Virus record (IMG/VR): IMGVR_UViG_3300028553_000121
Location: 1-29,608 of that record
DNA: 29,608 bases
Source: a virus
Direction: 5' to 3' (one strand)
Of this stretch, positions 1 to 29,608 are shown in pieces. Numbering within the stretch: the stretch's first letter is position 1; each line of letters starts with the position of its first letter. A model generated the notes under the pieces. That model did no database searches and was not told the DNA's origin. It saw only the letters and a program-made list of their open reading frames with translations. A program made the translations under genes and the position numbers.

Positions 1-471
1 ATTGATAAAAAAATAATATATTCAGAAATTTGTGGCGTGAATCGTAATATTTTTGTTGGAAACAATACGGAAGTTAAACAAGGGGATATTGTAGGACACT
101 GTGGGGGGAACAATGTCACATATCAGGTTAAAGACTCTAATAGAGATACTATAAAAATTGAACCTTTTTTTATTGGTAAAATTGAAAAAGAACCAGAAAA
201 AGAAGGATTAAAAAAAGAGAAAGAATCGGAAAAAGAAAAAGAAGGGTTAAAAAAAGAACCAAAAAAGGAAGATCCAAACAAAAATGTTGTGGATGACAAA
301 GATAAAAAGAAGTGGGATTTTAACAGAAAACTAGATGATATTCCAGATTTGTTTGGTTCATTATTATTAACTCCTTTAGATATTGTCAATAAAGCATTTA
401 CATTTAAAAAAAAGAAAAAAGAGGAAGAATTAAATGAAGAAATAAAAAGAATGAAACGATTATTAAAATAA
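1..471 (+). CDS. Partial protein, C-terminal part; Lys/Glu-rich tail
   Basis: The frame is open from the first base of the window (it reads IDKKIIYSEICGV before the first possible GTG start at 37), so the gene most likely runs in from the left. The visible start of the protein contains NNTEVKQGDIVGHCGG followed by a beta-rich stretch. This resembles the last strands of M23-type peptidase (LytM) domains, but the HxH metal motif expected there is not seen (the matching stretch reads VTYQVKD), so activity cannot be claimed. After that comes a low-complexity region of repeated EKEGLKKE-like segments and a basic C-terminus ending in KRMKRLLK. The gene ends just before a strong hairpin. It could be the end of a cell-wall or tail protein; function is unassigned. 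Confidence 0.7.
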   Translation: MDKKIIYSEICGVNRNIFVGNNTEVKQGDIVGHCGGNNVTYQVKDSNRDTIKIEPFFIGKIEKEPEKEGLKKEKESEKEKEGLKKEPKKEDPNKNVVDDKDKKKWDFNRKLDDIPDLFGSLLLTPLDIVNKAFTFKKKKKEEELNEEIKRMKRLLK

Positions 472-472
472 A

Positions 473-505
473 AAAATCCCCATTTCAATTAAGAGTGGGG
501 ATTTT
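473..505. terminator. Bidirectional terminator hairpin
   Basis: A 10-bp stem (AAAATCCCCA / TGGGGATTTT) with a 13-nt loop lies between two convergent genes. The T-run on one side and A-run on the other let it serve both the + gene ending at 471 and the - strand lipoprotein gene ending at 525. Confidence 0.8.
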
Positions 506-524
506 ACTTTTAACCTAAGTTCTA

Positions 525-707
525 TTATTTACCTTCAGGTTTTTTTACTTCAACTTTAGCAGAATCAACAGATGGAGTTGTTACTGTAGTTGTTTCAACT
601 TTAGTAGAGTCTTCAGTTGTTTTAGTTTCTTCTGTTTTAGTGGCAGTACCACAAGAAGTAAAAATAGTACCAAGTACCAATGCGATTCCAAAAATAGTGT
701 TTTTCAT
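525..707 (-). CDS. Small secreted lipoprotein
   Basis: This 60-residue protein has an N-terminal lipoprotein signal: MKN, a hydrophobic stretch (IFGIALVLGTIF), then the lipobox-like TSC at residues 17-19, so the mature protein would start at Cys19. The rest is a Thr/Glu/Lys/Val-rich low-complexity tail of about 40 residues without a recognisable domain. It would be anchored to a membrane after lipidation. It is transcribed against its neighbours and has its own upstream ATATTTAT-like element (complement of 751-758). Phage lipoproteins of this size can be superinfection-exclusion or outer-membrane spanin proteins, but nothing here decides between these. Confidence 0.75.
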   Translation of the reverse strand: MKNTIFGIALVLGTIFTSCGTATKTEETKTTEDSTKVETTTVTTPSVDSAKVEVKKPEGK

Positions 708-750
708 TTTTAAGATTTTTTTTTATTTAATTTTGATTATTAATCAACAA

Positions 751-758
751 ATAAATAC
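751..758 (-). promoter_or_regulatory. ATATTTAT-like upstream motif (GTATTTAT)
   Basis: On the - strand this reads GTATTTAT, about 43 nt upstream of the lipoprotein start codon. It is a one-base variant of the motif found before many genes in the window. Confidence 0.35.
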
Positions 759-829
759 GCAACTAGTCTAAATAAGTCAAATATATTTGAATTTTTTTTA
801 GTTAAAATTATACTTATAAATAAAAAGAT

Positions 830-1186
830 ATGAACTGGAAACACACCCTAATTATTGTTGCATCAATTTTACTTTTAGGTATTGTATTGGGATATATGAT
901 GAGATTAAATCATGTAGAAAACAATAAGAACCAAAAGATGATTATTGAACAAGAAAGAAAGACCATTGATTCATTGTTTAAGGAAATTAGTAGTATTAGA
1001 ACGGAGAGAAAAAATATGGAGCTCCAACTTAATGTATTGACAACTGATATTAAACGAAGTGAATCAAATTTGTCATACAAACTAAACCAATTAAAAATTC
1101 AAAACAATGTTAAGATTGATTCTATTCGTAATAGTTCTAATGATGAACTTCTCATTGAGTTACGCAAGAGATTTGGAACAAAATGA
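830..1186 (+). CDS. Membrane-anchored coiled-coil protein (candidate inner-membrane spanin)
   Basis: 118 residues. Residues about 6-24 form a single hydrophobic segment (TLIIVASILLLGIVLGYMM), followed by a long charged helical region with heptad-like spacing typical of a coiled coil, ending LRKRFGTK. This N-in, one-TM, coiled-coil layout is that of i-spanins (Rz-like). The next gene starts inside its 3' end in another frame, as in Rz/Rz1 pairs, which supports but does not prove a lysis role. No catalytic motif is seen. The ATG at 830 is preceded by an A-rich leader with no clear Shine-Dalgarno sequence. Confidence 0.7.
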   Translation: MNWKHTLIIVASILLLGIVLGYMMRLNHVENNKNQKMIIEQERKTIDSLFKEISSIRTERKNMELQLNVLTTDIKRSESNLSYKLNQLKIQNNVKIDSIRNSSNDELLIELRKRFGTK

Positions 1187-1595
1187 TACCATCCCCCCAA
1201 TGATAAATCTTGTTGTGATGAATGGGGATACCTTATTCACAATGAATAGGACAATGGTTGAAGAGATTACCATCCAGTACGATTCTTTGGTCAATACAAC
1301 CAAAAAACTAAATGATTGTATGGAAGTTGTTGATTCATTTCTTTTAATACAAGAGAAGTACCAAACAGCGATAAAACAATCATCAGAAATATCTGATATG
1401 CTGAAAAAGGAAAATAATTCCAAGGACAAGGTTATTAGTAGCTATGAGAATATTGATAAACTCCAAAAGGACATTATTGGTGATATGTCAAAGGAATTTA
1501 GAAAAGCTAGAAATAGGAATAGGTTATTGACCGGATTGGCAATTGGTGGTATTACATTTGGATTTACATCTTTTATGCTTTTACTATTAAAATAA
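1107..1595 (+). CDS. Exported coiled-coil protein with C-terminal membrane segment, nested start
   Basis: 162 residues, starting 80 nt inside the preceding gene in a different frame. The N-terminus is a clear signal peptide (MLRLILFVIVLMMNFSLSYA, likely cut before RD). A segment with VVMNGDTLFTMN follows, then a long coiled-coil region, and residues about 142-161 form a C-terminal hydrophobic helix after a basic patch (RKARNRNR). The signal peptide lies wholly in the overlap, so the start at 1107 is favoured over the internal ATG at 1200. A periplasmic protein tethered at its C-terminus would suit a spanin-like job together with the gene before it. It has no lipobox Cys, so it is not a classical o-spanin. 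Function is inferred from arrangement only. Confidence 0.7.
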   Translation: MLRLILFVIVLMMNFSLSYARDLEQNDTIPPMINLVVMNGDTLFTMNRTMVEEITIQYDSLVNTTKKLNDCMEVVDSFLLIQEKYQTAIKQSSEISDMLKKENNSKDKVISSYENIDKLQKDIIGDMSKEFRKARNRNRLLTGLAIGGITFGFTSFMLLLLK

Positions 1596-1605
1596 GTTGT
1601 TTATT

Positions 1606-1631
1606 ATTTTTATGTCTTCGGACATAAAAAT
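1606..1631 (+). terminator. Hairpin with TTCG tetraloop
   Basis: A perfect 11-bp stem (ATTTTTATGTC / GACATAAAAAT) is closed by a stable TTCG tetraloop, just after the stop codon at 1595 and 18 nt before the next start. There is no long T-run behind it, so it may be a weak terminator or an mRNA-stabilising hairpin. Confidence 0.6.
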
Positions 1632-1648
1632 TTAAATAATTTATTATT

Positions 1649-2083
1649 ATGGCAATTACTTATTTTGCTTTAGGTATGCTCACGATGGTTGCTCTAACTT
1701 TTATTGGAGTTATTGTTTGGGGTCTGTTTAGAGTCAGTAAAATCCAACGTCAAATTGTTGACATAAAACAAAACTACAGATTTGAGTTTGACAATGTTCA
1801 ACGACAATTTGAGGGCATTTATCGCAGTTTTGATGACACCAGAAATGATTACAGACGTGAATTTGAATCCGTATTTCGTAGGTTTGAAACAATTGAAGAA
1901 AATTCAAGGTTAAACACCAATGAACTTGTTAGAACAATGGATGAAAGGTTCAATAAAATGGAACAATACGAAATCAAAAGATTTGATGAACTATTGAGGA
2001 TTATTAATGATAGGTATGACGATTCAATTAGATATACAGACAAACGAATTGATAAGTCACTAAATCAAAAAGAAGTGTTATAA
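1649..2083 (+). CDS. Membrane-anchored coiled-coil protein
   Basis: 144 residues. One N-terminal transmembrane segment (about residues 4-27, YFALGMLTMVALTFIGVIVW) is followed by a fully helical, highly charged region with repeated aromatic/charged units such as FDNVQRQFEGIYRSFDD and FESVFRRFETIEEN, spaced like a coiled coil. It follows the spanin-like pair on the same strand and ends before a strong terminator, so it may belong to the same unit. No family is recognised; an envelope-associated phage protein is the safest description. Confidence 0.7.
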   Translation: MAITYFALGMLTMVALTFIGVIVWGLFRVSKIQRQIVDIKQNYRFEFDNVQRQFEGIYRSFDDTRNDYRREFESVFRRFETIEENSRLNTNELVRTMDERFNKMEQYEIKRFDELLRIINDRYDDSIRYTDKRIDKSLNQKEVL

Positions 2084-2084
2084 C

Positions 2085-2115
2085 AAAAAACCCCTCCGAT
2101 AAAGAGGGGTTTTTT
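2085..2115 (+). terminator. Rho-independent terminator
   Basis: The stem CCCCTC / GAGGGG is extended by A6/T6 pairing, with a 7-nt loop and a T-rich tail, directly after the stop codon at 2083. Confidence 0.85.
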
Positions 2116-2125
2116 ATTTTATGTA

Positions 2126-2133
2126 ATATTTAT
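2126..2133 (+). promoter_or_regulatory. ATATTTAT upstream motif
   Basis: Exact ATATTTAT 28 nt before the ATG at 2162, directly after a terminator, so a new transcript probably starts here. Confidence 0.45.
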
Positions 2134-2161
2134 TATGTAAATAAATAATCAAAAAAAAACA

Positions 2162-2242
2162 ATGAAGAAGATAGTAAGATTAACAGAAAGAGATTTAACT
2201 CGTTTAGTGAAAAGAGTTATAATAGAGAATGACGAAGAATGA
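2162..2242 (+). CDS. 26-residue leader with shared MKKIV-LTE-DL motif, cut off by TGA
   Basis: ATG at 2162 opens a frame reading MKKIVRLTERDLTRLVKR, then VIIENDEE, then TGA at 2240-2242. The same N-terminal pattern opens the 175-residue protein at 6223 (MKKIVYLTESDLYRISKR). The frame continues without another stop to 2710 in exactly the same register, so this looks like the N-terminus of the next gene separated by a single TGA. It could be a nonsense mutation of TGG, a site of readthrough, or a short coupled leader peptide. Confidence 0.6.
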   Translation: MKKIVRLTERDLTRLVKRVIIENDEE

Positions 2243-2710
2243 GTGGGATTTGAAATATATGATGATTATGATAAAAAGATAGAAAGTTTAGTTGGTGTTG
2301 AAGTTGAGGTTAGTGATGACAAAGGATATCCTGAAAAATGGGGTGGACCAAAAGGTGGTATTAATAAAGGTGATAGAGGTACAATAATTGCTATTGATAA
2401 GGTGTCAGATAGTTCCGGACGTTGTGGCGTTGCGGATGTGTTAGTTAAATTTGGAGATAAAGGAGAATATTGTTATAATCATAGAAATTTAAAAATTAAT
2501 GCTAATTCTTTAAAAACAATTCTAAATAAACACAAAGAAACTAACATAACAAATCAACAAGTGTTTGAAAAATATCTGGAAGACCTTTTGTTTCGTATTG
2601 GGAATAAATTTAGAAATCCAAAATTAATTGAGAATCAATTATTTGAAAAACTAAATCAAACTATTACCAATTATGAAAATGAAATAAAGAAACAAATTGG
2701 GTTTTTCTAA
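2243..2710 (+). CDS. Unknown protein downstream of in-frame TGA (possible pseudogene or readthrough product)
   Basis: 155 residues if translation starts at the GTG immediately following the TGA (2240-2242). The protein begins VGFEIYDDYDKKIESLVG, with a beta-rich N-terminal half including a Gly-rich stretch (KWGGPKGGINKGDRGT) and HxxNLK, then a helical C-terminal half. The first part, with GDRGTIIAIDKV, looks like a small SH3-like barrel, but I do not recognise the family. No good ribosome-binding site of its own is seen before the GTG. It may be made by reinitiation, by readthrough from 2162, or not at all. Confidence 0.55.
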   Translation: MGFEIYDDYDKKIESLVGVEVEVSDDKGYPEKWGGPKGGINKGDRGTIIAIDKVSDSSGRCGVADVLVKFGDKGEYCYNHRNLKINANSLKTILNKHKETNITNQQVFEKYLEDLLFRIGNKFRNPKLIENQLFEKLNQTITNYENEIKKQIGFF

Positions 2711-2714
2711 ATAA

Positions 2715-2746
2715 TAAAACCCCATCTTAATAGGTGGGGTTTATTT
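2715..2746. terminator. Bidirectional terminator hairpin
   Basis: Stem AAACCCCA / TGGGGTTT with a 10-nt loop lies between the convergent genes ending at 2710 (+) and 2745 (-). Confidence 0.8.
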
Positions 2747-3416
2747 ATTTATTGATAATTCTGCCTTTTACCCACCCTTCGTTTAAAAAAGTAGATAAAC
2801 CGTCTTTTTTAATTTTTTTATTTTGATTATCTTTTGTAATCCAAATTGTACCAAATTGTGAATTTGTTTCACCTAAACCTACATTTTTTTTTATCATAGA
2901 CATTTTCTTTTTTGACTCCTCTGAGTGTTTTTTGCCTGTCCAATCATAAGTGAAGTTTTTTAATTTCCCCTCAAGATGTCTTTTTTTTCCTGATTTGGAC
3001 ATTGTTTCTGAATGTTTTTTACGGAATTCTTCATCATTCTTTAATTTTTCTATGAAAATCTTTTTTCCAAGTTCAGAACCTTTACGTTGGAAATTTAAAA
3101 AATGTTTTTCATCAATGAACCCACCTGACTCACCTCCAACTACCAAATTCATACACAAATTATCTAATAATAATTCTTTATTAACTATTTCTTTTTCTTT
3201 TTCCAATAAAATTTTTCTGCTTGAAAAAAATTCTAAAATTTCTTTAGTGTGGTTTTCTTGGCCGTGATAGTTTATGGAATTCCATAATCTTTTACCACTT
3301 CCAAAATAACGATCGTTTAAATTATCAGTAGAATGTATACCAATATAAAATCTATGGGTTTTTTTACAAGTTATTTTATAAAGATAGTGGTATTTTCTAT
3401 TTTCTGCTCTCATCAT
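2745..3416 (-). CDS. GIY-YIG homing endonuclease (free-standing)
   Basis: About 224 residues from the tandem ATGs at 3416/3413. The N-terminal GIY-YIG nuclease domain shows YLYKITCKKTHRFYIGIHST, where the YKI and YIG halves carry the two family motifs. It continues with DRYFGSGKRLWNSI and a Glu-rich helix (LLEKEKEIVN) supplying the usual catalytic Glu region, then NLVVGGESGGF. The C-terminal part has a NUMOD3-like DNA-binding repeat (TGKKHSEESKKKMS). These enzymes cut DNA at intron- or gene-free sites and spread their own gene. A longer frame reaches 3500 but enters the tmRNA 3' end, so that extension is rejected. An ATATTTAT motif at 3432-3439 precedes the chosen start. Confidence 0.88.
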   Translation of the reverse strand: MMRAENRKYHYLYKITCKKTHRFYIGIHSTDNLNDRYFGSGKRLWNSINYHGQENHTKEILEFFSSRKILLEKEKEIVNKELLLDNLCMNLVVGGESGGFIDEKHFLNFQRKGSELGKKIFIEKLKNDEEFRKKHSETMSKSGKKRHLEGKLKNFTYDWTGKKHSEESKKKMSMIKKNVGLGETNSQFGTIWITKDNQNKKIKKDGLSTFLNEGWVKGRIINK

Positions 3417-3431
3417 ATATTCTTTTATTAT

Positions 3432-3439
3432 ATAAATAT
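3432..3439 (-). promoter_or_regulatory. ATATTTAT upstream motif
   Basis: On the - strand it reads ATATTTAT followed by ATAATAAAA, 15 nt before the GIY-YIG start codon at 3416. Confidence 0.45.
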
Positions 3440-3464
3440 ATGATAAGAACAAAAACTTCCGATG

Positions 3465-3843
3465 TGGAGATACGGGGAATCGAACCCCGGTGTCGCCCAT
3501 CTTAACTATTAAGGACTACATGTTTAGGACAACATTATTCGCAATGTTCCGAACTACTTGATTTTTATATCCCCCAAAATCAACAAAATCGGCCAATTCA
3601 TTTTTAGGGATGAGAATTAGTTAGACAACCCTATAGTACTCCTGTTCCTGAGTGAATGTACCCCGACTCGAAAGTAATGACCTATTAACTAGGCTACTAC
3701 CGTTTCTTCTGAACGGATTAAACCGACAGCAGAAAGTTTGTCAAAGATGTTGCCATCTGTGTTTTAAACCAGTTTAACAGACTTAGTTCAGGTCTGACAT
3801 GCCCCTAATAACCAACAATGTCGATCGATGCCAATTTATCCCC
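3465..3843 (-). ncRNA. ssrA: tmRNA (transfer-messenger RNA)
   Basis: The - strand transcript begins GGGGATA and its 3' end reads TATCTCC plus discriminator A. These form a 7-bp acceptor stem with a G-U pair at position 3, the alanyl-tRNA identity signal. The T arm is perfect (CGGGG-TTCGATT-CCCCG). The 5' domain has the conserved-looking AGGGGCATGTCAGACC (compare AAGGUGCAUGCCGAGG in E. coli). Inside, GCA at 3753 opens a short frame ATSLTNFLLSV ending TAA at 3718-3720. The TAA sits in the loop of a stem made by CTTTCTG..CGG and CCG..CAGAAG, as in helix 5 of known tmRNAs. The last six tag residues align with NYALAA (N-F-L-L-S-V). The genome shows CAT rather than CCA after the discriminator, so CCA would be added after transcription. 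It rescues stalled ribosomes and tags the released peptide. Confidence 0.92.
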
Positions 3844-3869
3844 ATATTTTCAAATAACTATACTCAAGT

Positions 3870-3877
3870 ATAAATAT
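3870..3877 (-). promoter_or_regulatory. ATATTTAT motif upstream of tmRNA
   Basis: On the - strand ATATTTAT ends 26 nt before the first base of the tmRNA. A TTATTTG element, similar to the TTTG part of Bacteroidota -7 boxes, lies 8-14 nt before it. The flanking TATACTCAAGTATA (3859-3872) is a short inverted repeat. Confidence 0.4.
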
Positions 3878-3904
3878 AATTATTGACAAAACCAATATTG
3901 GAAA

Positions 3905-3912
3905 GTATTTAT
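3905..3912 (+). promoter_or_regulatory. ATATTTAT-like upstream motif (GTATTTAT)
   Basis: GTATTTATAAAG lies 14 nt before the ATG at 3927, in the divergent gap between the tmRNA and this gene. Confidence 0.35.
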
Positions 3913-3926
3913 AAAGAAAAATTTTT

Positions 3927-5369
3927 ATGACGCCAAAGAAACTGCGTAGGATATATGAACAGGATGATGATGAAAATAAATCACCTAAAGAAATTGCGGA
4001 CGAAGGTATTGAGATATTATTTGAAGATGACTCGGTATTGTTATTACAAATATTTAAAAGGGTTTCTATGGAATATTATGCCCCACAAGAAATCAGTAGA
4101 CAATATCAACATAATGACAAAAAAAATTATCTTGTTTTATCAAAAGGTGATAAGTTAGGTTTTTGGTTACAAGAACCAAGGTATGGCGCTTTTTATATTG
4201 AGGGATTTGATGGTAAAACTTATTTGTTTGATAAGGTTATTAATGAATATCCCCAAATAGCTAAAGAAATTATTGAGTTAACTGGAAGTGATAATACCAC
4301 ATATGGAATGTTAATGATGATAAAATTTGGGAAAAAATATGATAGATATGATTTAAGAAATCTTACTGATAAGTTTTTATGGGATATTGAATATAATGAG
4401 AAAAACCCAAGCAAAAGTATGGTTGTTCTTAATTTTACTCACGATGAGTATTTCAACACATTTAGATTTGAAAATGATGAAGACCGAAATTATCTAGATA
4501 TGGCATTAGGTGAAAGTTCTTATTATGATGGTATGTTTTTTAGCGAAGATCCTTATGAATGGAATGAAGGTTATATTATGATGGGTTTTAACGACACTAA
4601 TATGGAATTGGTTAAAAAAATATTAAAATACACACATCCAGATTTATTAAGAAAAAATCAAGACTCAAATGAATTCTATGAGGAAGCTTCAAACTTTTTA
4701 TATAAAACATTTTATTATCCAATTGATAGTATTATTACAAATTATTTTGAACTCAAAAATGAAGGTGTAATAGAATCACTTAAAAAAGAAATTGTTGAAG
4801 ATTTTACGGACATCTTCCAAAGATATGGAATATACAGGGAAGATGAAACCCCATTTAATAACTATCTTACCTCAGTCAATATTCTATTATCTTTATATGA
4901 TAGAGTTGAGGATAAAACAATCCCATTAGTTAGTACAAGTAAAGAAGATAAAACAGTTTTTAGGAAACTTGGAAAAACTTTTGGAGAATTTGGAAATTAT
5001 TATGAAAGAATTTATGCTACCGACAATATGGATTACAATAAATTTAAAGAATATGCTAAAGATAAGTTGGAAGAAATTCTAGAAGAGATTGAAGAAAATC
5101 CTGAAAAATATATTAACAATATTGGTAAAATTTATGATGAGTTGAGCAAATTAGGATATGACCTTAATAATGATTATCCCCTACCAACAGACAACTCAAA
5201 ATCATTCAAAATTATAGATATTGATAAAGATACACTACGAATTACCTTATCTCATTTTGATAAAGGTACTACTGAAAAAAGGTCATATAGCATTGATGAA
5301 TTTAAAAATTATATCTCAAGTGGAGAACTTTTTGAACGATTAGTTAGGAAATTAAAAAAACTTTTGTAA
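3927..5369 (+). CDS. Unknown 480-residue acidic protein
   Basis: A large cytoplasmic-looking protein with no signal peptide or membrane segment. It starts MTPKKLRRIYEQDDDENK and is rich in Asp, Glu, Tyr and Asn. Residues about 60-240 look mixed alpha/beta with several aromatic-rich motifs (YGAFYIEGFDGKTYLF, SSYYDGMFFSEDPYEWNEGY). The middle is helical (EEILEEIEENPEKY), and the end forms a small beta-rich segment (FKIIDIDKDTLRITLSHF) with a basic tail RKLKKLL. I do not recognise the family. It is followed after 9 nt by the peptidase gene and is probably co-transcribed with it. Confidence 0.75.
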   Translation: MTPKKLRRIYEQDDDENKSPKEIADEGIEILFEDDSVLLLQIFKRVSMEYYAPQEISRQYQHNDKKNYLVLSKGDKLGFWLQEPRYGAFYIEGFDGKTYLFDKVINEYPQIAKEIIELTGSDNTTYGMLMMIKFGKKYDRYDLRNLTDKFLWDIEYNEKNPSKSMVVLNFTHDEYFNTFRFENDEDRNYLDMALGESSYYDGMFFSEDPYEWNEGYIMMGFNDTNMELVKKILKYTHPDLLRKNQDSNEFYEEASNFLYKTFYYPIDSIITNYFELKNEGVIESLKKEIVEDFTDIFQRYGIYREDETPFNNYLTSVNILLSLYDRVEDKTIPLVSTSKEDKTVFRKLGKTFGEFGNYYERIYATDNMDYNKFKEYAKDKLEEILEEIEENPEKYINNIGKIYDELSKLGYDLNNDYPLPTDNSKSFKIIDIDKDTLRITLSHFDKGTTEKRSYSIDEFKNYISSGELFERLVRKLKKLL

Positions 5370-5378
5370 TTTTGTAAT

Positions 5379-6197
5379 ATGAAACAAGATTACGAATTAC
5401 TAAAAAAGGTTTTGTCTGTACCTACCAAAACATACAAGGAGGATTTAATGATTGAATTTTTAACCAAGTGGTTGGTTGAAAATGACATCCCCCATTTTGT
5501 TGATGATATGGGAAATATCTATGCAACAAAACAAATAGGTGAAGTTGAATATTTCCCTTGTGTTGTCGCACATACGGACACGGTACACGAATTGGATACA
5601 ATCAATATTAAAGAGATGATGTTACCCAATGACCAAAATGAAATGAAATTGGCTTATAAGGCGTTTAATGATTCAAACCAACCAACTGGTATTGGTGGGG
5701 ATGATAAATGTGGGGTATATATTTGTTTGGAGATGTTGAGACTTCTTCCCAATGTCAAGGTTGCGTTATTTGTATCTGAGGAAACTGGTTGTCACGGATC
5801 AAAAAATGCCGATAAGAATTTCTTTTCCAATGTTGGTTATGTTATTCAATGTGATGCCCCAGGTAACTGGATGGTTAGTGAATATTGTATGGGTACAAAA
5901 TTATTTGATAAGGAATCTGAATTCTTTAAAAAATGTGACAAGGTATTAACAGAGGGATTTAACAACAGAAACAAATATCAATCCCACCCTTATACGGATG
6001 TATATGCGTTAAAGAATAAATTTGATTTTGCTTGTATCAACTTTGCTGTTGGTTATTATAACTATCACACCAAACATGAGTATGTTATTGTTGAGGATGT
6101 TTATAACACATTGGAAATTGTAAAGAATATGATTAGTGATTTGGGTTATAAGAAACACGAACAAAAAAATGATGAAAAAAGGAAAATCATTTTTTGA
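5379..6197 (+). CDS. M20-type zinc aminopeptidase / di-tripeptidase-like
   Basis: 272 residues with the metal-binding pattern of M20 (PepT/PepD-like) peptidases in order: AHTDTV (His and Asp, about residues 65-70), GGDDKCG (bridging Asp), SEETGCHGS (catalytic Glu plus metal Glu), QCDAP (metal Asp) and a terminal YHTKHEYV (metal His). It is shorter than full M20 enzymes (about 400 residues): the lid/dimerisation domain seems reduced to the short segment between CDAP and the C-terminal half. It probably trims small peptides in the cytoplasm. Its place near a tmRNA and a Clp ATPase makes peptide recycling plausible, but that is inference. Confidence 0.82.
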   Translation: MKQDYELLKKVLSVPTKTYKEDLMIEFLTKWLVENDIPHFVDDMGNIYATKQIGEVEYFPCVVAHTDTVHELDTINIKEMMLPNDQNEMKLAYKAFNDSNQPTGIGGDDKCGVYICLEMLRLLPNVKVALFVSEETGCHGSKNADKNFFSNVGYVIQCDAPGNWMVSEYCMGTKLFDKESEFFKKCDKVLTEGFNNRNKYQSHPYTDVYALKNKFDFACINFAVGYYNYHTKHEYVIVEDVYNTLEIVKNMISDLGYKKHEQKNDEKRKIIF

Positions 6198-6199
6198 TG

Positions 6200-6207
6200 A
6201 TATTTAT
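6200..6207 (+). promoter_or_regulatory. ATATTTAT upstream motif
   Basis: ATATTTATTATTAAAA lies 15 nt before the ATG at 6223, overlapping nothing but the very end of the peptidase gene region. Confidence 0.45.
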
Positions 6208-6222
6208 TATTAAAATTCAAAA

Positions 6223-6750
6223 ATGAAAAAAATAGTTTATTTAACAGAATCTGATTTATATAGAATCAGTAAAAGAATAATACAAGAAGAAAAAATTGAA
6301 ATTGAGGAAGGTATTTTTGATGGAATTAGTAACATTTACCAAGGATTGAAAGGTGTTTGGAGGGGAGAGGGTTATGATTTTTTTAGGTATTTAAATACTT
6401 TAAAAAATATTGCTAAACAATTAAAAAATTTAGACGCCCCTAATCATAAAATCATGAACAAATTAACTGATTTAAAAAATAAAGTATCTGCGTCAACTAT
6501 GCCACAAGAAAAAAAAGGACAATTAATTTTTGAAATTGAAAAGGCGTTAAAAAATTTCAAAGAATACTCTGAACATATAAATAATATAGATGATATTGCG
6601 ACTCAAAGATTAAAAGGTGTAAACACTTATTCTGAAACCTCAACTCGTGGATTAAACGAACCAAACCCCCTAAATACTACTCAAAATAAGCTACCTCAAC
6701 CTATAGAACCTCCAAGTGATATATCAGAACGAAGATATAGAAGATATTAA
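6223..6750 (+). CDS. Unknown helical protein with shared N-terminal MKKIV-LTE-DL motif
   Basis: 175 residues. The first 20 (MKKIVYLTESDLYRISKR, then IIQE) match the leader at 2162 in 13 of the first 18 positions, while the rest differs, so the N-terminus behaves like a transferable tag. After it come a short GIFDGISNIYQGLKGVWRGEG segment, two long amphipathic helices rich in Lys/Leu/Ile, and a Pro/Asn/Thr-rich disordered tail ending RRYRRY. It contains LTE and IQE, both fitting the (L/I)-x-E sites cut by T4-type prohead proteases. A virion internal protein carried by a capsid-targeting N-terminus is one possible reading; function is otherwise unknown. Confidence 0.7.
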   Translation: MKKIVYLTESDLYRISKRIIQEEKIEIEEGIFDGISNIYQGLKGVWRGEGYDFFRYLNTLKNIAKQLKNLDAPNHKIMNKLTDLKNKVSASTMPQEKKGQLIFEIEKALKNFKEYSEHINNIDDIATQRLKGVNTYSETSTRGLNEPNPLNTTQNKLPQPIEPPSDISERRYRRY

Positions 6751-6751
6751 A

Positions 6752-6777
6752 AAAAGGGACTATTCAGTCCCTTTTTT
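6752..6777. terminator. Bidirectional terminator overlapping the clp stop codon
   Basis: Stem AAAAAGGGACT / AGTCCCTTTTT with ATTC loop. The clp stop codon (complement of 6760-6762) is part of the stem, so this is a compact shared terminator for the convergent genes. Confidence 0.85.
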
Positions 6778-8037
6778 CTTTTTATTCTTCTTTGGTGTCA
6801 TTAACACCACTTTTTCTTCTTCCACTGTAAGTTCATATTTCTCGTTCTCAACTATTTTCCCATTCAAGACTTCCTCAGATATGAAATCCTCAATTTGGTC
6901 TTGTATGGCTCGTTTTATTGGCCTTGCACCATATGTTTCATCAAACCCAACTTTGGATATCAATTCCAATACTTTTTCATCACAAGTAATATTATATTTC
7001 AAACCATTTAATCTGTTTATCAATTTGTCAATTTCAAGTTTAACAATTTGTTTAACTTCTTCTTCTTTTAGGGTATTGAATACAATAACTTCATCTATTC
7101 GGTTTAAGAATTCTGGAGCAAAGAATTTCTTAAGTTCTTTTTTCAACATGTCCCTTTTTTGTTCTTCTTCAATATAAGAATTTGTTGTGGTTTTGAATCC
7201 AACTCCAGTTCCGAATTCTTGGAATTTCTTAACCCCCAAATTTGATGTCATAATGATAATACAATTTTTAAAATTGATTTTTCTTCCTAAGCCATCGGTT
7301 AAATGACCTTCATCCAATACTTGGAGTAAGGTTGAAAATACATCCTTATTTGCCTTTTCAATTTCATCAAATAGAATTACAGAATATGGTTTGTTTTTAA
7401 CCAATTCGGTTAATTGTCCTCCCTCATCATAACCAACATAACCTGGAGGGGCCCCAATCAATCTAGATATTGAATGTTTTTCTTGGTATTCTGACATATC
7501 AACTCTGATTAGATTTTCTTCACTACCAAATATTTCTTTGGCTAATTGTTTGGCTAAATATGTATTGTGTGACAAAATACCGTTAGTATAATATCTCCTA
7601 TTAGAATTTTCATTCAATTCAAGATCATACATAATTTCCTTATAACCTAAATTAGTTATTTCTAACACCTCAGATTCAATTAAATTGCCGTTATTATCAG
7701 ATACCATAACAAACGAACCAATATTTAAATCTTTAACAAAGATTTCAGTTAAACCAATTGGTTCAAAAGTAATTTCATAATATTCGGTAACAAATACAAT
7801 ATGATTATCCGCACATTTAAGTTCTTTACCATCAGATAATTTTAAATGATACACCTCATAAGGGATTGTTTCATGTAATGCCTCAATATCAATAAACCCA
7901 TCATCAGTTAAAACTTCGTATTCGGTTATTTTAGTCGTTTTGGTTATCTTTTTTAATGACTCTAATTCATGTCTATCTAATAAAAAAACATTATCTGAGT
8001 TTTCAATTAAATTCCTTATTTCTTCTAATTTATTCAT
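6760..8037 (-). CDS. ClpC-like AAA+ ATPase, C-terminal half with C-intein
   Basis: 425 residues. Residues 1-158 are the C-terminal half of a split intein and residues 159-425 are the second AAA+ domain from its Walker A Thr onward. The extein starts TYLAKQLA and completes the P-loop GSTGVGK-T left open by the gene at 9662. It then shows the pore loop GYVG (199-202), Walker B VILFDEIEKA (about 220-229), sensor-1 IIIMTSN, arginine-finger region FLNRIDEV and sensor-2 GARPIKRA. A VGF tripeptide follows the SNLG segment, at the place of the ClpP-docking loop of ClpC. The ATG lies 1 nt after the stop of the endonuclease gene, so the two are translationally coupled. Trans-splicing would give a 674-residue ATPase (407 + 267). 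Confidence 0.92.
   Translation of the reverse strand: MNKLEEIRNLIENSDNVFLLDRHELESLKKITKTTKITEYEVLTDDGFIDIEALHETIPYEVYHLKLSDGKELKCADNHIVFVTEYYEITFEPIGLTEIFVKDLNIGSFVMVSDNNGNLIESEVLEITNLGYKEIMYDLELNENSNRRYYTNGILSHNTYLAKQLAKEIFGSEENLIRVDMSEYQEKHSISRLIGAPPGYVGYDEGGQLTELVKNKPYSVILFDEIEKANKDVFSTLLQVLDEGHLTDGLGRKINFKNCIIIMTSNLGVKKFQEFGTGVGFKTTTNSYIEEEQKRDMLKKELKKFFAPEFLNRIDEVIVFNTLKEEEVKQIVKLEIDKLINRLNGLKYNITCDEKVLELISKVGFDETYGARPIKRAIQDQIEDFISEEVLNGKIVENEKYELTVEEEKVVLMTPKKNKKKKGTE
7564..8037 (-). mobile_element. C-intein of the split Clp intein
   Basis: 158 residues. The splicing block B is present as KCADNHIVF with its His. Block F shows GYKEIMYDLELNEN and RRYYTNGIL, and block G ends LSHN directly before Thr (+1) of the extein. 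The first 40 residues (MNKLEEIRNL..) are an extra helical lead-in before EVLTDDGFIDIEAL. The N-part holds only block A, so the split lies unusually early. Confidence 0.9.
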
Positions 8038-8038
8038 C

Positions 8039-8314
8039 TTATTTAGTTAAAAAATTTATACATTTATTTATAATTTCTTGTTTATTACCCCATCTATATT
8101 CTGAATCCCATATAACTAATATTTCAAAACCTTGTTTATTTGCTTGAAATAATTTCTTTTCGTCTTTCTCCCACATTTCTTGTGCTGTAATGTTTTTTCT
8201 AAATGGGTTTGGATAATCCGAAGCATTATATTTATTTGGGTTACCGTGATAATCATCCCCATTGTATTCAATAATTTTTTTATTTTTCAAATCGGTAAAA
8301 TCATATAACCACAC
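8039..8314 (-). CDS. Vsr-like (EDxHD-type) homing endonuclease, apparently 5'-truncated
   Basis: 91 residues from a GTG at 8314. The core motif NKKIIEYNGDDYHGNPNKY and the later AQEMWEKDEKKLFQ and GFEILVIWDSEYRWGN match Vsr-fold homing endonucleases that lie between split intein halves. The reading frame stays open back to 8371, encoding SLPIHNGEYKIEKENGG, which fits as the preceding strand of the same fold (compare the terL endonuclease). That stretch has no start codon and overlaps the end of the N-intein gene in another frame. The gene is therefore probably a remnant or is started at the GTG with a shortened fold. Stop and next ATG are 1 nt apart. Confidence 0.75.
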   Translation of the reverse strand: MWLYDFTDLKNKKIIEYNGDDYHGNPNKYNASDYPNPFRKNITAQEMWEKDEKKLFQANKQGFEILVIWDSEYRWGNKQEIINKCINFLTK

Positions 8315-8336
8315 GCCACCATTTTCTTTTTCTATT

Positions 8337-9662
8337 TTATACTCTCCATTGTGTATCGGTAATGATATTTTCTATTTTTATTGTTTTTATTTCACCAGTT
8401 ATTTTATTTCTAACAATTATTTCCGTATCTCCACTAATACACTTACCCACCCCAGTTGAACCTAAGAATATGAATGAACCAATTGGTTTATTGGGGTCTT
8501 TAATCCCCAATCTATTTCTTCTGATAGCTTTGGCGATTTTCATTACAGCGTCGGATTGACCAATAACTTTTGATGATAAATTATCACCCAATGTTGATAG
8601 TTTATTGGTTTCATCTGAATTCATTTTTGATATTGGTATTTTTGTCATATTGGACACAACCTCATATACTAGCTCAACGGAAATTTCTTTCTTTTCGTTT
8701 AACAAATCGGATTCAAATTTTTTCTTTTCTTCATCTAGTTTATCCAATATTTTAGTTTCCTTATCTCTTAAATCAGCCGCCAATTCATAATTTTGACTTT
8801 TAACAACTTCAATCTTTTGTTGTTTGATATCTTGAGCTTTCTGTTTCAAATCTTCAATAATTTGTGGCATCTTAGTATCAACTTGACTTCTTGCACCAAC
8901 TTCATCAATAATGTCAAAGGCTTTGTCAGGAAATTCTCTATCTGTGATATATCGTTCCGCCAAATCAACACAAAGTTTTAGGACTTCATCGCTATAAGTT
9001 ACTTTATGATAATTTTCATATTTGTCTTTAGTGTTTGTTAAGATATTTAACGTTTCTTTTTTTGTTGAGGGGTCAACAATTACTTTTTGGAATCTTCTTT
9101 CTAATGCCCCATCTTTTTCAAAGTTCTTTCTATATTCATCTAGGGTTGTCGCACCAATACATTGGATTTCCCCTCTTGCTAATGCTGGTTTGAATATGTT
9201 GGAGGCATCTAATGACCCTGATGAATTTCCAGCACCAACTATTTGGTGGATTTCATCAATGAATAGAATTATATTTGGAGCATTTTGAAGTTCATCAATA
9301 ATGATTTTCATTCTTTCTTCAAATTGTCCTCTATATTTTGTTCCAGCGACAATGGATGTCATATCTAGGGACATAATTCTTTTGTCCATTAGATTTCTTG
9401 GACATTCTCCATTTAATATTTTAAGGGCAAGACCCTCTACTATAGCCGTTTTACCGCAACCAGGTTCTCCGATGATAATTGGGTTATTCTTTTTTCTTCT
9501 TGAAAGAATTTGTGCAATTCTAGTTATTTCTCTATCTCTACCTACCACCGGATCTAATTTTCCTTCTTCGGCAAGTTTGATTAAATCTTTTGCAAAGTTA
9601 TTTAACACTGGTGTGTCCCCTTTGCCCTTGTTTGAGTAGTCTCCGTCTTTTGAATCTATCAT
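8337..9662 (-). CDS. ClpC-like AAA+ ATPase, N-terminal half with N-intein
   Basis: 441 residues: 407 of ATPase and 34 of N-intein. It lacks the double Clp-N domain and starts directly before AAA-1, with Walker A GEPGCGKT (65-72), pore loop GTKYRG (107-112), Walker B FIDEIH (134-139) and RRFQKV arginine finger. The linker carries a UVR-like motif (VVKSQNYELAADLRDKE), typical of ClpC rather than ClpB, and no long M-domain. AAA-2 begins near DNLSSKVIGQSDAV and stops inside its Walker A at GSTGVGK, where the intein starts with Cys408. Without splicing the second ATP site cannot form. The role would be unfolding proteins for refolding or degradation with a ClpP-type peptidase; no clpP is in the window. 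Confidence 0.92.
   Translation of the reverse strand: MIDSKDGDYSNKGKGDTPVLNNFAKDLIKLAEEGKLDPVVGRDREITRIAQILSRRKKNNPIIIGEPGCGKTAIVEGLALKILNGECPRNLMDKRIMSLDMTSIVAGTKYRGQFEERMKIIIDELQNAPNIILFIDEIHQIVGAGNSSGSLDASNIFKPALARGEIQCIGATTLDEYRKNFEKDGALERRFQKVIVDPSTKKETLNILTNTKDKYENYHKVTYSDEVLKLCVDLAERYITDREFPDKAFDIIDEVGARSQVDTKMPQIIEDLKQKAQDIKQQKIEVVKSQNYELAADLRDKETKILDKLDEEKKKFESDLLNEKKEISVELVYEVVSNMTKIPISKMNSDETNKLSTLGDNLSSKVIGQSDAVMKIAKAIRRNRLGIKDPNKPIGSFIFLGSTGVGKCISGDTEIIVRNKITGEIKTIKIENIITDTQWRV
8340..8441 (-). mobile_element. N-intein of the split Clp intein (34 residues)
   Basis: Block A is CISGDTEIIV with the nucleophile Cys at 8441-8439, followed by KTIKIENI and a divergent tail TDTQWRV before the stop. 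Block B is missing and is instead at the C-half, so this is a short-N atypical split. The last residues lie in DNA that is open in the endonuclease frame, which suggests the natural end of the N-intein was replaced. Confidence 0.88.
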
Positions 9663-9821
9663 AAGTTTTTTTATTCAATTATAGCCTTTTATTTTACATT
9701 TTCAACAATGATGACAAATTGTCATAGATTAAAAATATATTGCCCAATTATTTGTTTTTTGATTTTTTTGGTATATAATTAGTGTATTAGAGTATATAAT
9801 AAACTTATTAAATAATAATAT
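9663..9821. promoter_or_regulatory. Divergent control region between clp and the UVR gene
   Basis: A 159-nt gap serves two divergent genes. It holds a perfect 15-bp inverted repeat, ATGACAAATTGTCAT (9711-9725), and a T-rich run followed by GGTATATAATTAGTG (about 9766-9783), which may be a promoter for the + strand gene. The palindrome is a candidate operator; no ATATTTAT motif is seen here, so control may differ from the late-type genes. Confidence 0.45.
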
Positions 9822-10247
9822 ATGTCAAACAAAGAATTTAGTAAAAGATTTGAAGAAATTTTAAAAGACTTATTTGGGGAAAAACCATTAGGTAGTTTTT
9901 TTGATAAAATTGATTTAACTGATAATGTCAGTAATTTTAAAAAAATTATGAAGACACCTAAAGATGGTATATTCACGTCAATTATTTTTTTTAACCCAGA
10001 ATCAGATTTCAAAAAATCAAATGAATATCCTCATCAAAAAGTGGTGAATGCCCTTCAAAAAGAACTTGATGAATGTATTAAAGAACAAGACTTTGAACGT
10101 GCGACAATCTTAAGGGATGAGATTAAAAATCTAACCAAAAACAAATCAAAAGTAGCTGACCTCCAAAAAGAATTGGAAAAGGTAATCCAAGAACAAAACT
10201 TTGAACGAGCAATTGAAATCCGTGATGAACTAAAAAAAATTAACTAA
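9822..10247 (+). CDS. Protein with two C-terminal UVR motifs (McsA/UvrB-type)
   Basis: 141 residues. The C-terminal half has two tandem UVR motifs, LQKELDECIKEQDFERATIL-RDEI (about 74-97) and LQKELEKVIQEQNFERAIEI-RDEL (about 115-138), each with the Phe-Glu-Arg-Ala and Arg-Asp-Glu signatures. UVR motifs occur in UvrB/UvrC, in ClpC and in its adaptor McsA, where they mediate protein contacts. The N-terminal half is acidic/basic mixed (FEEILKDLFGEKPLGSFFDK) with no zinc fingers, so it is not a full McsA. It lies divergent to the Clp gene, whose own linker has a UVR motif, so a Clp partner is the favoured guess. A UvrB-type repair link is the alternative. Confidence 0.8.
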   Translation: MSNKEFSKRFEEILKDLFGEKPLGSFFDKIDLTDNVSNFKKIMKTPKDGIFTSIIFFNPESDFKKSNEYPHQKVVNALQKELDECIKEQDFERATILRDEIKNLTKNKSKVADLQKELEKVIQEQNFERAIEIRDELKKIN

Positions 10248-10251
10248 ACCT

Positions 10252-10276
10252 AACCCCCAACTCAATGGGGGTTTTT
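10252..10276 (+). terminator. Rho-independent terminator
   Basis: Stem AACCCCCA / TGGGGGTT with a 6-nt loop and a T-run, just after the stop at 10247. Confidence 0.85.
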
Positions 10277-10289
10277 AAATATTAACACT

Positions 10290-10532
10290 ATGGGAATTTT
10301 AAGAGAAGAAATTAATGGAACAAAAATTATTAATGAAATTCAGTCAAGTAATATAAGAAGAACTGAATTTGATACAGAATCAAAAGAGTTAGTTGTGGAA
10401 TTTAACAACGGACTCAGATATTTGTACGAGAATGTTCCTCATCAACTATACACCCAATTTAGAATGTCCGAATCACAAGGAAAATTTTTCAATTCAAAAA
10501 TTGCAAAATCATTTCAATATAAACGATTGTGA
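10290..10532 (+). CDS. KTSC-domain protein
   Basis: 80 residues. The KTSC pattern is clear: IQSSNIRRTEFDTESKELVV, a FNNGLRYLYENVP turn, LYTQFRMSESQGKFFNSKI and a closing FQYKRL. KTSC domains are small beta-sandwich-like modules common in phages and in lysyl-tRNA-synthetase-associated contexts; their role is not well known. It sits in a tight + strand row with the nucleotidyltransferase, whose motif overlaps just past its stop codon. Confidence 0.8.
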   Translation: MGILREEINGTKIINEIQSSNIRRTEFDTESKELVVEFNNGLRYLYENVPHQLYTQFRMSESQGKFFNSKIAKSFQYKRL

Positions 10533-10536
10533 GAAT

Positions 10537-10544
10537 ATATTTAT
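10537..10544 (+). promoter_or_regulatory. ATATTTAT upstream motif
   Basis: ATATTTATGTATT lies 5 nt before the ATG at 10550, too close for a normal untranslated leader unless transcription starts at or inside the start codon region. Confidence 0.35.
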
Positions 10545-10549
10545 GTATT

Positions 10550-11293
10550 ATGGAATCATTAAAAAATGTAATATCTAGTTTTAATACACAAAAAACATTA
10601 AACCCAAAAATGTGGGTTGATGATGGCACAAAACTTAATCCATCGGTTAGAAGAAATCTTTTGGAAATCGCATATCAATTTATTGATTCATTTGGAATGG
10701 AAGTGGTTATTGACGATATTATTATTACTGGATCAATAGCTAATTACAATTGGTCAAAATACTCTGATGTTGATTTACACATCACAGTTGATTACAGTCA
10801 ATTCCCAAAAGAACTTAAAGATTTATATATGGAATTTTTTGATTTAAAAAAAATTGTTTTTAACCAAAAAAGAGAATTAAAAATGTTTGGGTATGATGTT
10901 GAACTTTATGTTGAAGGGGTTGATGCCGAGGGTATTAGTGGTGGTGTGTATTCGGTTATGAGAGATGAGTGGATTAAAAAACCATCAAAAGAAAATTTAA
11001 AAACTAGTAAAACTGAAATTATTAAAAACTCAAAAAGGTGGATGCGTTTAATTGACACTTTAATTAAAAACTTACAAGGTGAGAGTATTGATGAAATTAA
11101 TAGTGGTGTGAAGGTAATTAAAGACAAGTTAAAAAAATATCGTAAGAGTGGATTGGATAAATCAGGTGAGTTAGGGTTAGAAAATTTGGTGTTTAAAGTT
11201 TTGAGGAGAAATGGTTATATTGAAAAATTATATAATGTACCAGTTAAAATGATTGATAAAAAACTTTCTTTAGATGAAAAAGAAAAGAATTGA
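10550..11293 (+). CDS. Nucleotidyltransferase-fold protein
   Basis: 247 residues from the ATG at 10550; a GTG at 10529 would overlap the previous stop and add only MRIYLCI. The NTase pattern is ITGSIANY (Gly61-Ser62), then SDVDLH with the two metal Asp residues (73 and 75), and YDVELYVEG supplying a third acidic residue (116/118). The C-terminal half is helical and basic (KDKLKKYRKSG). Such proteins transfer nucleotides to proteins, RNA or small molecules; the substrate cannot be read from the sequence. There is no HEPN partner next to it, so a toxin-antitoxin role is not supported. Confidence 0.85.
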   Translation: MESLKNVISSFNTQKTLNPKMWVDDGTKLNPSVRRNLLEIAYQFIDSFGMEVVIDDIIITGSIANYNWSKYSDVDLHITVDYSQFPKELKDLYMEFFDLKKIVFNQKRELKMFGYDVELYVEGVDAEGISGGVYSVMRDEWIKKPSKENLKTSKTEIIKNSKRWMRLIDTLIKNLQGESIDEINSGVKVIKDKLKKYRKSGLDKSGELGLENLVFKVLRRNGYIEKLYNVPVKMIDKKLSLDEKEKN

Positions 11294-11303
11294 TTATTTC
11301 AAT

Positions 11304-11311
11304 ATATTTAT
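11304..11311 (+). promoter_or_regulatory. ATATTTAT upstream motif
   Basis: ATATTTATATTATAAAA is 21 nt before the ATG at 11333 and opens the four-gene row that ends at 15387. Confidence 0.5.
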
Positions 11312-11332
11312 ATTATAAAAACAAAAAAAATT

Positions 11333-12526
11333 ATGGGAAAACTAAGACCTATTGGTAGTGAGAAATTAGAAGGGATGGATAAAATAAGAAGGATGATTGA
11401 GATATCTCAATATAATCTTAATACGCCAAAACCAATTAATGAAGTTTCATCTAATGAATATAGAAAGACCTTGGCTGATGGAAATACTTATCACATTGTT
11501 AAAGAAAGAACTGGATATGTAATTAAAAAAGGACTTTACGAATCAACTGCCGAATATATTGAACCAATCAAAAATAGAAAATTTTATCCTTCATATTCTC
11601 AAGCATTAAAACGTTTGAATTTAATAACAAAAGAGGTAAATATAAATGAGGGTCAAACTAAAAATCTTTCATTGTTTGTTGAAAGTGATGAGCAAATGGA
11701 ATATTATTTGGAAATGGACGAACAAGCTCCTCCTACAGCCCCACCTCCTGTGCCAGCACCAGCTCCCGCTCCAGCACCTACTGATATGCCTCCAGCACCT
11801 GAAGGTGATATGCCGCCTATGCCAGAAGAACCAATGCCTGAACCTGAAGAACCGATGGATATGGGGGACGATGACGATGATGATGAGGATGTTACATTTA
11901 AAACAATTCAAAAAGTAACTGGTAGATTAGCACAAAAAATTAGAACATTCTTGTCTAATGAAGACAACGAAATGACATCACAAGATACGAAATATGTTAT
12001 TAACTCAGTTCTTTCTGCTTTAGATTTATCAACACTTGAAGATGATGATATGGATGAAATTATGGCCAAATTTGAAGGTGGTGAGGAAGATGGTGAAGAA
12101 ATGCCTGAAATGGGTGGAGAAGAAGGAGGAATGGAAGGTGAACAAATGCCACCACCACCAATGCCTGATGAAAGTATGACACCACCACCACCCGCACCAG
12201 AGAGTGAAATTGCGGAATATCGTACACATGGGGCTAGAAAAAACAGACATCAATCTATTGAAGAAGTTTTTGAAGAAGTTTTTTCTGAATCTAAAGTAGA
12301 TAAAGTATTGGGTAAATATTTTGGTAAACAACAACATAAATCAAATAACAATATAGTGTCAAAAATTCAAAATTTATCTGAATCATTTAAACAAGAAACT
12401 CAATCTGTTAAATTTATAAATGAGAATAATGATTTTAGACTTTTGGGTAAAAACAAACAAGGGTATTTAGTATTTGAAAATGATTATGAAAGAATTAGAG
12501 TAAGTCCAAAAGGTAATATTTTATGA
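11333..12526 (+). CDS. Unknown protein with Pro- and Asp/Glu-rich low-complexity segments
   Basis: 397 residues. An N-terminal conserved-looking block (YRKTLADGNTYHIVKERTGY) ends near NRKFYPSYSQALKRLNLI. The centre is low complexity: a Pro/Ala run (PAPAPAPAP), MPP/MPE repeats, and an Asp run (DDDDDDED), with a second acidic MP-rich block near residues 245-290. Two folded-looking segments lie between and after these, the last ending KNKQGYLVFENDYERIRVSP. Its stop overlaps the next start (ATGA at 12523-12526), so translation is coupled. Position ahead of terL and the low-complexity linkers suggest a virion or head-assembly role, but the family is not recognised. Confidence 0.72.
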   Translation: MGKLRPIGSEKLEGMDKIRRMIEISQYNLNTPKPINEVSSNEYRKTLADGNTYHIVKERTGYVIKKGLYESTAEYIEPIKNRKFYPSYSQALKRLNLITKEVNINEGQTKNLSLFVESDEQMEYYLEMDEQAPPTAPPPVPAPAPAPAPTDMPPAPEGDMPPMPEEPMPEPEEPMDMGDDDDDDEDVTFKTIQKVTGRLAQKIRTFLSNEDNEMTSQDTKYVINSVLSALDLSTLEDDDMDEIMAKFEGGEEDGEEMPEMGGEEGGMEGEQMPPPPMPDESMTPPPPAPESEIAEYRTHGARKNRHQSIEEVFEEVFSESKVDKVLGKYFGKQQHKSNNNIVSKIQNLSESFKQETQSVKFINENNDFRLLGKNKQGYLVFENDYERIRVSPKGNIL

Positions 12527-12930
12527 GTTTTTTAATTTATGTTAATAAGTTGGGTTCTAATTACAAAGGTGAAAATTTGTATGAATTCATCTTTTCTGAA
12601 AATATAAATGATGTTTGGGGGGAATCTTGGGATAGTAAACCAGCGAATGGTTACCCATCACCACCAGATTTGGAATTTATATCCAAAGTTGGATTATTAA
12701 AAAATGTTTTAGATTTTGAAGTTTTACAAAATTCTGATACATTTTCAATGTTTGATGGAGTGGAAGATGTTATAGCATTAGGTTGGGAGAAAGAATCAGA
12801 ATCTGTAAATTTTGAAAAGGATAAAAGATTAGTATTTAGATTTGGGGATACCATTGAAAGTGTTAAAAATAAACTATACGAAAGAGATATCGTTTTAGAG
12901 TTTGAAAAAAAAGTTCAATATGAATCTTAA
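12523..12930 (+). CDS. Unknown 135-residue protein
   Basis: Starts MSFLIYVNKLGSNYKGENLY and overlaps the stop of the preceding gene by ATGA. Mixed alpha/beta with a conserved-looking core: VWGESWDSKPANGYPSPPDL, then a ALGWEKES region and a C-terminal IESVKNKLYERDIVLEFE. No signal peptide, membrane segment or known motif is visible. The tight coupling on both sides (the next ATG is at 12920, inside this gene) means the products are probably made in fixed proportion. Confidence 0.75.
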   Translation: MSFLIYVNKLGSNYKGENLYEFIFSENINDVWGESWDSKPANGYPSPPDLEFISKVGLLKNVLDFEVLQNSDTFSMFDGVEDVIALGWEKESESVNFEKDKRLVFRFGDTIESVKNKLYERDIVLEFEKKVQYES

Positions 12931-14179
12931 TAAAAAAATTGGTTTATTATTAGATAATGGGTTTAAACCTGAATTTATTTCATCCTTAACTGAAAGTAAA
13001 ATTAATTTTCTATTTGAAAAAATGTCAAAGAGAAAAGAGAATAAGGAAGCGACAACAACAACAAAAACTGAAAAGGTAACAACTTACACACCTGATGAAC
13101 TCACTAAAATGAAACAACAAAACACAGGTGTGAATGTAAATAATGGTGAAGTTACTCCAACGCCCCAAGGTGGTTTAATTGTTAAACAACAAGCCGAAGG
13201 TGAAATAAAAGAAAAATTTGAATCTAAGGCGCAACAAGGTTTATTTTGGGCTAGATGTAACAAATGTAAAACTGACGATTGTAAGTGGTGTAAAATGGCT
13301 AAGGAATTTTCAAAGAGTACGTCTGAGAAACAATACAAAAAAATGCCAGAAAAAAAACATCCAAAAAAGACAGTAAAATATAAAAAGAAAGAAACTAATG
13401 AGGAATTTACAATGGCTAATTACTATGATAAGGTTGCTAGTACATACACCAATTTAGCTAAAAGCAAATTAACCAAAGAAGAAATTATAAATAAACATTT
13501 AACAAAAATTGTTGAGTCAAATTTAAAACCAACTATGAAAAAAAGAGACTTACTCAGATTAATTGAATCTGAAAACAAAAATAAAAAAAATCTAAATGAA
13601 GATTTTTATTATGACGAAATGGGTGAAGATTTTGATATGATGTCAAAATACGAAGGAAGACCAAATTGGTATGAAGAAGATGAGGAAGACTATGAAGAGT
13701 ATGATATGCCTCCAGGTAGAGAAGATGATGATACTCCAAGGCCTAGAAATAAAATGAGTCGTTTATCTCGTAGAATGAATGACCCATTTGCACCAACAAT
13801 TGACCCTGGTATTAAAGAACCAAAAATTAAACCTATAGACCCTGATGTTGAGCCTGAGTGGACACCAGATGAATATGAACCTGAAAATCCTGATGAAGAT
13901 GAAGAAACAAAGATTCAAGGAAAAAGAAATATGAATGGACCAGCTATTATACCTATTCGTATTGACCCAAATAGGAAAAGAGAAAGAGAAAGAGAAATAG
14001 AACCAGATGAGTGGCAACCAGATGAATATGAACCTGAAAATCCTGATGAAGATGAAGAAACAAAGATTCAAGGAAAAAGAAATATGGAATTTATGTTAGA
14101 AATTAGAAATAAGTTCAATAGAACAATGAATCGTTTAAATGAAACACATTACAAGCCAATTAAATATAATAAGTATTAA
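12920..14179 (+). CDS. Unknown protein with Cys cluster and duplicated acidic repeat
   Basis: 419 residues from the ATG at 12920; a TTG at 12902 is possible but adds only six residues and is not needed. The N-terminus (MNLNKKIGLLLDNGFKPEFI) leads to SSLTESKINFLFEKM. Around residue 110 there is RCNKCKTDDCKWCKMAKEF, a four-Cys cluster (CxxCx4CxxC) that may bind zinc. The rest is highly charged, with Asp/Glu/Pro-rich stretches and a 23-residue segment (DEYEPENPDEDEETKIQGKR and flanks) present twice, encoded by a 70-bp exact repeat. It ends 2 nt before the next ATG. Probably part of the same virion-related row; function unknown. Confidence 0.7.
   Translation: MNLNKKIGLLLDNGFKPEFISSLTESKINFLFEKMSKRKENKEATTTTKTEKVTTYTPDELTKMKQQNTGVNVNNGEVTPTPQGGLIVKQQAEGEIKEKFESKAQQGLFWARCNKCKTDDCKWCKMAKEFSKSTSEKQYKKMPEKKHPKKTVKYKKKETNEEFTMANYYDKVASTYTNLAKSKLTKEEIINKHLTKIVESNLKPTMKKRDLLRLIESENKNKKNLNEDFYYDEMGEDFDMMSKYEGRPNWYEEDEEDYEEYDMPPGREDDDTPRPRNKMSRLSRRMNDPFAPTIDPGIKEPKIKPIDPDVEPEWTPDEYEPENPDEDEETKIQGKRNMNGPAIIPIRIDPNRKREREREIEPDEWQPDEYEPENPDEDEETKIQGKRNMEFMLEIRNKFNRTMNRLNETHYKPIKYNKY
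13864..13933 (+). repeat. 70-bp exact direct repeat, copy 1
   Basis: Identical to 14017-14086, 153 bp downstream in the same frame, so whole codons are duplicated. With two mismatches the match extends 8 bp further upstream. Confidence 0.9.
14017..14086 (+). repeat. 70-bp exact direct repeat, copy 2
   Basis: Second copy of the repeat at 13864-13933. Complete identity over 70 bp at third codon positions points to a recent in-frame duplication. Confidence 0.9.
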
Positions 14180-14181
14180 AA

Positions 14182-15387
14182 ATGAAAAAAATTTTATACG
14201 AAGCACCTGTTGATGATTTTATGGACGATGAGTCTAAAATAAATCTATATGCCGCACAAAAAAGAAAATATGAAAAAGCAAAAGGAGAAGGTGGGTCAAG
14301 TAATAAAATGGGTGAATTAATGTATTCATTACCGAATTTAGAACGTGAATATAAAACCCAATTAATAAATTTAGCTTTGGCTATTTTTTATAGTAAATTT
14401 CCAAAAATAAAAGAAAGGGTTGACAATGGGTTACTAAAAATGGATGTTAATTTAACTAGTAGTCCTGGTGGTAGAATAAGTCCGCAAAAAGTTGACAAAC
14501 AAAAAATTGAAAAAGCCAAAGAAATTGATTCTGATTTTGATGAACGAGTTAAAGCTAGAAATTTTATTAATGCTACAACACAAGGAGCTGCTTGGTCTGA
14601 AGGATTCAATGCTTATAAAGAAATTGAAAATCAATTAAATCAGTTAAACCCTGAATTGGTAAATAAGTACAATCAATTTGAAAACTCAGCTACAGTATTT
14701 TATAACGACAATATTGAGACATTAGAACGTATGGCCGAACAATCTAGTGGTCGTGTTGCGTATACAGACCTTGTTCCAGATAATAGTAACCCAGGTAATT
14801 GGATTTTAATCGTTAGAGCACCACATTTTCCATTATTAATTCACGAATTATATAAAGGCGGGAGGTATTATAATTCAATTTTATATACACCAAAAGACAA
14901 AAATGTAAGTAATACATTAAAAGATGTAACAGACACTCATAAACATGAAATCCGAAATATGATTAGTGGTAGAGAAATTAGTTCTAAATTAAGATTTTTA
15001 TGGGGTGAATTGGTTGATGGATATGAGACATGGATGGATGGAGCAATTCAAACACAATTTAATAAAATGGCTAACGACAATCCAAGATTACACAATGAAA
15101 TTATGTATGATGGTGTTTTAGGTAATCCTAAACCTGGAGATTCCCCAGAAAAAAAACTAAAACATCAAAAAGCTATGGATAAATTTGAAAAATTTTCACA
15201 GATGATTGTTGATGCAATTAGAAAAAATCCACCAAAAGTTGAAAAACCTAATTATGATAAAATCATACAGAGTCAAAAAAAGGTTGAACCTATCGAACCA
15301 GAATATGATGATGATGAGGAAGAAAATGACGATGAACCAGAGGATGATGATACAAGTTGGATGGACGATATAGACGATGAAGATTAA
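14182..15387 (+). CDS. Unknown 401-residue protein with acidic tail, upstream of terL
   Basis: Starts MKKILYEAPVDDFMDDESKI, 2 nt after the previous stop. The body is mostly helical (LEREYKTQLINLALAIFYSK, IEKAKEIDSDFDERVKARNF) with a beta/alpha centre that includes NWILIVRAPHFPLLIHELYK and YETWMDGAIQTQFNKM. The C-terminus is an Asp/Glu run ending WMDDIDDED. The HELYK segment is not a full HExxH, so no protease is claimed. Acidic tails and the location next to terL suggest a role in head or packaging, but I do not recognise the family. Confidence 0.75.
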   Translation: MKKILYEAPVDDFMDDESKINLYAAQKRKYEKAKGEGGSSNKMGELMYSLPNLEREYKTQLINLALAIFYSKFPKIKERVDNGLLKMDVNLTSSPGGRISPQKVDKQKIEKAKEIDSDFDERVKARNFINATTQGAAWSEGFNAYKEIENQLNQLNPELVNKYNQFENSATVFYNDNIETLERMAEQSSGRVAYTDLVPDNSNPGNWILIVRAPHFPLLIHELYKGGRYYNSILYTPKDKNVSNTLKDVTDTHKHEIRNMISGREISSKLRFLWGELVDGYETWMDGAIQTQFNKMANDNPRLHNEIMYDGVLGNPKPGDSPEKKLKHQKAMDKFEKFSQMIVDAIRKNPPKVEKPNYDKIIQSQKKVEPIEPEYDDDEEENDDEPEDDDTSWMDDIDDED

Positions 15388-15388
15388 A

Positions 15389-15423
15389 AAAAACCCCCCA
15401 TTTAGAAATAAGTGGGGGTTTTG
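15389..15423 (+). terminator. Rho-independent terminator
   Basis: Stem AAAACCCCCA / TGGGGGTTTT with one unpaired C and a 12-nt loop, just after the stop at 15387 and before the terL promoter motif. Confidence 0.8.
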
Positions 15424-15431
15424 ATATTTAT
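15424..15431 (+). promoter_or_regulatory. ATATTTAT upstream motif
   Basis: ATATTTATGTAGAAAGG is 13 nt before the terL ATG at 15445. The AGAAAGGA just before the start is one of the better ribosome-binding-like stretches in the window. Confidence 0.45.
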
Positions 15432-15444
15432 GTAGAAAGGATTT

Positions 15445-16455
15445 ATGAGTTTAACAAAAGAACAAGTTATGATTGAGTATGTAAAGTGTATCAAAGATAC
15501 ACCTTACGCTCTTAAAACATATTTGGAAACATACGACAACACCGTATCAAAATATGTCCCCTTGGAGTTATTTCCTGACCAAATTTCATTATTAAATGAT
15601 TATGAAGATTATAATGAAAATATCGCATTAAAATATCGTCAGGCTGGGGTGTCAACGGTAACTGCGGCTTGGATATCTAAGAAAATAGCTTTTGCTAATA
15701 AAAAGAAACCTGAGAAAATTTTAATTATTGCCAACAAATTGGATACATCCCAAGAAATGGCAAATAAGATAAGATTGTTTATTGCCCAATGGCCTAGTTG
15801 GGTTGGAATTGATTTCTCCAAAGATAAAGACTCCCAAAAACATTTCAAAACAAATAATGGGTGTGAAGTAAAAGCGGTTGCAACGTCAAAGGATGCTCTT
15901 CGTGGTTTTACACCAACAATCCTAGTATTTGACGAAGCTGCGTTTATTGATGCCGACTCAGACTTTTGGGCAGCTTGTATGGCCTCACTATCAACTGGGG
16001 GTAAGGTTATTGTGGTATCAACACCAAATGGATATGACCCAATTTATTATGAAATCTATAACCAAGCAAATAGGGGAATGAATGATTTCAAAATATCTGA
16101 AATGTTTTGGTTTAGAGACCCAAGATACACAAAAGATTTATACCTAGTCAAAACCAAAGATACAGTCCACTACCTACTCAATAAAACTGAGTATAGTAAA
16201 GATGATATTATAAGTTGGGATAATATACCATTTGAGAATAGAAACTTCGAAGAACTCAAAATTATAATGAGTACAGGGTATAAACCTTGTTCATCTTGGT
16301 TTGAGGGTATGGTGAAGAAATTGAAATACGATAAGAGAAAGGTATCTCAGGAATTAGAGTGTGTTGATTATAATACAATGGTAACACTACGAGACAAAAA
16401 TACAAATGAAATTTTTGATGTTAGAATTGGTGATTTATATGAAAATCTATTGTAG
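15445..16455 (+). CDS. Terminase large subunit, N-terminal ATPase part with N-intein
   Basis: 336 residues: 305 of terminase and 31 of N-intein. The ATPase shows a phage-type Walker A ALKYRQAGVST (61-71, compare SRQLGKTT in T4 gp17), Walker B TILVFDEAAF (158-167) and a coupling motif region VIVVSTPNG. The extein ends QELE, where T4 gp17 has the linker to the nuclease domain. It powers DNA translocation into the prohead through the portal. The protein stops after the N-intein, so the nuclease half must be joined by trans-splicing. Assembled length would be 305 + 51 + 230 = 586 residues, close to the size of T4 gp17. Confidence 0.95.
   Translation: MSLTKEQVMIEYVKCIKDTPYALKTYLETYDNTVSKYVPLELFPDQISLLNDYEDYNENIALKYRQAGVSTVTAAWISKKIAFANKKKPEKILIIANKLDTSQEMANKIRLFIAQWPSWVGIDFSKDKDSQKHFKTNNGCEVKAVATSKDALRGFTPTILVFDEAAFIDADSDFWAACMASLSTGGKVIVVSTPNGYDPIYYEIYNQANRGMNDFKISEMFWFRDPRYTKDLYLVKTKDTVHYLLNKTEYSKDDIISWDNIPFENRNFEELKIIMSTGYKPCSSWFEGMVKKLKYDKRKVSQELECVDYNTMVTLRDKNTNEIFDVRIGDLYENLL
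16360..16452 (+). mobile_element. N-intein of the split TerL intein (31 residues)
   Basis: Starts Cys-Val-Asp-Tyr-Asn-Thr (block A) and ends RIGDLYENLL before a TAG stop. Only block A is present. From memory it resembles the 25-residue N-part of AceL-TerL in length, in the DLYxxL-like end and in insertion site in terminase. Confidence 0.9.
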
Positions 16456-16491
16456 AATATAGTTCTTGAGTTACTTTTCATTAAAATTGTG

Positions 16492-16499
16492 ATATTTAT
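16492..16499 (+). promoter_or_regulatory. ATATTTAT upstream motif
   Basis: ATATTTATTTAT ends 4 nt before the ATG at 16504 of the endonuclease gene, inside the gap between the two terL pieces. Confidence 0.35.
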
Positions 16500-16503
16500 T
16501 TAT

Positions 16504-17685
16504 ATGGAACTTAAAGAACTCAAATCAAAAATAGAAGAAACTGGATATATTGACAATGTTAAAATTGGAAATTATTTCCATATGAAATACCCCTCAATTT
16601 ATTCTGAAGTTATAAAAATAACATCTTGTTTAGAAGATTCATATTGTGACAACAAACTTTTTAGAGCTAGGGTTATCTTCATTTTAAAATATAATTTAGA
16701 CGTTAACAAAATTAAAAACGACAAAGGATGGTTTCGTTTTAATAGAAAAAAAGATGATTTTTTTGAAAAAAATATTGACTATGTGAAACAGGGTTGGGAA
16801 ACAAGTAAGTGTAACTCGACTAATAACTTTTTAAGTTTAGATGAAACTATTAAAATACTTAGAACAGAAGATTGTTATAAAAATTACTTAGGGAGGTCAA
16901 AAAATAGAACTTTAATTAAAGAAAATATCAAATTATATGATTCTATTTACCAACACACAAAATTTATGGATTTTTTTAATAAAAATAGTAACAAATTCTC
17001 TATGAGAATTTTATTTTTAGTTAATAAGAATGGTGAAATAAATCAAATAAAGTGTAAAAGTTGTAACGTAAATTTTACTTCATTTAACTATTCAATAGGT
17101 GATTATAATGAAAATTGTGTAAATTGTTTTCATAATACTATTAATCATTATCCGACAATTGGTTATTTTAAAAAAAAATATGGTGACGAATATCAAAAAT
17201 TTTATGATGAAGATAGAAAAAGGGTTTCTAATTTAAAAGTTAATAGTAAACAATGGTTTATTAGGAAATACGGTGAATGTAATGGGGTTAAAAAATACGA
17301 AGAATATTTATCAAACAGAATTGAGATTCTTGAGGGTATTAAATCAAAAAAATATTCAAAAATATCTCAAAAACTTTTTTGGTTAATATATGAAAAATTA
17401 AATGAAGAGGAGAAAAAAAATTGTTGGTTTAAAGAATTAAATAAAGAGGTATTAGTTAAAGTAAGTGAAAACAAATTTTATTTTCCTGATTTTTTGATGG
17501 GTAAAAAAATAATTGAATATGATGGTAAATATTGGCATCAACAAGATGATGATGATATAAGAAATTCATTATATAAAAAAAATGGATATGATATAATGAT
17601 AATTAATGAGGATGATTTTAGTAGAGTCCATATAAGTGATAATATAATTAATAATTGTGTAAATTTTTTAAGAAATGAAATATAA
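16504..17685 (+). CDS. Vsr-like homing endonuclease inserted between split terL genes
   Basis: 393 residues from the ATG at 16504 (an upstream GTG at 16489 is less likely because it lies in the promoter-like motif). The N-terminal two thirds are Lys/Asn/Tyr-rich and include DETIKILRTEDCYKNYLGRS and a four-Cys zinc-ribbon-like set (CKSC at about 181-184, CVNC about 25 residues later). The C-terminus carries the Vsr-fold nuclease core FYFPDFLMGKKIIEYDGKYWH and GYDIMIINEDDF. This is a full-length relative of the short endonuclease in the clp locus. The stop overlaps the next gene's ATG (17675) by 11 nt, so the C-terminal terL piece is probably translated from the same message. It spreads the split-intein locus by homing. 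Confidence 0.85.
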   Translation: MELKELKSKIEETGYIDNVKIGNYFHMKYPSIYSEVIKITSCLEDSYCDNKLFRARVIFILKYNLDVNKIKNDKGWFRFNRKKDDFFEKNIDYVKQGWETSKCNSTNNFLSLDETIKILRTEDCYKNYLGRSKNRTLIKENIKLYDSIYQHTKFMDFFNKNSNKFSMRILFLVNKNGEINQIKCKSCNVNFTSFNYSIGDYNENCVNCFHNTINHYPTIGYFKKKYGDEYQKFYDEDRKRVSNLKVNSKQWFIRKYGECNGVKKYEEYLSNRIEILEGIKSKKYSKISQKLFWLIYEKLNEEEKKNCWFKELNKEVLVKVSENKFYFPDFLMGKKIIEYDGKYWHQQDDDDIRNSLYKKNGYDIMIINEDDFSRVHISDNIINNCVNFLRNEI

Positions 17686-18001
17686 TAACGGTAAATATGA
17701 AATATCTAGTCCAGAAGGATTTGTTGATTTTTTAGGGGTTCAAAAACTACAAAGAAAAACTATTGAAATATCATTTTCAAATAATTTAACTCTACGCGGA
17801 TCTTTAAATCATACTATTTTTGATTTTGATAATCACCCAATTGAACTTTCAAATATTAAAATTGGAGACTCTATTAAATCTTTTGATGGTAACTTGGTTG
17901 TTGTTGATATACTAAACTATGAGGATGAAACTGATGTGTATGATATAATTGACTCAGGTAAATTACATTTATATTACACTAATAAGATTATTTCACATAA
18001 T
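17675..18001 (+). mobile_element. C-intein of the split TerL intein (109 residues)
   Basis: It contains EISSPEGFVDFLGVQK, block B as LRGSLNHTIF, then GDSIKS, block F DVYDIIDSGKLHLYYTNKI and block G ISHN before Cys (+1). The first half has the same order of motifs as the AceL-TerL C-intein as I remember it (SPNGFxxFxGIQK, SINH). It starts before block B, as the Clp C-intein does. Confidence 0.9.
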
Positions 18002-20074
18002 TGTAATTTTCTTGGATCTGGTGATAATGTATTTGACTCATTATTAATGCAAAAAGTAAAAGACAATTACATAAAAGAACCCCAAAATAAAATGATGGGT
18101 AATTCTTTATGGATATGGAAAGAACCTGTGATGGGACACAAATATGTTATGGGTTGCTTACCTCCAGGTGAAAAAGTATTAACAAATTTTGGGTTGAAGA
18201 ATATTGAGGATGTGACTTTTAACGAGTTATTAGTTAATGAAACTGGTAATTATGTTAATATTATTAACAAACAAATATATCCAGTAATTGATGAAGATAT
18301 CTATACAATAAAAGTAGATAATACATTTAGAACAACAACTTTTACAAAAGAACATCCAATTTTAATAAGTAAAACAATATTAAAAAGAAATTATAAGAAA
18401 AATAATAAAGATTATCAATTTAATGAAAGATATTGGGATTTTGATTTTAAATATGTTAAGACTGAAGATATTGAAGTTGGGGATTGGATTAAAGTTCCAA
18501 ATCAATATTTTAATAAAAAAATAGAAAATATTGATAACTATTGGAAAATTTCTGAAAAAGTAAGAACTGATTTTAATATTAGTTCGCCACTAAATAATAA
18601 AGAGTTTTGGTGGTTTATAGGTATGTGGTTAGGCGATGGTTGGTTAGAACAAAAAAATGATAACTATTTAATTGGTATTTGTTTTGATAAAAAACAAAAA
18701 TCATATTTATATGAAATGGAAAAAATTATTTTTAAATTATTTAATCGTAATCCAACTTACATTGATAAGGAGAGTTCTGATAATTTAGTTTTTAATAGTA
18801 AATTTTTATATTATTTTTTATTGGAAAATTTTGGTAGATATTCATATGGTAAAATGATAAGTGAATGGGTAAAAACAATTCCTAATGAATTTAAATATGA
18901 GTTAATTCGTGGTTATTTTGATAGTGATGGATGTTGGGTTAAAGTTAAAAAAAAGGATAAATATAACTCTAAGTTAAGCTTTGTAAGTATTAGTTTAACA
19001 CTATTAGAGTCAATACAAGATATTTTATTTTCAATTGGTATAATATCATCACTAAACTTATTAAGAAACCTAGGTGAAATTACATTTAAAAATAAATTAT
19101 ATAAAACAAAAGAAACATATTCTTTAAATTTAGGAAATAATGATTCATTGGAATTACTGCGTTTTATTAATAATAAAGATGATATTAAACTACAAAAATT
19201 TAATATTAATGAATTCTCAATAGTTAATAAAAGAATAATTAGTTCATGCCATTTTAATCAGACTAAAGAATTTATTTTTTTTAGAGTAAAAAATATTAAA
19301 AAAAATAAATTTACAGGTAATGTTTATAATTTTGAGTGTGAAACAAATACATTTATGTGTCATCATATAACAACGCATAATTGTGATGTTAGTCGTGGAG
19401 ATAGTGAAGATTTTAGTGCGTTCCAAATAATTGATTTTGATGAAAGAGAACAAGTTGCCGAATATGTGGGAAAATTACCCCCAGATACAATGGCTGAAAT
19501 ATGCTATAAATGGGCAAATATGTATAACTGTTTTATTGTAATAGATATAACTGGTGGTATGGGGGTATCAACCTCAAGAAAATTACAAGAAATGGGTTAT
19601 AAGAATTTATATGTTGATGGTGTTGATTTGGCGAATAAATGGAAGTATGACCCAAAAACATTGGATAAAATCCCCGGACTAAATTTTAATAACAAACGTG
19701 TTCAGATTATTGCTTCATTTGAGGAAGCTATGAGACACGAATTTAAGATATATAGTTCAAGGTTATTTGATGAGATGAATACCTTTATTTATGTGAGTGG
19801 TAGACCTGACCACCAAAAGGGACAACATGATGACCTTATTATGTCAATTGCAATGGCGACATATGTTGCAGAATCATCTTTCAGTAGTTTAGAAAAAGTT
19901 ACGGAACAAACAAAGGCAATGTTGGAATCTTGGTCTGTATCTAATAATGAAAATATGGGAAAACAATTGGATTTTAATCCAGTAATACCATTTGGACACG
20001 AAAGAATAAATCAAAGAAATCAAAATGTAAGTAAAGATGACTATATGAAATACTCTTGGTTATTTGGAAGATGA
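17675..20074 (+). CDS. Terminase large subunit, C-terminal part: C-intein, short extein, second (LAGLIDADG) intein, nuclease domain
   Basis: 799 residues in five parts: C-intein (1-109), 51 residues of terminase (CNFLGSGDNVF to MGHKYVMG), a complete intein (161-569), and 230 residues of terminase nuclease. After splicing the nuclease motif reads VMG-CDVSRGDSEDFSAF with the catalytic Asp, then VIDITGGMGVST and finally QHDDLIMSIAMA with the last acidic cluster, the order seen in T4 gp17. Until both inteins leave, neither the motor-nuclease link nor the nuclease active site exists. The ATG at 17675 overlaps the endonuclease gene. Confidence 0.93.
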   Translation: MKYNNGKYEISSPEGFVDFLGVQKLQRKTIEISFSNNLTLRGSLNHTIFDFDNHPIELSNIKIGDSIKSFDGNLVVVDILNYEDETDVYDIIDSGKLHLYYTNKIISHNCNFLGSGDNVFDSLLMQKVKDNYIKEPQNKMMGNSLWIWKEPVMGHKYVMGCLPPGEKVLTNFGLKNIEDVTFNELLVNETGNYVNIINKQIYPVIDEDIYTIKVDNTFRTTTFTKEHPILISKTILKRNYKKNNKDYQFNERYWDFDFKYVKTEDIEVGDWIKVPNQYFNKKIENIDNYWKISEKVRTDFNISSPLNNKEFWWFIGMWLGDGWLEQKNDNYLIGICFDKKQKSYLYEMEKIIFKLFNRNPTYIDKESSDNLVFNSKFLYYFLLENFGRYSYGKMISEWVKTIPNEFKYELIRGYFDSDGCWVKVKKKDKYNSKLSFVSISLTLLESIQDILFSIGIISSLNLLRNLGEITFKNKLYKTKETYSLNLGNNDSLELLRFINNKDDIKLQKFNINEFSIVNKRIISSCHFNQTKEFIFFRVKNIKKNKFTGNVYNFECETNTFMCHHITTHNCDVSRGDSEDFSAFQIIDFDEREQVAEYVGKLPPDTMAEICYKWANMYNCFIVIDITGGMGVSTSRKLQEMGYKNLYVDGVDLANKWKYDPKTLDKIPGLNFNNKRVQIIASFEEAMRHEFKIYSSRLFDEMNTFIYVSGRPDHQKGQHDDLIMSIAMATYVAESSFSSLEKVTEQTKAMLESWSVSNNENMGKQLDFNPVIPFGHERINQRNQNVSKDDYMKYSWLFGR
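18155..19381 (+). mobile_element. Contiguous LAGLIDADG intein in the TerL nuclease motif
   Basis: 409 residues. Block A CLPPGEKVLTNFG, block B TTTFTKEHPILI, two LAGLIDADG helices (FIGMWLGDGWLEQ and IRGYFDSDGCWVK, each with its acidic residue), block F GNVYNFECETNTFMCHH and block G TTHN before Cys. It is inserted between VMG and CDVSRGD, the catalytic motif of the nuclease. Confidence 0.95.
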
Positions 20075-20076
20075 TA

Positions 20077-20084
20077 ATATTTAT
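20077..20084 (+). promoter_or_regulatory. ATATTTAT upstream motif
   Basis: ATATTTATAATATAAAAA lies 13 nt before the small gene's ATG at 20098. Confidence 0.5.
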
Positions 20085-20097
20085 AATATAAAAACAT

Positions 20098-20238
20098 ATG
20101 GGATTAGTAGATAGAAAAAAAACAGGTAGAATAATTGCTTCAAAAGTATTAGTTCCAAACCAAGGTATTGTAACTTCCAAGATACAAGTACCAGATAAAT
20201 TAGAAATCAAAACTACCAAAATTAAGGGAAATGATTAA
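20098..20238 (+). CDS. Small 46-residue protein between terL and portal
   Basis: The ATG at 20098 opens a frame reading MGLVDRKKTGRIIASKVLV to KIKGND, TAA at 20236-20238. It is beta-strand-like and basic (VPNQGIVTSKIQVPDKLEI). It has its own upstream motif and sits where T4 has tail genes 18 and 19, but is far too small for these. It is short, so it could be spurious; its motif and clean start support a real gene. Confidence 0.6.
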   Translation: MGLVDRKKTGRIIASKVLVPNQGIVTSKIQVPDKLEIKTTKIKGND

Positions 20239-20275
20239 GTCTTTAATTATTTCACGAATCAATTAAATTAGATTT

Positions 20276-23227
20276 ATGGAACAAAATCAAAATAATTTAA
20301 CGGTTTGGCAGAGGTTATCCAAAGCCTTTGGACCAAATGCTTTATTAAATCAAGATTATCCAACTTATAAATTTGATAAGAAGGAATTATTACGTACAAC
20401 ATCAAAACAAGAGTACGAAAAAGAGCTTTTACAAGCTCAACAAACTTATTACTTAGGTAATCAGTGGACAAAGATTGAAAGTAATCTCTATACACAAGCA
20501 ATATATTATGAACCAACTAGATTGGCTTCTTTTTATGATTACGAATCTATGGAGTATTCAATACATGGTGAAACTAAAATTGCAACACCCAATGGTTTTA
20601 TCACGATTAAAGAATTAGCTGATAAAGGAAGAGATTATGAGTTTATAACATATGCTTATGACCACAATTTAAAAAAAGTTGTGCCGGCTAAAGCAAGAAA
20701 CGCTCATTACACTCGTGATGAAATGACTTATAAAATTACATTTGATGATGATTCTCATATTATAGCAACATATGGGCACAGATTTCTTAAACGAGATAGT
20801 GTATTTGAATACGTTGAAAATTTAAAACCTGGTGATTCTATGATGCCTTTTTATCGTAAATCATTTTACAATAATGAGAAATATAATTGGGTTTATACTT
20901 GTAATTCTGATGAAGGACATAATGGGTGGATTTCTGAACATAATCTTATTGCTGAATGGTTTTATGAAACCAAAGTAAAAGAAGATGAGGAAGTACATCA
21001 CGTAGATTTCAATGGTAAAAATAATTTACCTGAAAATCTTCAAATTATGACTATATCGGAACATAGAGCTTACCACGCAAGATTAAATAATGAAAAATTA
21101 TGGGCTAATCCCAAATACAGACAAAAAATGTCTGAGGTGGCAAAAAGAAAAGGTAAGTTAATTTGGGGTGGAAGAAGAAGTGGTGATAATAATCCATCAT
21201 ATATAAAAATTCCATTTGATGAAATTGTTAGGGTAGCAAAAGAAAAAAGGGGGGTAGAAGAAACAGCAAAAACTTTAGGGGTATCATATAGAAAGATTCA
21301 AAATGAATTAAGGTTTAATGGTTTTAAAAATTGGGACGATTTTCTTTCAGTATATAAAATAAAAAAATATCTAAAAGTTTCAGAAGACTATCATTTAATT
21401 AATTTCAAATTAATACCTTGGGATTTATTAGTTGATGTAGCAAAAAAAGAAAAATTAATGAAAAATGTTTGTAAAACATTGGACATTACAATGGGTAAAT
21501 TACGTTCAACTATAAGACAAGGTGGATATAATAATTGGACTACATTTATGACAGCATATGGATTAGAGATTGGTAAAACAGGAAGAAAAAAAGAAATTAA
21601 AGAAAATGTAGTAAACCATAAAATTGTTTCTATAGAACCTTATGGAATTGTTCCTGTTTATGATTTAACTGTACCTGGATATAAAAATTTTGCAACAGAC
21701 ACTATATTCTCACATAATACCCCAGAAATATCCGCAGCATTAGACATATATGGAGAAGAATCAACAACTGTGGATAAGGATGGTTTTATGTTACAGATAT
21801 TTTCAGAGTCAAAAAGGATAAAAGGTATTTTGGCCGACTTATTTAATAACGCATTGGATATTAATACAAATTTACCAATGTGGACAAGAAATACCTGTAA
21901 GTATGGTGATAATTTTGTTTATTTGAAACTTGATCCAGAGAAAGGAATTGTTGGTTGTATGCAATTACCGAACATTGAAATTGAACGTTTGGAGAGGGGT
22001 ATGCCCGCTCAAGCAACAAGACAAAATATTGAAGAACCCGCAGAAAACAAAGGACTAAGATTTAAATGGAAAGCCAAGGATATGGAATTTAATTCTTGGG
22101 AAATTGCCCACTTCAGATTGTTGGGTGATGACAGAAAACTTCCATACGGCACATCAATGTTGGAGAAAGCAAGACGTATTTGGAAACAATTATTATTGGC
22201 TGAAGATGCGATGTTGATATATAGAACATCAAGAGCACCTGAGAGAAGGGTATTCAAAGTGTTTGTTGGTAATATGGATGACAAAGATGTTGAGCCATAT
22301 GTACAACGTGTTGCTAACAAATTTAAACGTAGTCAAGTGGTTGATTCTCAAACAGGTAATGTTGATATGAGATTTAATCAAATGGCGGTGGATCAAGATT
22401 ACTTTATTCCTGTTCGTGACCCAGCTCAAGCAAGTCCAATTGAAACTTTGGCGGGCGGAACAAACTTGGGTGAGATTGCGGATATTGAATATATCCAAAA
22501 GAAACTATTGACAGCATTAAGAGTTCCAAAAGCATTCTTAGGTTTTGAAGAACCAGTTGGAGATGGTAAAAATTTATCATTAATTGATATCCGTTTTGCT
22601 AGAACAATCAATAAGATACAAAAATCAATGATATCTGAATTAAATAAAATAGCTATCATTCATTTATTCTTATTGGGTTTTGAGGATGAATTAAATAATT
22701 TTACACTAGGTTTAACTAACTCATCTAAACAGGCTGATTTATTAGGTCTTGAAGTTTGGAAAGAAAAAATTGCAGTTTACAAAGAATGTGTTACAGCATT
22801 ACAAGATGGCACAGCCCCAACATCACATACTTGGGCAAAGAAACATGTATTAGGATTTTCAGAAGAAGAAATTAAGACTGACTTATACCAACAACGTATT
22901 GAAAGGGCTGTTGGAGCTGAATTAACTAATACGGCAACAATTATAACCAAGACTGGTATATTTGATAATATTGATAAATTATACTCTCAGAAGAGTGGTA
23001 GTACGGCATCAGCGAGTGGAACACCACCTCCCCCTGGTGGAGGAGCACCACCACCTCCTGGGGGTGAAGCTCCAATGGGATTACCTGAAAGTGAAAAGAA
23101 AGATAATTTAAAAATACTATTGGAATCTGATGGGTTATTAGATGATGAAACTTTCATTGATTTGTCAAAAGCAAAAAATTCCTTGGGTGAAATGGAGATT
23201 CATCTAAACAAACTTTTAAATGGTTAA
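20276..23227 (+). CDS. Portal protein interrupted by an HNH intein
   Basis: 983 residues: 94 of portal, a 387-residue intein, then 502 of portal, giving 596 residues after splicing (T4 gp20 has 524). The junction restores FYDYESMEY-TPEISAALDIYGEES. The body shows gp20-like features, including WKAKDMEFNSWEIAHFRLL, YGTSMLEKARRIWKQLLLAEDAMLIYR, RAPERRVFKVFVGN and LAGGTNLGEIADIEYIQKKL. The C-terminus has a Pro/Gly-rich linker (TPPPPGGGAPPPPGG) and a short helical end. The portal forms the ring at one capsid vertex through which terminase pumps DNA and to which the tail attaches. The gene follows a 46-residue gene and precedes the prohead core genes. Confidence 0.93.
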   Translation: MEQNQNNLTVWQRLSKAFGPNALLNQDYPTYKFDKKELLRTTSKQEYEKELLQAQQTYYLGNQWTKIESNLYTQAIYYEPTRLASFYDYESMEYSIHGETKIATPNGFITIKELADKGRDYEFITYAYDHNLKKVVPAKARNAHYTRDEMTYKITFDDDSHIIATYGHRFLKRDSVFEYVENLKPGDSMMPFYRKSFYNNEKYNWVYTCNSDEGHNGWISEHNLIAEWFYETKVKEDEEVHHVDFNGKNNLPENLQIMTISEHRAYHARLNNEKLWANPKYRQKMSEVAKRKGKLIWGGRRSGDNNPSYIKIPFDEIVRVAKEKRGVEETAKTLGVSYRKIQNELRFNGFKNWDDFLSVYKIKKYLKVSEDYHLINFKLIPWDLLVDVAKKEKLMKNVCKTLDITMGKLRSTIRQGGYNNWTTFMTAYGLEIGKTGRKKEIKENVVNHKIVSIEPYGIVPVYDLTVPGYKNFATDTIFSHNTPEISAALDIYGEESTTVDKDGFMLQIFSESKRIKGILADLFNNALDINTNLPMWTRNTCKYGDNFVYLKLDPEKGIVGCMQLPNIEIERLERGMPAQATRQNIEEPAENKGLRFKWKAKDMEFNSWEIAHFRLLGDDRKLPYGTSMLEKARRIWKQLLLAEDAMLIYRTSRAPERRVFKVFVGNMDDKDVEPYVQRVANKFKRSQVVDSQTGNVDMRFNQMAVDQDYFIPVRDPAQASPIETLAGGTNLGEIADIEYIQKKLLTALRVPKAFLGFEEPVGDGKNLSLIDIRFARTINKIQKSMISELNKIAIIHLFLLGFEDELNNFTLGLTNSSKQADLLGLEVWKEKIAVYKECVTALQDGTAPTSHTWAKKHVLGFSEEEIKTDLYQQRIERAVGAELTNTATIITKTGIFDNIDKLYSQKSGSTASASGTPPPPGGGAPPPPGGEAPMGLPESEKKDNLKILLESDGLLDDETFIDLSKAKNSLGEMEIHLNKLLNG
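20558..21718 (+). mobile_element. HNH-type intein in portal protein
   Basis: 387 residues. It starts with Ser (SIHGETKIATPNGF) rather than Cys, block B reads HIIATYGHRF, and it ends IFSHN before Thr (+1). The endonuclease is HNH-type (NLIAEWFYETKV, HHVDFNGKNNLPENLQIMT, EHRAYHARL). Two similar helix-turn-helix-like modules follow: IPFDEIVRVAKEKRGVEE.. with KNWDDF, and IPWDLLVDVAKKEKLMKN.. with NNWTTF. These probably read the target DNA. Confidence 0.92.
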
Positions 23228-23234
23228 TATTTAT
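23227..23234 (+). promoter_or_regulatory. ATATTTAT upstream motif
   Basis: ATATTTATAAATAAAAAAG is 13 nt before the ATG at 23248. Confidence 0.5.
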
Positions 23235-23247
23235 AAATAAAAAAGAT

Positions 23248-23961
23248 ATGAAATTTGGAATTATTAAATCAAAAATAGATTACGTATTATCAGAATCATT
23301 TAAGAATGATGAACATTTTAAAGTTGAAATGAAATTTTTCAAAAAAAATATTTTGGAGAATAAAAACCTTAGTAAACTTTTTTATTTATATGATGAGTTG
23401 ACAACAAAAAGAAATATGGATAAAAACATTGTTGATGACTATATTAATCAATCAATTACCATATATGAAAATACTATCAACAAATTAAAACCAACTGATT
23501 ACAAAAAATTAGACTATTGGTTAAATGGGATTGAGGTTGAAAATAATTATGAAAACATTGATAAATTGTTTTCAACCAATATACTGACTTTAGAAAATAA
23601 AGTTATCAGTAAAAAAATGATTGCGGAATCTCTAATTAAAAAAGAAGAGACTAAGGAGGTAATTAACTTACCAATTAGTTCAATGATTAAAATGGCTAAT
23701 AAATCTATCGCTTCTTATATTGAAAATTTAAATGAAAGTGATAAGAGTGAGTTGGTGAAATTATTGTCTCAGGATGAAAAGATTATGAAAGAGAGTTATG
23801 AGTTGACAAAACTTAAAGTAATTGACAAATTAAATAACCATAAATCGGAATCGGATTCCGATACATCAGTAAGAATTGATGAAACCATATTAAAATTAAA
23901 AGAGGAGAAGTTTGATAAATTAACTTATTTCAAATTAAAAAATCTGAACGAAAGTCTTTAA
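23248..23961 (+). CDS. Unknown helical protein in prohead region
   Basis: 237 residues, very Lys/Glu/Asn/Leu-rich and predicted mostly helical (FFKKNILENKNLSKLFYLYD, YIENLNESDKSELVKLLSQD). No motif is recognised. It occupies the place of the small prohead core genes (67/68) between portal and protease in T4, so a scaffold-core role is possible. A 19-bp perfect inverted repeat (23844-23862) lies within the coding part. Its TAA stop overlaps the stop of the bS21 gene on the other strand. Confidence 0.75.
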   Translation: MKFGIIKSKIDYVLSESFKNDEHFKVEMKFFKKNILENKNLSKLFYLYDELTTKRNMDKNIVDDYINQSITIYENTINKLKPTDYKKLDYWLNGIEVENNYENIDKLFSTNILTLENKVISKKMIAESLIKKEETKEVINLPISSMIKMANKSIASYIENLNESDKSELVKLLSQDEKIMKESYELTKLKVIDKLNNHKSESDSDTSVRIDETILKLKEEKFDKLTYFKLKNLNESL

Positions 23962-24146
23962 TCCTCTCTTTTTGTTTTTTGAGAATATACCGCTTTTTTA
24001 ACTTTGTCTCTGCGTCTAATAGAGTTTTTGGTGAATTCTTTTCTTTGTTTCAACTCCGTCATTAATTTAGTTTTAATCACTTTACTCTTAAAGAGTTTAA
24101 GTGCTTTTTCAATTGGGGTTTTGTTATCTACTTTTACAATTAACAT
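23958..24146 (-). CDS. rpsU: Ribosomal protein bS21 (phage-encoded)
   Basis: 62 residues matching the bS21 pattern from end to end: MLIVKVDNKTPIEKALKLFK, then KTKLMTELKQRKEFTK, SIRRRDKVKKAVYSQK. The basic KxRKEFTKxSxxRR core is the conserved RNA-binding part of the small subunit protein that lies near the anti-Shine-Dalgarno end of 16S rRNA. It is transcribed against the head operon and shares its stop bases (TTAA) with the gene at 23248. A phage copy could replace host bS21 and alter which messages are initiated. No good upstream ribosome-binding sequence is seen (leader CAAAAAAACCAAAAT before ATG). Confidence 0.92.
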   Translation of the reverse strand: MLIVKVDNKTPIEKALKLFKSKVIKTKLMTELKQRKEFTKNSIRRRDKVKKAVYSQKTKRED

Positions 24147-24220
24147 ATTTTGGTTTTTTTGACATTTACTTAAATTTTACTTATTTTTTATTCAAAAATA
24201 AACAAAGAAATATTTTATGA

Positions 24221-24679
24221 ATGAAAAAAGGAAAAACTTCAAAAATCCAAGGATTTAAAACCGCTAAGATTTTATATGGAACTGTTGATTCAGTTGAACT
24301 GAAATCAATATATCTAAACATACAAACTTGGGTTGAACCTCAACTTGAACTTGAAAATTGGAATCGTGTAATATTGAATTTATCAAGAAAAGTCAAACAC
24401 ACAATTTACAATAATATAAATACTGAATTATTTGAAAAAAAGTTTATTGTTGATTTGGATTTAAGGTCTAGTGGGCTACAAATGGAAAAAAAGTCTTTCC
24501 TTAATCTTGAGATTAATTTTTTTCTTAACCAACAAGATATTGATTTTAAATCAAATAATGTTAAAGAAATCTTAAAGAATCTAACAAAAAAAATTATCCA
24601 AGACAATCTTACCAACAATCATTATTTCAATTTTAGTCTAACTAAAAAGAGTGATAAGTTAATAAATATAAAAACATAA
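24221..24679 (+). CDS. Unknown 152-residue protein
   Basis: A basic, mixed alpha/beta protein starting MKKGKTSKIQGFKTAKILYG, followed by VDSVELKSIYLNIQTWVEPQ and RVILNLSRKVKHTIYNN. Later segments (KKFIVDLDLRSSGLQMEKKS, LNLEINFFLNQQDIDF) look like paired strands. No family is recognised. It is divergent from bS21 and directly before the prohead protease, so it may be part of the head module. Confidence 0.7.
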   Translation: MKKGKTSKIQGFKTAKILYGTVDSVELKSIYLNIQTWVEPQLELENWNRVILNLSRKVKHTIYNNINTELFEKKFIVDLDLRSSGLQMEKKSFLNLEINFFLNQQDIDFKSNNVKEILKNLTKKIIQDNLTNNHYFNFSLTKKSDKLINIKT

Positions 24680-24687
24680 ATATTTAT
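24680..24687 (+). promoter_or_regulatory. ATATTTAT upstream motif
   Basis: ATATTTATTAATAAAAATC is 16 nt before the protease ATG at 24704. Confidence 0.5.
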
Positions 24688-24703
24688 TAATAAAAATCAC
24701 AAA

Positions 24704-25423
24704 ATGAGCTTAAGAATTTTAAATCCTGGTGAATTAGGTAAAGGAATATTAATTGAGAATGATGGGTGGGTTTCGCCTAATACAACAATGAATTCTTATA
24801 TATTGGAAACTAGAAACTTTTTAGACCACTCCAAACCTTTTGAATTTTATGCCGTTCTACAAAAATATAATACCCCAAATAGAAATGGTAGAATTTATCC
24901 TGAAAGGATATTAAAAAGAGAATCTGAAAATTACAAAAAGATGATTCAAAAAGGCACTTCTCTTTCTGAATTAAATCACCCAGAATCGTCTCTAATTGAT
25001 TTAGACAGAGCTTCCCACTTAATTACTGAAGTGTGGTGGGAAGGACCAGTTTTAATGGGTAAATTAAAACTATTAACAAGTCCTGGATTTCACGAGAGAG
25101 GAATTGTATCCACAAAAGGAGATTTAGCGGCAAACTACTTAAGACAAGGTGTTACTCTTGGTATTTCTTCTCGTGGTGTAGGATCACTTAAAAAGGTTGG
25201 GGAACAAAATGAAGTTCAGGATGACTTTGAATTAATTTGTTTTGACTTGGTATCTTCTCCATCAACACCTGGTGCTTATCTTTTCTTGAATAAAGAAGAT
25301 AGAACAAGTTTGGATGAGAATTTGGATGACGATAAAAAAATGTCTGTTGAGAGAAATGTTGGTCAAAGTGGGAATAAATCACTTGACTTAATGAAAAGAT
25401 TAAACGATTATTTGGGATATTAA
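24704..25423 (+). CDS. Prohead core protease (T4 gp21-like)
   Basis: 239 residues. It has the serine-protease order of the gp21/U9 family: His92 in SELNHPESS, the Ser in LGISSRGVGS (155/156), and FDLVSSPSTPGA near 180-191. The N-terminus includes YNTPNRNGRIYPERIL, common in phage prohead proteases. It cuts scaffold and capsid proteins at (L/I)-x-E sites before DNA packaging. The acidic/helical tail after residue 195 (LDENLDDDKK, KSLDLMKRLNDYLGY) could be a self-processed or scaffold-binding part. The usual T4 order protease, scaffold, capsid follows. Confidence 0.92.
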   Translation: MSLRILNPGELGKGILIENDGWVSPNTTMNSYILETRNFLDHSKPFEFYAVLQKYNTPNRNGRIYPERILKRESENYKKMIQKGTSLSELNHPESSLIDLDRASHLITEVWWEGPVLMGKLKLLTSPGFHERGIVSTKGDLAANYLRQGVTLGISSRGVGSLKKVGEQNEVQDDFELICFDLVSSPSTPGAYLFLNKEDRTSLDENLDDDKKMSVERNVGQSGNKSLDLMKRLNDYLGY

Positions 25424-25452
25424 TTAATATTTTAAAAAAAAATTCTAAAACT

Positions 25453-25668
25453 ATGGAAGACGGACAAAAATATTTTGTTGCAAAAATTGCTGAAGATTTT
25501 GTTGATGATGAAACCGGAAAGGTAAAGAAAATTAAACTTGAAAAATTGGTTATGGGATATACCCCAACTGATGTTGAGGCCAAAATAACCAAGGTTTACG
25601 AACATTACACAACTGATTGGCGTATTACCGCAATTGTTGAAAGTAAAATTGATGAGGTGATTGAATAA
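25453..25668 (+). CDS. Small unknown protein, DUF4494-like
   Basis: 71 residues reading MEDGQKYFVAKIAEDFVDDE, with TGKVKKIKLEKLVMGYTPTDVE and VYEHYTTDWRITAIVESK. The arrangement of strands, a single central helix and the closing ITAIVES pattern resembles DUF4494 proteins from Bacteroidota and their phages. This is from memory and only moderately sure. It lies between protease and scaffold and ends before a terminator. Confidence 0.7.
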   Translation: MEDGQKYFVAKIAEDFVDDETGKVKKIKLEKLVMGYTPTDVEAKITKVYEHYTTDWRITAIVESKIDEVIE

Positions 25669-25690
25669 TTAATTCATCAATAATTTTGAT

Positions 25691-25729
25691 AAGGATAATC
25701 CAAAAAATGGGTTATCCTTATTTTTTTTG
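25691..25729 (+). terminator. Rho-independent terminator
   Basis: Stem AAGGATAA..CC / GG..TTATCCTT with an A-rich loop and a run of eight Ts, 22 nt after the stop at 25668. Confidence 0.85.
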
Positions 25730-25739
25730 TCCATATACA

Positions 25740-25747
25740 ATATTTAT
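25740..25747 (+). promoter_or_regulatory. ATATTTAT motif after terminator
   Basis: ATATTTATGTTATATAAAA lies 88 nt before the scaffold ATG, just past the terminator. It may be a second start site for the scaffold-capsid transcript. Confidence 0.3.
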
Positions 25748-25812
25748 GTTATATAAAATAATCTTTTTTGTATGGTATTATCTACAAAAAAATATTTTTT
25801 TAAAAAATTAAC

Positions 25813-25820
25813 ATATTTAT
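25813..25820 (+). promoter_or_regulatory. ATATTTAT upstream motif
   Basis: ATATTTATATAATAAAAAACG is 15 nt before the ATG at 25836. Confidence 0.5.
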
Positions 25821-25835
25821 ATAATAAAAAACGAA

Positions 25836-27437
25836 ATGGCTGAAAATAAATCATTAGTTGAAGAAGCAATACTACAAATGAAAAATTTGGAAGACGTTGT
25901 AACTGAAAATGCAAAAGGAATACTTGCCTCAACAATGAGACAAGAAATCAAAGAATTGGTAAAAGAATCTCTCAAAGAACAAGACGATGAAGAGGTTGAA
26001 GATGAAGAAGATGATATGGACATAGAAGATGATGTGGACATTGATGACGCCTCTATGGATTTAGAGGACGATGATATGGATATTGAAGACGATATGGATA
26101 TGTCAGAACCGAATATGGAGGTTGATACAATAGACCTAACAAAACAACCAGCTTCAGAAGTTTTAAGAGTATTCAAACTTTTAAGTCCTGAAGATGAAAT
26201 CGTTGTAACCAAAGATACTGCGGGCAACATAAACTTAAAAGACAATGAAACAAATAAAGAGTATATGATTGTTAGCGAAGGTATGGATGAATACGATGAA
26301 TACGATGAAATGTATCATTCTAATGAAATGATGGAAATGGACGATATGGACATGGATATGATGGAAATGGACGATATGGACATGGATATGATGGAAATGG
26401 ACGATATGGGTTATGGTATGAATCATCAATACGATGAAGAAGAAGAAACTTTATACGAAATTGAAATGGATGACTCTGATGTTGAATCAGCATTTGAAGA
26501 TGAATTTGGAGAAGGTTTTGAAGAAGAAGAAAATTATTCAGACGAGGAATTCTTTGAAGATTTTGAAGAGGAAGAAAATTATTCAGACGAGGAATTCTTT
26601 GAAGGTTTTGAAGAGGAAGAAAATTATTCAGACGAGGAATTCTTTGAAGGTTTTGAAGAGGAAGAAGACAATGAATTTATGACGGAATCAAAAAAATCCA
26701 CAAAAAAACCAAAAGGTATGGGTTTTGGCTCAGCATCTAAATTTAAGTATTCTAGTAAAACTACTGATTACCCAACTAAAAAACAACCACAAGGCACTAG
26801 AGGTGTAGGTATGGGTAAACCTAAAAAAGATATTTACAAATCTGATTCTCCAAGTTTTGATGGTGAGTTTTCAAAGAAACCAACATCATCAAGAAAAGAA
26901 AATATGGCTAAACCAATGAAACCAATGATGAAAAAAATGGAAACAAAGGAAGCGTCACGTACTTTAGGAAATGGTAAATATTGGGGTAGAGAAGGTCTTC
27001 CGAAACCAAAAGCCGCACCACGTCACATCAGAAAAGAATCTATTGACAATTCTGAACTTGAAATCCTTAGAGAAAAAAATGAAGAGTATAGAAAAGCATT
27101 AAATATTTTTAGAACTAAACTTGATGAAGTTGCAATCTTCAATTCTAATTTGGCGTACGCAACTAGATTGTTTACAGAACATTCAACTTCAAAACAAGAA
27201 AAAATTAATATTCTACAAAGATTTGATGGTGTTGAAACTCTTAAAGAATCAAAAAATCTATACAAAGTATTAAAAGACGAACTAACAAGTTCAAAACCTC
27301 AACAAGTTAATGAATCAGTTGAAAGGACAATTCAAAAATCACCTTCAACAGGTTCAGCGATTAACTTAATTGAATCAAAAACATACGAAAATCCCCAATT
27401 CCTAAGAATGAAGGATTTGATGTCTAAATTAAAATAA
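25836..27437 (+). CDS. Prohead scaffold-like protein
   Basis: 533 residues between protease and capsid, the place of T4 gp22 scaffold. The N-terminal helical segment (SLVEEAILQMKNLEDVVTEN) is followed by about 200 residues of Asp/Glu/Met-rich low complexity with two tandem repeat sets (MEMDDMDMDM and EGFEEEENYSDEEFF). Next comes a basic Lys/Pro/Gly segment, and then a helical C-terminal third (LEILREKNEEYRKALNIFRT) ending NPQFLRMKDLMSKLK. Strong acidity and a helical C-terminus suit a scaffold that binds capsid protein. Length is about twice that of gp22. No sequence family is certain. Confidence 0.75.
   Translation: MAENKSLVEEAILQMKNLEDVVTENAKGILASTMRQEIKELVKESLKEQDDEEVEDEEDDMDIEDDVDIDDASMDLEDDDMDIEDDMDMSEPNMEVDTIDLTKQPASEVLRVFKLLSPEDEIVVTKDTAGNINLKDNETNKEYMIVSEGMDEYDEYDEMYHSNEMMEMDDMDMDMMEMDDMDMDMMEMDDMGYGMNHQYDEEEETLYEIEMDDSDVESAFEDEFGEGFEEEENYSDEEFFEDFEEEENYSDEEFFEGFEEEENYSDEEFFEGFEEEEDNEFMTESKKSTKKPKGMGFGSASKFKYSSKTTDYPTKKQPQGTRGVGMGKPKKDIYKSDSPSFDGEFSKKPTSSRKENMAKPMKPMMKKMETKEASRTLGNGKYWGREGLPKPKAAPRHIRKESIDNSELEILREKNEEYRKALNIFRTKLDEVAIFNSNLAYATRLFTEHSTSKQEKINILQRFDGVETLKESKNLYKVLKDELTSSKPQQVNESVERTIQKSPSTGSAINLIESKTYENPQFLRMKDLMSKLK
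26328..26408 (+). repeat. 30-bp tandem repeat (2.7 copies)
   Basis: The unit encodes MMEMDDMDMD, repeated in frame with no difference between the first two copies, in the scaffold-like gene. Confidence 0.9.
26511..26670 (+). repeat. 45-bp tandem repeat (about 3.5 copies)
   Basis: Units begin at 26511, 26556, 26601 and a part at 26646. Each codes EGFEEEENYSDEEFF (one copy has D for G). Few changes between copies suggest recent slippage or unequal recombination. Confidence 0.9.
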
Positions 27438-27454
27438 ACAAAAACAAATACAAA

Positions 27455-29308
27455 ATGGGAGCATTATTAGAAAGCGGTCTTGTTGGTAATATTGGTTTGA
27501 AACACCTTAAAGTTATCAAAGAAGATACAATTAACAAATGGGATAGATTAGGATTCCTTGATGGCCTTAGAGGTCACCTAAAAGAAAACGTAGCTCAGTT
27601 ATATGAAAACCAAGCTTCATACTTAATCAATGAGGCGACTTCTGACGCAAGCTCAGGTTCTTTTGAAACTGTAGTATTTCCAATCCTTAGACGTGTATTC
27701 TCTAAATTATTGGCGAATGATATCGTATCTGTACAAGCAATGAACTTACCTATCGGTAAATTGTTCTACTTCGTACCTAAAATCCAAGGTTATGCTTCGG
27801 GTGGAACTGGTTCGGACACTTACGCTGAACACTATTCACCTCTTGGAGCTCCAGGTAACTATCCTGGACAAGGAGTTGGATTTAATACTGGTTACGAAGG
27901 CACTGGAGCATTTGCAAAAAATCTTTATGATTTGTTTTATGAAGGTAGTGAACCTGGTCTAGAACCAGCTGGTCTTTTTGATTACTCAAAAGGTGCATGG
28001 ACAGCAATTTCTCAAAACACTCAACTAGTTCAGTGGTCAAATGGTTCACTTGTTGAATCGACAGGTATTACTCAAACTCAAGTTGGTATTAGAAAAATTT
28101 TGATGAAACTTTGTGGATGGAATTCTTATCAAGGATGGGGTAAACTTGTCGGACCTGATGGTGCTGAAGTTGATTCTGAAACATTCTTAGCTGACCTTAA
28201 AATTATTGCAACTTCAAATTTCTCTGTTGAAGCATCGCCATGTCCTATTACGGTCGGTCAACCACTTTTATTCCGTGTTGTAACACAACAATATGGTAAA
28301 TCAATTGTAAATCCAACATCAAGAAGAGTTCAAACAACTTTTCCAACAGGAACAGCTTCTGGTGCTGGAAATGGTGGTTCTTTTGAAAGTGTTTGTGACC
28401 CTGAAGGTTGTATCTATTTAGAAGTTGATTTATCATGTCCGGTTTGTGCTGATTGTGATTCGTCTACTTTAGATGGTTACACAGGTACAACTATTCTTTC
28501 TGCATCATCAGCTAGTTCATTTACTGCGGTATGGAGAAGATACCAAGAACTTGAATTTGAAGATAAAATTGGTGAAGTTTCTTTTGACCTTGAATCTGTA
28601 ACTGTTTCTGTGTCTGAAAGAAAACTTAGAGCACAATGGTCACCTGAATTAGCTCAAGACGTTGCGGCATTCCACAACATTGACGCTGAAGCAGAATTGA
28701 CTGCATTGTTATCTGAACAAGTTGCGGCTGAAATTGACCGTGAAATCCTTCGTGATTTACGTAAAGGTGCTGCTTGGAATTTAAGATGGGATTACAACGG
28801 ATGGAGAAGAATTTCTCAAACAACTTCTTACACTCAAAAAGATTGGAATCAAACTTTGATTACAGCAATCAACCAATTGTCAGCTCAAATCCACAAATCA
28901 ACTCTTAGAGGTGGTGCTAACTGGATTGTTGTTTCTTCTGAGGTTTCTGCAATCTTTGATGACCTTGAATACTTCCACGTATCAAATGCTTCTCCTGAAC
29001 AAGACCAATACAATATGGGTATTGAAAGAGTAGGAACATTGGCTGGTAGATACCAAGTATATCGTGACCCTTACTTCCCACCTAACCAAGTGTTAATCGG
29101 ACATAAAGGAACATCATTGTTAGATACTGGTTATATCTATGCTCCGTATGTGCCACTTCAATTGACACCTACAATGTATAATCCATTTAACTTTACTCCT
29201 ATCAAGGGTATTATGACAAGATACGCGAAGAAAATGGTTAATAATAGATTTTATGGACGTATTACAGTTGATGGTGTTAGAACATTTGACTTACAAGAAT
29301 TGAGATAA
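27455..29308 (+). CDS. Major capsid protein (T4 gp23-like)
   Basis: 617 residues. The N-terminus (MGALLESGLVGNIGLKHLKV) leads to YENQASYLINEATSDASSGS, then FPILRRVFSKLLANDIVSVQ and AMNLPIGKLFYFVPKI, matching gp23-type capsid proteins around the start of the mature chain. LINE at 57-60, followed by Ala, fits the (L/I)-x-E site of the prohead protease; T4 gp23 is cut after residue 65. The body contains an insertion-like Cys-containing region (CDPEGCIYLEVDLSCPVCADC). The C-terminus shows the P-domain-like pattern WIVVSSEVSAIFDDLEYFHV, VYRDPYFPPNQVLIGHKG and ITVDGVRTFDLQELR. GC content and third codon usage differ from neighbours (more C at third positions), as expected for a highly expressed gene. 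Confidence 0.93.
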   Translation: MGALLESGLVGNIGLKHLKVIKEDTINKWDRLGFLDGLRGHLKENVAQLYENQASYLINEATSDASSGSFETVVFPILRRVFSKLLANDIVSVQAMNLPIGKLFYFVPKIQGYASGGTGSDTYAEHYSPLGAPGNYPGQGVGFNTGYEGTGAFAKNLYDLFYEGSEPGLEPAGLFDYSKGAWTAISQNTQLVQWSNGSLVESTGITQTQVGIRKILMKLCGWNSYQGWGKLVGPDGAEVDSETFLADLKIIATSNFSVEASPCPITVGQPLLFRVVTQQYGKSIVNPTSRRVQTTFPTGTASGAGNGGSFESVCDPEGCIYLEVDLSCPVCADCDSSTLDGYTGTTILSASSASSFTAVWRRYQELEFEDKIGEVSFDLESVTVSVSERKLRAQWSPELAQDVAAFHNIDAEAELTALLSEQVAAEIDREILRDLRKGAAWNLRWDYNGWRRISQTTSYTQKDWNQTLITAINQLSAQIHKSTLRGGANWIVVSSEVSAIFDDLEYFHVSNASPEQDQYNMGIERVGTLAGRYQVYRDPYFPPNQVLIGHKGTSLLDTGYIYAPYVPLQLTPTMYNPFNFTPIKGIMTRYAKKMVNNRFYGRITVDGVRTFDLQELR

Positions 29309-29330
29309 TCAATCATAGTTAATATTGATG

Positions 29331-29361
29331 AGAGGGACAAGTTTTTGTCCCTCTTTTTTTT
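29331..29361 (+). terminator. Strong terminator after major capsid gene
   Basis: A perfect 10-bp stem (AGAGGGACAA / TTGTCCCTCT) with a 4-nt loop and a run of Ts, 22 nt after the capsid stop. Confidence 0.92.
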
Positions 29362-29390
29362 ATGGGTTAAAATTAAATGGATTGACTTAG

Positions 29391-29398
29391 ATATTTAT
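29391..29398 (+). promoter_or_regulatory. ATATTTAT upstream motif
   Basis: ATATTTATTTATATATAATT lies 23 nt before the ATG at 29422, after the capsid terminator. Confidence 0.45.
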
Positions 29399-29421
29399 TT
29401 ATATATAATTAAATAAAAACT

Positions 29422-29608
29422 ATGTCATTAACAATACCACAGATAGATAACATTATAGAACTCTATACCAATCAAGGATATTCTACTCATAAATTGGCAG
29501 AACTTTATAAAGTTGGTCATAGAAAAATTAGTCAAATATTAAAAGATAATAATGTTGAGATTAAAAAAAGGGGCGGTCAAATTAAGATTGGTAATAGTAA
29601 TGATTTAG
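29422..29608 (+). CDS. Partial protein with N-terminal helix-turn-helix
   Basis: The frame runs off the window after 62 codons. MSLTIPQIDNIIELYTNQGY, STHKLAELYKVGHRKISQIL and KDNNVEIKKRGGQ form a Hin-recombinase-like helix-turn-helix. Such a domain begins many phage homing endonucleases and some recombinases or regulators. The location after the capsid gene fits a free-standing homing endonuclease, but the catalytic part is outside the window. Confidence 0.7.
   Translation, partial: MSLTIPQIDNIIELYTNQGYSTHKLAELYKVGHRKISQILKDNNVEIKKRGGQIKIGNSNDL

What the first reader, a model, noticed from the sequence alone, without database searches (positions are those of the whole stretch)
6760..9662. 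ClpC-like ATPase broken by a split intein exactly inside the AAA-2 Walker A
The N-part ends GSTGVGK-CISGDTEI and the C-part resumes LSHN-TYLAKQLA, so splicing rebuilds GSTGVGKT. The gene is in two pieces with an endonuclease gene between them (fractured-gene layout as described by Dassa and co-workers for other proteins). I do not know a described split intein in a phage ClpC, so this may be new. The second ATP site exists only after trans-splicing, which could delay Clp activity until both halves accumulate.
Basis: partly seen in the sequence, partly recalled or inferred. Interest (0 to 1): 0.85.

Follow-up and report, generated by a model that had tools for sequence, protein, structure and literature searches.

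The report
Phage Clp ATPase split by intein
A phage gene for a Clp-type protein-unfolding motor is broken into two genes whose protein products probably stitch themselves together through a self-splicing split intein placed inside the motor's ATP-binding loop; it is a new case of a known trick, and it belongs to a larger family of such inteins in the ATP-binding loops of several kinds of phage motor.

Summary
A Clp/Hsp100 ATPase gene (minus strand, 9662-6760) is in two ORFs. The first ends GSTGVGK|C plus a 34-residue intein-N; the second starts with a 158-residue intein-C ending LSHN|T. The break lies between K and T of the second Walker A. In 76 of the 80 viral relatives kept, the two extein ends are directly contiguous. 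Three more records carry the same broken gene.

Best explanation: an atypically split intein in a fractured gene, spread by homing. Relatives have it split with a long Vsr-like endonuclease ORF, with a short one, with none, and unsplit. The window's endonuclease is a remnant: about 300 N-terminal codons are gone.

[quoted passage not shown] Some Clp genes are in three pieces.

The suggested delay of Clp activity has no support. Splicing is untested. Novelty: a new member of a known kind, within a wider family that ten paper searches did not show described.

The parts
8442..9662 (-). N-extein of the Clp ATPase: first AAA domain, UVR-type middle part, start of second AAA domain, ends GSTGVGK (407 aa)
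8340..8441 (-). intein-N fragment, 34 aa, C1; its last four residues QWRV read into the former endonuclease gene
8337..8339 (-). stop codon of the N-part
8042..8350 (-). endonuclease remnant: open frame of 103 codons (GTG start at 8314 gives 91), corresponds to the Vsr/I-Bth0305I-type nuclease domain of full-length homologues, without the N-terminal ~300 residues
   Evidence: phrog_22677, 8e-24; fold of the L092 homologue
7564..8037 (-). intein-C fragment, 158 aa, with a ~38-residue N-terminal extension shared by most relatives aligned, ends LSHN
6763..7563 (-). C-extein: rest of second AAA domain from Thr(+1) of Walker A, and ClpB_D2-small domain (267 aa)
8436..8447 (-). upstream splice junction: codons Gly-Lys | Cys1-Ile
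7558..7569 (-). downstream splice junction: codons His-Asn | Thr(+1)-Tyr

Best explanation
The clp gene was invaded at the codons for K|T of its second Walker A by a mobile intein with an endonuclease gene between its N and C fragments. The gene is therefore expressed as two polypeptides. The 34-residue intein-N and the 158-residue intein-C should bind each other, fold into one Hint domain and excise themselves, joining 407 and 267 extein residues into a 674-residue ATPase with an intact GSTGVGKT (inferred, not shown). The element spread by homing between phages (inferred from the trees); in the window's lineage the endonuclease has since lost its N-terminal part by deletion, while the intein stays because removing it imprecisely would destroy the ATPase (inference). 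It belongs to a family of mostly atypically split inteins at Walker A GK|T/S of several phage P-loop ATPases.
For: Zero-gap empty sites in 76 of 80 relatives kept. The same broken gene in three other viral records: L106 identical over 10474 nt, L082 three mismatches, L083 one gap. Of 27 loci found with the intein-C alignment, 25 carry it at this site; in 2 of these the N-part is off the contig; of the other 23, 17 are split with a long endonuclease ORF, 4 with only a short one (110-125 aa), 1 with none, 1 is contiguous (L093) (near-identical records are counted singly). Purifying selection, window against six relatives: intein-C dN/dS 0.09-0.23, exteins 0.05-0.19 where defined. Terminal SHN and the Ala-Asp-x-His of block B are invariant in 21 rows. 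Intein model: Foldseek top hit VidaL, E 1.4e-5, and the 12 hits at E<=0.001 are all inteins; nearest solved sequences Cat, gp41-1, VidaL. Horizontal spread: the intein tree rejects window + L013 as a clade (p-AU 0.003) though their exteins share a 16-row clade of support 100; at least 7 changes of state at this site on the extein tree. One AAA_2 match over the cut-off in each of 18 related records, so no second clp there.
Against: No splicing was measured. The first residue of the usual TxxH motif (recalled) is Ala here (ADNH), in all 21 rows. Intein-N evolves fast outside its core (dN/dS 0.85 against L013, undefined against L027). Pfam and NCBIfam intein scores of the window's C-part lie below the curated cut-offs. 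The structure model is partial (mean pLDDT 61; TM-scores 0.31-0.44 in the 12 best rows) because only one row held the intein-N. The intein tree has no starred branch, and the pair tested was chosen after the sequences had been seen. Near-identical records may come from linked samples.
Confidence: 0.88

Rival explanations
1. Decayed clp: the insertion broke the gene and the halves are pseudogene pieces that no longer join.
For: The endonuclease is truncated and no experiment shows splicing; two intein-free relatives have damaged clp genes (L034, L068), so the gene can be lost.
Against: Both halves are open in full, dN/dS of exteins and intein-C is far below 1, splice residues are conserved across lineages, and the same intein occurs contiguous in L093.
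Confidence: 0.05
2. The split is an adaptive gate: Clp activity is delayed or tuned because both halves must accumulate before the second ATP site exists.
For: The second Walker A is incomplete in either half.
Against: 76 of 80 relatives kept have the unbroken gene; presence is patchy and the intein tree disagrees with the extein tree; other members sit in unrelated ATPases.
Confidence: 0.05
3. Sequencing or assembly artefact joining unrelated pieces.
For: The window is a 29.6-kb virus record of IMG/VR type, which may be a fragment.
Against: Three further records carry the same arrangement and diverged relatives the same split at the same codon.
Confidence: 0.01
4. The two ORFs are made as one chain by readthrough or frameshifting and the intein splices in cis.
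For: A contiguous version exists in L093.
Against: In the window a stop codon, an out-of-frame endonuclease remnant with its own stop, and a separate ATG lie between the halves; in relatives the insertion is up to 2.8 kb with a full endonuclease ORF.
Confidence: 0.03

Closest known systems
Fractured genes with split inteins (Dassa and co-workers 2009, recalled, not read; the layout is described in passages of PMC7891396 for AceL NrdHF)
   Same: Host gene in two ORFs, intein halves at the broken ends, endonuclease sequence between them, phage-like metagenomic source.
   Different: Host is a Clp/Hsp100 ATPase; the endonuclease of the window is only a remnant; AceL NrdHF has a GIY-YIG endonuclease and a 98+48 split (PMC7891396 passages).
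Atypically split inteins AceL TerL, GOS TerL, VidaL, PolB16 (PMC13014065 and PMC10189870, passages seen)
   Same: Short intein-N: 34 aa here, 15-37 aa reported; best structural hit VidaL, best solved sequence hit the Cat consensus intein with atypical split site, 6dsl.
   Different: Insertion in Walker A of Clp; a ~38-residue extension at the start of intein-C.
Contiguous terminase Walker A inteins of Ackermannviridae phages (e.g. Vibrio phage VAP7, Klebsiella phage May)
   Same: Full-length similarity to the contiguous relative L093 (36% and 32%), same GK|T insertion point.
   Different: Contiguous, in TerL.
'Classic' P-loop inteins between Lys and Thr of Walker A, e.g. TerL1-a of mycobacteriophages (PMC5050341, passages seen)
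   Same: Exact insertion point.
   Different: The term 'split intein' does not occur in that main text; the relation of those inteins to this family was not tested.
I-Bth0305I / Vsr-type endonucleases
   Same: Nuclease domain of the full-length homologue in L092 aligns to Vsr 1cw0 (Z 11.2, rmsd 5.3, 128 aligned) and I-Bth0305I 3r3p (Z 10.3, rmsd 2.7, 94 aligned).
   Different: Window copy lacks the region before the nuclease domain; unrelated-looking rows (a mitoribosomal protein and FASTKD4) reach Z 9.3 in the same list.

Membership tests
Fractured-gene split inteins | Host gene in two ORFs with intein-N and intein-C at the broken ends | tested here: met
Fractured-gene split inteins | Endonuclease-coding sequence between the halves | tested here: met
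   Met only as a truncated copy in the window; long ORF in 17 of 23 evaluable relatives
Fractured-gene split inteins | Protein trans-splicing of the two products | not testable with these tools
   needs co-expression
Atypically split inteins | Intein-N of about 15-37 residues | tested here: met
   34 aa; range from PMC13014065 passages
Inteins, Hint fold | Catalytic residues C1, block B His, terminal HN, nucleophile at +1 | tested here: met
   Thr of block B (recalled as usual) is Ala
Inteins, Hint fold | Hint fold | tested here: met
   On the contiguous relative L093 only, partial model; the window's own split pair was not folded
Clp/Hsp100 double-ring ATPases | Two AAA domains and the D2-small domain | tested here: met
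   whole-length intein-free relative L002
ClpA/ClpB/ClpC equivalogs | Score above the curated NCBIfam cut-off of one equivalog | tested here: not met
   best ClpB 824.7 against 1232.1 bits for L002; so 'Clp-like with UVR motif', not filed as ClpC proper
ClpC | UVR motif between the AAA domains | tested here: met
   PF02151 22.9 bits over cut-off 21.5
I-Bth0305I/Vsr-type endonucleases | Vsr-like nuclease fold | tested here: met
   On the full-length homologue L092; Foldseek alone not significant, E 0.13 and ranked behind mitoribosomal rows; window remnant aligns to L092 at 72% identity
I-Bth0305I/Vsr-type endonucleases | Endonuclease activity on the intein-free site | not testable with these tools
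   needs enzyme assay

The most novel reading that the evidence does not exclude
One family of mostly split inteins has specialised on the Walker A K|T/S junction and moved between at least seven phage P-loop ATPase sites (Clp domain 1, Clp domain 2, ClpX, clamp loader, SbcC-like, DnaB helicase, terminase). In phages such as L097 and L104, where both Clp P-loops hold paralogous split inteins with equal GVGK|T junctions, the halves could also pair crosswise and yield a second, one-ring Clp protein from the same three genes, so that trans-splicing makes alternative products. The probability given is for the whole statement with cross-splicing; the first sentence alone I put at about 0.8.
Probability: 0.08. 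Interest if true: 0.8.

Novelty: new member of a known kind. Interest (0 to 1): 0.5.

Why it matters
It adds a Clp-type ATPase to the proteins that phages make in pieces and join afterwards. The relatives lay out stages of one homing cycle at one codon: empty, invaded with a long endonuclease ORF, endonuclease shortened, endonuclease gone, and a contiguous form. Some forty-six distinct natural short intein-N sequences at one conserved kind of junction are also raw material for protein-ligation tools, and Clp genes in two or three pieces make it testable whether related split inteins in one protein stay orthogonal.

Tried and rejected
Adding intein-N rows to improve the intein model failed: MAFFT scattered the short fragments, so that alignment was not folded. 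The model used is good only in the core. A scan of 84,980 bacterial and archaeal species genomes with the intein alignment found 26 pattern matches, none confirmed; absence there is only as good as the two short patterns used. ClpP was found in 2 of 18 related records (the control rang in 12 of 14 genomes), so a phage-encoded protease partner is not general in these records. ARAGORN found no tRNA in the window. The L092 endonuclease had no significant Pfam or solved-sequence match; the L013 one had REase_MTES_1575 (1.5e-4) and DUF559 (6.7e-4), both below the curated cut-offs. In Foldseek the Vsr and I-Bth0305I rows stand behind mitoribosomal and retrotransposon rows and none reaches E 0.001; the Z-scores are the better evidence. 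The P-loop family tree rests on 121 columns, four outgroup rows, the simpler model and an unsettled bootstrap. The motif demands G(K/R) before the intein, so it cannot by itself show that all members follow GK; 18 of 80 loci gave no match (some cut by contig ends, some diverged; L263 looks contiguous). In one search two of 80 loci (L246, L282) gave no intein end and were left out. In the tree set 9 loci were dropped as short or incomplete and identical rows merged (128 to 97).
Full report
What is there. On the minus strand a Clp-type ATPase gene is broken in two. The N-part (9662-8337) holds the first AAA domain, a UVR motif and the start of the second AAA domain, and ends GSTGVGK followed by 34 residues beginning with Cys and a stop. 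The C-part (8037-6760) begins with 158 residues ending LSHN, then TYLAKQLA and the rest of the second AAA domain plus the ClpB_D2-small domain. Between them lies an open frame of 103 codons. The window is a virus record of 29,608 bases with T4-type portal and capsid genes.

Is the break exact and real? Of these, 73 have a gap of exactly zero between the two extein pieces, and so have three more that are cut upstream by the contig end (L025, L053, L078). L013 and L027 carry an insertion at the same codon. L034 lacks the P-loop and L068 has a frameshift. Records L082, L083 and L106 carry the window's arrangement with three mismatches, one gap and no difference over 9.7-10.5 kb. There is one AAA_2 match over the cut-off in the window and one in each of 18 related records, so no second clp; records may be fragments.

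The intein. A contiguous copy of the same intein sits at the same site in L093: GVGK|CFLSDT...ILSHN|TYLAK, 173 residues, one frame. Alignment to it shows that the split falls after the short first part, and that the first ~38 residues of the window's intein-C are intein sequence also present in the contiguous form. Sequence search of solved structures with L093 gives the Cat consensus intein, gp41-1 and VidaL first. The predicted structure is weak overall (pLDDT 61), but its 12 Foldseek hits at E<=0.001 are all inteins, VidaL first, with TM-scores of 0.31-0.44. Window against six relatives, dN/dS of intein-C is 0.09-0.23 and of the exteins 0.05-0.19 where defined; synonymous sites are near saturation in the exteins. 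Against: Ala replaces the usual Thr of block B in all 21 rows (motif recalled), intein-N is variable (dN/dS 0.12-0.85, one undefined), and library scores for inteins are below the cut-offs.

The endonuclease. In L092 and others an ORF of about 405 residues lies between the halves; the window frame aligns only to its last ~103 residues, at 72% identity. Compared with L092, the window DNA runs from the end of intein-N (ATTACCGATAC) straight into the endonuclease at its codons for H-N (ACACAAT), so that about 300 codons are gone and intein-N gained the tail QWRV. Constraint on the remnant (dN/dS 0.06-0.22 in four comparisons) may date from before the deletion. The full-length protein has a nuclease domain like Vsr (Z 11.2, rmsd 5.3, 128 aligned) and I-Bth0305I (Z 10.3, rmsd 2.7, 94 aligned), with two other rows at Z 9.3; Foldseek alone is not significant (E 0.13). 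Of 27 loci fetched with the intein-C alignment, 25 have the element at this site; N-parts of two are off the contig; the other 23 are 17 split with a long endonuclease ORF, 4 split with only a short one, 1 split with none, 1 contiguous. Three sets of three records among them are near-identical and are counted singly.

Spread. The window's nearest inteins belong to Clp genes only 52-71% identical in the C-extein (L084, L085, L105: intein-C 82%), and synonymous divergence from L084 is lower in intein-N, endonuclease and intein-C (0.36-0.54) than in the exteins (0.68-0.73). The intein tree rejects window plus L013 (p-AU 0.003; with L027 added 0.010), although their exteins fall in one 16-row clade. 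The state of this site changes at least 7 times, of the first-domain site at least 13 times, on the extein tree; that is a quick tree with several long branches, and its loci were partly chosen for carrying inteins.

Other sites in Clp. In the first Walker A there are two further insertion points. GEPG|CGKT holds a different split intein (about 24 + 133 residues): 29 loci, 15 with a long endonuclease ORF (one of them broken in two), 3 with remnants, 9 without, 1 contiguous, 1 cut. GEPGxGK|T holds the window's intein type (L097, L104, L107) or an unrelated contiguous one (L101-L103). The contigs of L013, L092, L097 and L104 therefore encode Clp in three pieces. In L097 the two intein-C fragments share 83 of 129 residues, the two intein-N fragments 14 of 32; in L104 65 of 128 and 10 of 28.

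Beyond Clp. A scan with a broader alignment gave 250 confirmed relatives, of which 80 were kept, some on contigs already seen. By C-extein, 32 are Clp domain 2, 12 Clp domain 1, 34 other, 2 unresolved; all 78 C-exteins listed begin with T or S. Representatives of the others are ClpX (zinc finger in the N-extein), T4-type clamp loader, SbcC-like ATPase, DnaB-like helicase and terminase; one (L301) stayed unnamed. The assignment of the rest was by eye from their C-exteins. A motif search that demands G(K/R)C found an intein-N in 62 of 80 loci: 47 distinct, 46 of them split, 27-55 residues long. In a 68-row tree the 64 P-loop inteins stand on one side of a branch against the window's TerL intein and three GEPG|C inteins (100/95), with at least 15 changes of host site. 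Named phages carry contiguous relatives at the terminase Walker A. The window's C-part matched 441 named phage records, by its Clp part or its intein part; in none did one place cover 80% of it (40 records listed).

What is known. PMC13014065 (passages) gives 15-37 residues for natural short intein-N fragments and names AceL TerL, GOS TerL, VidaL, PolB16. PMC7891396 (passages) describes a fractured-gene split intein from a phage-like contig. PMC10189870 (passages) describes PolB16. PMC5050341 (passages) calls the K|T insertion in Walker A a classic P-loop insertion. Passages seen of PMC5784728 mention ClpP inteins. Ten searches of the open-licence library listed no paper on a Clp ATPase split intein; apart from those five papers the listings were seen as titles and starts of abstracts only. 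Dassa and co-workers is recalled, not read.

Verdict. A mobile, atypically split intein in a Clp ATPase, very probably trans-splicing, with a decayed endonuclease. A regulatory role is possible but unsupported. Interest 0.5: expected by kind, but the breadth of the P-loop family and the three-piece Clp genes are worth a specialist's time.

Noticed in passing
15445-16455, 16489-17685, 17675-20074 (+): The terminase large-subunit gene is fractured too: intein-N of 31 aa (16360-16452), a free 398-residue endonuclease-like ORF (phrog_22677), intein-C of 109 aa (17675-18001) that matches the Cat consensus intein at 1.6e-8. It looks like the AceL TerL type (recalled) and falls outside the Clp intein's family.
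   Followed up: partly
18155-19381 (+): The second terminase piece also carries a contiguous 409-residue intein with a LAGLIDADG domain, so terminase would need one trans- and one cis-splicing step.
   Followed up: partly
about 20561-21718 (+): The portal protein (gp20) carries a contiguous intein of about 386 aa with an HNH match.
   Followed up: no
2745-3500 (-): Free-standing ORF matching a homing-endonuclease PHROG (phrog_314, 3.3e-36).
   Followed up: no
L091, L098, L100, L105 upstream of the intein-C core: In these relatives the frame of intein-C starts earlier and holds extra N-terminal sequence of unknown function.
   Followed up: no
L013 4386-5555 compared with L092 3779-4993 and window 8042-8350: Endonucleases of this intein share their N-terminal part but come with two different nuclease-end versions (window type against L013 type, 38% identical), as if the end was swapped.
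   Followed up: no
L101-L103, first Walker A: A contiguous intein of about 364 aa beginning with Ala (AQPLDAK) in the same Clp gene that has the split intein in the second Walker A.
   Followed up: no
L140 (Aeromonas phage PX29): Named phage whose record already annotates gene 17A 'contains putative N-intein' and 17B 'contains putative GIY-YIG endonuclease and C-intein'.
   Followed up: no
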